Assembly (NCBI GenBank): GCA_030431475.1
Contig: JAUIJD010000013.1
Coordinates: forward strand, 1 to 64,000
Direction of reading: 5' to 3'
Source of the DNA: Verrucomicrobiia bacterium
GTDB lineage: Bacteria > Verrucomicrobiota > Verrucomicrobiia > Verrucomicrobiales > Akkermansiaceae
DNA length: 64,000 bases
The position numbers were made by a program, and so were the translations under genes. Below are positions 1-64,000 of the stretch, in pieces. Below the pieces are notes generated by a model. It had not been told where the DNA came from. It saw only the letters and a program-made list of their open reading frames with translations, and searched no databases. The stretch's first letter is position 1; each line of letters starts with the position of its first letter.

Positions 1-1
1 C

Positions 2-2683
2 TGGAACGGCGTCGTCGGCAGGATCGAACTCCGGCCGGTGGGAGGCATCGACCGGGTGAGGGCCTTCCCCGAGCTCGACGGCCGGGTGAGGGTGGAAGTC
101 ACGGGAGCGCTCACCGGCAGGCTCACCGCCACGGTGCTCGATGCCGACTCGCCCGTCGCCGAGCAATCCGTGACGCTCGACGGGGCCGACACCGCGAACC
201 TCACGCTCGAGGTGCCAGCCCCGCGGGCCTGGTCGGAGTTCAGCCCAACCACCTACGGACTGGAACTCGAACTCACCGACGGCAGCGGCGAGGCACCCTG
301 CGACACCTGCACCACCCGCTTCGGCTTCCGCACCGCGTCCCACGACGCCAACCAGCTGCTCATCAATGGCCGACCCGCCTTCATGCGAGGCAACCTCGAG
401 TGTGCCGTGTTCCCGAAGACCGGTCACCCGCCGGTCACCGTCGAGGCGTGGAAAGCAATCTGGCAGGTCTACCGCGACCACCACCTGAACCACGCCCGCT
501 TCCACTCGTGGTGCCCGCCGGAAGCGGCCTTCATCGCGGCCGACGAGATGGGCATCTACCTCCAGGTCGAGGCGCCGATATGGATCGATCACTGGATGAC
601 GAAGCCAAATCCACGGACGGAAATGGACACCGCCGGGCACCCCAAGGGCCTCGGAAAGAACGACCGCAGCATCGACGCCTTCGCCCGGGCCGAGATCCGG
701 CGCACCCTCGACACCTACGGCAACCACCCGTCCTTCGTCTTCTTCTGCATCGGCAACGAGCTGGGCACGTCCAACTTCGAGGAGACCGGCCGCTGGATCC
801 GGGATGCGAAGGCCCACGATCCGCGCCACCTTTACGCCGCGTCCACCGCCCGCACGATCACCCCCGACGACGACTTCAACGCGACCCACAACATCCCCCG
901 GGTCGGATGGGTTCGGCAGCATGTCGAGTTCGGCACCGACTGGGACTACGAATCGAAATACTCCCGGGCCGGAGTGCCCGTCATCGCCCACGAGATCGGG
1001 CAGTGGCCGGTCTACGTCGACTGGGAGAACGAACTCCCGAAATACACCGGTCCGCTCAAGCCCTACCGGCTCGAGGACATGGCCGCCGACGCCCGAAAGA
1101 GCGGACTGCACGACCGCGCCAACGACCTCCGCCGAGCCTCCGGAGCCACCAACCGCCTGCTCTACCGCTACGAGATCGAGTCCTTCCTCCGCACGCCGTC
1201 CTGCCGCGGTTTCCAGCTCCTCGGGATGCAGGATTTCTCCGGCCAGGGCGAGGCGCTCGTGGGCTGGCTCGACGCGTTCTACGACAGCAAGGGCACGACC
1301 GACCCCGCGGACTTCCGTCGCTACTGCGCCCCCACCGTGCCGCTTTTGAAGCTCCCCGCCTTCGTCTTCCGGAACTCCGATAGCCCCGGGATCGGGGCCC
1401 TCGTCCGCCACCACGGACCCGACGATCTCAAACAAGTGGCGCCGCGCTGGAGCATGGCGACCGCCGGCGGCGAGATCCTGCAGTCCGGGACGCTTGAAAC
1501 CCGTGACATCCCACGAGACCGCCTCACCTCCCTCGGCCGCTTCACTCCCGACTTCTCGGCCCTGGAAACCGCCGGGCGGGTCACGCTCACCCTCACCGTC
1601 GGGGAGTTCACCAATGCCTACGACCTTTGGATCTACCCGGACGCGATCGACACCGCGCCGGCCGACGGCGTGGTCTTCACCTCCGACTGGCAGGGCACGG
1701 CCAGGCCCGCCCTCGAGGCCGGCAAGCGCGTCGTCCTCGACGCCCACATGCTCGGCGGGAAACAAGCCGCCAAGCAGGCCGCCTGGTTCCCGCTCTACTG
1801 GTCCGTCCCCTTCTTCCCCGGCCAGAATCGCGAGACCATCGGCTTGTTCGTCGATGCCGATCATCCCGCGCTCTCCCGGTTCCCCACTCCCGGTCATGGC
1901 GACTGGAACTGGCACCGGCTCGGCAAGGGTGCCCATGGCTTCGACCTCACCGACATCACCCCGGCGAGCCACCGCCCCATTGCCGAACCGGTCAGCGACT
2001 TCCACCTCAACCGGCGGCTCGGTTCGATCTTCGAAGCCCGGGTCGGCGAAGGCCGGCTCCTGGTCTGCGGCTACCGGCTCGACGACGCCACCGCCGGACA
2101 GCTCCCCGAAGCGGCCCAGCTTCGTCACAGCCTGCTCGACTACGCCGCCGGTCCCGGATTCGAACCATCCACCGCCCTCGCCGCCGCGGATCTCGACCGC
2201 CTTTTCGACAACCCCGAGATCAAGCTGCAGGAACTCCCCGAACGCTTCACCGGCGCCGACCTCTACATCAACGCCGCAGGCAAGCTGCCCGTCGCGGGCC
2301 AAAGCGTCGAGTGGGCGAAGGGCCACGATCAGATCCTCCGCCAAAGCCAGGGCGTCGACTATGCCGTCGAGGCCGACGGTCTTTGGCGCGACGACCAGGG
2401 CTCGGCGTGGCACGGGCACGAGATCACGCTCACCCTCCGGCCGCGCTCCGGCGTCCCCGGCACCCTCTACGTGCGCTTCGACGACTGGAACCGGAACGGC
2501 CGCACCGGCACCGTCAGATTCGAAGGCAAGCCGACCGAGCTCGAGGCCCACCCCGGAGGCACCTGGCTCGAGTTTCCCGTCATCCGCGAGGACACCAACG
2601 ACGCCGAACTTCTTCTTGTCGCCCGGGCCGCCACCGGCCCCAACCTGATGATCACCGACCTCGCCTTCGTTCCGGGGGAATGA
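2..2683 (+). CDS. Glycoside hydrolase family 2-type protein, 5' end cut by window
   Basis: Likely secreted exo-acting glycosidase of the GH2 type (beta-galactosidase-like fold). The reading frame is open from base 2, where WNGVVGRIEL matches the same segment of the two paralogues downstream, so the GTG at 38 is not the real start; the jelly-roll N-terminus lies outside the window. An immunoglobulin-like domain is followed by the TIM barrel. The candidate acid/base Glu is in GNELG (codon 758-760) and the candidate nucleophile Glu in AHEIGQW (codon 992-994). The block RFHSWCPPEAAF is shared with both paralogues. The C-terminal 150 or so residues differ from the discoidin-like domains of the paralogues and may be another carbohydrate-binding module. 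Substrate unknown. Confidence 0.85.
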   Translation, partial: WNGVVGRIELRPVGGIDRVRAFPELDGRVRVEVTGALTGRLTATVLDADSPVAEQSVTLDGADTANLTLEVPAPRAWSEFSPTTYGLELELTDGSGEAPCDTCTTRFGFRTASHDANQLLINGRPAFMRGNLECAVFPKTGHPPVTVEAWKAIWQVYRDHHLNHARFHSWCPPEAAFIAADEMGIYLQVEAPIWIDHWMTKPNPRTEMDTAGHPKGLGKNDRSIDAFARAEIRRTLDTYGNHPSFVFFCIGNELGTSNFEETGRWIRDAKAHDPRHLYAASTARTITPDDDFNATHNIPRVGWVRQHVEFGTDWDYESKYSRAGVPVIAHEIGQWPVYVDWENELPKYTGPLKPYRLEDMAADARKSGLHDRANDLRRASGATNRLLYRYEIESFLRTPSCRGFQLLGMQDFSGQGEALVGWLDAFYDSKGTTDPADFRRYCAPTVPLLKLPAFVFRNSDSPGIGALVRHHGPDDLKQVAPRWSMATAGGEILQSGTLETRDIPRDRLTSLGRFTPDFSALETAGRVTLTLTVGEFTNAYDLWIYPDAIDTAPADGVVFTSDWQGTARPALEAGKRVVLDAHMLGGKQAAKQAAWFPLYWSVPFFPGQNRETIGLFVDADHPALSRFPTPGHGDWNWHRLGKGAHGFDLTDITPASHRPIAEPVSDFHLNRRLGSIFEARVGEGRLLVCGYRLDDATAGQLPEAAQLRHSLLDYAAGPGFEPSTALAAADLDRLFDNPEIKLQELPERFTGADLYINAAGKLPVAGQSVEWAKGHDQILRQSQGVDYAVEADGLWRDDQGSAWHGHEITLTLRPRSGVPGTLYVRFDDWNRNGRTGTVRFEGKPTELEAHPGGTWLEFPVIREDTNDAELLLVARAATGPNLMITDLAFVPGE

Positions 2684-2781
2684 TCCCCCGTCTCATGCCC
2701 GGCATTCCCACCCACCGCCATCCCGTTCTTCCGCTTCCGGCGATCTCCCGATGATCGCCCCCCAACCCATCCTCTTCCGCC

Positions 2782-5700
2782 ATGTCCGTCACTGCCCGTC
2801 TCGAACCCCGCGTCATCCCCACCTACCCGGTCGGAGCCCCGGAAAAGAACCCGGTCTTCTTCGAAAAGCGGGTCTATCAGGGCAGCAGCGGCAAGGTCTA
2901 TCCCGTCCCCTTCGTCGACAAGGTCCATGACGAGCCGGTCGATGTGACCTATCAGTCCGCGCTGCTGGAAAACGACTTCGTCCGGCTGGTGATGCTGCCG
3001 GAGATCGGCGGTCGCATCTTCCTCGGCCAGGACAAGACCAACGACGACTACGACTTCTTCTACCGCCAGGAAGTGATCAAGCCCGCGCTCGTCGGCCTCG
3101 CCGGCCCCTGGGTCTCGGGCGGCGTCGAGTTCAACTGGCCCCAGCACCACCGCCCCGGCACCTTCATGCCGGCCGATGTGCACATCGAGGAGGAATCCGA
3201 CGGCGCCTACACCGTCTGGATGTCCGAGCACGATCCGCTCAACCGGCTCAAGGGCATGCACGGCATCCGCCTGCGCCCCGGCTCCTCGCTCATCGAACTC
3301 CGGGCCCGGCTCTACAACCGCACGCCCTTCGTTCACACCTTCCTGTGGTGGGCGAATGTCGCCGCCCGCGTGCACGACCAGTACCAGTCCTTCTTCCCGG
3401 CCGACGTCCACTACGTCGCCGACCACGCCGTGCGCGCGTCGTCGTCATTTCCCGTGGCGGAGAACGACTACTACGGCATCGACTATGCCGCCCGCCCCGG
3501 CGCCAACGACCTTTCCTGGTACAAGAACATCCCGGTGCCGACCTCCTACATGGTCTGCCAGACGCTCTTCGATTTCTTCGGCGGCTACGATTTCGAAAAG
3601 AACGGCGGCTTCGTGCACATCGCCAACCGTCACATCGCTCCGGGCAAGAAGCAGTGGACCTGGGGCAACGACCGCTTCGGCTGGGCCTGGGACCGTGAAC
3701 TCACCGACGAAGGCGGGCCCTACGTCGAGCTGATGGCCGGCGTCTACACCGACAACCAGCCCGACTTCACCTATCTCCTCCCCTACGAAACCAAGACCTT
3801 CTCGCAGTTCTGGTGGCCCATCCAGAACATCGGCCCGGTCCAGCAGGCCAACGAAACGGCCGCCCTCGCCCTCGCCATCCGCGACGATCGCTCCATCCGG
3901 CTCGGCCTCTGCGTCTCCGAACCCTTCGAGGGCGAGCTCGTGCTCACGACCGCCTCCGGCCCCCTCGCGCGCTTCCCGGTTTCGCTGAAGCCCGGTGAGT
4001 CGTTCAGCGATGAAAGCACGCGCTTCCCGGGCGAGAACCCCGCGGAAGTCCTCGCCGAACTCCGCGACGCCTCCGGCGCCCTCGTGCTCGACTACCGTCC
4101 GGTCGATACCTCGACCCTGACCCGCGACCGCCAGGTCGCCACCGAGCCACCCCCGCCTGAAGACATCCCCTCAAGCGACGAACTCTACTTCACCGGCGAG
4201 CACCTCGAGCAGTACCGCCACCCCACCCGCTCGCCCGAGCCCTACTGGGAGGAAGCCCTGCGCCGCGACCCCGGCGACTCACGCTGCCGCACCGCCCTCG
4301 GCCGCCGCGCGCTGCTGCGCGGGGAATTCGAGAAGGCCCGCGAGCATCTTGCGGCCGCGGTTTCCCGCCTCACCCTTCGACATCCGAACCCGGTCACCGG
4401 CGAGGCCCACTACCACCTCGGCCTCGCCGTCCGCTTCCTCGGCCAGCCGGAGGACGCCTACCGCGCCTTCTACAAGGCGACCTGGAACTACGAATGGCGC
4501 AGTAGTGCCTACTACCAGCTCGCGACGCTCGACGCCCGCAAGCGGGACTGGAGCACCGCGCTCGAGCATCTCGACGCCTCGCTCGACACCAACCGCGATC
4601 ACAACAAGGCGCGGGTCCTGCGCGCCCTCGTATTGCAGCGACTCGATCGCCCCGAAGAAGCCCGCCGCGAACTCGACGCGCTGCTGACCATCGATCCCCT
4701 CGACCACTGGGCGCTCCACGTCCGCGACGGCGGCATCCCCGAAGCCTCCCGCAACGACGCGCAGACCGTCCTCGACCTGGCCTTCGACTTCCTCGAAGCC
4801 GGCTTCGACGACGAGGCGCTTGCCCTGCTCGATGCCCACCATTCCGCTCCGGTCGATCCCGTCGCCGTGCCCAATCCGCTGGAGAAGAGCGCGATGACCC
4901 ACTACCTCCGCGCCCGCATTACCGGCGACGCCGGCGACCTGGAAGCCGCACGCAGCGCGTCGCCGGACCACTTCTTCCCCTCGCGCCTCGAGGAAATGGA
5001 GCTTCTCGAGTGGGCGCTGGCCGGGAACGTGGCCGGGGCTTCCAGTCCCGTCGCCAAGAACCAAGCACCATCCGCACAACCCGAGGCCGCAACCGTGGCC
5101 GGGGCTTCCAGCCCCGTCGCCAACCCCACCACCTTCACCCCCACATATCTCAAACAGGATTCCGAAGTCGAAAAATACCGCAACCACCTCCCCCACTGGC
5201 AGCAGCAAAGCGCCACCTACGCCGTCACCTTCCGGCTCGCCGACTCCCTTCCCCAGTCGTTGCTCCAGAGTTATCTCGCCGAGAAAAGGCAGACCCTCGA
5301 GCGTATAGAGGATGCCGAGGAGAAAGATGACGCTTCCCTGACGGAGGCGTTCAAAATCCAGCTCGAAGCTCTCTACCGCGATCACATCGAAGCCGCCCTC
5401 GACCGCGGCATCGGCGCCTGCCACATGCGTGACCCTCGCGTCGCGAAGATCGTCGCCGACGCGATCACCCATTTCGACGGCGAGCGTTACGATCTCGCCG
5501 CCTGGTGCGTGATGCCCAACCACGTGCATCTCATCATCAGGCCACTTGGTGAAAACCGCCTGCCCGACATTCTCGCCAGCATCAAGTCCTACTCGGCGCA
5601 GCAAGCCAACCAGACTCTCGGCCGCCACGGAGCCTTCTGGATGAGCGAAAGCTATGATCACCTAATCCGCGACCAGAAGGACTTCGCCAATCAACTCACC

Positions 5701-6897
5701 TACCTGACCCGCAACCCGGCCACCGCCAAGCTCAAGGACTGGCCGTGGATCGACTCCAAGCAGATCCTCTGGGACGGCCAATCCGTGGCCGGGGCTTCCA
5801 GCCCCGTAGCCAAGAGTCATGGAAGGGCGACGGGGCTGGAAGCCCCGGCCACCCTCGACCCCCTCGCCGCCTACGGCCTCGGAAACTTCCACTTCGACAA
5901 ACGCCGCCACGCCGACGCCATTGCTGTTTGGGAACGCGCCGTCGAGGAAGGCACCACCATCCCGCAGGTCCACCGAAATCTCGGCATCGCCGTCTGGAAC
6001 CACCACCGCGACGGCGAGCGCGCCGCCGCCTGCTACGAGCGGGCCCGCCAGCTCGACCCCTCCGACGCCCGGCTGGTCAGCGAGTCGGACCAGCTCGCCA
6101 AGAAGCGCAACCGTCCGCTCGCCGAGCGCCTCGCCTTCCTCGAGGCGCACGACGAGCTGGTCCGGCAACGCGACGAGGCCACCGTCGAGGTCGCCTCGCT
6201 GCTGAACCTCACCGGTCGTCCCGAGGATGCCCTCGAGCTGCTGCTATCCCGTCGCTTCCACCCGTGGGAGGGCGGCGAGGGCGCGGTTCTGCGGCAGTAC
6301 ACCGCCGCCCGCCTGCTGCTCGGCGAACGCGCACTGGACACCGGCGACGCCGAGACCGCCCACGAGCAGTTCTCCCTCGCCATGGAAACCCCCGACTCGC
6401 TGGGCGAGGCCTATCATCCGCTCCAGGCCAAAGCCGACGTGAACTACTGGATCGGCCGTAGTTTGAAGGCTCTCGGCCGCGCGGACGAGGCAACCGCCGC
6501 CTTCGAAGCGTCGGCCTCCGAGTCCGGCGACTTCTCCGAGATGGCGGTCGCCGAGCACTCACCCCTCTCTTACTTCCGCGGGCTCTCACTGCGGGAGCTC
6601 GGCCGGGACGACGAGGCCGCCGCCGTCTTCCGGGCCATGCTGGAGTTCGCCGCCGCCCGCAAGGCCGAGCCCGCGAAGATCGACTATTTTGCGACCAGCC
6701 TGCCCAACCTGCTCGTTTTCGACGAGGACCTGCAGGCCCGCCGCGACGCCGAGGCCGACCTGATCGCCGCGCTCGCCCACCACGGCCTCGACGCGTTGGA
6801 CGAGGCGGCCTCGGCCGTCCGCCGCACCCTCGACTTCGACCGTTCCCTCGCCCAGGCCGTCGCCCTCGAAGCCCGACTCGAAACCACCACCGCATGA
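2782..6897 (+). CDS. DUF5107 and TPR protein containing an in-frame RAYT transposase
   Basis: Residues about 1-440 match the DUF5107 family, a beta-sandwich resembling aldose epimerases (LPEIGGRI, GPWVSGGVEFNWP), usually found with GH2 genes in polysaccharide loci; its biochemical role is not established. TPR helices occupy about 455-749 and 1027-1371. Between them, residues 750-1024 are a foreign segment: REP-type palindromes and a Y1/HUH transposase (NHVH motif, His914 and His916; candidate catalytic Tyr974 in YLTRNP). The TPR repeat is cut between EWALAGN and DPLAAYGLGN, which are contiguous in relatives as I recall the family. Removing about 275 codons leaves about 1096 residues. No signal peptide. 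The stop overlaps the next start (ATGA). Whether the chimera is translated intact is not known. Confidence 0.85.
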   Translation: MSVTARLEPRVIPTYPVGAPEKNPVFFEKRVYQGSSGKVYPVPFVDKVHDEPVDVTYQSALLENDFVRLVMLPEIGGRIFLGQDKTNDDYDFFYRQEVIKPALVGLAGPWVSGGVEFNWPQHHRPGTFMPADVHIEEESDGAYTVWMSEHDPLNRLKGMHGIRLRPGSSLIELRARLYNRTPFVHTFLWWANVAARVHDQYQSFFPADVHYVADHAVRASSSFPVAENDYYGIDYAARPGANDLSWYKNIPVPTSYMVCQTLFDFFGGYDFEKNGGFVHIANRHIAPGKKQWTWGNDRFGWAWDRELTDEGGPYVELMAGVYTDNQPDFTYLLPYETKTFSQFWWPIQNIGPVQQANETAALALAIRDDRSIRLGLCVSEPFEGELVLTTASGPLARFPVSLKPGESFSDESTRFPGENPAEVLAELRDASGALVLDYRPVDTSTLTRDRQVATEPPPPEDIPSSDELYFTGEHLEQYRHPTRSPEPYWEEALRRDPGDSRCRTALGRRALLRGEFEKAREHLAAAVSRLTLRHPNPVTGEAHYHLGLAVRFLGQPEDAYRAFYKATWNYEWRSSAYYQLATLDARKRDWSTALEHLDASLDTNRDHNKARVLRALVLQRLDRPEEARRELDALLTIDPLDHWALHVRDGGIPEASRNDAQTVLDLAFDFLEAGFDDEALALLDAHHSAPVDPVAVPNPLEKSAMTHYLRARITGDAGDLEAARSASPDHFFPSRLEEMELLEWALAGNVAGASSPVAKNQAPSAQPEAATVAGASSPVANPTTFTPTYLKQDSEVEKYRNHLPHWQQQSATYAVTFRLADSLPQSLLQSYLAEKRQTLERIEDAEEKDDASLTEAFKIQLEALYRDHIEAALDRGIGACHMRDPRVAKIVADAITHFDGERYDLAAWCVMPNHVHLIIRPLGENRLPDILASIKSYSAQQANQTLGRHGAFWMSESYDHLIRDQKDFANQLTYLTRNPATAKLKDWPWIDSKQILWDGQSVAGASSPVAKSHGRATGLEAPATLDPLAAYGLGNFHFDKRRHADAIAVWERAVEEGTTIPQVHRNLGIAVWNHHRDGERAAACYERARQLDPSDARLVSESDQLAKKRNRPLAERLAFLEAHDELVRQRDEATVEVASLLNLTGRPEDALELLLSRRFHPWEGGEGAVLRQYTAARLLLGERALDTGDAETAHEQFSLAMETPDSLGEAYHPLQAKADVNYWIGRSLKALGRADEATAAFEASASESGDFSEMAVAEHSPLSYFRGLSLRELGRDDEAAAVFRAMLEFAAARKAEPAKIDYFATSLPNLLVFDEDLQARRDAEADLIAALAHHGLDALDEAASAVRRTLDFDRSLAQAVALEARLETTTA
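5029..5059 (+). repeat. REP-like palindrome, copy 1
   Basis: Contains GTGGCCGGGGCTTCCAG followed by TCCCGTCGCCAAGAA. The palindromic core is GGGGCTTCCAGTCCC here, with one arm mismatch compared with copies 2 and 3. Confidence 0.85.
5095..5123 (+). repeat. REP-like palindrome, copy 2
   Basis: Direct copy with the perfect core GGGGCTTCCAGCCCC followed by GTCGCCAA. It lies just before the transposase coding part. Confidence 0.85.
5785..5815 (+). repeat. REP-like palindrome, copy 3
   Basis: Direct copy just after the transposase coding part, with the core GGGGCTTCCAGCCCC followed by GTAGCCAAGAG. Confidence 0.85.
5826..5852 (-). repeat. REP-like palindrome, copy 4, inverted
   Basis: Inverse complement of copies 1-3, reading GGCGACGGGGCTGGAAG then CCCCGGCCAC on the + strand. 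With copy 3 it forms a head-to-head pair, the arrangement typical of BIME-like units around RAYT genes. Confidence 0.85.
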
Positions 6898-7589
6898 AAT
6901 CGCTGATTCTCCTCCTCACCGCGGGACTCGTCCACGCCGCGCCGCTTTCCGACCTCGACACCGAACTCCGGAAGTCGTGGCCGGACAACCGGACGATCAA
7001 CATCGTCTTCCACGGCCACAGCGTGCCGTCCGGCTACTTCGTCGCCCCCGAGGTGCGCCCCTTCGACAGCTACCCGCACCTGTTCCACCGCGATCTCGCG
7101 ACCCGCTACCCGGACGCCGTGATCAATGTCATCACCACCAGCATCGGCGGCGAGCACAGCATCCAGGGCGCGGCGCGCTTCCAGCAGGATGTCTTCAAGC
7201 ACAAGCCCGACCTGATCTTCATCGACTACGCCCTCAACGACCGCAGCCAGAACGCCGCCCAGGTCGAGACGGCCTGGCGGTCCATGATCACCGCCGCCAA
7301 AAACGCCGGCGTGCCCCTCGTTCTCTGCACCCCGACCGGCGACACCCGCGAGGACCTTTCCGACCCCGCCAATCGCCTGCGCGTCCTCGCCGACATGATC
7401 CGCCGCCTCGCCGCCGAGGAGGAGGTCCTCCTCGCCGACGTCTCCGCCGCATGGGTCGCCGAGCTGCAGTCCGGCACGCCCCAGGCCGACCTTCATTCAA
7501 CGCCCAACCACCCCAACGCCGCCGGACACCGGGTCGCGGCCGACGCCATCTTCGCGGCCTTCGTCGCCGCCACCCAGGACAACCCATGA
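6894..7589 (+). CDS. Secreted SGNH/GDSL-type hydrolase
   Basis: Probable carbohydrate esterase removing acyl groups from a polysaccharide. A signal peptide covers about residues 1-15 (MKSLILLLTAGLVHA). Block I is FHGHSVPSG with Ser43 as candidate nucleophile, followed by ALNDRS and a C-terminal HPNAAGH that supplies the catalytic His; 231 residues is usual for the family. It overlaps the previous gene by ATGA and the next by ATGA, so it sits in the middle of the coupled GH2 operon. It is clearly homologous to the N-terminal domain of the gene at 24000, where the catalytic residues are lost. The acyl group and substrate are not predictable. Confidence 0.85.
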   Translation: MKSLILLLTAGLVHAAPLSDLDTELRKSWPDNRTINIVFHGHSVPSGYFVAPEVRPFDSYPHLFHRDLATRYPDAVINVITTSIGGEHSIQGAARFQQDVFKHKPDLIFIDYALNDRSQNAAQVETAWRSMITAAKNAGVPLVLCTPTGDTREDLSDPANRLRVLADMIRRLAAEEEVLLADVSAAWVAELQSGTPQADLHSTPNHPNAAGHRVAADAIFAAFVAATQDNP

Positions 7590-10500
7590 GACTTCTCATC
7601 ACCTCCCTCGCGGCCGCCTTCGCCGTCCATGCCGACGAGCCGCTTTCCCTGGCGGGCGAGTGGCGCTTTGCCCTCGATCCCGGCGACCATGGCCTGCGCG
7701 ATTCTCCGCAGAACTGGAAGTTTCCGGACACCATCCAGCTGCCCGGCATCCTCACCGCGCAGGGCTTCGGCGACAAACCCACCATCGAGACCGAGTGGAC
7801 CGGCAAAGGCTGGGAACCCCGTCACCTGTTCCGCGAGTGGCAATCCGATGAGAACTTTAAGATGCCCTTCTTCCTCACCCCGCCCCGGCACTACCTCGGG
7901 CCGGCGTGGTATCAGCGCGAGCTCGACATCCCGGAGGCGTGGGAGGGCAAGCGGGTCCGCTTGTTCCTCGAGAGGGTTCACTGGGAGTCCATCGTCTGGA
8001 TCGATGGAGAAAGGGTCGGCCGGGGAGACTCTCTCGGGACCCCGCACCTCTTCGACCTCGGACCGCTGGAACCCGGACCGCACACGATCACCCTGCGCAT
8101 CGACAACCGCCTCGACGAGGTGAATCCCGGTCCGCTCGCCCACTCCGTGACCGACCACACCCAGGGCAACTGGAACGGTGCGGTCGGACGGATCGAACTC
8201 CAGCCCCTTCCCTCCAGCCACATCGACCAGGTGACCGTCACCGCGACCCTCGACGGCGAGGTCCGCGTCGAAGTCCGGGGTGAGGTCGCCCCGGAAGTGC
8301 GGGAAGCCGGCCTGCGACTGGAGATCCATCCCGTCGATGACCCCGGACGGACCACCTTCCTCCAATCCGGAGTCGTTCCGCGCGATGCCGCGGGACGCTT
8401 CGAGGTCACGCGGGTCGCCCAGGTCGCCGGACCCCGGCCCTGGAGTGAGTTCGATCCCGCACTTTACCACGTTCGCGCCTTCCTCTCCACCGGCGACGAC
8501 ATGCCGGCCGACCGCTCGACCACCACCTTCGGGTTCCGTGAAATCGAGAACCGCGGCGGCACGCTCATGATCAACGGCCGTCGCGCCTTCATGCGCGGCA
8601 CCCTCGAGTGCGCGATCTTCCCCCGCCTCGGACATCCGCCGACCGACGTCGCTTCATGGAAGCGCATCATCCGCATCTGCAAGGAGCACGGACTGAATCA
8701 CATGCGCTTCCACTCGTGGTGCCCTCCCGAGGCCGCCTTCATCGCCGCCGACGAACTTGGCTTCTACCTGCAGCCCGAAGCCTCGGCATGGGCCAACGGA
8801 TCCGCCCAGGTCGGCTCCGGCCGTCCGGTGGACGCATGGATCAACGCCGAAACCGACCGCATCCTCGCGACCTACGGCAACCACCCGAGTTTCGCCTTCA
8901 TGGCCTACGGCAACGAGCCGGGCGGACCGAAACACAAGGAGTGGCTCGCCGACTGGGTCAAGCGCCAGCGCGACAAGGACCCCCGCCGGCTCTACACGAC
9001 GGGTGCCGGCTGGCCGGTGATCGAGGGCAGCGACTACCACCTCCCCATGAATCCCCGCATCCAGGGCTGGGGCCAGGGCCTGCGCTCCATCATCAACGCC
9101 CGCCCTCCTTCAACCCAGTTCGACTGGCGCGACTACACCTCGAAGCATCGCGACGCCCCGGTCATCTCCCACGAGATCGGCCAATGGTGCGTCTATCCGA
9201 ACTTCCGCGAGATCGAGAAATACACCGGCTACTTCAAGGCGCTGAACTTCGAGATCTTCCGCGAGACCGCCCGGCGCAACGGCATCCTCGACCAGAGCGA
9301 GGACTTCCTCATGGCCTCCGGGAAATGGCAGGCCGCCGCCTACAAGCACGACATCGAGGCGGCCCTGCGCACCCCCGGCTTCGGCGGCTTCCAGTTGCTC
9401 GACCTCCACGATTTCCCCGGTCAGGGCACCGCGCTGGTCGGCGTGCTCGACGCCTTCTGGGACGAGAAAGGCTACATCACCCCGGAGGAGTTCCGGCGGT
9501 TCTCCGGACCGGTCGTCCCCCTCGCCCGCATGCGGAAGATGGTCCTCACCCGCAACGAATCGCTGCAGGCCAGCCTCGAGCTCGCCCACTTCGGCGACGG
9601 GGACTTCAAGAGCTTCGAACCCGCATGGTCGCTGTCGCACGGCGACCAGATCCTCGCCGCCGGCACCCTCGATCCCCGTCCGCTGGCCGCGGGCAATGTG
9701 CATTCGCTCGGCAACCTCGAGCTCTCGCTCTCGCGCTTTCCCGCTCCATCCAAGCTGACCTTCACCCTCGGGGGCAAGGGCACCGGGATCTCCAATTCCT
9801 GGGATGTCTTCCTCTACGAGCCGCGGGCGCCCGAGGTTCCCGAGGTGACCACGACCCGCACCCTCGAGGAAACGCGCGCGGCCCTCGCCGAGGGACAAGC
9901 CGTCCTGTGGTTGGCCGATCCCGCCCAGGTCGCCGACGACCCGGCCTTCCCGCTGCAGATCGGCTTCTCCCCGATCTTCTGGAACACCGCCTACACCGAC
10001 TGGCAACCACCGCACACGCTCGGCCTCCTCAATCGTGCCGATCACCCGGCGCTTGCCGCCTTCCCCACCGACACCCACAGCAACTGGCAGTGGTGGGAGA
10101 TCGTCAGCCGCTCGCGACCCTTCATCCTCACACCACACCACGAACTCAAACCGATCGTCCAACCGATCGATGACTGGGTCACCAACCGCAAGCTGGCCCT
10201 CGTCTTCGAGGCGAAGGTCGGAGAGGGACGACTGCTCGCCTGCTCCGCCGACCTGGAGAGCGATGCCAACCAACGTCCCGCCGCGCGGCAGTTGCTCGCT
10301 TCGCTGCGGAAATACGCGGCTTCCCCGGCGTTCCAACCCGCAACGGAACTGCGGCCGGCCGACCTGGACCGAATCATGAAGACGCCGCCGCGGGTCGTCA
10401 CGCTCGGCGCGACGATCTCCGCCAGCAGTGAAGCCGCCGGGTATGAAGCAGGCCTCGCCATCGACGGCGACCCGAAGACCTTCTGGCACACCGAGTTCAA

Positions 10501-10795
10501 CGACAACAAGACGCCGCTTCCCCACGATCTCGTCCTGCGCTTTCCGCAAGCCGTGTCGTGCGAGGGACTGTCGCTCACCTCCCGCCCGGATGGCAGTCGG
10601 AACGGACGGGTGAAAGAGGTCGTCGTCCTCGGCCCCGACAGTGAGGAGATCGCTCGGGCTGCGTTTCCCGACTCACCGCAACCGCAGCAACTCTGGTTCC
10701 CCGAACCGGTGAAAGCCGGGGAGCTGACGATTCGCATCGTCGGAAGCCACACACCTCCCTTCGCCTCGCTGGCAGAAATCGACCTCATCCCATGA
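7586..10795 (+). CDS. GH2-type glycosidase with C-terminal discoidin-like domain
   Basis: Secreted GH2-type enzyme of 1069 residues. The start is the ATG overlapping the previous stop (ATGA); the frame is open further upstream but that part lies in the SGNH gene. It has a signal peptide (MRLLITSLAAAFAVHA), an N-terminal jelly roll (LSLAGEWRFALDP), an Ig-like domain and a TIM barrel with candidate acid/base Glu444 in YGNEPG and nucleophile Glu530 in SHEIGQW. About residues 930-1069 form an F5/8 type C-like domain (AIDGDPKTFWHTEF) that probably binds polysaccharide. It is paralogous to the genes at 2 and 10792 and coupled to both neighbours by overlaps. Confidence 0.9.
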   Translation: MRLLITSLAAAFAVHADEPLSLAGEWRFALDPGDHGLRDSPQNWKFPDTIQLPGILTAQGFGDKPTIETEWTGKGWEPRHLFREWQSDENFKMPFFLTPPRHYLGPAWYQRELDIPEAWEGKRVRLFLERVHWESIVWIDGERVGRGDSLGTPHLFDLGPLEPGPHTITLRIDNRLDEVNPGPLAHSVTDHTQGNWNGAVGRIELQPLPSSHIDQVTVTATLDGEVRVEVRGEVAPEVREAGLRLEIHPVDDPGRTTFLQSGVVPRDAAGRFEVTRVAQVAGPRPWSEFDPALYHVRAFLSTGDDMPADRSTTTFGFREIENRGGTLMINGRRAFMRGTLECAIFPRLGHPPTDVASWKRIIRICKEHGLNHMRFHSWCPPEAAFIAADELGFYLQPEASAWANGSAQVGSGRPVDAWINAETDRILATYGNHPSFAFMAYGNEPGGPKHKEWLADWVKRQRDKDPRRLYTTGAGWPVIEGSDYHLPMNPRIQGWGQGLRSIINARPPSTQFDWRDYTSKHRDAPVISHEIGQWCVYPNFREIEKYTGYFKALNFEIFRETARRNGILDQSEDFLMASGKWQAAAYKHDIEAALRTPGFGGFQLLDLHDFPGQGTALVGVLDAFWDEKGYITPEEFRRFSGPVVPLARMRKMVLTRNESLQASLELAHFGDGDFKSFEPAWSLSHGDQILAAGTLDPRPLAAGNVHSLGNLELSLSRFPAPSKLTFTLGGKGTGISNSWDVFLYEPRAPEVPEVTTTRTLEETRAALAEGQAVLWLADPAQVADDPAFPLQIGFSPIFWNTAYTDWQPPHTLGLLNRADHPALAAFPTDTHSNWQWWEIVSRSRPFILTPHHELKPIVQPIDDWVTNRKLALVFEAKVGEGRLLACSADLESDANQRPAARQLLASLRKYAASPAFQPATELRPADLDRIMKTPPRVVTLGATISASSEAAGYEAGLAIDGDPKTFWHTEFNDNKTPLPHDLVLRFPQAVSCEGLSLTSRPDGSRNGRVKEVVVLGPDSEEIARAAFPDSPQPQQLWFPEPVKAGELTIRIVGSHTPPFASLAEIDLIP

Positions 10796-13700
10796 TCCTC
10801 CGCACGCTGGCCGCCACCGCTCTCCTGCTCTCCGCGATTCATGCCCGGACCATGTCCCTCGCCGGCGAGTGGAAGTTCGTTCTCGATCCGCAGGACCTCG
10901 GTCTCAAGGCCGGACCGGACACATGGAACTTCCCGGACACGATCCAACTTCCGGGCACCACCGCCGGGCAAGCGAAAGGCACGCCCGTCGCGATCGAACT
11001 GAACCTCGGGAAACCCGCGATGCAGCACCTGCATCAGAAGTTCCCCTACACCGGACCGGCCTGGTACCAACGCACCGTCAGCATCCCCACCGACTGGAAG
11101 GATCACGACATCTTCCTCACCCTTGAGCGGGTGCTGTGGGAATCGCGTGTCTGGATTGACGGCAATCCCGTCGGCAGCCCGCAGAACTCGCTCAGCGCAC
11201 CCCACCGCTACGACCTCACGACCGCCCTCACGCCCGGTCGCAAGCACACGCTCACGCTGCGCATCGACAACCGCCCACAGGTCGACATCGGCACCATCGG
11301 TCACGCCTACACCCAGGAAACCCAGACGATCTGGAACGGCGTCATCGGCGAGCTCAAGTTGGAGGCCGTGCCGATTTCGCGGATCCAGCACCTCGGCATC
11401 CGCACCCTCCCCGACCGCACGGGCCTGGAGCTTGAGCTGGAGTTCTTCAGCAAGCGCGTGATCGAGAAGGCCGACCTTCACATCGGCATCCGCCCGGACG
11501 GCGAAGACGGGCTTCGCAGCGTGATGAAGACCCGCCTTCGCATCGCCCCCGGGACCACCCGTCAGACCGTGAAGCTGGGACCGCTGCCGGACGGGCTCGC
11601 CGGGTGGTCGGAGCTCAGCCCGGCCGTCCACCAGCTCACGGTCGCGCTGGTCGCAGGCGACACCCGTCACCTCCTCACCAGGGACTTCGGCCTGCGTACC
11701 TTCACGCACACCGAGCGCGACCTCCTCATCAACGGCACCAGGACCTTCCTCCGCGGCAACCTCGAATGCGCGATCTTCCCGCAGACCGGCCATCCCGATG
11801 CCGAGGGCCCGCAGTGGGACAAGATCATGCGCACCTCCCGCGAGTATGGCCTCAACCACCTGCGCTTCCATTCGTGGTGCCCGCCGTCCGCCGCCTTCGA
11901 GGCCGCCGACCGCCACGGCATCTATCTTCAGGTGGAACTTCCGAACTGGACCTTCGACATGGGCCGAAAGCCGAAGACCGACGCCTTCCTCAAGGCCGAG
12001 GGCGAGCGCATCCTGCGCGAATACGGCCACCATCCGTCCTTCGTCATGCTCTCGCTCGGCAACGAACTGAAGGGCGACCTCACCCATATGGACGGCCTGA
12101 TCGAGCACTTCCGCGCCCTCGATCCCGACAAGCTCTACACCTCCACCAGCTACGCCTTCTCCCCGCGCGGCGCCAAGGCCGGTCCCCAGGACGATTTCTT
12201 CATCACCCAGCAGTCCGCCTCCGGATGGGTCCGCGGCCAGGGTTTCATCAACTCCACCTTTCCCACCACCGACAGCGACTACGCCGAGGGACTCTCGTCG
12301 GTCACCGTCCCGCTCGTCACCCACGAGGTCGGACAGTACGTCGTCTATCCCAACCTCGCCGAGCTGCCGAAGTACGAATCCACCCCGATGCGCCCGACCG
12401 CCCTCGAGGCGATCCGCGCCGACCTCCGGGAAAAGGACCTCCTCGACGACGCCGCCCGCTTCACCCGCGACTCCGGCAAGCTCGCCGCGCTGCTCTACAA
12501 GGAGGACATCGAGCGTGCCCTGAGGACGAAGGACCTGGCCGGCATTCAACTCCTCCAACTCCAGGACTTCCCCGGCCAGAGTACTGCCACCGTCGGCCTG
12601 CTCGATGCCTTCTGGGACAGCAAGGGACTCATCGACCCCGCACGCTTCCGCGACTTCAGCTCCCCCGTCGTCCCCCTCGCCCGGATGGAGAAGTTCGTGT
12701 GGGAGAACAGCGAAACCTTCACCGCCGACCTCGAGCTCGCGAACTTCTCGGAGTCCCCGCTCACCACCGGTTTCACGGCCAAGCTGGTCGACCCCCGGGG
12801 CGTCGAGGTCGCCGAGACCCGCTTCGACCCGAAGGAGCACCCCGTCGGCAACGGGCTTCCCGTCGGCCGCTACCAGGCGCCCCTCGCCGCCTTCGGCGCC
12901 GCCACGCGACTCGATTTCGTCGTCGAGTCGGACGACGGCTCCGCCCGCAACTCGTGGCCGGTCTGGATCTACCCCGCCGAGCAGGAGGCGCCCGAGGTCG
13001 TGACCCACACCGCCGTCTCCGACGCCTGCCTCGCCGACCTCGCCGCCGGCAAGTCCGTACTGCTGCTCCCCGCCGGCAACGCGATCCGCAACCCGATCGC
13101 CGCGCGCTTCATCCCGGTCTTCTGGTCGCCGCTCCACTTCCCCAACCAACCGGGCACCCTCGGCGCCACCATCGACGCCGACCATCCGCTGTGGCGGCAC
13201 TTCCCCACCGACACCCACACCAACTGGCAATGGTGGGAGCTCACCGCCAACTCCGCCGCGGTCGATCTCACCGGCTTCGACCCGGCCGTCGGCAAGCCCT
13301 TCCGCTTCATCGACAAGTACAACCGCAACGCCCTGCCGGCCGCCATCTTCGAGGCCAAGGTGGGCCCGGGGAAACTTCTCGTCTGCACTCTCGACGTGAC
13401 CGGCACCCCAGAGGAACGCATCGTCGCCCGCCAGCTCCACCGGGCCCTGAAACATCGAGCCGCCTCGGACGATTTCGACCCTTCCGGCTCGCTCACGCCG
13501 GAACAGTTGCGTTCCCTCTTCCGCGAAAGCGGCATCACCGCCACCGCCTCCAGCAGCCACCCGGATTACCCGGCCGCCCTCGCCATCGACGGCGACCCGG
13601 CCACCCTCTGGCACTCCGACTGGCGCGACGCGGATGCGAGCCTGCCCATCACCCTCACCCTCGATCTCCAGCAGCCGACCGCCGTCGCCGGAGTCCGCCT

Positions 13701-13986
13701 GCGCAACCGTGCCGACAACCGCAACGGCCGCGTGAAGAACTTTCACCTGGAGATCTCCGCCGATGGCGATCGCTGGCGTCCGATCACCGGACCCACCGCC
13801 CTGCCGGACGGCGGCGCGCCCGAGTCCATCCTGTTCCCCGAGCCGATGAAGCTGCGGGCCCTTCGCTTCATCGCCCGGTCCAGCCACACCGGCACCCCGC
13901 TCGCCAGCCTCGCCGAGTTCGAGATCATCCCCGCCGAACCTGGCGACGTGCGCGAACTCGGCATCATCCCCGGCTTCAACGACTGA
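10792..13986 (+). CDS. GH2-type glycosidase with C-terminal discoidin-like domain
   Basis: Third tandem GH2-type paralogue, 1064 residues. Signal peptide MILRTLAATALLLSAIHA, jelly roll starting MSLAGEWKFVLDP, Ig-like domain, and TIM barrel with candidate acid/base Glu425 in LGNELKG and nucleophile Glu512 in THEVGQY. An F5/8 type C-like domain lies at about 915-1045 (AIDGDPATLWHSDWRD). It starts in an ATGA overlap with the previous stop and is the last member of the coupled chain. Sequence divergence between the paralogues outside the active site suggests different linkages or substituents, but this is inference. Confidence 0.9.
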   Translation: MILRTLAATALLLSAIHARTMSLAGEWKFVLDPQDLGLKAGPDTWNFPDTIQLPGTTAGQAKGTPVAIELNLGKPAMQHLHQKFPYTGPAWYQRTVSIPTDWKDHDIFLTLERVLWESRVWIDGNPVGSPQNSLSAPHRYDLTTALTPGRKHTLTLRIDNRPQVDIGTIGHAYTQETQTIWNGVIGELKLEAVPISRIQHLGIRTLPDRTGLELELEFFSKRVIEKADLHIGIRPDGEDGLRSVMKTRLRIAPGTTRQTVKLGPLPDGLAGWSELSPAVHQLTVALVAGDTRHLLTRDFGLRTFTHTERDLLINGTRTFLRGNLECAIFPQTGHPDAEGPQWDKIMRTSREYGLNHLRFHSWCPPSAAFEAADRHGIYLQVELPNWTFDMGRKPKTDAFLKAEGERILREYGHHPSFVMLSLGNELKGDLTHMDGLIEHFRALDPDKLYTSTSYAFSPRGAKAGPQDDFFITQQSASGWVRGQGFINSTFPTTDSDYAEGLSSVTVPLVTHEVGQYVVYPNLAELPKYESTPMRPTALEAIRADLREKDLLDDAARFTRDSGKLAALLYKEDIERALRTKDLAGIQLLQLQDFPGQSTATVGLLDAFWDSKGLIDPARFRDFSSPVVPLARMEKFVWENSETFTADLELANFSESPLTTGFTAKLVDPRGVEVAETRFDPKEHPVGNGLPVGRYQAPLAAFGAATRLDFVVESDDGSARNSWPVWIYPAEQEAPEVVTHTAVSDACLADLAAGKSVLLLPAGNAIRNPIAARFIPVFWSPLHFPNQPGTLGATIDADHPLWRHFPTDTHTNWQWWELTANSAAVDLTGFDPAVGKPFRFIDKYNRNALPAAIFEAKVGPGKLLVCTLDVTGTPEERIVARQLHRALKHRAASDDFDPSGSLTPEQLRSLFRESGITATASSSHPDYPAALAIDGDPATLWHSDWRDADASLPITLTLDLQQPTAVAGVRLRNRADNRNGRVKNFHLEISADGDRWRPITGPTALPDGGAPESILFPEPMKLRALRFIARSSHTGTPLASLAEFEIIPAEPGDVRELGIIPGFND

Positions 13987-14178
13987 TGACGGGCAAGCTC
14001 CACAGACCGCCAGGCACCGGTCCTGTAGTTCGAACGCGTGTCATGACGACCCGGAGCCGATCGTGGAGACTTCCACCCTGAGATGATCCGCAGTGCCCCA
14101 CGCCCGTCGTCGAAAACGCCGCCCATTTCGCCGTTCCCCGATCCAACACCTCGTCGCGCCAACAGGGGACCCCAGCCC

Positions 14179-15387
14179 ATGCCAGACCGAAAACCCACCG
14201 TTGCGCTCTTCATTGAAACGTCGCGCGCCTACGCCCGCGACCTCTGTCTCGGGATCGCCGACTACGCCCGGACCCATGGCGAGTGGAATTTTCTGATTCA
14301 GGAACGCGACCTCCGCGGCGGCATCCCCGAGTGGCTCGAAAGCTGGGATGGCGACGGCATCCTCTGCCGCCTCAATGATCCCGATCTCGCCGACCTGTTC
14401 GCCGGGGCTTCCTGTCCGGTCATCGACATCTACGGCCAGATCCGGCATCCGGACATCCCGTTCCTCGATACCGACGCTTCCGCGGTGGCCGAGATGGCCG
14501 CCCGCTTCTTCGTCAATTCCGCCTTCTCCAGCTTTGCCTTCTCCAGCTTTGCCTACTGCGGCTTCCCGGGGCTCTGGTTCTCGGACGACCGGAGTGCGGC
14601 CTTTGAGAAGGAAGTCGGCCGCTATGGCGCGAAAACCCACATCTACGAGCCGCCCCTCACCTGGAAGGTCGCGGACGTCGCCCGCCGCGAGTCGCTGCAT
14701 CCTTCAGGCTCGCCCGAACTGGAGAAGTGGATCACCGAGCTCCCGCCCCGAACAGCCATCCTTGCCTGCAACGACGTCCGTGCCCAACAGCTCGTGAAGG
14801 TCGCCGCAAGGATCGGAAGGAGGATCCCTGAAGACCTCGCGGTCATGGGCGTGGACGACGACCACATCATCTGCGAACTCTGCACCCCGCGCCTGACGAG
14901 CGTGCGCCCGGACACCCACACGCTCGGCTACACCGCGGCCCACTGGCTCGACCGCCTGATGCAGGGGCAGAAGCTGCCCTACCGCCAGCTCCTCGTGCCT
15001 CCGGTTCAGATCACCGAGCGGGCCTCGACCGACACCATCGCCTCGGACGACGAGGTGCTCGTGAAGGCCCTCCGCTTCATCCGCAATCATGCCCACGAGC
15101 GGATCGATGCCTCCAAGGTGGTCGAGCACGTTGGACTCTCCCGCTCGTCGGTCGAGGTCCGTTTCCGCAACAGCCTGGGCCGGACCATCAAGGGCGAAAT
15201 CACCCGGGCGAGGCTGGCCCGCGCCAGCGTCCTCCTGCGGGAAACCCGGATGAGCCTCGAAAAAATCGCCCAACAGTGCGGCTTCGCCACGGCCTCTCAC
15301 TTTCTAAAGTTGTTCAAGCGGGAGTATGCCATCACTCCGGGCGCCTACCGGCGCGAGCGCCACGAGAGCCATAAGGGCGGGAGATAA
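14179..15387 (+). CDS. XylR-like AraC-family transcriptional regulator
   Basis: DNA-binding regulator of the XylR type: an N-terminal LacI-like periplasmic-binding-protein domain (about 5-285, including ACNDVRAQQ and MGVDDD) that senses a sugar, and a C-terminal AraC double helix-turn-helix (about 295-395, IAQQCGFATASHFLKLFKREYAITPGAYRR split over two helices). The ATG at 14179 is preferred because residues upstream in frame are unlike the family. It lies 192 bases after the GH2 operon in the same direction and is its most obvious candidate regulator. It carries an in-frame 15-base tandem duplication in the core of the sensor domain. Confidence 0.88.
   Translation: MPDRKPTVALFIETSRAYARDLCLGIADYARTHGEWNFLIQERDLRGGIPEWLESWDGDGILCRLNDPDLADLFAGASCPVIDIYGQIRHPDIPFLDTDASAVAEMAARFFVNSAFSSFAFSSFAYCGFPGLWFSDDRSAAFEKEVGRYGAKTHIYEPPLTWKVADVARRESLHPSGSPELEKWITELPPRTAILACNDVRAQQLVKVAARIGRRIPEDLAVMGVDDDHIICELCTPRLTSVRPDTHTLGYTAAHWLDRLMQGQKLPYRQLLVPPVQITERASTDTIASDDEVLVKALRFIRNHAHERIDASKVVEHVGLSRSSVEVRFRNSLGRTIKGEITRARLARASVLLRETRMSLEKIAQQCGFATASHFLKLFKREYAITPGAYRRERHESHKGGR
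14521..14550 (+). repeat. 15-base in-frame tandem duplication in the regulator gene
   Basis: GCCTTCTCCAGCTTT occurs twice in direct tandem and is followed by GCCTACTGC. The protein reads NSAFSSFAFSSFAYCG, where family members usually have one copy of the AFSSF-like strand before the YCG motif. The two copies are identical, so the duplication is recent or conserved by selection. Confidence 0.9.
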
Positions 15388-15440
15388 CAACGTCGTACTG
15401 GACCATATCCAACCACGCTCGGTCGGAGTTCGTTGGCCAT

Positions 15441-16211
15441 ATGAAAGGTTGGTCCATGTTCCATTTTCCCGCGAAGAAGCGCAGGCCCGGCTTCACGCTG
15501 GTCGAACTGATGGTGGCCCTGGTGATCGTGGTCGTGCTCGCCGGGCTCATTTTCTTCGGTGTCCAGCGGGCCCGCGAGAGCGCACGCGTCGCCACCAATA
15601 TCGGCAACCTTCGAAATCTCGGACCGATGGTCACGATGCTCTCCGACGACCTCGGGGGCTACCCTCCGGGTTGGAGCTTCTCCAAGGCAGAATCGTGGGC
15701 CGATCTGATCGTGCGCGAGATGCACGGCGATTCGGCACGTCAGGACGATCTGCTCCTCTCCCCGGTCGAGGCCCGCAACATTCCCCCGAATCTGAACTCC
15801 ACGGCGATCAGCAACTACGCCGTCAATCCCTTCATCTTCGTCCAAGAAGGCTACGCCGGAGAACGCGGCTACGTCGTGAACAGCGCCCGACTGCGGCGCC
15901 CATCCCAGCAAATCCTGCTGGGTGACGCCCTGCCCCGCTCGGACGAAGCCCCCTACGGCTTTTCGATGGTCGTCTGGTGGGGGCTGCGCTCCGGGACCGG
16001 AAACACCGGGAGCCCGCCGGTTTCGCCTCAGTCCCGCGCCAACCGCTCCATCAGCCTTCCCTCCAACATTGTCGAGATGACCTCGGACAGCGGCAAGGGA
16101 CTCCCCGCCTTTCGCAATCGCGGGAAAGGCCACTTCCTCTTCGCCGACGGACACGTCGAGGCTCTCGCGCCGGATGAACTGAAGTACAAGCACTTCGCCA
16201 TTTCCTACTAA
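15441..16211 (+). CDS. Type II secretion/pseudopilin-like protein with prepilin cleavage motif
   Basis: Secreted or membrane-anchored pseudopilin-like protein of 256 residues. The N-terminal type III signal is KRRPG followed by FTLVELMVALVIVVVLAGLI, with cleavage expected after Gly18 and methylation of Phe19. A variable cargo domain follows, ending in FADGHVEAL, the DG-containing motif seen in the expanded pseudopilin families of Verrucomicrobia and Planctomycetes. A second ATG at 15456 is also possible. It lies 53 bases after the regulator gene. Such proteins are numerous in these phyla and mostly uncharacterised; a role in secretion or surface attachment is a guess. Confidence 0.85.
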   Translation: MKGWSMFHFPAKKRRPGFTLVELMVALVIVVVLAGLIFFGVQRARESARVATNIGNLRNLGPMVTMLSDDLGGYPPGWSFSKAESWADLIVREMHGDSARQDDLLLSPVEARNIPPNLNSTAISNYAVNPFIFVQEGYAGERGYVVNSARLRRPSQQILLGDALPRSDEAPYGFSMVVWWGLRSGTGNTGSPPVSPQSRANRSISLPSNIVEMTSDSGKGLPAFRNRGKGHFLFADGHVEALAPDELKYKHFAISY

Positions 16212-16258
16212 GTCGGCATCCCTCCTTGGAATACCAAAAGGGACTACGAACCCGTAAA

Positions 16259-16272
16259 AACAGGCAATTCCC
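16259..16272 (+). promoter_or_regulatory. Shared 14-base upstream motif, copy 1
   Basis: AACAGGCAATTCCC lies 48 bases before the start of the calcium-repeat protein gene. It matches 13 of 14 bases of the motif upstream of the paralogous PEP-CTERM gene (19635). Function unknown; it could be part of a promoter or activator site. Confidence 0.4.
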
Positions 16273-16320
16273 TCCAGCGGGCTCCTGCCATTTCTTGTCA
16301 ATAACCCAGTCGCACTATCC

Positions 16321-19300
16321 ATGAAAAAAAACCTCCTCCCCCGGACCTTCGAAGCGTCGCTCTTCTTGCCGGCCATCAGTCTCACCCTCGCATGCCTTCC
16401 TGCGGCACAAGCCGGCGTGGTCACCCTCCTTCCCTCCGACATCAATGGCGGTGACTCCGCCACGGCATCGTTCAGCAATGCCGATGTCACTCTCACGCCC
16501 CTTCAGGGCGGCGCGGCGGCCACCTTCAATGGCAATGCGGCTCGTCTGGGCATCGACGACTTCGGCACCAACGTCAACGCCTTCAACGACCCCGACACGG
16601 ATCCCAACAACGGCAATGAGGAGCAGCTTGAGTTCCAGTTCTCCGCCACGGCCGGCCTCACCGGGATCAGCTGGGACTACTCCCGCGCGGACGGACCGGA
16701 CCCCCTCTCCGGCGTGATCATCAGCGGCTTCAGCTCCGACCCCGGGGCCACCCTCAGCGGAGCCACCGGGGGCGGCAGCGTCAGCTACAGCAATGGCTCC
16801 CTTCTCATCAAGGTCGGCTACGTTTCCAACGGCGACGATGGCATTCTCACCCTTTCCAACCCGGGAGCCAGCGCCGGTGCGACCCTGCTGCTCTCGGTCA
16901 CCGACGAAGACCAGGCGGGCGCCCAGTTGGCCGTCACCTCCATCTCCTACGAGGACGCGGTTCCGACCCAGGCGCCGGTCATCAACGATCCCCTTCCCGC
17001 CACCCTGTCCCCCGGCGACGGCGTCTCGACGACGCTTGCGGTCGGCATTGAAGCGGGTGCCGCCCCGGCCCCGACCTACCTCTGGGAGTACGACGACGGC
17101 GGCGGCTTCGTCACCGTCGGCACCGACCTCACCTACACCTTCACCGCCGGGGCCGCCACCGACGGCACCTACCGCGTGACCATCACCAACGTCGCCGGCA
17201 GCGACTCGAGCACCACGGTCGTCACCGCCATCGACGATGGCGACGGCATCGACAACCAGTGGGAGGTCGACAACTTCGGCGACTTCCTGCTCTACGGGGC
17301 GACCGACGATGTCGACACGCCCGACCCCGACGGACTGGACAACGCCGGTGAGTTCGCCGCCGGCACCGACCCGAACGATCCCGACACCGACGACGACGGC
17401 CTTCTCGACGGCGACGAAGCCGCCAACAACGCCAACCCACTGGTCGCCGACACCGATGGCGACGGCTTCTGGGACGGCTACGAGGTGAACACCGCGGGCT
17501 CCGCCGCCGACGACCCCGACGATGCCCCCATCGCGGACTCCGGCCGGAACTCGATCGGCATCACCTTCGCCGCGACCGCCGGCAACGGCGCCAACGTCAA
17601 CCTCAGCCCCCTCGCTCTCGCCGGCGCCCCCGGCTACGTCCAGAAGAACTGGAACACCCCGCCGGCCTTCCCGAATGCGGCGGTCACCACCACGGAACTC
17701 GACATCACCTCTCCCACTGCCGGCGCCCTCGTCGACTCGTCCGGCAACACGACGACCGCCACCTACTTCATCCAGTCGGCCGGTGCCTTCAGCCGCCTCA
17801 ACAACCCGCAGATCTCCGCCAGCGGGCTCTACTCGGGCTACCTCTTCGCCAACGCCACGGACGACACCGTCTTCATCGACATCGACAACGTCCCCTACTC
17901 CCGATACGACGTCGTGATCTACGTCATGGGCTTCGGTGCGAACGTCACGGGCACGGTGACCGACGCCATCGATGGCCTGGCCTACACCTTCGGCGCGCCC
18001 GCCATCCTCGCCGAGGGGGACGAACCCCAGTGGTACCGCTCGGCCGACCAAACCACGGTCTCCAACGGCACCTTCGAGAACTTCCCCACGGCCACCCACG
18101 TCATCTTCCGCGGTCTCTCAGGCTCCAACCAGAGCTTCGACCTGACCCGCATCATCGACAACGCGGGCATCGCCGCCATCCAGATCGTCGAGGCTCCCGA
18201 CAGCGACGGCGACGGCATGGGCGACGTTTATGAAATCTCGGCCGGACTCGACCCCAACGACGACGGCACCACCGATCCGGTCAACGAAGGCGCCAACGGC
18301 GACTTCGACGGCGACGGAATCTTCAACATCGACGAGCACGACAACGGCACCAACCCGACCTCGGACGACACCGACAACGACGGCTACACCGACGACGTCG
18401 AAACCGACACCGGCACCTTCAACTCGACCGCCGACCCCGGCACGGACCCCCGCATCGCGGATGGCGACGGAGACGGCCTCCTGGACGGCGTCGAGAGCGG
18501 TGGCGGCACCTTCGTTGATGAAACGAACACCGGCACCGATCCCTTCGTCGCCGACACCGGAGACACCGACCTCGACGGCTGGGCCGACAACTACGAGATC
18601 CTGAACGGCCCGACCGACTACACCGACCCGGCAGACCCGGGCGGACCGAACCCCGCCGGCTTTGCCATCGCCTTCAACTCGATCGCCGGCTTCGGCACCT
18701 CGGGCAGCGTTGAATTCGGCGACCTCGTCTTCGCGGGAGCCCCGGGCGTCGAACAGCGCAACTGGAACCGGACCATCGACCTCGCGAACAACGACGTCGA
18801 TGCCAGCGGCGACATCACCAAGATCGGCACCCCGAATCTAGGAGAACTGGTCGACTCCAGTGGCACCGTGATCGGCGATGGCGCCACCGGCGTGGGAGTC
18901 AGTTTCTCGGCGGGAAATGGAGCGTTCTCCTCCCAGCCGGACCCCGCCACCCCCTACGGCCGGCTGTTCAACTCGTTCATCTTCGGACGGGACACCGGCG
19001 TGGCGGGCCAGGACCCCGACAGCTCCATCACGCTCACCGGCATCCCCTACGCCAGCTACGACGTGTATGTCTACTTCGGCTCCGAGTCGGACAACCGGAT
19101 CGGCACCATTTCGAGCAGCTCCGCCGGAACCACCTATTCGTTCACGACCGACGTCAACACCGGGAGCCCCGGCTCCTACTTGCAGACCACCGACACGGGA
19201 ACGGCCTACCCGCAGGCCAACTACGCGGTCTTCTCCGGCCAAACCGGCGGCACCTTCGACGTCACCGTCACGGTCGGAGCCCTGCAGAACTCGATGGGCA

Positions 19301-19566
19301 TCTACGGCATCCAGGTGGTCGATACCAGCGGCGCCGGCGGACCCATGATGGTGCTCGAGAATCCTCAATACGACAGCATCAACGACACCTTTACGGCCGA
19401 CTTCGTCACCGACACCGCCGGCACCTACATCTTCGAGCGCAGCCAAACCCTCGGCAACGACTGGATCCAGATCGGCTCCGCGCTGACCGTCGGTGCCGGC
19501 ACCACCCCGGTGACCGATCCGGCAGCGCCTTCCGACGAGGCGTTCTACCGCGTGAGAGAGCCGTAA
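16321..19566 (+). CDS. Large secreted protein with calcium-binding thrombospondin type 3-like repeats
   Basis: Secreted protein of 1081 residues with a signal peptide ending near AQAG. Residues about 30-215 are a beta-rich domain starting VTLLPSDINGGD, shared with the PEP-CTERM protein at 19736. An Ig-like segment follows, then Asp-rich DxDxDG repeats (about 305-400 and 625-765) that should bind calcium. A duplicated module of about 200 residues comes after each repeat block (starting SIGITFAATAGNG and FAIAFNSIAGFG; both contain AGAPG and LVDSSG). The C-terminus resembles the common ending FYRVRE and lacks a PEP-CTERM anchor. It is probably an adhesive or structural surface protein; no catalytic motif was seen. 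Confidence 0.8.
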   Translation: MKKNLLPRTFEASLFLPAISLTLACLPAAQAGVVTLLPSDINGGDSATASFSNADVTLTPLQGGAAATFNGNAARLGIDDFGTNVNAFNDPDTDPNNGNEEQLEFQFSATAGLTGISWDYSRADGPDPLSGVIISGFSSDPGATLSGATGGGSVSYSNGSLLIKVGYVSNGDDGILTLSNPGASAGATLLLSVTDEDQAGAQLAVTSISYEDAVPTQAPVINDPLPATLSPGDGVSTTLAVGIEAGAAPAPTYLWEYDDGGGFVTVGTDLTYTFTAGAATDGTYRVTITNVAGSDSSTTVVTAIDDGDGIDNQWEVDNFGDFLLYGATDDVDTPDPDGLDNAGEFAAGTDPNDPDTDDDGLLDGDEAANNANPLVADTDGDGFWDGYEVNTAGSAADDPDDAPIADSGRNSIGITFAATAGNGANVNLSPLALAGAPGYVQKNWNTPPAFPNAAVTTTELDITSPTAGALVDSSGNTTTATYFIQSAGAFSRLNNPQISASGLYSGYLFANATDDTVFIDIDNVPYSRYDVVIYVMGFGANVTGTVTDAIDGLAYTFGAPAILAEGDEPQWYRSADQTTVSNGTFENFPTATHVIFRGLSGSNQSFDLTRIIDNAGIAAIQIVEAPDSDGDGMGDVYEISAGLDPNDDGTTDPVNEGANGDFDGDGIFNIDEHDNGTNPTSDDTDNDGYTDDVETDTGTFNSTADPGTDPRIADGDGDGLLDGVESGGGTFVDETNTGTDPFVADTGDTDLDGWADNYEILNGPTDYTDPADPGGPNPAGFAIAFNSIAGFGTSGSVEFGDLVFAGAPGVEQRNWNRTIDLANNDVDASGDITKIGTPNLGELVDSSGTVIGDGATGVGVSFSAGNGAFSSQPDPATPYGRLFNSFIFGRDTGVAGQDPDSSITLTGIPYASYDVYVYFGSESDNRIGTISSSSAGTTYSFTTDVNTGSPGSYLQTTDTGTAYPQANYAVFSGQTGGTFDVTVTVGALQNSMGIYGIQVVDTSGAGGPMMVLENPQYDSINDTFTADFVTDTAGTYIFERSQTLGNDWIQIGSALTVGAGTTPVTDPAAPSDEAFYRVREP

Positions 19567-19634
19567 GCCGCCCGCGGAGCAACTTCATCTCAACTGCTCC
19601 ACGGACCCATCAAGAACGACGATTGAATTAGCAG

Positions 19635-19648
19635 AACAGGCAGTTCCC
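19635..19648 (+). promoter_or_regulatory. Shared 14-base upstream motif, copy 2
   Basis: AACAGGCAGTTCCC lies 87 bases before the PEP-CTERM gene and differs at one base from the copy before the paralogous gene at 16321. The shared N-terminal domains of the two genes support either common regulation or duplication of the whole upstream region. Confidence 0.4.
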
Positions 19649-19735
19649 CGTGTGAGCCGTGCCACCCGATTCTAAATCCTCTTGCGCGGATGCGCGCGGG
19701 GGTTTCAAAAAACTACCTACCCCAGAACAAGCCCC

Positions 19736-20425
19736 ATGAAAACGACGCTGACCCTCATCACCGCCCTCGCCACCGCCTCCCAGGCTGCGGTGACCTCCCT
19801 CACTCCGGCGGACATCAACGGAGGTGACACCAACCGTTCGACCTTCACGGACGGCAACATCACCCTGAATCCTCTCGAAGCGGGAGTCGCCTCGACTTTC
19901 AATGACAATAGTGTCCGTCTCGGGATCGACGACACCCCCACCCCCGCAGGGACCATCGCCAACAACGTCAATGCCTTCAACGACGTCGATGTCGACCCGA
20001 ACAATGGCAACGAGCAGCAGTTGGAATTCATCTTCGCCCCCACGGTCGGCCTGAGCCAGATCGCCTACGACTTCTCACGGGCCGACGGGCCGGGAGACGA
20101 CGACGGGGTCATCATCAGTGGGTTCACCGCCGACCCGGGCGTGACATTCAGCGTGAGCAATCCGAACCTGTTCGCCGTCTACAATTCGGTGGCCGGCGCG
20201 GTGCGGTTGAATATCCCCAGCGGGCTCTTCAGTGGAACCGACGTGTTCGTCGACTTCGACCCGGATGCCAGCCGGGGCCAGACCTTGCTACTGAAGGTGA
20301 CCGACACGACCCAGCACGGCGCCCAACTCGCAATCACCGGTATCAGCTACGATGTCGTCCCCGAGCCCTCCATTGCCCTCCTCGGCGGTCTCGGACTGCT
20401 CGGCCTGCTCCGGCGCCGCCGCTGA
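19736..20425 (+). CDS. PEP-CTERM sorting-domain protein
   Basis: Exported protein of 229 residues. Signal peptide MKTTLTLITALATASQA, then a beta-rich domain clearly homologous to residues 30-215 of the preceding gene (DINGGD, RLGIDD, NNVNAFNDVDVDPNNGNEQQ). It ends with the PEP-CTERM tripartite signal: VPEPS, a hydrophobic helix (IALLGGLGLLGLL) and RRRR, recognised by exosortase in the envelope. No exosortase gene is in this window. The ATG at 19736 is chosen because it begins a good signal peptide. A hairpin terminator follows 23 bases after the stop. Confidence 0.88.
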   Translation: MKTTLTLITALATASQAAVTSLTPADINGGDTNRSTFTDGNITLNPLEAGVASTFNDNSVRLGIDDTPTPAGTIANNVNAFNDVDVDPNNGNEQQLEFIFAPTVGLSQIAYDFSRADGPGDDDGVIISGFTADPGVTFSVSNPNLFAVYNSVAGAVRLNIPSGLFSGTDVFVDFDPDASRGQTLLLKVTDTTQHGAQLAITGISYDVVPEPSIALLGGLGLLGLLRRRR

Positions 20426-20448
20426 TCCCGCAACTGGATCCACCATGC

Positions 20449-20491
20449 AACCCGCGGGAACCCGTTCGCCGGGCCGTCCCGCGGGTTTCTT
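20449..20491 (+). terminator. Rho-independent terminator after the PEP-CTERM gene
   Basis: The perfect 11-base arms AACCCGCGGGA and TCCCGCGGGTT are separated by 17 bases and followed by TCTT. A short, weak T tract makes this a moderate-strength call. Confidence 0.65.
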
Positions 20492-20528
20492 GTCCGGGCC
20501 ACGCTCCTTGCCTCAACTTGTCACATCG

Positions 20529-23500
20529 ATGAGCTCCCTGCTGCCTACCGCGATTCGCAGCATGCTGCTGGTCCTCGCACCTCTACCGGCCGCCGCACAA
20601 ACGATTCTCGGAGTTTCCTTCGACATCACCGGCTCCGCGAACCTTGCCGCCTACGACACCCTCGCCGACGGCACGGTCGTCCGCACCGGCACCAATGGCC
20701 CCGACACCTGGAACCAGGCAACGGGCACCGGAGCCGGAACCCTGACCCTCCCGAATCTCTTTCTCGCCGATGGCACCGCGACCACGGCCTCCGTCTCGAT
20801 CGGCCGTCGAAACGCAAGCAACCTCGGCGGTGCCTTCGACATCACCGGCAAGCCGGGCGCGACCGACGACTACGCGATGATGGACGGCTGCTTCATCATC
20901 GATGGCGACGACGGCGACACGCTCTCGTTCTCCGGACTACCCGCTTCCGTGGCTGACTCGGGGTTCACGCTGAACCTTCACACAACCCACGCCGACACCC
21001 GGACCAGCACCTTCACCGTCAACGGACTCTCGGGAAGTTCCCAGCAGCCATCCTCGGCCACCTTCGATGGCGACTTCGCCGGCTACACCGCCTCCATCCC
21101 CATCGCCGCCGGCACGACGGACTTCACCGTCACCTGGACCGCCAACGCTGGGAACCCCAACCGCGTCAATCTCGCCGGGATCTCCATCACGCCCCCGGAG
21201 CCTCCCCGGATCTCGGCCACCACCGGGGGATTCTGGGAGGAAATCGTCTGGAGCGAGGAGGGCGGACCACCGCTGAGCGGCGACCTTCCCGACAGCACCA
21301 CGGCGCTCGTCGGCCGGCATCTGGAAGTCGTCTATCGCGGCGTGCCGTCGAGCGAAACCGTCGCGACGCTCCTGCTCGGGGAGAATTCGGTGAACGCCGG
21401 CCAGGGAAGGCTGACCGTGGAATCGGGGTCGCTCCAGGTCTCGGGAGATCTCTGGGTCGGCCGGAACGTCAGCGCGAACGATTCATTCCTGCAGATCGAC
21501 GGCGGCTCGCTCGCGGTCGCCGGCGATGCGCTCTTCGGACGCAACGCCCCTTCCGCCGACGGCTCGCTCACGCTCTCGGGAGGGTCATTCTCGGTCGGTG
21601 GAGACCTGCTCATGGGGGTCTTCAACCGCGGCGGCTCGATGATCCGCTTCCACAATCCCGGCGCCTCGCCCGCGATCCAGGTGGGCGGTGCGGTCGCCCT
21701 TGATCGCTGCTCGCTCGACCTCACCTTCGACGCTTCCTACACCCACGTTCCCGGCAACGAGATCACGCTTCTGGAATACGCTTCACGCCGCGGGCAATTC
21801 CTCAACTTCCGCGAGGGGGAAGAGTTCAACTGCGGGCCCCACCGCTTCCGCATCCACTACGACGACACCCCGGGCACGATCTCCCTCACCGCCCTGCCGA
21901 ACTGGCCGGCCAGCGCGGCGCGCCCCCACATCATTCTCCTCTTCGCCGACGACCAGGGAATCAGCGACCTTTCGATCAACGGGGATGCCAACTTCCCCAT
22001 GCCCGCCCTCGAATCGCTGGCGGCTTCGGGCGCTCGTTTCACCGATGCCTACGTCACCGGGGGCGTCTGCCATCCCTCACGCTGCGGCTTGCTGACCGGA
22101 CGCTACCAGCATCGCTACGCCAACGAGGGCAACCTGCCGAATCCTTCCACCGACGGCATGTCGGTCCGCCAGCGCACCGTCCCGCGCCTCCTCCAGGGCC
22201 TCGGCTACCGCACCTACGGAATCGGCAAGTGGCACCTCGGCTTCAATGTCGAATACCACCCGAACCTGCGCGGCTTCGACCGCTGGTATGGGATGTGGTC
22301 GGGCGCCCGCTCCTACTATGCCTCCACGACCGAGATCAATGTCTTCCAGGACCAGATGACTCCGGATTTCTCTGCCGAAGAAACACCGGTCTACGTGACC
22401 GACCGGATCGGCAACAAGGCGGTGGAGATGATCGACGAACACCTCGCCTCCGCCAGTGGCGATCCGCTCTTCATGTACGTCTCTTTCACGGCGGTTCATG
22501 CGCCGATGGACATCAATCCGGCGGACCCGCGCTTTGCCCGGCTGCAGAACGAGTTCGGGCTGACGGCGGCCGACTACGCCAATTCGCCCTTCGTGTTCCC
22601 CGGAAGCAACCAGGCGACGACCGACCAGAACCGCTACGAGCTCGCCGCGATGACCCTGGCGATGGATGAGAACATCGGAAAGATCCTCGCCAAGCTCCAA
22701 GACGAAGACATCGCGGACAACACTCTCGTCGTTTACATGAACGACAACGGCGGCGCCGGTTGGACCGCGCAGTTCGGCGGCAATTTCTCCTACAACACGC
22801 CATTCCGCGGGTTCAAGGGCGAGAGCATGACCGAGGGGTCGATCCGGGTTCCCTGCGTCGCAAGCTGGCCGGGCGTGATTTCACCGGGTGGGGTCGTCTC
22901 CACGCCCATCAGCGCCCTCGATTGGGCAGCGACCTTTGTCAATGCGGGTGCCGATGCCCCGGTGCAGGCCCGGAACGGCCTCGAGGGCCTCGATCTGGCA
23001 CCCTCGCTCTCCGGCACCGGATCCTTGCCTGAAGACCGCGTCCTCTGCTGGCGCGCGGGTGCCGTCTCCACCTCCGGTGGCGCGGCGGTGAGGATGGGCG
23101 ATTGGAAACTGCTGATCGACAATGCCACCGATTCGGGAGCGCTCTACCACTTGCCGAGCGATCCGGGCGAAACCACCGATCTTTCGGCCTCGCAGCCCGC
23201 GGTCAAAGAGGCGCTCCGCCAGCGCTTCGTCGCCTGGGAAGCGCGCACCCAGCCCGCCTACTACAACAACTCGGGAAACACCGTGACCGACTCCGGCCTC
23301 GAACGCTGGGCGGCGGCGGGCGGGCAGCTCATGCGATCGGACTCGACGACCCCGCTGTGGATCTCCGGGTCGTTCCGGGAGCCGGTTTCGTGGGACTCGG
23401 ACTTCCAACTGAGCTTTCACCTTCAGGCCTCCGAAAGCGGCAACCATGGGCCCGGCGCGGGCTTGTGGGCGGGCATCGGCCCTTCCGCGGATCGCTCTTC

Positions 23501-23996
23501 GTTGATCCGCATGGGCATCGACTACTTCCAGTCCACTCTGGTCATCCAGCAAGGTGCCGGCGGCCCGATCGCCAGCACCGCCATTCCGCATCCGCAGAAT
23601 GAGGAGGTCGAGCTGAACGCGAAGTACGACGCCGGCAGTGGCGAGCTGAGCCTGACGCTGGGAGAAGCCACCGCCACCCTCACCCTCGCCGGCCTGTCAT
23701 CGGACCACGGCACCATGGCGGTGGGGGTGTCCGCCATGACGGGCGAAGCTGGCTATCCGCACCGGGTCCCCTCTCCGGGCAGCGGCGCATTCACCTCGGG
23801 CCCGCCCACGTCCCTTCGCTTCACCCTGGGAGCGGAACCGGATCGCGATGTGGCCTTGAGTGCCTCCTCCGATCTCGTGGCGTTCCCGCTGGAGGATGGC
23901 GCCTTGATCGAATCGCTGGGCGGCGGACATTACCAGGTCTCGCCGGAGCCCACCTCCGAATCCCGCCGCTTCTACCGTCTTCAATCCGACCGCTGA
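20529..23996 (+). CDS. Secreted sulfatase with N-terminal beta-rich and repeat domains
   Basis: S1-family sulfatase that should hydrolyse sulfate esters on a polysaccharide outside the cytoplasm. The ATG at 20529 gives a signal peptide (LLVLAPLPAAAQ); the open frame before it overlaps the PEP-CTERM gene. Residues about 25-255 are a beta-sandwich, about 275-445 autotransporter-like repeats (ITLLEYASRRGQFLNF), and the sulfatase domain starts at HIILLFADDQG. The formylglycine motif is VCHPSRCG with Cys514, a canonical CxPSR. GIGKWHLG and NDNGG fit the metal and sulfate-binding site. A C-terminal LamG-like beta domain ends in FYRLQSDR. The next gene starts three bases after its stop. Confidence 0.9.
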   Translation: MSSLLPTAIRSMLLVLAPLPAAAQTILGVSFDITGSANLAAYDTLADGTVVRTGTNGPDTWNQATGTGAGTLTLPNLFLADGTATTASVSIGRRNASNLGGAFDITGKPGATDDYAMMDGCFIIDGDDGDTLSFSGLPASVADSGFTLNLHTTHADTRTSTFTVNGLSGSSQQPSSATFDGDFAGYTASIPIAAGTTDFTVTWTANAGNPNRVNLAGISITPPEPPRISATTGGFWEEIVWSEEGGPPLSGDLPDSTTALVGRHLEVVYRGVPSSETVATLLLGENSVNAGQGRLTVESGSLQVSGDLWVGRNVSANDSFLQIDGGSLAVAGDALFGRNAPSADGSLTLSGGSFSVGGDLLMGVFNRGGSMIRFHNPGASPAIQVGGAVALDRCSLDLTFDASYTHVPGNEITLLEYASRRGQFLNFREGEEFNCGPHRFRIHYDDTPGTISLTALPNWPASAARPHIILLFADDQGISDLSINGDANFPMPALESLAASGARFTDAYVTGGVCHPSRCGLLTGRYQHRYANEGNLPNPSTDGMSVRQRTVPRLLQGLGYRTYGIGKWHLGFNVEYHPNLRGFDRWYGMWSGARSYYASTTEINVFQDQMTPDFSAEETPVYVTDRIGNKAVEMIDEHLASASGDPLFMYVSFTAVHAPMDINPADPRFARLQNEFGLTAADYANSPFVFPGSNQATTDQNRYELAAMTLAMDENIGKILAKLQDEDIADNTLVVYMNDNGGAGWTAQFGGNFSYNTPFRGFKGESMTEGSIRVPCVASWPGVISPGGVVSTPISALDWAATFVNAGADAPVQARNGLEGLDLAPSLSGTGSLPEDRVLCWRAGAVSTSGGAAVRMGDWKLLIDNATDSGALYHLPSDPGETTDLSASQPAVKEALRQRFVAWEARTQPAYYNNSGNTVTDSGLERWAAAGGQLMRSDSTTPLWISGSFREPVSWDSDFQLSFHLQASESGNHGPGAGLWAGIGPSADRSSLIRMGIDYFQSTLVIQQGAGGPIASTAIPHPQNEEVELNAKYDAGSGELSLTLGEATATLTLAGLSSDHGTMAVGVSAMTGEAGYPHRVPSPGSGAFTSGPPTSLRFTLGAEPDRDVALSASSDLVAFPLEDGALIESLGGGHYQVSPEPTSESRRFYRLQSDR

Positions 23997-23999
23997 CCC

Positions 24000-26900
24000 A
24001 TGCGCATTCCTCCGTTGATCGCCGCCTGCATTCCGGCCTTCGCGCCCACCGCCTTCGCCCTCACCTGGGCGGAGCTCGACGACGAACTGAAGAAGGAATG
24101 GCCGAACAACCGGACGATCAACCTCGTCTTCCACGGCAACCAGGTCCCCGCCGGCTACCACAACCCTCCCGCCGTCGACACCTTCCAGTCGTATCCCCAC
24201 CGGTTCCGGGTCGAGCTCAAGGACCGTTACCCGAACGCGGTGCTCAACAGCATCGTCACCGCGAGCCACGGCGAAACCAGCGACCTCGGCGCCGCCCGCT
24301 TCGCCGCCGACGTGCTTTCGCAGGACCCCGACCTCATCGTCCTCGACTACGCGCTCACCGATGTCGGGATCACCCTCGCCGCGATGGAGACCGCCTGGCG
24401 GGCCATGATTGACGAGGCCAAGGCGGCCGCGGTGCCGATCATCGCCCTCACTCCCCTCGGGACGCCCACCGACGACCTCACCGATGGTTCGACCGCCCTG
24501 CGTCAGCGGATCGACCTCGTCCGCACGATTGCAGCCAGCGAGGGCATCCCGGTCGCCGACGGATCGCGTCACTGGCTCGAGGCCGCCGCCGCCGGCACTT
24601 CCTCCTCCCTGCTCAGCGCAGCCGGGCTTCCGGACCCGGATGGCCACGAGCTTCTCACCAAGTCGCTGGCCACGACGTTCACCAGCCAGACCGGCGCGGG
24701 CTTCACCCTCCCTGCCACCGCATTCCCGACCAATGTCGGAGCCTCGACCTTCACCAGCAACGACAGCCTACTCAGCTTCGCCACCACCAACAGCTTCTCC
24801 ACCGGACCCGGAGGCAACTGGATCGGCGACAGCAGCGGCACCAACGTCAACGCCTTCGATGATGAAGAGACGCTGACGATAGCGATCGACCCGACCACGC
24901 GGCTCAGCGGCCTCGGGGTCCGCTGGACCAACTGCACCTTCCGGATCAGCGGCTTTCTCTCGAACCCTCAGGCTCAGGTGGCCAGCATCGGCGGCTCGAT
25001 CGGCAGCGCCTCCTGGGACAGCGCGACCAGCACCCTCTCGATCACCGCACCGTGGGACGGCGGCACCATCCGCAACGTCACCTTCGACAATCCGGACGCC
25101 GCGCTCGGGGCCACCCTGATCGTCTCCATTCCCGAGCCGCCGAACCCGGCCAACGCCCAGGTGACCTTCACCCACTTCGACTACATCGCTTCCGGCGGCG
25201 GGCTACCGGGTCCGCTCGTCCACTACGGTTTCGAAAGCAGCGGCATCTCCGGCACGAGCCTCACCGACTACTCCGGCAACGGCCACCAGGGAACCCTCGT
25301 CGCCTCGGCCACCGCCCCGGTTTCGGGGGAACCCGGACTGCCCGGAGAGAGCTTTCGCTTCACCGCCACCGACGACCCGGACGGCGTGGTCCGCATCGCC
25401 TCGGGCGTCGCTCCCACCGGAAATGCGCCGCGCACCATCGGCCTGCGCTTCCAGCAAGCGTCCGAGGCCGGTCAGGACAAGCTCTTCGGCTACGGCACCA
25501 ACAGCGCCGGACGCTCCATCGACCTCGGCATCGAAGGTGGCGGCCTGCGCCTCCGCCACTGGGGCGGCAGCATCACCTACGGAGCAGGCCTCGATTTCGT
25601 CGGTACCGACGCCGGCTGGCACCATGTCACGCTGCGGGTGAACGACGGCGCCACGACCTTCGCCGATGTCGACGTCTTCCTCGATGGCGTCCAGCTCGCC
25701 CCGCAGGCCGGCGGGGCCACGGCCGTGACGCTCGATACCGCGCCTTCACCACTTGCCATCGGCTCCAGCGCCACGCCAGCCTCGGCCCTCGGCTTCGACG
25801 GCTGGATCGACGACTTCCGCATCTACGATTCGGCCCTCACCAACGCCGAGATCGTGAATCTCGCCGAGCCACCGCCGCTGCCGACCATCGTCGAGTTCGC
25901 CGCCGCGCCCCAGAACCGCGTGCCCGCGGGATCGACCGTGACCCTCTCATGGACCGTCGAGGATGCCACCGTGCTCACCCTCGACCCCGGCGGCATCGAC
26001 GTCACCGGCCTCGCGACGTACGACGTCACCCCGACCGTCAAGACGACCTACACGCTCACCGCCGCCGACGATTCCGGTCGCAGCGACTCGGAAACGGTCA
26101 CGCTTTCCGTGGGTGACGAGCCCTTCCCGAATGTCATCGTCTTCTTCCTCGACGACTTCGGCTGGGCCGACTGGGAGCAGAACGGCGCGCCGACCGGCTC
26201 GGTCTTCCACGAGACGCCGAACATGAACCGCCTCGCCGACGAGGGCCGCTATTTCCCGAATGGCTACGCCTCGACCCCGGTCTGCTCGCCCACCCGCGGC
26301 GCGCTGATGAGCGGGCAGGCTCCGGCCTTCAACAAGCTCACCGACTGGATCTCGGGCTCCGGCGACGCCGGCAAGCCGGTCCGCGAAGCGGTGTGGACAC
26401 CGAGACTGGAGCCCTCCTCCCCGAACTTCGCCCGCATCTTCCGCGACTGCGGCTACCGCACCATCCACGTCGGCAAGTGGCACCTCGGGGCCGGCACCGA
26501 GCCCGCCACCAACCCCCTGAACTTCGGCTTCGACCGGAACCTCGGCGGCAACCAGTTCGGCACCCCGCCCGCGCCCGAGCGCTACTTCGCCTCGGCCAAC
26601 GGCTTCTCCGCGCTCCCCAACCTCGGGCCGGACGTCGCCCCCGCCGGCAGCTACCTCACCGACGTGCTCACCGAGCAGGCCGTCGCCCAGATCCGCGAGG
26701 CCGCCGCCGGGAACACCGCCTTCGCGATGTACCTCTCGCACTACGCCGTCCACACGCCCATCCAGGCCCCGTCGGCGACGGTCGCAAAGTATCAGGCCAA
26801 GCTCGATAACAACCCCGGCACGGACTGGCAGGGACACACCAATCCGACCTACGCCGCGATGGTCGAGCACACCGACCTCTCGCTCGGTGCCATCCTCGAC

Positions 26901-27824
26901 GCGCTGGAGGATCCGAATGACGACGGCAACACCAGCGACTCCATCGCCGACAACACCCTGATCATCTTCACCGCCGACAACGGAGGACTTCTCTCGTCCA
27001 CCTCCAACCGCCCGCTGCGCGACGGCAAGGGCGGCAACTACGAAGGCGGCATCCGCGAGCCCTGGGTCTTCTGGTGGCCCGGAACCATCACCCCCGCGGT
27101 CGTCGAGGAGCCCATCGTCACCCACGACCTCCTCCCCACCCTGATCGAGCTCGCCGGACTCCCGGCCCCCGAGGGACACGTCATGACCGGGCAGGACCTC
27201 GGCCCGCTCCTCTTCGACGAGGACTTCGAGCGCACCCGTCCGCTCACCTTCCACTACCCCCACTGGTCGCCGCAGGGCGGCTCGCCCTACTCGGCCGTCC
27301 GCCGCGGCGACTGGAAACTGGTCCACCTCTACCCCACCGCCAGCTGGGAACTCTACAACCTCGAGAGCGACCCCGGGGAATCCAACAACCTCATCACCTC
27401 GGAGTCCGACCTGCAGGCCATCCTGTCGTGGTTCCTCGTCGACGAACTCGAGCAGCTCGAAGCGAACTACCCGCGCGACACCGGCACCCTCGCCGAGCTT
27501 CCGCCCGTCCCCCTGGTGCGCGACGACGAGGATACGGACCAGGACGGCCGCTCGGACCTTGAGGAGCTCATCGAGGGGACCGACCCGAACGACGCCCAGT
27601 CCTTCTTCAAACCCACGTCCGGCCTCGACTCCGGGAACTTCACGCTGCCCTTCGACGGCCTTGAAGGCCGCCGCTACCGTGTCTGGGCTTCAACGGACCT
27701 CTCCGCCGAATCCTGGGAGAGCATCTGGTCAACCGGACCGCTGGTCTCGGACACGCCCCTCGTTTTCCAGGAACCGGCCGATCTCGACCGCCGCTTTTAT
27801 CGCCTCGAAACACTCTATCCATAA
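24000..27824 (+). CDS. Fusion of degenerate SGNH domain, LamG domain and sulfatase
   Basis: Secreted 1274-residue multi-domain protein. Residues about 20-225 are homologous to the SGNH esterase at 6894 (PNNRTINLVFHG, YALTD, METAWRAMI), but the catalytic Ser is replaced (HGNQVPAG instead of HGHSVPSG) and the HP of the catalytic His motif is lost (LPDPDGH). A beta-rich segment (about 230-395), a LamG-like concanavalin fold (about 400-620), an Ig-like linker and an S1 sulfatase follow. The formylglycine motif is VCSPTRG with Cys762, an acceptable CxPTR. A calcium-type repeat (DEDTDQDGRSDLEE) precedes the C-terminus. The dead esterase domain may now bind carbohydrate; that is inference. Confidence 0.85.
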   Translation: MRIPPLIAACIPAFAPTAFALTWAELDDELKKEWPNNRTINLVFHGNQVPAGYHNPPAVDTFQSYPHRFRVELKDRYPNAVLNSIVTASHGETSDLGAARFAADVLSQDPDLIVLDYALTDVGITLAAMETAWRAMIDEAKAAAVPIIALTPLGTPTDDLTDGSTALRQRIDLVRTIAASEGIPVADGSRHWLEAAAAGTSSSLLSAAGLPDPDGHELLTKSLATTFTSQTGAGFTLPATAFPTNVGASTFTSNDSLLSFATTNSFSTGPGGNWIGDSSGTNVNAFDDEETLTIAIDPTTRLSGLGVRWTNCTFRISGFLSNPQAQVASIGGSIGSASWDSATSTLSITAPWDGGTIRNVTFDNPDAALGATLIVSIPEPPNPANAQVTFTHFDYIASGGGLPGPLVHYGFESSGISGTSLTDYSGNGHQGTLVASATAPVSGEPGLPGESFRFTATDDPDGVVRIASGVAPTGNAPRTIGLRFQQASEAGQDKLFGYGTNSAGRSIDLGIEGGGLRLRHWGGSITYGAGLDFVGTDAGWHHVTLRVNDGATTFADVDVFLDGVQLAPQAGGATAVTLDTAPSPLAIGSSATPASALGFDGWIDDFRIYDSALTNAEIVNLAEPPPLPTIVEFAAAPQNRVPAGSTVTLSWTVEDATVLTLDPGGIDVTGLATYDVTPTVKTTYTLTAADDSGRSDSETVTLSVGDEPFPNVIVFFLDDFGWADWEQNGAPTGSVFHETPNMNRLADEGRYFPNGYASTPVCSPTRGALMSGQAPAFNKLTDWISGSGDAGKPVREAVWTPRLEPSSPNFARIFRDCGYRTIHVGKWHLGAGTEPATNPLNFGFDRNLGGNQFGTPPAPERYFASANGFSALPNLGPDVAPAGSYLTDVLTEQAVAQIREAAAGNTAFAMYLSHYAVHTPIQAPSATVAKYQAKLDNNPGTDWQGHTNPTYAAMVEHTDLSLGAILDALEDPNDDGNTSDSIADNTLIIFTADNGGLLSSTSNRPLRDGKGGNYEGGIREPWVFWWPGTITPAVVEEPIVTHDLLPTLIELAGLPAPEGHVMTGQDLGPLLFDEDFERTRPLTFHYPHWSPQGGSPYSAVRRGDWKLVHLYPTASWELYNLESDPGESNNLITSESDLQAILSWFLVDELEQLEANYPRDTGTLAELPPVPLVRDDEDTDQDGRSDLEELIEGTDPNDAQSFFKPTSGLDSGNFTLPFDGLEGRRYRVWASTDLSAESWESIWSTGPLVSDTPLVFQEPADLDRRFYRLETLYP

Positions 27825-27829
27825 TCCCC

Positions 27830-28342
27830 ATGAAACGCCTCGCCTTCCTCTTCGGTCTTCTCGTCCTCCCGCTGGCGGCTGAGAAAGAGGACGTCTCCGC
27901 CTACAAGGTCAGCCAGGTCACCTGGGGCGAGCCCATCACCGGAGCCGCGAACACCGAGTTCAAGCCGGCGGATCTGCAGGGCAAGGTGGTCGTCGTCGAG
28001 GAGTTCGGCGTGCTGACCGAGGCCTGCCTCCAGCGTCTCAAGGAACTGGGACGGCTGCGCAAGAAGCTCGACCGCGACAAGTCGGACGCGGTGATCGTCG
28101 CCATCCATCGCCAGCGCCAGGTCGCCGACGCGAAGATCGTCGAGGCGGTCGAGGACGAGAGGGCCGAGGCCATCATCATCCGTAAAAACGGCTTCCTCCC
28201 CGCCTCCATCGGCAGCATGCCCCACGCCGCGATCTTCCTGCCCGACGGCTCCATGCTGTGGCACGGCGACTCGACCGAACGCGATTTCGACAAGAAACTC
28301 GACGAGGCCCTCGAGGCGGCGAATTCGTCGAAATCAGAATGA
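27830..28342 (+). CDS. Thioredoxin-like fold protein lacking the CXXC motif
   Basis: Exported 170-residue protein with signal peptide MKRLAFLFGLLVLPLAA. The core LQGKVVVVEEFGVLTEACLQRLKEL aligns with TlpA/redoxin-like domains, where WGxxCxxC is expected; here it reads FGVLTEAC, keeping only the second Cys. IGSMPHAAIFLPDG matches the cis-proline loop and following strand. It is therefore unlikely to be a disulfide oxidoreductase; a scaffold or chaperone role is possible. It sits between two sulfatase genes, six bases after one and 76 before the other. Confidence 0.7.
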   Translation: MKRLAFLFGLLVLPLAAEKEDVSAYKVSQVTWGEPITGAANTEFKPADLQGKVVVVEEFGVLTEACLQRLKELGRLRKKLDRDKSDAVIVAIHRQRQVADAKIVEAVEDERAEAIIIRKNGFLPASIGSMPHAAIFLPDGSMLWHGDSTERDFDKKLDEALEAANSSKSE

Positions 28343-28418
28343 GGATTCGCGTCCTTCCGGCTTCGCTCTTCACGGGAGCCCGCCACGCACGGAGCGCCAC
28401 CTTGGTTCCCCATCCTCA

Positions 28419-30251
28419 ATGAAACGTCTCCTGCTCCTCCTGATCGCCTTCGCCGGACTCGGCCGGGCCGCCGAGCGACCGAACCTCCTCTGGCTGGTAC
28501 TCGAGGACACCTCGCCGCACTTCATCGGCTGCTACGGCAATGCCGACGCAAAGACCCCCAACATCGACCGCCTGGCCGAGCGTGGCATCCGCTTCACCCG
28601 CGCGTTCGCCAACGCCCCGGTCTGCTCGTCCGCACGCACCACCCTCATCACGGGCACCGAGAACCACATCCTCGGCACCGGCAACCACCGCAGCGCCTAT
28701 CCGCTTCCGGATGAGATCAAGGGCTTCCCCACTTTCATGCGCGATGCCGGCTACGCGACCTACAACAACTTCAAAACGGACTACTCCACCTCCTCCCAAC
28801 CTCGCCTGATTCGTGAATCGTGGACCGAGTCATCCGGCAAGGCGGGCTGGTGGAAGCGCGACGACAACGCCCCCTTCTTCTCCGTCTTCAACTACAACGC
28901 CTCCCATCAGTCGCGGACGATGACCGAGAGCTACGCATGGTATCGCAGCAACGTGCTTGAGAAGATCCCCGCTTCGAAGCGAGTCGCCGACGGAGCATTC
29001 CAACTCCCGACCTTTCTACCAGACACCCCGGCCATCCGCCGCGAATTCGCCCGCGTTTACAACAGCATCACCCTCGCCGATCACCAGATCGGCCACCTGC
29101 TGGCCCGCCTTGAGAACGACGGACTCAGCGAGGACACCCTCATCATTTGCTACGCCGACCACGGCGAAGCCATGCCCCGCGGCAAGGCCAACCCGATCGG
29201 CCTCGGCTACCGCGTTCCCTTCATCGTCGTCTTCCCGGAGAAATGGAAGCACCTCAACCCCTGGGGTGAAGAAGGCAGCACCACCGAAGAACTGATCTGC
29301 TTTGACGACCTTGCCCCGACGATGCTCAGCCTCATCGGCCAGACTCCCGCCCCGTGGATGACCGGACGCCCCTTCCTCGGCGAGCACCGTGCCGAACCGC
29401 GGCCCTACGTCTTCGGCAGCCGCGGCCGCATCGATGAAACCGCCGGCTGCGCCCGCAGCATCACCGACGGCCGCTTCCTCTACACCCGCCGCTTCCTGCC
29501 GACCCCCGAGCTGGCACCAATGAAGTACTTCGATGTCGCCGACATCGTCCGCGAGTTGAGGAAACCCGGCACCCTCACCGGCCCCGCCGCCGCCATGCTC
29601 GCCCCCGGCTCCCACGAAGTTCTCTACGACCTCGAGGCCGACCCTTGGGAACTCGAGAACCTCGCCGGCACGGAAGCCCATGCGGGACGCGTCGCCGAAA
29701 TGCGCGCCATCCTCTTCGACCACCTCATCGAGACTGGCGACATCCTCCTGCTTCCCGAGTACGAGCTCTCTCGTATTTCAAAGTCCGGCACCCCCTACGA
29801 AGCCGGCCAGGCCATGCCGGAGGAACGTCGGCGCGCCATCCTTGAGGCCGCCGACCTCGCCAGCCGACCCGAAGCCGATCCCAAACTGCGCGAGCTGCTC
29901 GCCTCCAACGACCCCATCGTCGCCTACTGGGCCGCCGTCGGGCACCGGCTCCATCCCGACCTCCTTCCGGCAAGGACCGAACCCACCTACCCGCCCGCCC
30001 GCATCGAGCTCGCCGCCGCCCGCTACCTGGCGAACCAGGACAACAAGTCCGCAGACCTCCTTCGCAAATTCGCCCTCGTCGACGACGTCCACCTCCGCCT
30101 CCACGCCCTGCAGCGCATCCAGGACTTCGGCCTCAAGGCGAAGACCTTCCGCCAAACCCTCGAGTCCTGCCTCACCGGCGGCGACCTCAACACCCGCAGC
30201 TCGGCGGAGGTCACCCTCCACCAACTCGGCCTCGGCGACCTCAGCTACTGA
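28419..30251 (+). CDS. Secreted sulfatase with CSSAR-type modification motif
   Basis: S1-family sulfatase of 610 residues with signal peptide MKRLLLLLIAFAGLGRA. The catalytic domain begins RPNLLWLVLEDTSPHFIGCYG, similar to heparan-N-sulfatase-like groups. The formylglycine motif is PVCSSARTT with Cys69; the usual Pro is Ser and the next residue is Ala, as in a subgroup frequent in Planctomycetes and Verrucomicrobia. YADHGEAMPRGK forms part of the metal site. A helical C-terminal part (about 450-610, HEAT-like) follows. Substrate not predictable. It is convergent with the sulfatase gene on the opposite strand. Confidence 0.88.
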   Translation: MKRLLLLLIAFAGLGRAAERPNLLWLVLEDTSPHFIGCYGNADAKTPNIDRLAERGIRFTRAFANAPVCSSARTTLITGTENHILGTGNHRSAYPLPDEIKGFPTFMRDAGYATYNNFKTDYSTSSQPRLIRESWTESSGKAGWWKRDDNAPFFSVFNYNASHQSRTMTESYAWYRSNVLEKIPASKRVADGAFQLPTFLPDTPAIRREFARVYNSITLADHQIGHLLARLENDGLSEDTLIICYADHGEAMPRGKANPIGLGYRVPFIVVFPEKWKHLNPWGEEGSTTEELICFDDLAPTMLSLIGQTPAPWMTGRPFLGEHRAEPRPYVFGSRGRIDETAGCARSITDGRFLYTRRFLPTPELAPMKYFDVADIVRELRKPGTLTGPAAAMLAPGSHEVLYDLEADPWELENLAGTEAHAGRVAEMRAILFDHLIETGDILLLPEYELSRISKSGTPYEAGQAMPEERRRAILEAADLASRPEADPKLRELLASNDPIVAYWAAVGHRLHPDLLPARTEPTYPPARIELAAARYLANQDNKSADLLRKFALVDDVHLRLHALQRIQDFGLKAKTFRQTLESCLTGGDLNTRSSAEVTLHQLGLGDLSY

Positions 30252-30353
30252 GCTTCGGGAAAGGAACGTTGGGTTTATCTTTCAGTTTTGGCAGTCACCC
30301 TCAACGCCAGCAAGTCGCCACGGATCCAGTCCCTTGGGGTCGCAGGCAAGTAG

Positions 30354-30373
30354 CCACGGGGTTCACCTCGTGG
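30354..30373. repeat. Palindromic repeat, type A, imperfect copy
   Basis: CCACGGGGTTCACCTCGTGG. It is the inverse orientation of the perfect copy at 30491, with one arm mismatch. Confidence 0.7.
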
Positions 30374-30452
30374 GTGGTGCCTCCATGAAATCTCCCCAGC
30401 TCCGGTGGAGCGCAGGCGGAGTTCGACCGCAGGAGACGCCCATCTTCGCCGG

Positions 30453-30466
30453 CGCCCCTCACGGGG
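30453..30466. repeat. Short hairpin repeat, type B, copy 1
   Basis: GCCCCTCACGGGGC, a six-base GC-rich stem with a two-base loop centre. Confidence 0.65.
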
Positions 30467-30490
30467 CTCGCAGTTTCCGGATGCCGGGAA

Positions 30491-30510
30491 CCACGGGGTG
30501 AACCCCGTGG
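30491..30510. repeat. Palindromic repeat, type A, perfect copy
   Basis: CCACGGGGTGAACCCCGTGG, with nine-base arms. It could act as a bidirectional transcription stop or as a REP-like element between the two convergent genes. Confidence 0.7.
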
Positions 30511-30522
30511 CGAATGGCCGAC

Positions 30523-30536
30523 GCCCCTGACGGGGC
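30523..30536. repeat. Short hairpin repeat, type B, copy 2
   Basis: GCCCCTGACGGGGC, the same hairpin as at 30453 with one loop base changed; CTCTTCTC follows. Confidence 0.65.
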
Positions 30537-30565
30537 TCTTCTCCTCGATCGACCTGAAGGCCTGC

Positions 30566-33460
30566 CTACCGGTTCACCTCGACCCGCCGAAACCCGCCGT
30601 CGCCCCCGGTCACCGGCACGGTCACCCGCTCCCAGTCCGCATCGATGCTCTCGATCTCTTCGCTCTCGAAATCCGGCTGCCAGTCCATCAGGTCCTCCGA
30701 CGTCCACCGCCCGTAGTTCACCCGGGGGTCGGTCGATTCCCTCCGGCGGACGAACTGATATCGCACGCCTCCATCCTCCGGATCCCGGAAGACGACCGGC
30801 AGCCCCGCCGACCCACCGACCGGCATCACCCGCGGTGCAGCCGGCTTGAGCAAATCGCCGTCCGTTGGTGACAGTCCGAAGGCATAGCGCATGAGGTTCG
30901 GCACGCCATCCCCGGACGGATTCGCGAGATCGTCCGCGCCGGTCTTGTCGAGCCCGTGGGTCTCCCGGAAGGCCGCCAGCGGATGGTGAAACTCGTCGTA
31001 GAACCAATAGTAGACCTGCTGGCGGTATGCCCGGGTGGCGTAGGTCTCGTTGTTCATCGTGGAGGTGAGGGCCCGATCGCTTTCCTCAAGATAGGGAAGA
31101 CTGCTGATCGCCTCGCCGGCGAAGTGGATCTCCCGCTCGATGGATCGGTCCACCACCCCGCCGCTCACCACTCCGGTCCGCTGGGTGAAGGCGAAGAGGG
31201 CATCGACCGAGTCGCCACGCAGCGGTTCGGTCGCGTGCCGGGCCAAAGCCTGTCTCGCGCTCACCCGGACCCAATAGTCGGCGTCGCCCGCCGCCGCGAG
31301 CAGCGCCGCTTGATGCGCCCGCACCGCCTCTCGGCCGTGGTAGCCGAGTCCTCGGGCCGCCCACAGGCGCACCGTCGCATCCGCATGGGACAAGCGGGCG
31401 GCCAGCGTCGCCACGTCCGCGGGATCAGACGACGAAGCCCGCCAAGCGGTATCGACCAGATCCTCGTAGGCGACGTGGGTGTCGCTCGCGATCACATCCC
31501 AGGCATCCAGGCCGGTGGCATCGACCAGGTCGTAGAGTCGGCCCTCCGGCACCAGGCCGCCGTCGCGGACCTCCTCCTGCAGGTCCGCCAGGTGCCCCCG
31601 CAGCGTCGCCAGGACGCCGGCGTAGGCCGGGTCGCCGATGAGGTTGATCGTCTCGCCGGGATCGGTCTCCAGATCGTACAGCTGCTCGCCGCCGCTGTTG
31701 AGGAAGAAGTGGGCCTCACGCTCGCTCAAACCACCCTGCAGGAAGGCCTTCAGCCATTCTCCGGCACCCAGGGTGGCATAGGTCGGAGTCGTGGCATCAT
31801 TGCCCACGGTGTAGGCCGACCAGCTCCCGTGCGGCGTGTCGGCCTGGAAGTTGCGGATGTAGACATGACGCCCGTCGGTCACCGAGCGGGCATTGGCGAT
31901 CCGGGTGTCGTGCCGACAGACAAAGCCGAACAGGGCCGGCGGCTCGACCTCGCGCCGGGCCCCGGCGAAGGCACGTCCATCCATCCAGTCCGGCGTCTCG
32001 AGGTCGAGCAGGCTGAGCAGCGTCGGCGCGAAATCAACGAAGGACACCAGCTCGTCTGTGGTGGCATCCGCCGCGTAGCCGTCCGGGGAGAGGTGGGCAT
32101 ACTTCGGCGGCACCCGCATGATCAACGGCACCTGTTGACCGCGATTGCCGACGAAGCGCTTGTAGCCCGGCACGCACGATCCGTGGTCGGAGTAGTAGAA
32201 GACAATCGTGTCGTCCGCCAATCCATCCGCCTCCAATTGGTCGAGGATGGCCCCGACCTGGCCGTCCATGTGGGTGATGGTGTCGTGGTGCCTCGCCCAC
32301 GACTCGCGCAGCTTCGGCAGGTCCGGGTGGCAATCCGGCAGCACCATCTCGGCCGGGTCGTGTATCTGGGGAATGTAGGCATACGAGCCTCCCACGGGTC
32401 GGATCCTCGACTCGTGGGTGTCGTCGAAATTGAAGACCGCGAAGAAGGGCTGCCCCGCCGGTCGGTTGCGCCAGTGCGCCGACCCCGAGGAATCGTTCCA
32501 GCCCTTGCGCCATTCCTCGCCGGTGGGAGGCTGCACGTTGTAGTCCTCCTTCGAGCGGTTCGTGGTGTAGTAGCCCGCCTCCTGCAGCAGCCGGGGATAG
32601 AAGCGCATGAAGCCGGGCGCGGAGAGCGTTTCCGAAGAGCGGTGCATGGTGCCGCCGGTGCGGACCGCATGGGTGCCCGAGATGAGCGTGGTCCGGGCCA
32701 CCGAGCAGATCGGAGCATTCGACCAGCAGAGGTCGAAGCGAAGACCCTCGGCCGCCAACGAGTCGATCCTCGGGGTGATCGCATTCGGGTCGCCGTAGCA
32801 GCCGAGCGTCGGCGACATGTCCTCGGCCACCAGCCACAGGATGTTGGGACGATCCGGAAGGGAACCCGAGGCCTCGATCTTCACCGCATCGATGGTCGAG
32901 CGCCCATTGCCGGAGGCGAGATTGCGGACGAACACGACCACATTTCCCAAGCCCGACACGTCGGCTCCCGTCGTGTGCGAGTAGGTGGCCACCGGCACCA
33001 TGGTCTGCTCGGGAAAAATGGAGGTGTCGGCCAGGTGGCCGCCCGCGGTGTCCGGCACCAGCGGCGCTTCGGTGGCCGGCTGGGCCGGCACGCCGTCCCA
33101 CAGGCCGAACTCGATGGGCCCGCCTTGCTGATAGGTGCTGTTCTGACGCGACCCGGCGTAGAGCGTCACGGTGTAGGTCGTCTCCGGCAGGTAGGCCTGA
33201 CCGGTATCACGGTAGATCCAGGATTGCGCCGGATCGGGATTCAGGGAGATCGACCGCAGCCCCAGGTCCGCCGCCGCCCGGTCGAGGATCCCACCTCCCG
33301 CCGCGTAGCTTTCCCAATAGGCCGCCGTGCCCCGCACCCAGCTCCCCGCCGGACTTCCGTCGGTGAAGGGAGAGATCTCGAAATCGTCGTTGAGGAGCTC
33401 CTGGGCCGTTGCGGTCCCCACCCCCACCAGCGCACCCACCACCAGGCTCCCGAGTTTCAT
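30566..33460 (-). CDS. Secreted sulfatase with N-terminal beta-sandwich domain
   Basis: S1-family sulfatase of about 964 residues. The start is set at the ATG at 33460 (MKLGSLVVGALVGVGTATAQ), which begins the signal peptide; 14 more residues are open upstream. Residues about 20-195 are a beta-sandwich, possibly carbohydrate-binding (YTVTLYAGSR, IEFGLWDG, VVVFVRNL). The sulfatase domain begins RPNILWLVAEDMSPTLGCYG, and the formylglycine motif is PICSVARTT with Cys252, again lacking the usual Pro. YSDHGSCVPG fits the metal site. HEAT-like repeats (about 660-760) precede a C-terminus of the common FGLSP type. It is the closest relative in the window of the gene at 28419 and is divergent from the GH30 gene. 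Confidence 0.88.
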   Translation of the reverse strand: MKLGSLVVGALVGVGTATAQELLNDDFEISPFTDGSPAGSWVRGTAAYWESYAAGGGILDRAAADLGLRSISLNPDPAQSWIYRDTGQAYLPETTYTVTLYAGSRQNSTYQQGGPIEFGLWDGVPAQPATEAPLVPDTAGGHLADTSIFPEQTMVPVATYSHTTGADVSGLGNVVVFVRNLASGNGRSTIDAVKIEASGSLPDRPNILWLVAEDMSPTLGCYGDPNAITPRIDSLAAEGLRFDLCWSNAPICSVARTTLISGTHAVRTGGTMHRSSETLSAPGFMRFYPRLLQEAGYYTTNRSKEDYNVQPPTGEEWRKGWNDSSGSAHWRNRPAGQPFFAVFNFDDTHESRIRPVGGSYAYIPQIHDPAEMVLPDCHPDLPKLRESWARHHDTITHMDGQVGAILDQLEADGLADDTIVFYYSDHGSCVPGYKRFVGNRGQQVPLIMRVPPKYAHLSPDGYAADATTDELVSFVDFAPTLLSLLDLETPDWMDGRAFAGARREVEPPALFGFVCRHDTRIANARSVTDGRHVYIRNFQADTPHGSWSAYTVGNDATTPTYATLGAGEWLKAFLQGGLSEREAHFFLNSGGEQLYDLETDPGETINLIGDPAYAGVLATLRGHLADLQEEVRDGGLVPEGRLYDLVDATGLDAWDVIASDTHVAYEDLVDTAWRASSSDPADVATLAARLSHADATVRLWAARGLGYHGREAVRAHQAALLAAAGDADYWVRVSARQALARHATEPLRGDSVDALFAFTQRTGVVSGGVVDRSIEREIHFAGEAISSLPYLEESDRALTSTMNNETYATRAYRQQVYYWFYDEFHHPLAAFRETHGLDKTGADDLANPSGDGVPNLMRYAFGLSPTDGDLLKPAAPRVMPVGGSAGLPVVFRDPEDGGVRYQFVRRRESTDPRVNYGRWTSEDLMDWQPDFESEEIESIDADWERVTVPVTGGDGGFRRVEVNR

Positions 33461-33646
33461 GCAGGAGATCCTCACACACCGAAAGGGACCGTCATTCATC
33501 AAAGAAACAAGCTATCGAGGCGAACGCCGCCGCCTCATTCCCCAATCTCGTAGTTTTGTTGTCCATTCTGTTCTCTCCGTTGCCGACCGGTCCCGTGACG
33601 CCTAGCTTGGCGCCATCAGGAGCAAGGCTCTCCGATCACGGTTCCC

Positions 33647-36600
33647 ATGTTGATTCCGCCCGGCCCCCACGCCACGCTCGCGACCGCCGTGCTGCTCGGA
33701 TCGGCAGCAGGGCTCGAACTGTCCTACACCGACGTCTCGGCGACGGGCGGTGACGAGGTCGTCGTGCTGGCCGACGGCGGCGTGACCCTCCGCGCCGCGC
33801 GCACCATCGCGGTCGGCAGCAGCTATTTCGGCATCGACGGTGGGACGAATCTCTTCGCCATCGACGACGCCGATGGAATCGCCCCCGCCGACGAAACCCT
33901 TGAGATCGAGCTGGCCCCCGGACATGGCTTGTCGGGCATCGACTTCGTCTGGACCCGCGGCGTGCTGTCCATCGACGGGTTCAGCGGCGATCCTCAGGCC
34001 GACCGCGGAAGCTATAATGGCGCCGGCACGTGGAGCCTCGAGCAGCCCTGGACCGGTTCAGGCCTAAGCCCTGTTCGCTTTGCCAATCCGGATGCGTCGG
34101 CCGGCCTTACCCTCCAACTTTCCATCCTCGATCCCGAAATGGCGGAACCGCAGGTCGCGATCCGGGCCCTCCAGATCGATGTCGCCGACTCGGCGGTGGC
34201 GCCCATCACCGTCGATCCAGAGATCATCCACCAGACGGTCGACCATTTCGGCGCATCGATGTTCTGGACCATCGATCCGACCGAGAACTGGCCCGAGGCC
34301 ACCCGCGAGCAGCTTGCTCTGATGCTGGTCTCGGAGGCCGGGGGGCTCGGACTTTCCAACCTCCGCTTCGACTTCGGCGGCGGCTCGGACGGCCCCGGCA
34401 CCACCGCCGGCGAACCCTGGTCGTGGCGCTTCCCGCAGGCGCTCAAGGACGGCCCCGACGCTCCCTACGACTGGACGCGCCGGGCCGGCCAGCAGTGGTT
34501 CATCCGGCGCGCCCACCAGCTCGGCATCGACACCCTCACGCTCGGTGCGACCTCGCCGCCGTGGTGGATGACCCGCAACGGCATCACCCACTGCGATGCC
34601 ACCGTGGGGTCGACGAATCTCAACGCCGCGAAGGTCGATGATTTCGCCAACTACCTCGGCGACGTGCTCGAGCACTTCCGCGACCAGGAAGGCATCGTCT
34701 TTGACGAGATCACTCCCTTCAACGAACCGGAGTGGTCGTGGAACTCATCGAGCCAGGAGGGATCCCGATACACGAGCGAAGACGCCCGGCCGCTCGTGCT
34801 CGCCCTGCACCAGGCCCTTGTCGATCGCTCGCTCGATCAGGAAACCGCCGTCCTCCTCGGCGAACATGGAACCATCCGCTCCCTGCTCGACGACGATGCC
34901 CATCTGGCGGTCTCCGGCACGGTGTGGAACGGCGGGCACAACTCCTCCGGCGACGGCAAGTATCGCGAGTATCTCAAGGACCTTCACAGTCACCCCGATC
35001 TCGTCGGAAAGACCTCGGGTGCCGCCGCCTACCACTCCTACTGGACCGACGACCTGGCCACGCTGGACGGTTCCCTGCGCGACGTTCTCCGCCAGAACGC
35101 CGACGACGACGAACTCGAACTGGTCCAGAGCGAGTTCTGCATTCTCGGCAGCGAGGGACCCGGCCGGAACCTCCAGTTCGACCCGGCGATGCGGGTCGCC
35201 CGCGTGATCCATCGGGACCTGACCCGCGCCAATGCGATCGGCTGGAGCTGGTGGCTCGCGCTTTCCCCCCACGACTACAAGGACGGCCTGATCTACACCG
35301 ACGCGTCAAACACCGGCGTCACCGAGCCCCGGCTCTTCCGCTCGCGCATCGCCGCGGCCCTCGGCCACTACAGCCGCTTCATCCGGCCCGGATGGCGACG
35401 ACTTGAAACGCCGGCCATCGACGACCTCGAAGGCCTCTACGCCTCGGCCTGGCGATCCCCCGATCACCGGGAGGTCGCCATCGTCGTTGGCAACGCCGGT
35501 CCTGACAGCCGCGTCGTGGAACTCCCCGGCAACTCGCTCGGTGACTTCGGCTCGGTCCATGAATGGGAGGCCTGGATCACCGACCGCGGCCGCCATCTCG
35601 AGCCTGATCGCGTCGAGGGTCGCTCGTATGAGCTCCCCCAGAACAGCTTCGCCACCTTCGTCGGGCACCCTCGCCAGTCGATGTTCCGGCTCGGTGCCTC
35701 AATTCACGGCGCCACGCCGAATCCCACCGCCGGCCAGGAGATCGTCGTGAGTGCCACGAGCCACTGGGAAAACGGTGTGGTTTCCTGCCCCGCTCTGTCG
35801 GAAACCGAGGCCTGGGTGCTGGTGCCGATCGACACCCCTCCCGTCGGACACCCTCGGGCCGGACGCCACCACGTCCGAACGCACCCGGAAGGCGACTACC
35901 TTCACCTCATCGATGGAGAACGACAGCTCCTTGCCACCGCCGGATCTTCCGCCATCTGGGATCTCGACACTCCCCAGCCGGGCTCCCTCGCGCTCACCCA
36001 TCATCCGACCGGCTTCGGCTTGCAGGCCGATGGCACGGCCACCCCGCAACCGGCCGCGTTGCTTCCCTATCAGCTCGCATCCTTCACGCCCTCGTTTCAA
36101 TGGTCTGACGGGCTCGGCTCGACGCCGACGGCAAGCTTCACCGCGCCGCTCTCCCGCACCGTCGCCGTCCGCGCCTTCCACCCGGAAGCCACGGCCTCCA
36201 CCCGGCTCCGGGTTCCGATCGGGGACCTCGCTCCCTCTCTGACCCTGACGCCCTCCAGCACCACCGTCCGCCGCGGCGATTCGATCACTCTGGGAGCGGC
36301 GTTCGACGGCGGCGAACCCTGGACCTTCCGGCTGGTTCCCTCGGACCGCGATGAGGCGATCCACGCCACCGCGGCCGGAACCCTGTCGATGGCGGAGCCG
36401 ACCGGCGACGACGGCGAGCTGTGGGAGCTCGTCGAGCCTGACGGCAGCCGCGTCTGGGCCCTGCCCCATCCCGGCCGGCCCTGCCGCATCCGGTCGGCCA
36501 CCCACGGTGGCTTCCTCCAACCCGACGGCACCCCGCAGAACAGCCTGCCCCTGAAATCAGGTGCGGCCGGCGGCACCGAAAGCCTGTGGACCCTCCAACC

Positions 36601-37237
36601 TGACGGGGGCTCGAAATTCCGGATCGAGCACGCCGAAAGCGGACTCGTCCTCAACATCTCCGGCACCACCGGCCGGCCCATTCTGTGGACCGACGAAGGT
36701 CACGCCAACGAGCGCTTCCACCTCGACTCGATCTCCTCCCCGCCCGCCCGTCTTCAGTGGTCTCACGGTCTCGGGGTCGAACCGAGCGTCGTCGTGACGC
36801 CCCAGCACTCGACCACTTACGTCGCCGCTGCCGAAATCGACGGCCTGCGAAGGGAATCTAGGGCCACCGTCACGGTCACCCGGAGCTTCGACGAATGGCG
36901 GGCCGATTGGTTCGGCGCGGCCACGCCGGAATCTCCGGACGAAGACGGCGACGGCATCCCGCTCGTGCTCGAGTATGCCCGCGGATCCGACCCGACCCAC
37001 CCGGATGCCCCGGGATGGCAGCAGCAGTCCATCGCTCCGGATGGCACACTCACACTTTCATGGACGCGAAACCCCGAGGCCCTCGGCACCTGGACCCCGG
37101 AAACCAGCACCGATCTCGAACACTGGGATCCGGTCGAGAGCGGACTTGCAACCCACGCGGAACAGCTCGCCATCACCCTTCCCCTGGAGCCCACCGCCCG
37201 CTTCTTCCGCCTCCGCTTCGAGGCGTCCCCTGACTAG
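33647..37237 (+). CDS. GH30-type glycoside hydrolase with ricin-like domain
   Basis: Secreted 1196-residue enzyme. A beta-rich N-terminal domain (about 20-180) precedes a (beta/alpha)8 barrel of the GH30 type (HFGASMFWTID, TLGATSPPWWMT). The candidate acid/base is Glu360 in PFNEPEW and the nucleophile Glu496 in VQSEFCIL, the usual spacing for clan GH-A. The flanking beta-sandwich follows (VAIVVGNAGPDSR). About 880-1040 holds a ricin-B-like lectin segment (RIRSATHGGFLQPDG, FRIEHAESGLVLNI) between two Ig-like stretches each containing LQWSHGLG-like sequence. The C-terminus resembles other secreted proteins here. Activity within GH30 is undetermined. Divergent from the sulfatase at 30566. Confidence 0.85.
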   Translation: MLIPPGPHATLATAVLLGSAAGLELSYTDVSATGGDEVVVLADGGVTLRAARTIAVGSSYFGIDGGTNLFAIDDADGIAPADETLEIELAPGHGLSGIDFVWTRGVLSIDGFSGDPQADRGSYNGAGTWSLEQPWTGSGLSPVRFANPDASAGLTLQLSILDPEMAEPQVAIRALQIDVADSAVAPITVDPEIIHQTVDHFGASMFWTIDPTENWPEATREQLALMLVSEAGGLGLSNLRFDFGGGSDGPGTTAGEPWSWRFPQALKDGPDAPYDWTRRAGQQWFIRRAHQLGIDTLTLGATSPPWWMTRNGITHCDATVGSTNLNAAKVDDFANYLGDVLEHFRDQEGIVFDEITPFNEPEWSWNSSSQEGSRYTSEDARPLVLALHQALVDRSLDQETAVLLGEHGTIRSLLDDDAHLAVSGTVWNGGHNSSGDGKYREYLKDLHSHPDLVGKTSGAAAYHSYWTDDLATLDGSLRDVLRQNADDDELELVQSEFCILGSEGPGRNLQFDPAMRVARVIHRDLTRANAIGWSWWLALSPHDYKDGLIYTDASNTGVTEPRLFRSRIAAALGHYSRFIRPGWRRLETPAIDDLEGLYASAWRSPDHREVAIVVGNAGPDSRVVELPGNSLGDFGSVHEWEAWITDRGRHLEPDRVEGRSYELPQNSFATFVGHPRQSMFRLGASIHGATPNPTAGQEIVVSATSHWENGVVSCPALSETEAWVLVPIDTPPVGHPRAGRHHVRTHPEGDYLHLIDGERQLLATAGSSAIWDLDTPQPGSLALTHHPTGFGLQADGTATPQPAALLPYQLASFTPSFQWSDGLGSTPTASFTAPLSRTVAVRAFHPEATASTRLRVPIGDLAPSLTLTPSSTTVRRGDSITLGAAFDGGEPWTFRLVPSDRDEAIHATAAGTLSMAEPTGDDGELWELVEPDGSRVWALPHPGRPCRIRSATHGGFLQPDGTPQNSLPLKSGAAGGTESLWTLQPDGGSKFRIEHAESGLVLNISGTTGRPILWTDEGHANERFHLDSISSPPARLQWSHGLGVEPSVVVTPQHSTTYVAAAEIDGLRRESRATVTVTRSFDEWRADWFGAATPESPDEDGDGIPLVLEYARGSDPTHPDAPGWQQQSIAPDGTLTLSWTRNPEALGTWTPETSTDLEHWDPVESGLATHAEQLAITLPLEPTARFFRLRFEASPD

Positions 37238-37261
37238 CGCCCCACGCCGCCCTTCCAACCC

Positions 37262-40261
37262 ATGAAATCTCTTCCTCTTCTTCTCGGCCTCGGAGCCCTC
37301 GCTTCCGCCCAGACCACCCTGATCGGGCCTGGGATTCGAAACGGCGGCTTCGAAGGCGCCAACGGCACCGACTTCGCCTCGACCCCCTACTGGGATTCCT
37401 ACTTTCCTGAAGCCGAGACCGAAGATCCGGTACTCGCCTCCCGGCCACGGAGCGGCAGCCTGCGGGGCTTCGCCAGCGGCTACATCGACACCGGCGACGG
37501 CGCGCCCCGCATCCATCCCTCGCAGACGATTCCCACGGCGGACTGGACCATCGCCGAGGGCGACGTGTTCCAGTTCACCGCCCATGCGCGGCCCGGTGCC
37601 TATTTCGACGTCGGCAGCGACAGCATCCAGCTGATCCTGCACGTGGTCGATGCCGCCGGGAATCCGGTGAACGCCACGGGACAAGGCGACCGCCTCCTCA
37701 GCGAGACGGCTCCCGCCGGGTCCTTCACCGCCGGGGACTACACCGCCCTCTCGGTCAGCTCCGCGCCCGTACCGGCCGGGAGCCCATGGATCGGCCAACA
37801 ACTCCGCCCCCGCATCCTTGTCGTCGGCGACCGCGGAGAGTTCGCCATGCTCGATGACATCGAGCTCATCGCGAGCAGCGCCGCCGACCTTAACCCCGCC
37901 GCCACGCTCGTGGCCGCCTACGCCGCCGATGGCAGCACCGCCAATGCCCTGCCCGGAGGGCCCGCCGCCCTCCCCGCTCCCGGCCTCGACTACGGGCCCG
38001 GCTTCGGCATCGGTGAGGCCTTCGCCACCTCATCGGGGGGCGCCACCGTTCCGCTCGCGACCTCCGACTCCTTCTCCATCGCCTGCTGGATCCGGACCGA
38101 CCAGCCCGGGCCCGAGGAGGCCGGCCTGCGCTGGAGCGACGGCAGCGCGATCGTCGATGCCTCGGCCTCGACCGAATCGGGCTTCGGTCTCTCGCTTCGC
38201 GGTCCCCGCATCACGGCCGGCATCGATGGCGAACTCCTCGTCTCGCGCACGCTCGTGACCGATGGCCGGTGGCACCACCTCGCTTACACCCGCGCGCCGC
38301 TGGGAGAGGTTCGGCTCTTCATCAACGGCCAGCTCGAAGACAGCGCCCTCTCCAGCCCGTCCGTTCCCTCCCTCCCCGACCTCGCCCTCGGCATGTCGCG
38401 ACTCGGCGGCCGCTTCTTCGACGGCCTTGTCGATGACGTCCGCCTCTTCACCGGCGTCCTCACCCCGGAGGAAATCGATGATCTCCGCATCGGTCCCGGC
38501 GACACCGACGGCGATGGCTTTCCCGATGTCGCCGAAGCCGATGCCGGCACCGACTGGGGGAGTTCCTCCGACTACCCGAGAGTCCGCAACATCCGTCACA
38601 CGTCCGAAGGCGTCGAAGTGGAAGTCGATGGCAAGCGCTCCCGACTCTATCAACTCGAGCGCAGCGACACGCCCGTCATCAACACCCCCGAGGCCACACC
38701 CGACACCGTCGCCCCCCTTGAGTCCGACACCCCGGTCGAACTGGTGGATCCATCCCCACCCGCGGATCGCGCCTTCTACCAGGTCCGCGCCGAGAAGGGT
38801 CCGCTGCCCCGGCCTAACATCCTCCTCATCGTCGGCGACGACCACGGCTACGCCGACATCTCGGCCTTCCCCAACGCGAGGCCGGACATCTCGACCCCGA
38901 ACCTCGACCGCATCGCGACCGCCGGCGCCATCCTCACCCAGGCCTACGTCACCAGTCCGGTCTGCTCGCCCTCGCGCTGCGGATTCCTCACCGGACGCAT
39001 GCAGAACGAGTGGGACCCCGCCGGCGGCTGGGCGCCGCGACTGCCCGCCGACGTCAAGCACCTCGCCGAGTACCTCAAGGAAGCCGGCTACGCCACGGCC
39101 ATGGTCGGCAAGAACGACTTCGGTCAGCCGGTCGGATCCACCGACAACCGCGAGCACCCGCCGAATCATGGCTTCGACCGCTTCTTCGGCTTCAACGCCC
39201 ACGCCCACGACTTCTGGCTCCACTCGCAGGCGATCACCGACACGGTCCAGCCCGCCTGGCCCACCGAGGCCAGCGCCCACCTCGGCAAGTTCGCCGACAG
39301 CGAGGCCGCTGGCGGCTTCTCCACCGCACCCGACGGCAAGTGGCAGACCGAACTCTTCACCGACAAGGCCATCGACTACCTGACGGAGCGCTCCGGCGAA
39401 GAGCAGCCCTTCTTCCTCTATCTCTCGCACGCCTCGGTCCACGCCCTCATTCACCAGGCGCCGAAGTCGTATCTCGACGCCGAAGGCGTGCCCGAACTGC
39501 CTCTTTATGACCCGGCGACCAACAGCCAGGACAATCCCTCGGCCTACACCACCTATTACTATCGCTACTCCCGGCCGACGCCCCAGGACGCCAACGGCAT
39601 CATCGCCGACGCCGACATGCGAAAATACTACCGCGCCCATCTCAAGGCCTACGACGACCAGATGGGCCGCCTGCTCGACTCGCTCGAAAGCCTCGGCCTC
39701 GACGACAACACCATCGTCATCTACTTCTCCGACAACGGTGGGGAGGCGCTCACCGGCGCCAACAACCAGCCGCTTTCCGGGTCGAAATACACCAGCTTCG
39801 AGGGCGGCCTCCGCGTGCCGATGATGATCTCGTGGCCCGGCCGCATTCCCGGGGGCCTCACCTACCCCCACGTCACCTCGGCCCTCGATGTCGTCCCGAC
39901 GCTGCTCGACGTCGCCGGGGTCGAAGAGGCCCCGAAACTCCGCGGACACTCCCTGATCCAGCCTCTCAAGGACAACGCTCCGGTCGTCCCCGGCGAGCGC
40001 ACGCTGTTCTGGCGCTTCAACAACCAATGGGCGATCCGGCGCGGCGACTGGAAGCTGGTTTACGGCATCAAGAACATCGCCGACAAGCACACCTCCCAGA
40101 TCGTCTTCAACGAGGACGCCCTCGGAAAGGTCGCGCTCTTCAACCTCGCGAACGACCCGTCCGAGATGAACGACCTCGCCGAGTCGCCAGATGCCGGAAT
40201 CCAGGCCATCAAGGCGGACCTCCAGAACCGCTACGACGCCTGGAACGCGTCCAATCAATAG
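37262..40261 (+). CDS. Secreted sulfatase with LamG domain
   Basis: S1-family sulfatase of 999 residues. Signal peptide MKSLPLLLGLGALASAQ, a beta-sandwich binding domain (about 20-200), a LamG-like domain (about 215-410, SIACWIRTDQP, RLFINGQLED, GLVDDVRLF), an Asp-rich calcium loop (DTDGDGFPDVAEAD) and the sulfatase domain from RPNILLIVGDDHGYADIS. The formylglycine motif is canonical, VCSPSRCG, with Cys568; NDNGG-like SDNGGEAL and GRIPGG follow. The last residues lack a sorting signal. It lies 24 bases after the GH30 gene and is probably co-transcribed with it, consistent with joint removal of sulfate and backbone sugars. Confidence 0.9.
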   Translation: MKSLPLLLGLGALASAQTTLIGPGIRNGGFEGANGTDFASTPYWDSYFPEAETEDPVLASRPRSGSLRGFASGYIDTGDGAPRIHPSQTIPTADWTIAEGDVFQFTAHARPGAYFDVGSDSIQLILHVVDAAGNPVNATGQGDRLLSETAPAGSFTAGDYTALSVSSAPVPAGSPWIGQQLRPRILVVGDRGEFAMLDDIELIASSAADLNPAATLVAAYAADGSTANALPGGPAALPAPGLDYGPGFGIGEAFATSSGGATVPLATSDSFSIACWIRTDQPGPEEAGLRWSDGSAIVDASASTESGFGLSLRGPRITAGIDGELLVSRTLVTDGRWHHLAYTRAPLGEVRLFINGQLEDSALSSPSVPSLPDLALGMSRLGGRFFDGLVDDVRLFTGVLTPEEIDDLRIGPGDTDGDGFPDVAEADAGTDWGSSSDYPRVRNIRHTSEGVEVEVDGKRSRLYQLERSDTPVINTPEATPDTVAPLESDTPVELVDPSPPADRAFYQVRAEKGPLPRPNILLIVGDDHGYADISAFPNARPDISTPNLDRIATAGAILTQAYVTSPVCSPSRCGFLTGRMQNEWDPAGGWAPRLPADVKHLAEYLKEAGYATAMVGKNDFGQPVGSTDNREHPPNHGFDRFFGFNAHAHDFWLHSQAITDTVQPAWPTEASAHLGKFADSEAAGGFSTAPDGKWQTELFTDKAIDYLTERSGEEQPFFLYLSHASVHALIHQAPKSYLDAEGVPELPLYDPATNSQDNPSAYTTYYYRYSRPTPQDANGIIADADMRKYYRAHLKAYDDQMGRLLDSLESLGLDDNTIVIYFSDNGGEALTGANNQPLSGSKYTSFEGGLRVPMMISWPGRIPGGLTYPHVTSALDVVPTLLDVAGVEEAPKLRGHSLIQPLKDNAPVVPGERTLFWRFNNQWAIRRGDWKLVYGIKNIADKHTSQIVFNEDALGKVALFNLANDPSEMNDLAESPDAGIQAIKADLQNRYDAWNASNQ

Positions 40262-40440
40262 CGATCGACCCAGTGATCCGGAGCGGATCGGCCGTTGTGT
40301 CAGCCTCTGAGAACATTGGCCTGGGGCCACCGTAAGGGGCTCCACGCGGAGATTCCGGCCAACGATGGCCGATTCGAGCGCGATGCCCCATGATCCCACG
40401 TCCGACGCCTTTCATTGTTGCCCCCCTTCGTGCCCGGAAC

Positions 40441-42339
40441 ATGCGCCGTCTGACGGCTGTCTTCGCGGCCTCCGGCCTCGCGCTGGCATTGGTGACAGGT
40501 GCCGGCGCCGACTTCGTTCATCCCGGTTGCCTTTCGAAGCAGGAGGACCTCGATCGCATGCGCGACAAGGTCGCCGCCGGCGAGCAACCGTGGAAGGGCA
40601 GCTGGGACATCCTGGTCCGCAACACCGATGGCTTCATGGATGATGATCCGGGCGTCCAACCGCGCATCAAGGCCGGCGGCGGCGGCGGTGAGAACTTCAT
40701 CCGCCTCGCCCGCGACTGCGCGAAGAGCTACCAGCTCGCGCTGCGCCACCACGGCACGGGCGATGCGCGTTTCGCCGACAAGGCCGTCGAGATCTTCAAC
40801 GCCTGGGCCGACCGGCACGAAGGCTGGGAGGGTGACAGCAACGTGCGCCTCCGCGCCGGGCTCTACGGCTACCAGTTTGCCTGCGCCGCGGAGCTGCTGC
40901 GCGACCACCCCGGCTGGGCACGCGATGACTTCCGCAACTTCCAGGACTACCTGAAGCGCGAGTTCCTGTTCCACAACCTCGACTTCCTCGAGAACCGCCA
41001 CGGGACCGTCCCGACCCACTACTGGGCGAACTGGGTCCAGGCCAACCAAGCCTCGATGATGGCCATCGCCGTGCTCTGCGACGACCGCGAGACCTTCGAC
41101 AAGGCGGTCGATTACTTCCACCACGGCCCGGGCAACGAGAACATCGGGAAAGCCGTCGTGACCGTGCACCCCGACGGCCTCGGCCAGTGGCAGGAATCCG
41201 GCCGGGACCAAGGTCACTCGCTCATGGGCCCCATTCTCCTCGGCACCATCTGTGAAATCGCCTGGAACCAGGGCGTCGATCTCTACGCGGCGGAGAACAA
41301 CCGGGCCCTCGCCGGCGTCGAATACGTCTCCAAGTACAACCTCGGACACGAGGTGCCCTTCACCGCCTACGTCTATGTCCACGGGCATCCGGGCAGGGAG
41401 AAACATTGGGTGCAGAACCGGATCTCACCCGACGGCCGCGGCGCGAAACGTCCGGGCTGGGATCTGATCTACCACCACTACGTGAATCGGCGCGGTCTCT
41501 CGGCTCCATGGACCGCCCGTTACGCGGAAACCGTCCGGCCCGAAGGCGGCGGGTTCAACTACGGTGGGAATAGTGGAGGCTTCGACGGGCTCGGTTTCAC
41601 CAGCCTCACCCACAGCCGTGACCCGATCGACAAGGGCGCGGCCCCGTGCGCCCTTCGTCCCCATGTGAAGGGTCGGCAGATCACCCTTTCTTGGTCGGGA
41701 TCGGCCTACGCGACGAGCTACCAGGTGAAGCGGGCGCGCTCCGAAGCCGGTCCCTACGAAACGATCGCGACGGTGAAGGCACCGACCCAGTTTTTCGTCG
41801 ATTCGGGGCTAACCGCCGGAGAGATCTATCACTACGTCGTTTCAGCCGGGACCCCGGACGGAGAAACCGCCGACAGCCCGTCCGCCGCCGCCACGGCCGA
41901 CGCGCGCCTTCACGGGAAGGTGATCGGCACCGAGGGCTCCTTTGAGGACTCGGGCGCCGACCGCTTCGCCGTCTTCGACGGGTCGCTGGAGAACTACTTC
42001 GATCCACCCGCAGCCGACGCCTGGGTCGGACTCGACCTCGGCGAGGGAGTCACCGCCGTGGTCACCCGCGTGAAGTACTGCCCCCGGAGGAACGCCGGCA
42101 GGCGAATGATCGGCGGCACCTTTCAAGGCTCGAACACGGCCGACTTCAGCAGCGGCGTCGTCGATCTGTTCACCATCCGCAAGGAGCCGGAAGACGGGGT
42201 GCTGACCACGCAGAAGGTCACCGAACCCACCGCCTTCCGCTACCTCCGCTACATCCCCACGCAGGGAGAACGCTGGTGCAATGTCGCCGAGATCGAGTTC
42301 CACGGCGAGGTCCGCGGACCTGAAGACCCCGAGCCTTAG
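40441..42339 (+). CDS. Alginate/glucuronan lyase-like polysaccharide lyase with FN3 and discoidin-like domains
   Basis: Secreted protein resembling the alginate lyase superfamily ((alpha/alpha)n toroid, PF05426-like, near PL5/PL38). The ATG at 40441 is chosen because it starts the signal peptide (MRRLTAVFAASGLALALVTGAGA); 17 residues are open upstream. Family motifs are THYWANW with His193 and Tyr194, and ESGRDQGHS with Arg255 and His259, expected in the active site. A fibronectin type III-like domain (about 405-480, YQVKRARSEAGPYETI) and an F5/8 type C-like domain (about 490-625) follow. It should act on a uronic-acid-containing polymer by beta-elimination; exact specificity is open. It is the last gene of the polysaccharide region. 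Confidence 0.8.
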   Translation: MRRLTAVFAASGLALALVTGAGADFVHPGCLSKQEDLDRMRDKVAAGEQPWKGSWDILVRNTDGFMDDDPGVQPRIKAGGGGGENFIRLARDCAKSYQLALRHHGTGDARFADKAVEIFNAWADRHEGWEGDSNVRLRAGLYGYQFACAAELLRDHPGWARDDFRNFQDYLKREFLFHNLDFLENRHGTVPTHYWANWVQANQASMMAIAVLCDDRETFDKAVDYFHHGPGNENIGKAVVTVHPDGLGQWQESGRDQGHSLMGPILLGTICEIAWNQGVDLYAAENNRALAGVEYVSKYNLGHEVPFTAYVYVHGHPGREKHWVQNRISPDGRGAKRPGWDLIYHHYVNRRGLSAPWTARYAETVRPEGGGFNYGGNSGGFDGLGFTSLTHSRDPIDKGAAPCALRPHVKGRQITLSWSGSAYATSYQVKRARSEAGPYETIATVKAPTQFFVDSGLTAGEIYHYVVSAGTPDGETADSPSAAATADARLHGKVIGTEGSFEDSGADRFAVFDGSLENYFDPPAADAWVGLDLGEGVTAVVTRVKYCPRRNAGRRMIGGTFQGSNTADFSSGVVDLFTIRKEPEDGVLTTQKVTEPTAFRYLRYIPTQGERWCNVAEIEFHGEVRGPEDPEP

Positions 42340-42633
42340 AAAAACGGGGCGCTCTCAAGCCGTCTTGAGGAATCCGCGCCATCGTTCCTGCCGCCGGGCC
42401 GAGCTTCCCCACCCCGCGACGGGCACTCACCGACCACCGAGTTCACGACGAAACGCCGCCCGGCTTTTCGTCGTCGTGATCCGTGCCCGAAGCGGGCGGC
42501 TTCGAGCTGCGGCGTCTCTTTCTCCCACGGCTCGTGTTCCCGGCCGGGGTTGACCACGTCGTCACGCCGCCGCGATCGATACGCCAACCCCAGTCTGCCC
42601 AGAAGAGCTCCCGCGACCTCCAGAGGATCCAGG

Positions 42634-43077
42634 TCATGGCTGGATCGACTCGAGTCGGGTCAGATGGGTGAAGAGACGCGGCAGCAGGCGCTCGCTGTAG
42701 AGCAAGCGACTGTTGACCTCCGTGTCCTCGGAATCGATGGCGGAGCGGTAGAGCCCGACGCCGTATTGTTCACCCTGACGGAGCGCCTCGACGGCCGCCC
42801 CTTCGCCGAGGAGTGAGGCCGCCTTCTCGACCGTGCGGGCGAAGGATCCCCAGGCGCCCGGGTCCGTTGTCGGCTCGCCGCCCATGCGCTCGATGTTCTC
42901 CCGCAGCTCTTCCACACTCGCGGCGTGCTCGTCGCGGATATCCCTCAGCAAGGGAGACGACTCTTCGTCGGGGAAGCGGCGAAGGGCCATCGCATACGTC
43001 TGGACGGCGGAGATTTCTCCGCGCAACAGCTCGTTGCATTGATCGATGCAGGCTTGTGAGGAATGGGTCGTGTTCAT
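42634..43077 (-). CDS. DUF2383 ferritin-like protein
   Basis: Small cytoplasmic protein of 147 residues, all helical, of the PA2169/DUF2383 type with a four-helix ferritin-like bundle (CNELLRGEISAVQTYAMAL, IRDEHAASVEELRENIERMGGEP). The ATG at 43077 (MNTTHSSQ) follows GGAGGTGA-like sequence on the opposite strand and is preferred over the 26 extra open residues upstream. Proteins of this family are associated with stress response; metal binding is plausible but unproven. A second member is at 58440. Divergent from the DUF1328 gene. Confidence 0.85.
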   Translation of the reverse strand: MNTTHSSQACIDQCNELLRGEISAVQTYAMALRRFPDEESSPLLRDIRDEHAASVEELRENIERMGGEPTTDPGAWGSFARTVEKAASLLGEGAAVEALRQGEQYGVGLYRSAIDSEDTEVNSRLLYSERLLPRLFTHLTRLESIQP

Positions 43078-43434
43078 GGAGGTGATCTGTTGGTGATCGT
43101 GCGTGGTCGCCGAGCGGGATCCAACACCCGGCCCTCCTCGCACGCGTGATGCCATCTCTCACCCGCCCGGCCGCCCTCCTCCCACCCGGGGAGGTCACAC
43201 CTTGGAAGATCAGGAGGTTTTCCCATCCGGGGTTCTCGAATCCGTTCTCCCCCCTCCGCGTGAATCGCCTCATCGGTCATCCGGACCCACCAGATCGCTC
43301 ATTTTGCACGGCGAAGTCATGCAAACGGCACGAATCACGGGTGGGAAAGCCCCCGCAATCGCGATGTCCCCGCGGATCTCGGGGTGGCAGGCAAACTGCG
43401 AATTCATTCCCCGAACTCAACCCCACCAACAGAA
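43078..43434. other. Divergent regulatory gap between DUF2383 and DUF1328 genes
   Basis: 357 bases without a credible gene. A loosely similar GGGAAAnCCnCC sequence occurs upstream of each gene in its own orientation (around 43213-43226 on the minus strand and 43343-43355 on the plus strand). This could be a shared sigma-factor element, but two examples are too few to call a promoter. Confidence 0.4.
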
Positions 43435-43581
43435 ATGCTAGAATGGACTCTCATCTTCCTCGTCGTCGCCCTCATTGCCGCGGCACTCGGTTTCACCGGA
43501 ATCGCCGGCAAGGCGGCCGGCATCGCCAAGATCCTGTTCGTGATCTTCCTCATCGTGTGGATCGTCACGCTGATCCTTTGA
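43435..43581 (+). CDS. DUF1328 small membrane protein
   Basis: 48-residue protein made of two hydrophobic helices ([22 protein letters not shown] and [18 protein letters not shown] are the core segments). It matches the DUF1328/YtjA family of small inner-membrane proteins in length and in the conserved FTGIAG turn. Function unknown; members are often found in stress-gene clusters. The ATG at 43435 is preceded by ACAGAA, a weak ribosome site. Confidence 0.88.
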
Positions 43582-43600
43582 AGATCCTCATCCACCCACG

Positions 43601-43894
43601 GTGAAACGCTTGAAGATGACCCACGAGGTCAAGGAAGCGACGGCCATGGTGGTGGGCAGCCTCCTGCCCATCATCGTGGCCTCGCTCGTCCGCAAGGGCT
43701 CGGAACGCGCCTACACGCACCTCCGGGGCGAAGACCCACCGGAAGCGCCGCGCGACACCCGCACCCCATGGAAGCACGCGCTGCTCTACGCCGGGCTGAG
43801 CGGCGCTGTCGGAGGAGTCATCAAGCTGATGACGAAGGAGCTCGAGCCCCGCCGACTGCGCGAGGCCCGCTCTGGCGACCGCTCGCCGTTCTAA
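43601..43894 (+). CDS. DUF4235-like membrane protein
   Basis: Protein of up to 97 residues starting with GTG at 43601, or 92 if the ATG at 43616 is used. It has an N-terminal hydrophobic segment (AMVVGSLLPIIVASLVRKG) and a second one (ALLYAGLSGAVGGVIKLMTKEL) containing a glycine-rich zipper, as in DUF4235 proteins. It begins 19 bases after the DUF1328 gene and is probably in its transcript. It ends a few bases inside the convergent DUF883-like gene. Function unknown. Confidence 0.75.
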   Translation: MKRLKMTHEVKEATAMVVGSLLPIIVASLVRKGSERAYTHLRGEDPPEAPRDTRTPWKHALLYAGLSGAVGGVIKLMTKELEPRRLREARSGDRSPF

Positions 43895-44202
43895 GTGTCG
43901 AGATTCCGATCTGCCTCGTCGCGGCAGCGCCGCGCAAGTGTCCACAGTCGGCTGCAACCAAGGGCAAAGATCCCGTAGGGAACGAGGCGCGCGGTGGTCT
44001 TCGTCAGCGCGACCGCCAGCCGCCCGACCGGCAGAACGCTTGCCGCGTATCCCACGGCAAAAGAGACGGCGATCGCCTCGACCGGCTTCTCGCGAATCAA
44101 CTGCTTGGCCTGGCGAACCGAGTCAGCCGCCATTTGGGAACCCTCAGAAACCGCGGCTTCGATACGCGGCTCAGGGGACGATGGAGTTTCGTTGTCCTGC
44201 AT
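43891..44202 (-). CDS. DUF883/ElaB-like membrane protein
   Basis: 103-residue protein with an acidic, helical N-terminus (IEAAVSEGSQMAADSVRQAKQLIREKPVEA) and a C-terminal hydrophobic part (VSFAVGYAASVLPVGRLAVAL). The REKPVEAIAVSFAVGY block resembles the C-terminal motif of ElaB/YqjD-type proteins, some of which bind ribosomes at the membrane in stationary phase. It starts 12 bases after the gene at 44215 and probably forms an operon with it. Confidence 0.7.
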   Translation of the reverse strand: MQDNETPSSPEPRIEAAVSEGSQMAADSVRQAKQLIREKPVEAIAVSFAVGYAASVLPVGRLAVALTKTTARLVPYGIFALGCSRLWTLARRCRDEADRNLDT

Positions 44203-44214
44203 GGCTACCGGGAG

Positions 44215-44589
44215 TCAGGAGTTCTTCAGGCGATCCATGGCCGAGGTGAATCCGCAGACCGGCCGGCTCGATCGCACACTGTCCACCGCCCCGTGCACGC
44301 GACGCGAGGCCCACGGCCGGATCGAATCCGAAAAGATGTCTCCGAGGGTTTCGCTGGAACGCCGGGAGCCGAGAAGGTAGCCGATGCCGAGCCCGATCGC
44401 CGCGCCCGCCGCGACTTCGATCCAGCCGACGCGCTCGAGCTTCCTGCCCGCCCTCCCGGCCAGTTGTCGGATGCCGCACTCGCCGCCGGATTCGGAGAAC
44501 TGCTTGGCTTTCATCGACGCGGGTGGGGAACCTGCGTCTCCGCTCGGTTCGGACGGAGCCGTTCTGGGAGTATCGGTGGTGTTTTCCAT
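44215..44589 (-). CDS. Small membrane protein of unknown function
   Basis: 124-residue protein not assigned to a family. The N-terminus is polar and Pro/Ser-rich. One glycine-zipper hydrophobic segment (WIEVAAGAAIGLGIGYLLGS) lies near residue 60, followed by a charged helical tail. The setting, directly upstream of a DUF883-like gene with a 12-base gap, suggests a stress-related membrane protein of the same operon. Confidence 0.65.
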   Translation of the reverse strand: MENTTDTPRTAPSEPSGDAGSPPASMKAKQFSESGGECGIRQLAGRAGRKLERVGWIEVAAGAAIGLGIGYLLGSRRSSETLGDIFSDSIRPWASRRVHGAVDSVRSSRPVCGFTSAMDRLKNS

Positions 44590-44697
44590 ATCACCTTGTT
44601 CTTCGCAGAAAGAATGCCACGTCCGCTCGGTCGACTACCGATCGCGAAGGCGGCGCATGCTGGGAGCGCCGCCATCAACCCGGAAGCTTTCGGGGAA

Positions 44698-45660
44698 TCA
44701 CGATCCACTTTCCCACTCGGGAACCGCACCGGTCCGCCTCAACTCATCGAAGCTGTCGACCACGTGAAAAGGAATCTGCTGCCGCCCGAGCGACCGGCGG
44801 GCGGCATCGATTGCCTCATCGTCCCGGCGACCGGCCCGACGGATCACCACCGCGGTGACGCGCCCGGGGAACTCCTCGGCCGCCTGGGCATAGATCTGGG
44901 CATCCTTCTCGCCGGAATCCCCGATCAGGAGAAACCGGAGCCGCCGGTAGTTTCCGAGGAGGCTCCGGAGTGAGTCGAGCTTGTGCGCCTTGCGCTCGTC
45001 CCTGCCATTCCACCCGAAGTCACGCAGCAGCAGTGGCCCGTCGGGGAAGTCCGAATGATCGAGAAACCGGAGCAGCACCGGATACAGATTCCACGGACTG
45101 TTCGAGAGATAGAAAAACGGAACGCTCCCGCGCTCGATCTCACGATAGAGCGCCGGCGCCCCGTCGATCGCCTCGCGCCGGTAGACATCGTGCGAAAGCG
45201 ACCGCCACACCATCCGCCAGCGACGCTCCACCTCGGTGCGGAGAATCGTGTCGTCGATATCACTCACCACTCCGAACTCCGCCCCGCCTCCCGGCACGCG
45301 GACCCGGCAGTTCACCGTGTCATTACTGACCGCATATCGGCCGGCATCCACCATCCTTGCCGGCAACTCAAGCCACGGACCCACAACTCCGGACGGTCTC
45401 GGAACCTGGATGCACACATAGCCCTCGTCGTCGCTTACCGCCCGATGCGCTTCGCCATCGATCTCGAACTCCACGGTCGCGTCCGCCACCTCCCGCGAGA
45501 GAAACAGCTTCAGGGTTTTGAGGAGCGTCCGCCACCTGGAGGCCGGCGCCGCCGGTCCGCCGTGTTCCCTCATCCTCAGCACCCGCCCCCGGATCTCGAT
45601 CAGTCGACCGGTGGCATATCCCCCGTAGGATTGAAAGCTTGCTGGGGCGCGGGAGAACAT
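44698..45660 (-). CDS. App1-like phosphatidate phosphatase (DUF2183, HAD type)
   Basis: Probable lipid phosphatase. A beta-rich N-terminal part (about 15-135) is followed by the App1 catalytic domain with the HAD motif VSDIDDTIL, then FYLSNSPWNLYPVL and FLLIGDSGEKDAQIYA. These match the DUF2183 signature of yeast App1, which dephosphorylates phosphatidic acid. The ATG at 45660 (MFSRAPASF) is taken; 17 further residues are open upstream. There is no signal peptide. It is divergent from the degenerate receiver gene. Enzymatic activity is inferred from intact HAD Asp residues. Confidence 0.85.
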   Translation of the reverse strand: MFSRAPASFQSYGGYATGRLIEIRGRVLRMREHGGPAAPASRWRTLLKTLKLFLSREVADATVEFEIDGEAHRAVSDDEGYVCIQVPRPSGVVGPWLELPARMVDAGRYAVSNDTVNCRVRVPGGGAEFGVVSDIDDTILRTEVERRWRMVWRSLSHDVYRREAIDGAPALYREIERGSVPFFYLSNSPWNLYPVLLRFLDHSDFPDGPLLLRDFGWNGRDERKAHKLDSLRSLLGNYRRLRFLLIGDSGEKDAQIYAQAAEEFPGRVTAVVIRRAGRRDDEAIDAARRSLGRQQIPFHVVDSFDELRRTGAVPEWESGS

Positions 45661-45982
45661 AAGTGGTGGCGATGAAGAATTCGTCCCCTTTCGGAACGCG
45701 AGATCAGGCAACTTGGCAAATGGTAGTTTGCCTGAAGATGGTGATCGGGACCAGCTCGTCGTCCGGCCCCCTCACCGGCGGCGATGCATCCGCTTCTCCG
45801 GATCAGGCACCTTGCAATCCGAGTGTGCGACTCGCGACACGGGACATCGATCCGGCCCGGCATCGCCATCCTTCAAAGCAACCCCCACCCAACCGCAATT
45901 CACTGATTTTCAGTATTTTCCGACACATGAAGAATCCCACCCAAAGATCGGCATACGACACGCTCCGAGTGGAACCATCAAG
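45661..45982. other. Divergent gap between App1-like and receiver-like genes
   Basis: 322 bases without a convincing gene; the open frame here runs into the receiver gene but its codons are unlike coding sequence. An inverted repeat at 45704-45735 is listed separately. Confidence 0.5.
45704..45735. promoter_or_regulatory. Inverted repeat, candidate operator
   Basis: The perfect eight-base arms TCAGGCAA and TTGCCTGA lie 16 bases apart, 43 bases upstream of the App1-like start. This is suitable as a binding site for a dimeric regulator of the divergent pair. No regulator is assigned. Confidence 0.4.
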
Positions 45983-46663
45983 ATGTCCGACACCTATCCA
46001 GAGACAGCCGACGGAGTGGCATCGGGCGGCAAGGCATCTCGAGAGGGAACCCTCCCGATCCTGGTGGGCGACCAGAACTCCAGAATTCGGCAATTGATTG
46101 AGATCGCCCTCGCCGATCTCGGCTCCAAACCGGTCGGAGTGAGCACCGGGAGAAGCCTGCTCGACCACGCACGACGTCGTGCCCATCACCTGCTTTTCCT
46201 CAGACTCGATCTTCCGGACATCGACGGGCTCGAGGTCGTCCGACGGTTGCGCGAGGCCGGCGATCCGGCACCCGCGATTCTTCACCATGGCGTGCTCCGA
46301 CCCACCGGCGTCCTGAGTGCCCTGCGCCTCGGCGTGATCGGGATCCTCGAGCGCCCATTCTCGCTTTCCCAGATTCGCCGCTTCGTCGTTCGTCGGTTCT
46401 CCCGGGGACGCCCCGGACCGGCCGAGCAGGCCATTCGATTGGCGGAGCAAGGACGCTTCCTACCCGCCGCCAAGCAGCTCGAAGACGCCGGAGCCGAACC
46501 CGGGGACTTCATCTCAGTGACGTGGATCTCGTTGCTGCGCGGGATCGCCGAGCGGGCCGACGACTCGCAACTCCTTCCCCTCGTCCACCGCCTCATGTCC
46601 CCGACCTCCGGCCTCCGCTATCCCGCCGGAACCCGATTCAATCCCAGCCCCACCCTGCCATGA
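45983..46663 (+). CDS. Degenerate receiver-domain protein (pseudo-response regulator)
   Basis: 226-residue protein with a receiver fold at about 24-145 and a short helical tail. The fold is clear (ILVGDQNSRIRQLIEIAL, LPDIDGLEVVRRLRE, LERPFSLSQIRR) but the phosphorylation site is not: the acidic pocket reads GDQ, the phospho-acceptor Asp position is Arg74 (LFLRLDLP), the Thr/Ser position is His102 and the Lys is Arg124. It cannot work as a normal phospho-switch. There is no DNA-binding domain. The ATG at 45983 is chosen because similarity begins there. The next small gene starts in an ATGA overlap. Confidence 0.75.
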   Translation: MSDTYPETADGVASGGKASREGTLPILVGDQNSRIRQLIEIALADLGSKPVGVSTGRSLLDHARRRAHHLLFLRLDLPDIDGLEVVRRLREAGDPAPAILHHGVLRPTGVLSALRLGVIGILERPFSLSQIRRFVVRRFSRGRPGPAEQAIRLAEQGRFLPAAKQLEDAGAEPGDFISVTWISLLRGIAERADDSQLLPLVHRLMSPTSGLRYPAGTRFNPSPTLP

Positions 46664-46887
46664 CCTCCGCTCCTCCACTCCGCCCCGCCGTCGCCTGTGC
46701 CACCGCCGGCATCCTTCTGGTGCTCGCCGCCAACACGATCGGGGCGGGCCCGCCGGCCGACGGCCTTTCCGAGACGCCGCAGGCAGCCGCACCCGGGATC
46801 CCGGAGGCCGAACCTCACGTAATCCCGTCGGCACCTCGATCCGAAGAGGCCCGTGCCATCGGCAAGGGTTACGGGAAATCGAGATAG
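46660..46887 (+). CDS. Small exported protein of unknown function
   Basis: 75 residues with a probable signal peptide (AVACATAGILLVLAANTIGAG) and a Pro/Ala-rich remainder ending GKGYGKSR. It starts in an ATGA overlap with the degenerate receiver gene, which supports it as a real coupled gene, and its last 19 bases overlap the end of the convergent bphP gene. No family recognised. Confidence 0.5.
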   Translation: MTSAPPLRPAVACATAGILLVLAANTIGAGPPADGLSETPQAAAPGIPEAEPHVIPSAPRSEEARAIGKGYGKSR

Positions 46888-49085
46888 AAGGCGGTGCCGT
46901 CGCCCGGAGCCGATTCCATGTGGATGCGCCCCCCCATTTGGACGACGACCTGTTTGACGAAGGCCAGGCCGATTCCATGTCCGGGCCGGGCCCCGTTCGT
47001 CGATCCCCGAAACCGCGGCTCGAAGACCTGAGCGTGAAGCTCGCTCGGGATGCCGCGGCCATCGTCGCGGACCCGGATCATCCCGTCCCTTCCAGCTCTC
47101 GCTGCCACGCCAACCTCCACCGTGAGCCTGCGGGCGTCGGGAAAGGGCGCGTGGATCACGGCATTGCGGATCAGATTGCTGAAAACGTGCTGCAGCAAAT
47201 GCGGCCGGCCCTGGACCACCGGCAGTTCACCCACGTCGAAGTCGACGTCCGCGAAATCCTCGAACTCGGTCACCAGCCGGGCCATCAACTCATTGAGATC
47301 GACCGGTTCGCATTCCTCCGAGTCCGCCCCCATCTCCGCAAAGCCGAGCATCTCGGAGGTGAATTCACGCAATTCGCGCAACGACTCCATTCCGTGCCTT
47401 ACCAGCTCGCCGAGCTTCGGGTCGGATGCGGCCATCTGCTCCATCATCTCCATCGACAACATCGGCGACTGGAGTTGGGACCGCACCTCGTGGGCGACCA
47501 CTCCGGCGAAGTCCCGAAGGCTCTTGTTGCTGCGCTCCAGGAAACGCTCCCGGTTCGCCATGTAGCCCGAGAGACCGCTGAGGAGCTGGTCGACCAGCAG
47601 ATCGGTCCACTCCGGCCATGCCGGGCAGCGCCCCTCGATCGTCTCGAGGTACGCCTCGAAGCTCTCACGCGGCCGCAGGCCGCCGTCGCCGACCTTCTTG
47701 TTCTCGGCGGGATTGCCACCCCACCGCCGCTCCATGACCGACTCATCCCTGAACAGCATCATCCACCTCGAGGCGCCGACTCTCAGCGCGAGGATCCCCG
47801 CTGCCTTCGGCCTCTCATTCCGAAGCAGGTCGAACTCCTCGTAGGCGGCTTCGGTGCGGTAGCTGGTGGCAAGATCGGGCAACTCCCCGAGCCGCTGACA
47901 GAGCCGGAGGACCGTGGACGCTTCGGGCGCACTGCCGGAAGTGAGCACCTGATCGCCGTCGATGAAGGCCCCGCCCTGCGCTTCGAACACCCGCGACAGC
48001 GAGCGCATGAACGAGACCAGGGAGGCATCGTCGCTGCGGGCGGCGTCCAGCGATTCGAGCGCGCGTGTCAGGCGTCGGCCGGCCCGTGCCTCCGCCACGA
48101 ATCGCTCCCGGTGCTCGCCCTCGACCAGTTGCGCCGACATCACCAGGCCGAACAACGACACCGTTGCCCGCACGCCGTAGGTGACGAAACGCGGCGTCCG
48201 GTGGTGGCACGCGATCAGCCCCCACAGCTTGCCCTGGCTCAACAACGAGATCGTGAGCGACGCGCCGACCCCCATGTTGGCGAGATACTCGAGGTGCACC
48301 GGGGACATCGCCCGCAATACCGCGCCGGAGAGATCGAGCGGCTCGCCAGTGCGCGGGTGCATCGCGGGCTGAAGAGCCGCGGGCACCGCCCCGCGATCGC
48401 GCAGCAGGCGCACCCAGTTTTCCTCGTACAATTTCCGCGCCTGCGGAGGGATGTCGGACGCGGGATAGTGGAGGTTCAGATAGGGCTCCATTCCGGGCTC
48501 CAGAGCCTCGGCCACCACTTCCCCGTGCGCGTCCGGATGGAAACGATAGACCATCACCCGGTCGAAGCCGGTGAACTCTTTCACCTCGCGAACGATGAGC
48601 CCGCACATCTCCTCAACGCTGCGCGATTGCTGGCTCTCTTGAAGCGAGCGCTGGATCAACTGGAAGTAGTCGTCCAACCGGTCGCCACGCGAGCTTTCCG
48701 CGACAACCTTCTCGAGTTCCAGCACCGTGATGTCCTGGCCGAGCACATGGGCGATCCCTTCGAAGCGCTCGGTTCCCCCATCGGCCCGGTCCACCACCAC
48801 CTCGAAGGGGTTCACGTAGTTGCCGGCGGCCTCCGCCACGAGGCGGCGCACCGAGTCCCGGTGACCGGCGTTGACGACCTCCAGAAACGGCCGGGACAGC
48901 AGCTCGCCCGGACGGTGCCCGATGAGCGCTTCGGCATTGTCGCTCACCTGCTCGATCTCGAGGGATCCGCTGCGCAGCGCCAGCAGCAATCCGTGCGGCT
49001 GGATCGCGCCGGGAATGCGGATCGGCTCCTCCGCGCAGGTGTCCAATGCCTCGTCGGTGATGTGTCTCTTCTCGACCACGATCAT
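46869..49085 (-). CDS. bphP: Bacteriophytochrome histidine kinase
   Basis: Red/far-red photoreceptor kinase of 738 residues. The PAS domain carries the biliverdin attachment Cys17 in LDTCAEEPIRIPGAIQPHG. The GAF domain has the YPASDIPPQARKLY signature, and the PHY domain the tongue elements RWGGNP and PRESFEAYLE. The kinase core has the H-box VVAHEVRSQL, N-box NLIRNAVIHA, DDGRGIP and GHGIGLAFVK. The ATG at 49085 overlaps the stop of bphO by ATGA; 42 open residues upstream lie within bphO. No adjacent complete response regulator is dedicated to it; the degenerate receiver gene lies just past its end, convergent. All photosensory residues visible look intact. Confidence 0.93.
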   Translation of the reverse strand: MIVVEKRHITDEALDTCAEEPIRIPGAIQPHGLLLALRSGSLEIEQVSDNAEALIGHRPGELLSRPFLEVVNAGHRDSVRRLVAEAAGNYVNPFEVVVDRADGGTERFEGIAHVLGQDITVLELEKVVAESSRGDRLDDYFQLIQRSLQESQQSRSVEEMCGLIVREVKEFTGFDRVMVYRFHPDAHGEVVAEALEPGMEPYLNLHYPASDIPPQARKLYEENWVRLLRDRGAVPAALQPAMHPRTGEPLDLSGAVLRAMSPVHLEYLANMGVGASLTISLLSQGKLWGLIACHHRTPRFVTYGVRATVSLFGLVMSAQLVEGEHRERFVAEARAGRRLTRALESLDAARSDDASLVSFMRSLSRVFEAQGGAFIDGDQVLTSGSAPEASTVLRLCQRLGELPDLATSYRTEAAYEEFDLLRNERPKAAGILALRVGASRWMMLFRDESVMERRWGGNPAENKKVGDGGLRPRESFEAYLETIEGRCPAWPEWTDLLVDQLLSGLSGYMANRERFLERSNKSLRDFAGVVAHEVRSQLQSPMLSMEMMEQMAASDPKLGELVRHGMESLRELREFTSEMLGFAEMGADSEECEPVDLNELMARLVTEFEDFADVDFDVGELPVVQGRPHLLQHVFSNLIRNAVIHAPFPDARRLTVEVGVAARAGRDGMIRVRDDGRGIPSELHAQVFEPRFRGSTNGARPGHGIGLAFVKQVVVQMGGRIHMESAPGDGTAFYLDFP

Positions 49086-49666
49086 GATTGGGTTGAGGGG
49101 GAAAGTTCCCGAACGAAGCGGGCAAAGGCCGCCTCGGCCGCTTCCGCGCTGGCCTCGATCTCCTCGTCGCCGAAGTCCAGTCCCGCCAGCCAGCGGACGA
49201 AGGCGCCCCACATCCGGCCACCCTCCGGCCCGAACCCGTCGACGAAGCCGGTCGGCAGCCCCGCCAGCTCCGGTCGGGACCTCAGGCCCCGGGCGATCTC
49301 CGCACTGCCGTGGATGCTGCCCTCGAGCACGTAGAGCCCGCCGGCCTCCACCGCGGGATTCGGCACCGGCCGCGGTGACAGCGCCTCGATCTCGACTCCG
49401 AGCTGTCTCAGGTCCTCGTCCAAACGTTCGTAGCGTGCCCGCCGGGCCTCGAGGTCGGGGAGCGCCGCCTTGCCGAGGCGCGACCAGTCGAGGCCTTCCA
49501 GCACCGGGGCGCTGCCCCGCCGCATCCAGCCAAGATAGCCGATGTAGCTGCCACGACTCCGCACGATGTCTTCGACGGTCATGGCGGCATCGATCCGGTC
49601 ATGGTGAACGCGGCTGCGGCGCCGAAGGGCTCGAAGGATGGGGGGCGTCGCGTCGGGCGGCGTCAT
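49082..49666 (-). CDS. bphO: Heme oxygenase, biliverdin-producing
   Basis: 194-residue heme oxygenase that should cleave heme to biliverdin, the chromophore of the phytochrome encoded directly downstream. The N-terminal helix LRRRSRVHHDRID carries the candidate proximal heme ligand His22; GLYVLEGSIHGSAEIAR matches the distal helix region of BphO proteins (usually GxxYVxEGSxLGG), where the second Gly-rich stretch is HGS here. The start at 49666 is chosen because upstream residues do not match the family. It overlaps bphP by ATGA, a strong functional link, and is divergent from a LysR gene. Confidence 0.88.
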   Translation of the reverse strand: MTPPDATPPILRALRRRSRVHHDRIDAAMTVEDIVRSRGSYIGYLGWMRRGSAPVLEGLDWSRLGKAALPDLEARRARYERLDEDLRQLGVEIEALSPRPVPNPAVEAGGLYVLEGSIHGSAEIARGLRSRPELAGLPTGFVDGFGPEGGRMWGAFVRWLAGLDFGDEEIEASAEAAEAAFARFVRELSPSTQS

Positions 49667-49744
49667 CGGAAGGGCTCTGGGATACGTCAAGCCGGACGCT
49701 ACATGGCCCCGGTTGCAGTTTGCAAATACTTCATTCCGAAGGGT

Positions 49745-49786
49745 GCGTTCGGCAATCTCTATCACCCAAGAGCTTGCCTCGAACGC
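49745..49786. promoter_or_regulatory. Inverted repeat in the bphO/LysR divergent promoter region
   Basis: The arms GCGTTCG-GCAA and TTGC-CT-CGAACGC are near-perfect inverse copies flanking 18 bases. The site lies between the divergent starts of bphO (49666) and the LysR gene (49825), the usual position for a LysR-type operator. It suggests that the LysR protein controls both genes. Confidence 0.5.
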
Positions 49787-49824
49787 GCATTCCGTCGGAA
49801 ATATCGGCACCGTTCCGATCGTCC

Positions 49825-50682
49825 ATGAACTACAACCATCTGCACTACTTCAATGTGATCGCTCGCGAAGGCTCGCTCGCCCGCGCCTCAAAGGTGCTGG
49901 GCGTCAGCCAGCCGACGCTGAGCGAGCAGTTGAAACAGCTCGAGTCCTTTCTCGGGGAGCGACTCTTCGACCGCAGCAGCGGCGCCCTGAAGCTCAACAC
50001 CCACGGGCAACGGGCGCTGAGGTTCACCGAGCCCATGTTCGAACTCGGCGAACGCCTCCGGGAGTCGTTCTCCGGCGCGGCTCCTTCCCCGAAAGTGCGG
50101 GTCGAGATCGGCCTTGTCGCCAGCGCCGCCTGCGCGATGTCGATGGAGCAACTCCTTGCTCTCTTCGCCGCCGGCGACACCGTCGTCCGGGTCCGGGAGG
50201 GCGACAACGCGTTCCTCCTCCACGAGCTCATCAGTTCCGGCCTCGACATCCTGATCACCGACGGGCTCCCGGCGCAGGCCACGAAGAAGGGACTCGAGCA
50301 CCGCTGCGTGGTGTCGCCCGATCTGGCCGTCATCGGTGCGGAGGTTCCCGACGACGGCGTCGGCGCGCTCCACGGTGGACGCCTCATCCACTACACCAGC
50401 TTCAGCGCCTACCGCTGGGAGATCGACCAGTTCTTCCGCGAACACGGGGTCGAGCCCGACATCGTCGCCGAGATCGACGACCCCCATGTGATCCGTGAGG
50501 CGGTCCGCCGCGGGGTCGGCTTCGGCATCGTGCCGAAGTCGATGCTTTCCGAGGCCGACCTCCGCTCCGACCTCCGGATCGTCCACGAGATCGAACGCTC
50601 CTTCGAGATCTACGCCCTCTACAGCAAGCACGATCCGACCGAGGAGACCATGGCCGCCTTGAAGATCCTCTGCGGAGCCTGA
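49825..50682 (+). CDS. LysR-family transcriptional regulator, NhaR-like
   Basis: 285-residue LysR regulator. The N-terminal winged helix-turn-helix reads MNYNHLHYFNVIAREGSLARAS and VSQPTLSEQLKQLESFLGERLF, the MNYxHLxYFxxVA opening being typical of the NhaR subgroup that responds to sodium or alkaline stress in Proteobacteria. The effector domain spans about 95-285. The ATG at 49825 begins the family sequence; the frame is open for about 950 bases upstream, antisense to bphP/bphO, and that part is not coding. It is divergent from bphO with an inverted repeat between them. Inducer unknown. Confidence 0.88.
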   Translation: MNYNHLHYFNVIAREGSLARASKVLGVSQPTLSEQLKQLESFLGERLFDRSSGALKLNTHGQRALRFTEPMFELGERLRESFSGAAPSPKVRVEIGLVASAACAMSMEQLLALFAAGDTVVRVREGDNAFLLHELISSGLDILITDGLPAQATKKGLEHRCVVSPDLAVIGAEVPDDGVGALHGGRLIHYTSFSAYRWEIDQFFREHGVEPDIVAEIDDPHVIREAVRRGVGFGIVPKSMLSEADLRSDLRIVHEIERSFEIYALYSKHDPTEETMAALKILCGA

Positions 50683-50697
50683 AACGAGAGCCTGCAC

Positions 50698-52263
50698 TCA
50701 GTCGCGGCCCGACACCGCGGCAAGGCACTCGCGCAACTCGCCGAGTTCCGGCGGCTTCGCCACGTGCCGGTCGAACCCCGCTTCCAGGCTGCGCCGCACA
50801 TCCCTTTCCGCGGCGTGTCCGGATAGCGCGACCAGATACGGCCGCTCCCCACCGCCATCGGCGACGATGCGTTCCGCGACCTCGGGCCCGTTCATCCCCC
50901 CGCCCAGCGTGAGGTCGCAGAAGACCAGGTCGAAGGAGGTCTCGTCGAGGCTCTCGAGCGCACGCTCTCCGCTCTCCACCAGGGTCACCTCGTGCCCCTC
51001 GATCTCGAGAAAGATCTGCAGCGATCGCCCGACTCTCGGGTTGTCCTCGACCACCAGCACGCGGGCGGGCGCGGGCACCGCCGACGAGGCCTCCGGGGTC
51101 TCGCGGCACGGCTCGCCCCGCGGCAAGGCGATCTCGAAGACCGCCCCAAGGTCCGTCCCGTCGCTGCTCACGGTCACCTCCCCGCCCTGCAGTCGCACGA
51201 AGCGTCGCACCAGGGTCAACCCGAGCCCCATGCCGTCGCGCTCGAGCCGCCGTGCCGCACGGCCACGAACGAAGGGTTGAAACACCGGTTCCAGCTCGTC
51301 GGGCTCGATGCCCAGGCCGGTGTCCTCGACCCGGATCACCACCTGGTCGTCCTCGCTCCGGATCTCCACCTCCACCCGCCCGCCGGCCGGCGTGAACTGG
51401 ATCGCGTTCGACAGAACATTCGACAGGCACTGCCAGGCCCGGATCCGGTCCGCCTGCACCCAGAGATCGTCGCCTTCCCCGCACGACAGGGTCACCCCGG
51501 CCTCACGCGCCAACGGGCCAATCTCGCCGCGGCAACGCGCGAGCAGATCGGCGGCGGGAAAATCGCTCGGCTGCATCACCACCTCGCCGTTCTCCAGCAT
51601 CGAGCGATCGACGAGGTCGTCCACGAGCCGGGTCATGTGCTTCAGCTGCTCGCCCATCAGTCCGAGCGCCTCCTCCTTCTCCCCGGGATCGCCGTTTTCC
51701 GCAGTGAGGCTTTCGTATCCGGTGACGATGGCCGCCAGCGGGTTGCGGAGTTCGTGGCTGAGCAGCGCGATGAACTCGTCCTTCTGCCGTGAGAGCTCCC
51801 GCAGCGACAGCTCCGCACGTTTCTGCCGGTCGATCTCGGTCGTCAGCCCGTACCATTTCACGATCCGTCCGTCGCGGTCGCGCACCGGAACGGCCCGGGC
51901 ACTGAACCAGAAGTAGTCGCCGGAGGCGCCGCGCAGCCGGAGCTGGTGCTCGTACGTTTCTCCCGATGCCACCGCCTCCGCCCACACCCGGGTCGTGGTT
52001 TCCTGATCCTCCGGGTGGATGTGCTGGAGCCACTGCAGCCGATCCGGATCGTCCTCGGGGAATCCGCAGAAGCGGGCGAACTGCGGGCCGATGTAGTCGA
52101 TCTCGCCATCGGCGTCCGCGGTCCAGACGAGCTGCGGCAGCGCCTCGGCGAGGTGGCGGAAATTCTCGATGCCGACCGAGTCGCCGTCCGCCGAGGCGTC
52201 GGCGAGCAGGCGCTCCTCGCGCGGACGCCCGGATTCGTCTCCTGTTGAAGTCGGATCTTCCAT
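50698..52263 (-). CDS. PAS-histidine kinase-receiver hybrid
   Basis: 521-residue soluble hybrid kinase. A PAS/PAC domain (about 32-150, PQLVWTADADGEIDYIG, SARAVPVRDRDGRIVKWYG) leads to HisKA with H-box LLSHELRNPLAAI, HATPase with NVLSNAIQFTPAGG, DTGLGI and GMGLGLTLVRR, and a C-terminal receiver (LVVEDN, LVFCDLTL with the phospho-acceptor Asp, AKPPE) with intact key residues. The ATG at 52263 has AAGGAA eight bases upstream. It is third in an operon after the NtrC-type regulator and the small DHp protein. No transmembrane segment, so it senses a cytoplasmic signal. Confidence 0.9.
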   Translation of the reverse strand: MEDPTSTGDESGRPREERLLADASADGDSVGIENFRHLAEALPQLVWTADADGEIDYIGPQFARFCGFPEDDPDRLQWLQHIHPEDQETTTRVWAEAVASGETYEHQLRLRGASGDYFWFSARAVPVRDRDGRIVKWYGLTTEIDRQKRAELSLRELSRQKDEFIALLSHELRNPLAAIVTGYESLTAENGDPGEKEEALGLMGEQLKHMTRLVDDLVDRSMLENGEVVMQPSDFPAADLLARCRGEIGPLAREAGVTLSCGEGDDLWVQADRIRAWQCLSNVLSNAIQFTPAGGRVEVEIRSEDDQVVIRVEDTGLGIEPDELEPVFQPFVRGRAARRLERDGMGLGLTLVRRFVRLQGGEVTVSSDGTDLGAVFEIALPRGEPCRETPEASSAVPAPARVLVVEDNPRVGRSLQIFLEIEGHEVTLVESGERALESLDETSFDLVFCDLTLGGGMNGPEVAERIVADGGGERPYLVALSGHAAERDVRRSLEAGFDRHVAKPPELGELRECLAAVSGRD

Positions 52264-52277
52264 GATGATTCCTTCGG

Positions 52278-52493
52278 TCAGTCCGGTTCGGTCGAGTCCT
52301 TGCGCACGCGGACGTCGATGCACTCCCGGAGCCGGGTGCAGTCCTCCAGCGCCTGCTCGACCAGCGAGGCCTGAGTGTCGTTGAGCTTCCCGATCTTCTG
52401 CTCTTCGAGCAGGTTCAGGACCGTGTAGATCCCGGTCAACGGCGTCCGCAACTCGTGCGCGAGGTCGGGCGGCAGATCGGCGGATGGTTTCAT
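52278..52493 (-). CDS. Stand-alone histidine-kinase dimerisation (DHp) domain protein
   Basis: 71-residue protein with a complete H-box, LAHELRTPLTGI, phospho-acceptor His13, followed by a second helix (NDTQASLVEQALEDCTRLRECID). There is no ATPase domain and no sensor. Its start overlaps the stop of the NtrC-type regulator by ATGA and its stop is 14 bases before the hybrid kinase start, so it is coupled in between. It could be a histidine phosphotransfer protein, a kinase regulator, or the remnant of a larger kinase. The preserved overlaps and motif argue for function, but this is inference. Confidence 0.75.
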   Translation of the reverse strand: MKPSADLPPDLAHELRTPLTGIYTVLNLLEEQKIGKLNDTQASLVEQALEDCTRLRECIDVRVRKDSTEPD

Positions 52494-53863
52494 GCCATGT
52501 TCAGACGTTTGCGTTTGCGATAGAGCGTCGCCTTGTCGATCCCGAGCATGCGGGCGGCGTCCTGCAGGTTGCTCGTCCGCTCAACCACCCGGCGGATGTG
52601 CTCGCACTCCAGCTCGGCGATCGTGACGTCGCCACCCGGCACCAGCTCGGAGAGCGCTTCCTCGCGCCCGGGAGGCATCGGCGGCAGGTCGCTGGGGAAG
52701 TCCTCGCGGCGGATGGACCGCCCGGGACACAGGATGGTGGCACGCTCGATCGCGTTGCGCAGCTCGCGGAGATTGCCCGGCCAGGGATAGCTCATCAGGT
52801 ACTCCCGGGCCGACTCACTGAACCCATCGACCGGCCGCCCCGACTGCTCGCTGAAATGCTTCACATAGTCCTCGGCGAAACTCATCAGGTCCCCCTTTCG
52901 GGCCCGCAGCGGCGGCAGTTCGACCGAGATCACGTTCACCCGGTAGTAGAGATCCTCGCGGAACTCGCCGTCGGTCACGCTCTTGCGCAGGTCGCGGTTG
53001 GTCGCGGCGATGATCCTGACGTTGCTCTTGCGGGTCTTGTTCTCGCCAAGCCGCTCATACTCCCGCTCCTGAAGCAGGCGCAGCAGCTTCGGCTGGATCT
53101 CCGGGGGCAGCTCGCCGATCTCATCGAGAAAGAGCGTCCCGCCATCGGCGGCGTGAACCTTGCCCCACTTGTCGCGCACCGCACCCGTGAACGCACCCTT
53201 CACGTGACCGAAGAGTTCGCTTTCCAGCAGTTCCTTCGAGAGACTCGGACAACTGATCGTCACGAACGGTTCCGACGCCAGGTGACTGCGCTCGTGAAGT
53301 GAACGGGCGATCACGGACTTGCCGGTGCCGCTCTCTCCAAGAATCAAAATCGAGGCGGGCGTGTCCGCAGCGCGGAACAAGGTGTCCAGCGCCGCCTGCA
53401 TCATCGGGTCGTTCGACTCGAAGCGCGCGGGCGGGGTGCTTCGCGAGACTTCGGACTTGAGTTCGGAAACCGTCGTCTCGAGGCGGGTCACCCGCTGATT
53501 GACCTTCAGGGCCTTCTGCGCCTTGACCAGGATCCCGCGCAGGTCGTCGGGGGAGAATGGTTTCGCGAGGTAGTCGAAGGCTCCGGCCTTGGTCGCCTCA
53601 ACGGCCGTCTGCACGGAGGCATAGGCGGTGAAGATCACGCCGAGCTGGGCCGGATTGCGCTGGATCACCTCACGCAGCAGGTCGAGGCCGCTGGCCTCGC
53701 CAAGCCGCATGTCGACGAGCAGCAGGTCGAACTTCTCTTCCTTCAGCCGAAGCTTCGCCGATCCCGCATCTTCGGCGATTTCCACATAGTGCCCCTCGGC
53801 CTCAATCGCCGCTCGGGTGGAATTCCGGATCCCGGGATCGTCGTCGATGATTAGTACGTCCAT
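52490..53863 (-). CDS. NtrC-family sigma-54 response regulator, AlgB-like
   Basis: 457-residue activator of sigma-54 promoters. The receiver domain (about 1-120, VLIIDDD, LLLVDMRLG with the phospho-acceptor Asp, AKPFS) is intact. The AAA+ domain has Walker A GESGTGKS, the sigma-54 loop GAFTGA, Walker B GGTLFLDEIGEL and PWPGNLRELRN. The Fis-type helix-turn-helix ends the protein (LQDAARMLGIDKATLYRKRKR). The overall layout and spacing resemble AlgB. The ATG at 53863 (MDVLIIDDD) is preferred over 18 extra upstream residues. It is first in the operon with the DHp protein and the hybrid kinase, which are its likely phospho-partners. Confidence 0.92.
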   Translation of the reverse strand: MDVLIIDDDPGIRNSTRAAIEAEGHYVEIAEDAGSAKLRLKEEKFDLLLVDMRLGEASGLDLLREVIQRNPAQLGVIFTAYASVQTAVEATKAGAFDYLAKPFSPDDLRGILVKAQKALKVNQRVTRLETTVSELKSEVSRSTPPARFESNDPMMQAALDTLFRAADTPASILILGESGTGKSVIARSLHERSHLASEPFVTISCPSLSKELLESELFGHVKGAFTGAVRDKWGKVHAADGGTLFLDEIGELPPEIQPKLLRLLQEREYERLGENKTRKSNVRIIAATNRDLRKSVTDGEFREDLYYRVNVISVELPPLRARKGDLMSFAEDYVKHFSEQSGRPVDGFSESAREYLMSYPWPGNLRELRNAIERATILCPGRSIRREDFPSDLPPMPPGREEALSELVPGGDVTIAELECEHIRRVVERTSNLQDAARMLGIDKATLYRKRKRLNMA

Positions 53864-54142
53864 GTTCGGTCGAATGTGCGGAGCCTTTTGCCGCTGGCCG
53901 TCGCCGGCACTGTCCAAGCCTCACCCGCCCCAGGCGTGTGAAATCGACCCGTCCGGGCCACGGCGGTGCGGAACACTCCGGCTGCCGGGAAACCATATCG
54001 CACGATCTCTGGTGCGTCATGGATCAATATGCCGTCGGCGCCCTCCCCGGACGCCAAACTCCATCGCGGACGAGCCGCCCTCGGTCGATCCACAGCTCCC
54101 TCGCTCGGCCGGTCGTCAGAATCGGTGGTCTTCATCGCGTGA

Positions 54143-54595
54143 TCATGCCCGGATCGGGCTGGATCGGAAGGCGCGGGCGATCCCGCGGCGGTTGAGGCCG
54201 TGCCACGTCATGAGGGCGACGGTGGTGCCGTGCGGGAAGTTGAAAAGGTTTACCACGGTCGAGAACCACACGAACCCACGTGCCCGGCATTTCAGCGAAC
54301 AGATCCCGGCGGCAATCAAGAGCAGGCCGAAGATCCAACCGAAGGCGATCTGAAATGCCACCAGCCCGGCGATGACGGCCGCGGATCCCTCCAGACCCCG
54401 CCCGGAGAACCATTCGGCCAGCCCCTGCGCCTCAAGCAGTCCGCCAACACCCGCCGCGCGGGCCTGGAGGAATCCGAGAAGCGAAAAGAGCAGATTCAGC
54501 ACTCCGGCGCCGATCTGCAAAACTCCCGTGAAATAGAAGTATCCCGCTCCACGAGGAAACGGGTCGTCGGTGCGATCGGCGGTTTCAGGGTTCAT
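54143..54595 (-). CDS. Small multi-spanning membrane protein
   Basis: 150-residue protein with about four hydrophobic segments (YFYFTGVLQIGAGVLNLLFSLLGF, AAVIAGLVAFQIAFGWIFGLLLI, then RARGFVWFSTVVNLFNFPHGTT) and a positively charged C-terminus. The ATG at 54595 is taken; the frame is open far upstream antisense to the cardiolipin synthase gene and that part is not coding. No family recognised with confidence. Divergent from the phospholipase D-type gene. Confidence 0.7.
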   Translation of the reverse strand: MNPETADRTDDPFPRGAGYFYFTGVLQIGAGVLNLLFSLLGFLQARAAGVGGLLEAQGLAEWFSGRGLEGSAAVIAGLVAFQIAFGWIFGLLLIAAGICSLKCRARGFVWFSTVVNLFNFPHGTTVALMTWHGLNRRGIARAFRSSPIRA

Positions 54596-54967
54596 GACAC
54601 CATTTGTCCAGCTTGTGCCATACCATCCGGGTCTCTCCGTGCGCGAGTGGATCGGTTGGGCGTCCGGTCGCCTCCACGTCGGATCCCGCGGCGCTACCGA
54701 CGCCGACGGGACTCGGGACACGTCCGGGAAATCGACCGAAGTGTCGTGCAATTCGCACGGATCCATGACGCGAAATGCATCGCCCGCGCCGTCGATCCAC
54801 TTTGCTTGGAACCGCCGGAACGCGCTCTGCCGGCGGCGAGGAAGGCTGGAACATCGAATGCTGCCGGAGCGGACGGGGCGCCTCCATCGCTCGCCGCGGC
54901 CCTCGGGTGACCTGGCTCGCGACTCGGTATCAAACCAGCAGCAGCCCCGCCTCCTTCCGGCATCCTC
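54596..54967. other. Divergent gap between membrane protein and PLD-type genes
   Basis: 372 bases without a gene that can be supported, although open frames exist on both strands because of the GC content. The only structure noted is a short hairpin CGTGC-AATTC-GCACG at 54745-54759. Confidence 0.5.
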
Positions 54968-56131
54968 ATGAAGATCGACGACCTGAACGCACACATCCAT
55001 CAAGCCGACGAGGCACGGTCGTTTCCCCGACGCGACGGACAGCACATCGAGCTGTTGGTCAACGGCTGCGAGATCTTCCCCGCGATGCTCGACGAGATCC
55101 GCGGCGCGCAGCAGTCGATCAGCTTCGAAACCTTCATCTACTGGTCCGGAGACATTGCCGAGGAGTTCGCGGCTGCGCTCGCCGAGCGGGCGGAGGCCGG
55201 AATCGTGGTCCGGGTCGTCCTCGACTGGCTCGGTTGTCGGAAGATGGACGACCGGCTCGTCAACCTGCTCCGCCGCTCCGGCGTCGAGGTCATCCACCAC
55301 CGTCCGCTCCGTTGGTTCCACTTCCTCCGGGCCAATCACCGGTCGCATCGGAAGCTGTTGATCATCGACGGCTGCGTCGGCTTTCTCGGCGGCGTGGGCA
55401 TCGCCGAAAAGTGGACCGGCGACGCCGGGGACCCGGACCACTGGCGCGACAATCACTACCGCGTCCGGGGACCCGTCGTCGCCGACATGCAGCGGCTCTT
55501 CTTCACCCACTGGCCTGACGACGACATCCCCGCCGACGACGACCCCCGCTACTATCCGCCGCTCGAGCCCGCCGGCGACGTCCCGGTGCGGCTGATCGGG
55601 AGCGAGCCGATCGACGGCCCCAACCGCATTGAGGAACTCTACCTCGAGATGCTGACCCGAGCCCGCCGGCACTTCCTGCTCACCGCCCCCTACTTCGCAC
55701 CGGGCGAGCGCCTGCTCACCGCCCTGTGCGATGCCGCCCGGCGCGGCGTCACGGTCGAGGTCGTCACCGCCGGCATCCATCACGACCGCAAGGTCGTCCG
55801 AAAGGCGTCACGCCACGACTGGGGCCGCCTCTTCGAGGCCGGCGTGCGGATCTTCGAGTATCACCGCACCCTCATCCACACCAAGCTCGTCCTTCAGGAT
55901 GACGACCTTACCCTGATCGGCTCCGCCAACTTCGACCCCCGCTCCACGCGCCTCAACGACGAGGCGAACCTGCTGATCGAGGATGGCCGGCTGGCGAAGG
56001 AGCATGAAGAGCGGTCGTTTCGGGTCGACCGCGACGTCGCCCACGAAGTGCGGCGGGAGGAATGGGAACGGCGCCCGCTCCATCGCAGGATCATCGACGC
56101 GGCGGCTCATCTGCTCCGTCCGCAGGTCTAG
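54968..56131 (+). CDS. Phospholipase D-type cardiolipin synthase
   Basis: 387-residue phospholipase D superfamily protein. Two HKD motifs are present: HRSHRKLLIIDG at about 125-136 and HTKLVLQDDDLTLIGSANFDPRS at about 300-322, both with the catalytic His and Lys and the following Asp. This fits the short, soluble type of cardiolipin synthase (ClsB-like) lacking N-terminal membrane helices; phosphatidyl transfer between lipids at the inner membrane is expected. ISFETFIYWSGD near residue 50 is typical. It is followed by a convergent YihY-type gene. Confidence 0.9.
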   Translation: MKIDDLNAHIHQADEARSFPRRDGQHIELLVNGCEIFPAMLDEIRGAQQSISFETFIYWSGDIAEEFAAALAERAEAGIVVRVVLDWLGCRKMDDRLVNLLRRSGVEVIHHRPLRWFHFLRANHRSHRKLLIIDGCVGFLGGVGIAEKWTGDAGDPDHWRDNHYRVRGPVVADMQRLFFTHWPDDDIPADDDPRYYPPLEPAGDVPVRLIGSEPIDGPNRIEELYLEMLTRARRHFLLTAPYFAPGERLLTALCDAARRGVTVEVVTAGIHHDRKVVRKASRHDWGRLFEAGVRIFEYHRTLIHTKLVLQDDDLTLIGSANFDPRSTRLNDEANLLIEDGRLAKEHEERSFRVDRDVAHEVRREEWERRPLHRRIIDAAAHLLRPQV

Positions 56132-56158
56132 GACCTCCTCCCCCGCAGACCGAGCAGG

Positions 56159-57169
56159 TCAGGGGTGGCGGTCGCCGTCCCCTCCTCCGGAACGGTCCGC
56201 CACATGGTCCGCCACCCAAGCCCCACGCCGCCCCAGGGGTTGCTCGGGCGGCACGGTGCTGTCGGCCTCCACCTGATGCTCGAGTTCCGCATTCAACTCG
56301 GCACCGAGCAACACCACAAATCCGGTCAACAACAGCCACAGCATCAGCACTCCCACCGCGCCGAAGGTCCCGAAGGTGCGACTCAGGTCACCGACCTGAC
56401 CGAAATACCATGACAGCACGCTGGAGCCGCCGAGCCAGAGAAGGGTGGCCATGATCGATCCGGGACTGATCCATCGCCAGCGGGCTTTGCGCCGATCCGG
56501 TGCCACCCGGTAGACCCAGGCAAGGAACCCCATGATCATCAGAGCCAGGAGAGGCCAGCGCAGCCATCCGAACCAATCCCCTACCCAGTCGGGCACGCCA
56601 AGCAATCCGGCCACGAGGGGCAGCACCGCCAGCAATCCGATGACCAGCGTACCCCCGACAATCAGAGCCCCGGTGACCATCAGCGTCTCAAGATTCTTTC
56701 TGAGGAATCCGCGCCGTTCCGGCTCGTGATAGGCGACCCCGATCCCGTCGAAGAGCGCCTTCGCCCCCTTCCGGGCGCTCAGCAGTCCGAGCACCGCGCT
56801 GATCCCCACGCTCCACCCCAGCTCACTCTCGGAGCGGTCAACGATCTCGGAAGCCGATCCTCGGAAGAAGTCGCCGACATCCACCGGCATCGCCGAAGTG
56901 AGACGGCCCACCTGCGACACGGCCTCGTCGGCGCTGACCACAAGCCCGTAGATCGAGACATAGGTGGCGAGCGCCGGAAAGATCGAGAGGAAAAGATAGA
57001 AGGCAACGCCCGCCGCCAGGATTCCAAGCCGGTCGTCGATCGACGACTGCCAGACACGGCGCAGCACGTCGACCCAACCGCGAAATGGAATCCGCCATGG
57101 TCCGACGGCGCTCCGCCCGAGTTTATCCGGTTTCGATCTCTCCGCCGGGTCCTTCATCGGCTTCGGCAT
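56159..57169 (-). CDS. YihY/BrkB-family integral membrane protein
   Basis: 336-residue polytopic membrane protein. About six hydrophobic segments begin with GILAAGVAFYLFLSIFPALAT, the diagnostic YihY motif, and continue to FGAVGVLMLWLLLTGFVVLLGAELNAELEHQ. The ATG at 57169 (MPKPMKD) is chosen; the arginine-rich extension upstream does not look coding. The family is broadly conserved but its function is unresolved despite early naming as ribonuclease BN. It is convergent with the PLD-type gene, whose stop is 27 bases away. Confidence 0.9.
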   Translation of the reverse strand: MPKPMKDPAERSKPDKLGRSAVGPWRIPFRGWVDVLRRVWQSSIDDRLGILAAGVAFYLFLSIFPALATYVSIYGLVVSADEAVSQVGRLTSAMPVDVGDFFRGSASEIVDRSESELGWSVGISAVLGLLSARKGAKALFDGIGVAYHEPERRGFLRKNLETLMVTGALIVGGTLVIGLLAVLPLVAGLLGVPDWVGDWFGWLRWPLLALMIMGFLAWVYRVAPDRRKARWRWISPGSIMATLLWLGGSSVLSWYFGQVGDLSRTFGTFGAVGVLMLWLLLTGFVVLLGAELNAELEHQVEADSTVPPEQPLGRRGAWVADHVADRSGGGDGDRHP

Positions 57170-57340
57170 GCTGAGTTGGAGGGTCCCAGCCCTCGGTTGA
57201 CGGCGATCTTCGGAAGAATGCCGTCGCTGCTCTCCCGGGGATGCGACGACACGCCGGGGGAATGCAGACGCATCCCGCACCCGACGAGTGCGCCGGGAGC
57301 GGGATGCCATGTCGAGGGGTCTCGAATCGAGACTGGGGAG

Positions 57341-57961
57341 TTACTCGCCGTCGGTCACCTCATCCATCGACTCGTCGACGGCGTCGGCAGCATTCTCGAC
57401 GGCCTGGCCGGTGGCTTCGGCGGCATTTCCGAGCGCGCGTCCCGTCGCCGCGGCCGCGTCGCGCACGGCACTACCCGTCGCTTCGGCAGCACTCTCCGAC
57501 TTCATTTCCCAATAGTCGTAGACCGAGCGCAGATCCGACTGGTCATAGGCCTCGGGATCCGTCACGTCCATGTAGGGCGGGGCTGCCTTGATCTCCTCTT
57601 CCGTGGTGTTCAGGGTATAGATCATCGTCTCGGGATCGCCTTCCTTCGGCTTCACGTGGAAGCGTTCCAGCGGGACGATGAGGCGCGGATTCTCGTCGAG
57701 CCATTCATTGGCATCAACAACCAGCAGGCTCTTGCCGCCGGCTGGCTCCACGAGAACAGAATCGATCGATCCGATCATGTTGCCATTGAAGTCCCATACC
57801 TCCTTGCCGGTGATGGTCTCGGTCGAGATGAAGCACGCGGCCTCCCCCTTCGCCATCTCACCGTCGGTGGACATCTTCTTGTGCTCATCGGCGCCCGCCC
57901 ATCCGGCGAGGCCAAGGCTCAACACTCCGGCGAACAGTTGACTCTTTAGGTAGTATTTCAT
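57341..57961 (-). CDS. Exported PRC-barrel domain protein with amphipathic repeat tail
   Basis: 206-residue exported protein. Signal peptide MKYYLKSQLFAGVLSLGLAGWAGA, then a PRC-barrel domain at about 42-110 (ITGKEVWDFNGNMIGSIDSVLVE, SLLVVDANEWL, IVPLERFHV). The C-terminal 50 residues are an Ala-rich helical repeat (AAATGRALGNAAEATGQAVENAADAVDES) like the 11-residue repeats of LEA-type or apolipoprotein-like stress proteins. A role in envelope protection under drying or osmotic stress is plausible, not shown. The ATG at 57961 begins the signal peptide. Confidence 0.8.
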   Translation of the reverse strand: MKYYLKSQLFAGVLSLGLAGWAGADEHKKMSTDGEMAKGEAACFISTETITGKEVWDFNGNMIGSIDSVLVEPAGGKSLLVVDANEWLDENPRLIVPLERFHVKPKEGDPETMIYTLNTTEEEIKAAPPYMDVTDPEAYDQSDLRSVYDYWEMKSESAAEATGSAVRDAAAATGRALGNAAEATGQAVENAADAVDESMDEVTDGE

Positions 57962-58439
57962 GGTAGTGGTTTGCTTGTGGTTGCGGGAGCGAACGACACG
58001 TCCGCCTCGCACCCTCTTCGTCGCAAGGCTCATACCAAGGGCCCGGCACCCGACCACGCCGCACACAAGCACCTAGGAATCAGCCACTCCGCATCACCGC
58101 CGGCCTAACGGGAGACCTTCATCCTCACGTGCCGCACCGCCGGAGAGTGGACATTTCGCGCGATGATCAAGCATCCTGCAACGCGGTGCGCAGTCAGCAC
58201 GAGCGAAGGCATGGCGTCGGTTCCGAGATCGGCGACGGAGCTCATCGACAGCGATTCGGCAAGGCTCCCGACGTGCTCGTCCACCAAGCGTCCAGAATGC
58301 CGCAATCTGCATCCCGGCGGATCGTTTTTGCACCGTTCGGCACCGCCCCTCTTCGGTGGTCGACCGCTCATTCCCAATGGAAACAGGCCGTCATGCGTCC
58401 ATGGCACCCGGGCACGCATCGTGCGGAGAGGAGGTCTCC
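57962..58439. other. Gap between PRC-barrel and DUF2383 genes
   Basis: 478 bases between divergently oriented genes. Short open frames occur on both strands but none has a family match or a convincing ribosome site. It should contain the promoters of both genes; none could be identified by eye. Confidence 0.5.
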
Positions 58440-58976
58440 ATGATGATCCATCCCTTTCCCTCCTCGTTCTCCCGAATCCAGTTGATGCTCACAAAGGTCA
58501 CGGACTCGGTCGCAAACCTCCGTTTTGCGGCCAGCTGCCTCCAGGTCCCGGAAACGGCCGCGCTTCTCGATGAACTTGCCGACTGCCGGCAGGAACGGAT
58601 CGAGGACCTGTCGTGGCTGCTGCTGAGCCACGGCGTCACGCCGAATCGCGACGTGAGTCGCTCCTTCCTGATCCATCGGGCGTGGGTCCGCTTCATCGAC
58701 CAGCTCCTTTCTCCATCCGACCCGCACATGGTCCACGAATGTGAGCTTCACGATCGCCGGCTGGCCCTGTTCGCCACGCGCACCGCGGAGTGTCTCGACT
58801 CCCGCAGCAGCCACATGGTCAGCGGCATCGCGCAGGAGCTGGAGGCGGACGCCGAACTCCTCAATCGGATCGGCTCTCTTGTTTCGACCTCCGCACCGGC
58901 ACCGATGGAACGGGTCTCGCGTCCTTCCCTTCGCAGACGCACTCCCGACGAGGGAGGGCTGGGATCGGCGGCCTGA
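58440..58976 (+). CDS. DUF2383 ferritin-like protein, second copy
   Basis: 178-residue helical protein of the DUF2383 type (ETAALLDELADCRQERIEDLSWLL, LIHRAWVRFIDQLL, HECELHDRRLALFA). An AGGAGG ribosome site lies eight bases before the ATG at 58440, with a second ATG three bases later; this decides the start. It is divergent in sequence from the copy at 42634, so it is an old paralogue rather than a recent duplicate. The stop codon lies in the first unit of a 14-base direct repeat. Confidence 0.8.
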   Translation: MMIHPFPSSFSRIQLMLTKVTDSVANLRFAASCLQVPETAALLDELADCRQERIEDLSWLLLSHGVTPNRDVSRSFLIHRAWVRFIDQLLSPSDPHMVHECELHDRRLALFATRTAECLDSRSSHMVSGIAQELEADAELLNRIGSLVSTSAPAPMERVSRPSLRRRTPDEGGLGSAA

Positions 58977-58998
58977 CGCAGCCGGCCTGACGCAGCCG
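58971..58998 (+). repeat. 14-base tandem direct repeat spanning a stop codon
   Basis: GCCTGACGCAGCCG occurs twice in tandem. The TGA of the first unit is the stop codon of the DUF2383 gene. Confidence 0.9.
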
Positions 58999-59436
58999 GC
59001 CGGAAGGATCCGGGTGCGGGCATGCCCACGCCTACCCTCGTCTCGGCAGGACAGCGGTCCGGACGCGGAAGCAATACCGTCAACTCAATCCGCTGCTTCC
59101 GGGACTTCGCTGTATATAATAGGACCGCCGAACCTCCGACTTCCTGAAGGCATGTCTGCGACTCCGCGCCACTCAAGATCACCGTTCTCCCCCCCCCTTC
59201 TGGCCCCTTCAGGCCAGCACCCGAGTGCATGACAGTCTGACGAAAGGGTGAAGCATCCCCTGGATTGTTCGATCGCGCACTTCGCAACCCCATGCCCATT
59301 CCGACGTTGCATATCGATCGATTCCAACTCGACCCCGGAGATCCTTGATCCCACCCTAACTCGTTGACCTCGAGAACCTCACGCCACCCGCCAGGACTTT
59401 TGCATCGGACCTGCTTCCACTCCATTCAGCACCATT
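58977..59436. other. Gap before the Pmp3/YqaE gene
   Basis: 460 bases without a supportable gene. It holds TATATAAT at 59113-59120, a possible -10 element in an otherwise GC-rich stretch but with no good -35 partner, a run of nine C at 59189-59197, and a six-base hairpin (CTGGCC...GGCCAG) at 59200-59217. Confidence 0.5.
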
Positions 59437-59643
59437 ATGAACCAACCCCACACCACCACCACTGCCAACGAAGGGTCGAAAGACGTTCTTCGCATCATTC
59501 TCGCCATCCTTCTCCCCCCGCTGGGAGTCGCGCTGCAGGTCGGCCTCGGTCTGCACTTCTGGATCAACCTCGTGCTGACGCTGCTGGGTTACGTCCCAGG
59601 CATCATCCACGCCATCTACATCATCCTGACGCGTCGTGGATAA
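59437..59643 (+). CDS. Pmp3/YqaE-family small membrane protein
   Basis: 68-residue protein with two hydrophobic helices (IILAILLPPLGVALQVGLG and FWINLVLTLLGYVPGIIHAIYII). The PPLGV and GYVPGIIHAIY motifs are diagnostic for the UPF0057/Pmp3 proteolipid family, linked in plants and yeast to salt and cold tolerance through membrane potential. It lies 41 bases before the acidic lipoprotein gene and probably shares its transcript, which ends in a hairpin terminator. Confidence 0.92.
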   Translation: MNQPHTTTTANEGSKDVLRIILAILLPPLGVALQVGLGLHFWINLVLTLLGYVPGIIHAIYIILTRRG

Positions 59644-59684
59644 TCCCGAACGCACATCTCAATCCCAAACCATCTCCAATCATC

Positions 59685-60023
59685 ATGAAAACACTGCACA
59701 CTGTCAAACGAGCCGCCACGCCTCTGTTCGCGATCCTCGCGATCCTCGCGCTCCCATCCTGCGACGTCGATAAGGTCGAGGACGGAAAGATGCCCGAGAT
59801 TGATGTCGATGCCGATCCCGGGGAACTGCCCGAAGTCGAAGTCACCGATGAAGGTGAAATGCCAAGCGTCGATGTTGATGCCGAAGGCGGCGAACTGCCC
59901 GAGTTCGAGGTCGAGGGACCCGACGTCGAAGTCGGCTCCAAGGAAGTCGAAGTCGAGGTTCCCACGGTCGATATCGAGATGCCGGACGAGGACGACGACG
60001 ACGACGACGACGACGACGAGTAA
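59685..60023 (+). CDS. Highly acidic repeat lipoprotein
   Basis: 112-residue predicted lipoprotein. The signal peptide ends in the lipobox ALPSC with Cys26; Asp at +2 would favour inner-membrane retention in Enterobacteria, which may not apply here. The mature part has about four irregular repeats of the type PEIDVDADPGELPEVEV, alternating acidic and hydrophobic residues, and ends with a run of about ten Asp residues plus Glu. Strong negative charge suggests calcium or other cation binding, or interaction with a basic partner; no family is recognised. The ATG at 59685 is fixed by the lipoprotein signal. Confidence 0.7.
   Translation: MKTLHTVKRAATPLFAILAILALPSCDVDKVEDGKMPEIDVDADPGELPEVEVTDEGEMPSVDVDAEGGELPEFEVEGPDVEVGSKEVEVEVPTVDIEMPDEDDDDDDDDDE
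59986..60019 (+). repeat. GAC trinucleotide microsatellite
   Basis: About eleven consecutive GAC units, with the preceding GAGGAC, encode the poly-Asp tail of the lipoprotein. Length changes by slippage would stay in frame and alter only the number of Asp residues. Confidence 0.9.
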
Positions 60024-60072
60024 TTCCAGACCTCACCTTTTCCCGGCGAGTTGAACTCAGACTCGATCAGAG

Positions 60073-60106
60073 CGCCCCGCAGCAAAACGGCTGCGGGGCG
60101 TCTTTT
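60073..60106 (+). terminator. Rho-independent terminator after the acidic lipoprotein gene
   Basis: The perfect 11-base arms CGCCCCGCAGC and GCTGCGGGGCG have a six-base loop and are followed by TCTTTT. It separates this transcript from the AI-2E-family gene. Confidence 0.85.
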
Positions 60107-60150
60107 GCATGGAGGCCTGCGCGGCCCGGAGACTGCCGACACCCTTTCCC

Positions 60151-61350
60151 ATGAAGAACGAAGAAGAAGCCTGTGACCGCGCCGCCGATAGAAGCCCGCA
60201 GCGTCTCTCCCCGGCCCGCCTGTCCGCCCTGCTGCTACTCGGCCTTTTCATCATGGTGAGCGCCTACGTGGTTCACCATGGGAAGTCGTTCCTCATGCCG
60301 CTGATCGTCGCGGTCCTCGTCGCCCTGGTGCTGCAACCGGTCCACAACGCCCTCCGGTCCCTGCACTTTCCCCGCATGCTCGCGGCGATCACCACCGTCG
60401 CCGGACTTTTCACCGTGCTGGTCGTCGGGTCCAGCCTGCTCGTCGAACCCGGCTCGAAGTGGATGCAGCGGATCGATCGCAAGGTCATCGAGGGACGACT
60501 CGAGGCGGTCTTCCGGCCGGTCAACGAGATCGAGCGGAAGATCCAGAGCATGAGCAAGGAGGTGACCGAAACGGATGCAGGAGAAGTGGCGGAGTCCTCT
60601 GCCACCGGCGAACCCGAGAACTCGAAGGCCGGGAGCCGTCCGGCGGCCGACGCGAGCGATGCGTCGACGCCTCCCGAGGATCCCGGGAAACCAACGAACA
60701 CCGAACCCGCCGAACCCATCGTGGTCGAGATCCAGGACAAGCCGGTGGTCATGATGGCAGGCCATCTCCAGAGATTCGGCGCCAGTCTTGCCGTCTGCCT
60801 CGTCCTCATCCTCTTCATCCTGGCCTACGGCAGCCGGATTGCCCGTTGTTTCGATGACGACCGGCGCACCGCGGACATTCTCAAGTGCATCAGCGCCGAT
60901 GTTTCCGGCTACCTTTTCACCATCACCCTCATCAATGCGGGACTTGGCGTCGCGATCGGCCTCGCGATGTGGTGGCTGGGACTGCCCAATCCCGCGCTGT
61001 GGGGACTCCTGGCCATGATGCTGAACTACATCCCCTATCTTGGTGCCGTCATCGGCGCCGGCGTTGTCTTCATCATCGCTGCCGCAACCTTCGACAGTCC
61101 GGCGCTCGTCGTCCTCGTTCCCATCGTTTATCTCATCCTCACCTCCATCGAGGGCGGACTGATCACCCCCATGGTCCTCGGTGAACGCTTCCGCCTGAAC
61201 CCCCTGATTGTCTTTGCATGGATCAGCGCATGGGGCGCCTTCTGGGGAGCGGCCGGGATGCTGATCGCCATGCCCGCCCTCGTCGGCTTCAAGATTGTCT
61301 GCGAACGAACTTCGAAGCTCGGCATGCTGAACCGCATCCTGTCTTCCTGA
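60151..61350 (+). CDS. AI-2E transporter family (PerM-like) membrane protein
   Basis: 399-residue polytopic protein of the AI-2E/PerM family. N-terminal helices (LSALLLLGLFIMVSAYVVHHG, LIVAVLVALVLQP) and C-terminal helices (GLLAMMLNYIPYLGAVIGAG, IVYLILTSIEGGLITPMVLGE with the conserved EGxxxxP) are present. Residues about 134-200 are an unusual long hydrophilic Glu/Pro/Ala/Ser-rich insert in the loop domain. The ATG at 60151 is chosen; 14 residues upstream are open but start inside the terminator region. Members export small molecules or sodium; AI-2 transport is proven for few. Confidence 0.88.
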   Translation: MKNEEEACDRAADRSPQRLSPARLSALLLLGLFIMVSAYVVHHGKSFLMPLIVAVLVALVLQPVHNALRSLHFPRMLAAITTVAGLFTVLVVGSSLLVEPGSKWMQRIDRKVIEGRLEAVFRPVNEIERKIQSMSKEVTETDAGEVAESSATGEPENSKAGSRPAADASDASTPPEDPGKPTNTEPAEPIVVEIQDKPVVMMAGHLQRFGASLAVCLVLILFILAYGSRIARCFDDDRRTADILKCISADVSGYLFTITLINAGLGVAIGLAMWWLGLPNPALWGLLAMMLNYIPYLGAVIGAGVVFIIAAATFDSPALVVLVPIVYLILTSIEGGLITPMVLGERFRLNPLIVFAWISAWGAFWGAAGMLIAMPALVGFKIVCERTSKLGMLNRILSS

Positions 61351-61410
61351 CAAATGAACGGGCGCCGGACGCGCCGCCATCGCACCGACCAGGCGCTCCG
61401 GACTGACATG

Positions 61411-61440
61411 AAAACGCCCGCTCCCTGGAGGGAGCGGGCG
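61411..61440 (-). terminator. Rho-independent terminator after the fasciclin gene
   Basis: The perfect 11-base arms CGCCCGCTCCC and GGGAGCGGGCG have a four-base loop. On the minus strand the hairpin is followed by TTTT, 46 bases after the fasciclin stop. It may also stop transcription of the AI-2E gene from the other side. Confidence 0.85.
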
Positions 61441-61485
61441 CATGGAGTTCCTCCGTGGAATACGGGGGTTCTCCCGGAGTTTGAA

Positions 61486-62139
61486 TCACTCCTCGTCGGC
61501 CGGCATCAGCACGGCATCGATGATGTGAATGACGCCGTTTTCGACGCGAATGTCGGATTGGACCACGGCCGCGCTGCCGATCATCACCTTCTCATCGGCG
61601 CGGGTCACCTTGAGCGTCGTGCCTCCGGCCGTCGCGACCTCGTTCCCATCGCTCAGCGAGGTGGAAACGGCCACTCCACCCATCACGTGACCGAGCAGGA
61701 CCTGCTGGAGCTTCTTCTGGTTTTCGGGCTCCATCCATTGATCGCGCTCCGCTTCGGGAATCGCTTCAATCGCTTCGTCGCTCGGTGCGAAGACGGTGTA
61801 GGGTCCTTCGCCCTCGAGCGTGGCCTCGAGCTCGGCCGCCTCCACGAGATCGTGAAGATGCGTCAGGTTGTCGGCATCGCGCAGGGCGTCGGCAATCGTG
61901 CCGGCGGCATCCACCGTGTCACGTTCCGTGCGTTGGATCGCCTTCCCGGGGGTTCCCAGGTCGGCCGTCTCGCGAGCGCCGGTCGGCTGATCCGTCGGTG
62001 TCGTCTCTTCGGTGGTCTCGGTGTGGGCCTTGTCCTTGGCCGGGTGGCCGAGCTCACCCGCTTCCCCCTGGCCGTGGAGAGTCATCGGACAGGCGGTGGC
62101 GAGGGCCAGGCTTAGAATCTTGTATCGTGTTTTCATCAT
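61486..62139 (-). CDS. Exported fasciclin (FAS1) domain protein
   Basis: 217-residue exported protein. Signal peptide KILSLALATACPMTLHGQG, a polar Thr/Glu-rich linker (about 25-80), then one FAS1 domain at about 80-215 with the H1 box YTVFAPSDEAIEAIP and H2 box GVIHIIDAVLMP. FAS1 domains mediate adhesion or matrix interaction. Two adjacent ATG codons (62139 and 62136) could start it; AAGAA lies upstream. It ends with a strong terminator. Confidence 0.88.
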   Translation of the reverse strand: MMKTRYKILSLALATACPMTLHGQGEAGELGHPAKDKAHTETTEETTPTDQPTGARETADLGTPGKAIQRTERDTVDAAGTIADALRDADNLTHLHDLVEAAELEATLEGEGPYTVFAPSDEAIEAIPEAERDQWMEPENQKKLQQVLLGHVMGGVAVSTSLSDGNEVATAGGTTLKVTRADEKVMIGSAAVVQSDIRVENGVIHIIDAVLMPADEE

Positions 62140-62428
62140 TTCTTGGTGCTGGTGTTTCAGGGTCCGGCAGCCCGAACGGCGGCCACGACCCTGACCGATG
62201 AGTCGCATTTGCCGTTCCGCCTCTCAGGAACGCCCCGCCAAACCGGCACGAATCACTGATTCCCAGCCGCTTCGACCCCGCCGCGCGCCGCCGTGTCTCC
62301 GGCCTTGGGAGCTGGAGATATCATGCAGAATCAACGGATGGGCCATGCATCCTGCACGAGAAAAGGCAGAGCAGGGTCTCCGCTCCCCGCCACCTCGCGA
62401 CCGGCATGAAGAATGCGAGAGACCATGC

Positions 62429-63112
62429 ATGCCGGAAACACAACCCGTAACCATCCTCGCCATCACCCGGGACACGCACGAGACGCTGAAGCTCGCGGTC
62501 GAGCGCCCCGACGGCTACCACTTCACTCCGGGCCAGGCCACCGAGGTGGCCCTCGATGAAGAAGGGCATCGCGATCAAGGATCACCGTTCACCTTTACCT
62601 CGCTGCCGGACGACCCTTGCCTGGAGTTCACCATCAAGACCTATCCCGAGCACGACGGCATGACCGACAAGCTCCGATCCTTCAACGTCGGTGACCGGCT
62701 GCTCATCGGCGACCCGTGGGGAGCGATCGAGTACGAGCGTCCGGGACTCTTCATCGCCGGAGGCGCCGGAATCACGCCCTTCCTCGCCATTCTCCGGGAT
62801 CTTCACCGACGCGGCGCCCTGACCGGGAACCGCCTCCTCTACTCGAATCATGCGCAGCGCGACATCATCGCTGCCGCCGAGCTGAAGACCCGCTTGGGGC
62901 CGCGCGTGCAGTTCCACCTCACCGGGGAGGAGGCGGATCTCCCCGGCTATGCCAGCGGGAGGATCGACGGCAACGTCCTGGAACAGCACATCAACGAACA
63001 CGCTCCGGAGTACTTCTACGTGTGTGGTCCTCCTCAGATGACGGAGGAGGTGATCGGCGCGCTCACCGAAATCGGGGTGCCTGACGACCGCATCGTGCGC
63101 GAGGCCGCCTGA
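62429..63112 (+). CDS. FAD/NAD(P)-binding ferredoxin reductase-like oxidoreductase
   Basis: 227-residue flavin reductase of the ferredoxin-NADP reductase superfamily without a 2Fe-2S domain. The FAD domain has SPFTFTSLP (the first residue of the usual RPFTFTS is Ser52 here) and FTIKTYPEHDGMT. The NAD domain has GGAGITPFLAIL and VCGPPQM. The ATG at 62429 starts the family sequence; the open frame before it is not conserved. Partner electron acceptor unknown. The loss of Arg could weaken flavin phosphate binding. Confidence 0.85.
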   Translation: MPETQPVTILAITRDTHETLKLAVERPDGYHFTPGQATEVALDEEGHRDQGSPFTFTSLPDDPCLEFTIKTYPEHDGMTDKLRSFNVGDRLLIGDPWGAIEYERPGLFIAGGAGITPFLAILRDLHRRGALTGNRLLYSNHAQRDIIAAAELKTRLGPRVQFHLTGEEADLPGYASGRIDGNVLEQHINEHAPEYFYVCGPPQMTEEVIGALTEIGVPDDRIVREAA

Positions 63113-63280
63113 TTGACGGAAGCCCGCCCCCTCCAGCGGACGTGCGGCCTGCAACGTCGGACGTGCAATTCCGCAACTTCTCGCAAGGACGGATCGCCCC
63201 CCTGGGTCCGGCCCAGCACTGTGCTCAAGTCCACTGCCCTGAACGGCTCGGTTTCGATCCCCGGCTCCCTCCAGACAACG

Positions 63281-63316
63281 AAAGACCGGCACGCCCCATC
63301 GTGGGCATGCCGGTCC
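63281..63316 (-). terminator. Rho-independent terminator after the entericidin-like gene
   Basis: The near-perfect arms GACCGGCACGCCCC and TGGGCATGCCGGTC have a four-base loop; on the minus strand TTTCGTT follows. It lies 21 bases after the stop of the entericidin-like gene. Confidence 0.75.
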
Positions 63317-63336
63317 TCCAATTCAGAACGCGACCT

Positions 63337-63513
63337 TCAGTGGTGATGCTCCGCGTGATCCTCGATCTCTTCACCCACATGCTGCACATCCTCGCCCACG
63401 CCCTGCACCGTGTGGCACGAGGTCAGGAAGAGGCTCCCGCCACCAAAGGCGAGACTGGCGGCAGTGACGATCAGGCGATGTGTCCATGAAGGGCGTTGGT
63501 TGGTGGTTTTCAT
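63337..63513 (-). CDS. Entericidin-like small lipoprotein
   Basis: 58-residue predicted lipoprotein. Signal peptide with lipobox FLTSC, Cys33. The mature part HTVQGVGEDVQHVGEEIEDHA matches the entericidin EcnA/EcnB pattern (CNTxxGxGxDVxxxGxxI), ending with a His-rich tail. In E. coli these are bacteriolytic toxin/antidote lipoproteins of stationary phase; outside Enterobacteria the role is unclear. The ATG at 63513 is fixed by the lipoprotein signal. It is followed by a terminator and sits just downstream of the BON-like gene. Confidence 0.82.
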   Translation of the reverse strand: MKTTNQRPSWTHRLIVTAASLAFGGGSLFLTSCHTVQGVGEDVQHVGEEIEDHAEHHH

Positions 63514-63568
63514 AACAACCGACATCTTCGCAAGAGATGTGCCAGCCGACCGGCTTCCGTCGCCGGAC

Positions 63569-64000
63569 CTAGCGCTGACTGAGCGCCTTCTCACCCGCTC
63601 CTCCCGGCAGGGGAAAAACGACCTGCCCGGCTCCGGGCAGTCCGCGACTGTCGTCGATCATGGCGTTGACCTGACCCCGGGTGATCGCCGGCGCGGACAC
63701 CACCACCCGCCCCCGGTCGCAACGGAGCCGGTAGCGGACTCCATCAAGCCGTGGATCCATGCCGAACACCAGATCCAGCACCTTGAGGCAGTCCTCCGGA
63801 TGGTAGCGTTTGTCGCCCATCCCTTCCTCGCGGAGCTCCGGGTTGATCCTCAGTCCTTCATGATCCACCTCCTGGATTCCGCCGATCATCGACTGCAGGA
63901 TCAACTGCTGCCGGACATCGTGGCATCCCACTTCGCCCACGATCCGGAGCTTGTGGTTCCGGACCGAGAAACGGACCGGCAGCCCGGCCAGCAGCGGATC
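63569..64000 (-). CDS. BON-like domain protein, 5' end cut by window
   Basis: C-terminal part of a protein whose frame is open to the window end. The visible 143 residues hold a BON-like pattern twice: LPVRFSVRNHKLRIVGEVG followed by QLILQSMIGGIQEVDHEGLRI, and later GVRYRLRCDRGRVVVSA followed by a short helix. BON domains bind phospholipid or act in envelope stress (OsmY-like), which fits the neighbouring genes. The family match is by pattern only and one domain is atypical. The GTG at 63940 is internal, not a start. Signal peptide not visible. Confidence 0.5.
   Translation of the reverse strand, partial: DPLLAGLPVRFSVRNHKLRIVGEVGCHDVRQQLILQSMIGGIQEVDHEGLRINPELREEGMGDKRYHPEDCLKVLDLVFGMDPRLDGVRYRLRCDRGRVVVSAPAITRGQVNAMIDDSRGLPGAGQVVFPLPGGAGEKALSQR

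Follow-up and report, generated by a model that had tools for sequence, protein, structure and literature searches.

The window, a 64,000-nucleotide stretch of a Verrucomicrobiia bacterium contig (JAUIJD010000013.1, positions 1 to 64,000), encodes a DUF5107/TPR protein into which a RAYT transposase and its REP palindromes are inserted in frame (Table 1). No stop codon occurs anywhere in the frame before the host C-terminus, and Pfam detected TPRs on either side of the RAYT. The insert was matched by the Pfam Y1_Tnp model (aa 901–953; 26.0 bits, gathering cut-off 23) and, with a score under the curated cut-off, by the NCBIfam model REP_Tyr_transpos (NF047646, aa 883–989; E = 8e-19; 67.9 bits, cut-off 80). 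Its RAYT also matches PDB 4er8. The three direct REP copies are 96–100% complementary to the inverted one, and their layout, with two direct copies on the left and one direct and one inverted on the right, is as the first-pass annotation had described. Six uninterrupted homologues (L114–L119) have a short loop where the window protein has the insert, which confirms the boundaries. The span from GTGG to CCAC does not divide evenly by three, so the real ends, or the junction, should lie 1–2 bases off the foot-to-foot interval. The full-length, in-frame, stop-free RAYT between TPR units proposed earlier is borne out, and a chimeric protein is likely. An AF2 model of the window segment resolved both flanking TPRs well (most blocks >85) but did not model the insert (approximately residues 190–465; block pLDDT 23–84), as the alignment contained no homologous RAYT. 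No HINT (intein splicing) domain was found in the chimera by Pfam and NCBIfam scans at E ≤ 1.

Table 1 Features of the chimeric reading frame in the window.
Feature	Position	Strand	Evidence
Chimeric ORF, DUF5107/TPR host with in-frame RAYT element, 1371 aa	2782..6897	+	ORF list, Pfam, NCBIfam
DUF5107 domain, aa 38–347	2893..3822	+	Pfam, E 1e-45
TPR region 5' of the insert, last residues EWALAGN	4246..5028	+	Sequence, Pfam, homologue alignment
Inserted element, GTGG-REP ... RAYT ... REP-CCAC, 824 nt foot to foot	5029..5852	+	
REP copy 1, direct	5029..5055	+	
REP copy 2, direct	5095..5121	+	
RAYT coding region (TnpA-REP-like HUH transposase), without own stop codon	5137..5784	+	
HUH motif NHVH	5518..5529	+	Read from sequence
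Presumed catalytic Tyr of YLTRNP	5701..5703	+	Read from sequence
REP copy 3, direct	5785..5811	+	
REP copy 4, inverted; CCAC ends the element	5826..5852	-	
Rest of TPR region, starts LDPLAAYGLGN	5853..6897	+	Sequence, Pfam, homologue alignment

The insert is not a feature of most orthologues: among the host-gene loci with a readable site, 5 of 29 carry a RAYT. Four other genomes, one of them placed in another family, are occupied at the same site by RAYTs with 54–71% identity to the window copy, which speaks against the "very recent" insertion suggested in the first-pass annotation. Its premise that RAYTs are normally single-copy and intergenic also fails here, given 13 RAYT matches (one partial) in the genome itself and 93 protein-resident loci overall. 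None of the other RAYTs of this genome exceeds 48% identity to the window copy, and no near-identical copies, of the kind that mark an IS200/IS605 insertion sequence, were found in it. REPs elsewhere in the genome were intergenic or ambiguous at the five loci examined, and no relative was found in viral contigs.

RAYT searches covering the genus and 386 genomes of the order revealed 93 loci in 69 genomes with an in-frame RAYT within a conserved protein, i.e., MetH (n = 42), IspG (n = 26), LeuRS (n = 12), TPR (n = 5), CarB (n = 4), HsdR (n = 3), and a PglX-like methylase (n = 1). A long frame had wrongly been taken as proof of insertion for the IspG of two genomes (G177 and G235), so only loci where the RAYT itself was located were counted. 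None of the stand-alone RAYT loci (n = 39) appears to split any of these hosts. Likewise, no frame-breaking RAYT was found in eight short IspG/MetH frames (L378–L385), most of which are cut by contig ends; L378 appears frameshifted, and the IspG of L380 terminates at stop codons close to where the RAYT usually sits, with none found there. In a literature search judged by titles and the beginnings of abstracts, with most subscription papers and preprints outside its coverage, no paper was found that deals with an in-frame RAYT gene within MetH, LeuRS or IspG.

Where checked, interrupted LeuRS and IspG are the only copies matched in their genomes. For LeuRS, all 12 genomes checked have the interrupted gene without a second match; every match at E ≤ 1e-30 falls in the interrupted frame, with summed scores of 850–979 bits (cut-off 548). 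IspG has a single match in each of the 222 matching genomes and is interrupted by a RAYT in at least 11 of them (nine loci read, plus two with RAYT and IspG matches in one frame). HMG-CoA reductase is missing from 9 of the 11 RAYT-interrupted genomes tested.

In the phylogenetic tree of the RAYTs, on one side of a branch with an SH-aLRT of 100, 78 of 80 rows are protein-resident, and the host labels require 13 changes on the tree, compared with a mean of 77 when shuffled (0 of 200 shuffles as low). A single clade of all resident RAYTs was rejected (p-AU = 0.00012), a test that does not separate several gains from gains plus escapes. As one RAYT lineage occupies unrelated enzymes, a transposase acquiring a TPR scaffold, as proposed from the window alone, is unlikely as a general explanation. 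The H-x-H motif and Tyr are retained in 97 of 98 in-frame copies, and the HUH motif and catalytic Tyr in all 39 stand-alone rows; the Tyr is lost in L260, a copy nested in IspG. Finite dN/dS values ranged from 0.05 to 0.29 across 101 non-independent pairs, and the resident RAYTs are under purifying selection.

The ends of the element are conserved as well. REP pairs were detected in 75 of the 93 in-frame copies with enough flank (undetected in 18), compared with 2 of 128 shifted controls, and 56 of these 75 have a GT[AG]G left foot, which is GTGG in the window. Foot-to-foot lengths (n = 54) leave a remainder of 1 after division by three in 33 copies, 2 in 19 and 0 in 2, which weighs against the reading proposed below. 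No strict dinucleotide rule was found 5' of the foot (CC, the most frequent dinucleotide before left GTGG feet, accounts for 10 of 45), so a cleavage-site rule was rejected and no target site is claimed.

Comparison of the elements with their hosts suggested both long residence and movement. In most pairs the RAYT has diverged further than the host (for MetH, median nucleotide identity 0.53 for the RAYT vs 0.67 for the host), indicating mostly old, partly vertical residence, and host and RAYT divergence are partly congruent (Spearman 0.33–0.81). In the MetH pair L200/L201, on the other hand, 733 nt spanning the element are identical within hosts that are approximately 83% identical, indicating that the element alone moved into the same site. 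This pair, from two draft genomes, is the one clear case of the same-site, element-only transfer between divergent alleles that characterizes homing elements, and further transfers of this kind are suggested for L208/L210, L197/L208 and L231/L235.

We consider it likely that a catalytically intact REP–RAYT element resides as an unspliced, in-frame passenger in host proteins and occasionally homes. The element, i.e., a REP with a GT[AG]G foot, a stop-free RAYT and an inverted REP, would occupy a loop of the host protein in frame, with the RAYT translated in the same chain as an additional domain joined through REP-encoded linkers. The host protein would still function with this domain inside, presumably with host fitness maintained. 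The RAYT, as a putatively active nuclease, would cut and rejoin single-stranded REP hairpins at the element's own ends, which could lead to occasional homing-like copying into unoccupied alleles of its host gene in other cells and, rarely, to entry into a new gene. By residing there the element would be expressed along with a conserved gene, and losing it imprecisely would break the host frame.

The age of residence, the low finite dN/dS (≤0.29), the retained catalytic residues and the partly congruent divergence are also what one would see if the RAYT were a useful domain of its hosts, for example in DNA or RNA binding or regulation, kept for the benefit of the host. We regard this as unlikely, given that one lineage occupies unrelated enzymes, that its distribution is patchy among orthologues (TPR and IspG alike), that the terminal REPs are maintained and that the element has transferred alone. 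Relatives of IS200/IS605 are excised precisely in single-stranded form, and the insert might by analogy be removed precisely from the DNA, RNA or protein to leave the host protein uninterrupted; the conservation of both reading frame and RAYT coding, unneeded after excision, and the negative scans of the window protein for a HINT domain make this very improbable.

It also seems quite improbable that the insert is an inert passenger, in frame by chance and drifting. Loss of out-of-frame insertions from needed genes would leave in-frame ones behind, and in-frame REPs are already known from other phyla (PMC3733652), but the near-universal retention of H-x-H and Tyr, the low dN/dS and the recurrence by site and clade argue against drift. 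Many of the relatives are draft assemblies, and a long frame alone misled us twice, as noted for IspG; still, an artefact of assembly or frame has a negligible chance of explaining an architecture that recurs in single-contig genomes (IspG of G002 and G223, MetH of G235) and in G014.

A catalytically intact, occasionally homing passenger of this kind would bear on how RAYTs are understood. They are described as domesticated genes that occur in single copy, are inherited vertically and have no known function, whereas the lineage described here lies inside proteins of many kinds and moved alone at least once. A 2018 survey of the RAYT family dropped "unexpectedly long proteins" as fusions or annotation errors (PMC6006769), which may be why the lineage was missed. 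The tying of RAYT fate to LeuRS or IspG offers a direct test of RAYT function, and the chimeras are natural cases of large domain insertions accepted by working enzymes. They also suggest a third route, alongside the RNA splicing of introns and the protein splicing of inteins, by which a mobile gene can reside harmlessly in an essential one.

Inteins with homing endonucleases reside in frame in conserved enzymes, are sporadic and transfer to the same site, and all of these are shared by the element here. Inteins splice, whereas no splicing domain was found in the window protein and the insert appears to remain in the protein; its nuclease is predicted to be a single-strand HUH enzyme, unlike the homing endonucleases of inteins. 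In IStrons and group I introns, a transposase-linked insertion is likewise rendered harmless to its host (PMC4227781). RNA splicing achieves this there, whereas here, we suggest, the open frame does. In-frame REPs and Rickettsia palindromic elements (RPEs) are also palindromes in frame within proteins (PMC3733652), with examples in tRNA synthetases and in the verrucomicrobium O. terrae; they are short, non-autonomous repeats (dimers coding for 20–30 and clusters for 43–82 amino acids), whereas the element here encloses an entire transposase gene.

The closest known system is that of the RAYTs themselves (TnpA-REP, REPtrons; IS200/IS605-related HUH transposases), with which the element shares the HUH and Tyr core, the PDB 4er8 match and inverted REPs on its flanks, most of which have GT[AG]G feet. 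PMC8049555 presents RAYTs as single-copy, vertically inherited genes without self-copying. The element here differs from that description in having no stop of its own, in lying within host proteins, in the number of its hosts and in having moved alone in one case, and the window copy is not a free-standing single-copy gene. The free-standing, single-copy state is a usual habit of RAYTs and lies outside their catalytic definition. Set beside these systems, the elements may quite possibly form a distinct class, which we propose tentatively: protein-resident transposons that would persist as unspliced, in-frame domains of essential enzymes, rely on these for expression and enter empty alleles by homing, with single-strand HUH chemistry acting on their REP ends, intein-like without the splicing, and acquired more than once, or acquired and left again, in this order and its relatives.

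The RAYT of the window, a TnpA-REP-like HUH transposase, lies with its REPs (short palindromes) inside the open frame of a TPR protein, as the first-pass annotation had read it: the chimera is free of stops, and Pfam found DUF5107 as well as TPRs before and after the insert. Two direct REPs lie on the left of the element, and one direct and one inverted REP on the right; its feet (GT[AG]G tetranucleotides at the REP edge marking the element ends) are GTGG on the left and CCAC on the right. The RAYT retains NHVH and YLTRNP and has no stop codon of its own. It matched Pfam Y1_Tnp above the cut-off, NCBIfam REP_Tyr_transpos with a score below its cut-off, and the solved TnpA-REP structure 4er8 (E 6e-5). 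An AF2 model of the segment gave confident TPR helices on either side of the insert, with the RAYT itself not modelled.

Features of the chimeric gene in the window
Feature	Position	Basis or boundary
Chimeric ORF, single open frame of 1371 aa	2782-6897	Open-frame reading
REP-RAYT-REP element	5029-5852	Between EWALAGN and DPLAAYGLGN

The TPR host gene was present in 37 of the 386 genomes of the order (E ≤ 1e-100). Among 31 host loci scanned (L020-L030, L145-L164), five carried a RAYT, all in frame (the window, G017, G001, G042 and G377); two of the 26 RAYT-less loci (L161, L163) lacked the host part past the site and were not readable, so the site was occupied in 5 of 29 readable loci. G042 is assigned to another family of the order. 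Given this occupancy, and RAYT identities to the window copy of 71, 67, 59 and 54% in the four further genomes, the insert is neither a fixed domain of the orthologues nor a one-off recent insertion. The host gene of G042 (L112) is 76% identical to that of the window, more than several same-genus copies are, and the whole chimera may have been transferred horizontally.

The closest RAYT paralogue in the window genome (48%) lies in frame within IspG, and another genome (G014) has one in frame within LeuRS. With the window RAYT as query, 135 of the 386 genomes matched (E ≤ 1e-38), and the best matches listed were mostly in frames of 800–1600 aa. We read 87 regions among the listed matches, selected because their frames were long, and another 13 in which the frame was short; 13 more listed long-frame matches were left out and further matches fell outside the listing, so the locus counts are lower bounds. 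Including loci read before, host-flank clusters comprised at least 93 in-frame resident loci in 69 genomes, i.e., at least 42 in MetH, 26 in IspG, 12 in LeuRS, 5 in TPR, 4 in CarB, 3 in HsdR, and 1 in a PglX-like protein (profile match below the curated cut-off). Hosts were named by profiles for ten representatives and by flank similarity for the remainder, including four loci (L198, L229, L234, L244) assigned by one flank because the second was truncated. The MetH genes L216 and L226 each held two RAYTs. Left out of the 93 were three cases named by eye: a CinA C-terminal fusion (L141) and, in two genomes, a RAYT upstream of a NUDIX-like ORF (L257, L276). In the latter two, RAYT and REPs appeared by eye to share one frame. 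Across the phylum, 54 of 387 genomes searched gave matches, many also with long frames, and the hosts (by eye or flank similarity) included a valyl-tRNA synthetase, HypF, radical-SAM proteins, HsdR, and PglX-like enzymes.

In a midpoint-rooted tree of 137 RAYTs, a branch with SH-aLRT 100 set apart 80 rows, 78 of them nested (MetH 44, IspG 26, TPR 5, LeuRS 3). The window RAYT fell within a group of 16 rows (support 95; MetH 11, TPR 5), and the nine remaining LeuRS copies and those in HsdR and CarB lay elsewhere. The tree takes in every listed short-frame match of the order search down to E 1.1e-45, so the make-up of the 80-row group is no artefact of choosing long frames among the best matches. 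A single grouping of all 95 nested rows was rejected by a tree test. The H-x-H motif and Tyr were retained in 97 of 98 in-frame copies (CinA and NUDIX cases included) and in all 39 other RAYTs. Finite dN/dS values were all 0.05–0.29 across 101 same-host pairs of ≥60% identity, which are non-independent and often saturated in dS; in the comparison of the window with G017, RAYT dN/dS was 0.149 and host dN/dS 0.208.

An inverted REP pair surrounded 75 of 93 in-frame copies whose flanks were long enough, and was found at 22 of 36 stand-alone copies versus 2 of 128 shifted controls. Of 56 in-frame elements, 55 had the left foot in codon phase 0 or 1; one had it in phase 2, where GTAG would yield a TAG stop. 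Only 2 of 54 elements had a foot-to-foot length divisible by three; the real ends are therefore probably offset from the feet, inwards or outwards, by one or two bases. No simple rule for the bases flanking the feet was found. By eye, REP-like peptides occurred elsewhere in the LeuRS of L129 and the HsdR of L250, and REP-like arrays beside the RAYT in L360, L364 (HsdR frame), and L370.

Host and RAYT identities were correlated (Spearman 0.56 for MetH, 0.39 for IspG, 0.33 for LeuRS, and 0.81 for TPR; reached by 0, 0, 47, and 58 of 999 permutations, respectively), and the RAYT was more similar than its host in only 5 of 780 MetH, 1 of 253 IspG, and 1 of 66 LeuRS pairs; for TPR it was so in 4 of 10 pairs, with a margin of ≤0.03. 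By these measures residence is mostly inherited. Occasional element-only transfer to the same site is indicated by MetH in G305 and G277 (L200, L201), which share an identical 733-nt block, comprising the element and tens of host bases on each side, within genes otherwise ~83% identical. Weaker cases had lower dS in the RAYT than in the host (L208/L210, 0.06 vs 0.53; L197/L208, 0.29 vs 0.93; the IspG trio L231/L234/L235, 0.04–0.08 vs 0.19–0.30).

The hosts carrying the RAYT are needed proteins. LeuRS is essential, as is IspG where the mevalonate route, marked by HMG-CoA reductase, is missing. All LeuRS matches (E ≤ 1e-30) came from the interrupted frame in 12 of 12 genomes whose LeuRS carries a RAYT, with summed scores above the family cut-off. 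In every one of the 222 genomes with an IspG match there was a single match, and IspG was interrupted in at least 11: nine by reading the locus (G000, G002, G023, G087, G124, G211, G223, G238, G252) and two (G168, G251) by RAYT and IspG matches in one frame. HMG-CoA reductase was sought in 13 genomes, namely these 11 with G017 in place of G087, and two with uninterrupted IspG (G177, G235); it was absent from 9 of the 11 with RAYT-interrupted IspG and present in G017 and G124. The genomes behind these checks are 89–98% complete. Two IspG genes in which no RAYT was found appeared frameshifted (L378, G042 contig C19) or ended at stops close to where the RAYT usually lies (L380, G088 contig C324).

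In the reading proposed here, translation would make the element an extra domain connected to its host by REP-encoded peptides, and its position in a loop would explain why it is tolerated. The main MetH insertion point, compared with 11 empty alleles, is the loop between SDWVAP and the conserved GGFVVGIHG. Removal of the insert before translation is argued against by the conservation of its coding, and splicing by Pfam and NCBIfam scans of the window protein, which found no splicing domain. The HUH enzyme may act on the element's own REP ends; TnpA-REP enzymes cleave beside REPs, with GTAG contributing to site choice (PMC8266576). Two MetH genes also have other large in-frame inserts before the B12-binding domain, which by eye both contain a P-loop (L203, aa ~453–778; L256, aa ~36–417, with a weak Zeta_toxin match, Pfam E 9e-6).

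Parts of this arrangement are known, i.e., REPs read in frame within genes (PMC3733652) and REPs within RAYT genes (PMC6006769). We found no report of a RAYT gene resident in frame in other proteins in the literature searched, within which this habit is new. RAYTs are described as single-copy and vertically inherited without self-copying (PMC8049555), whereas those analyzed here occupy many in-frame loci in several hosts.
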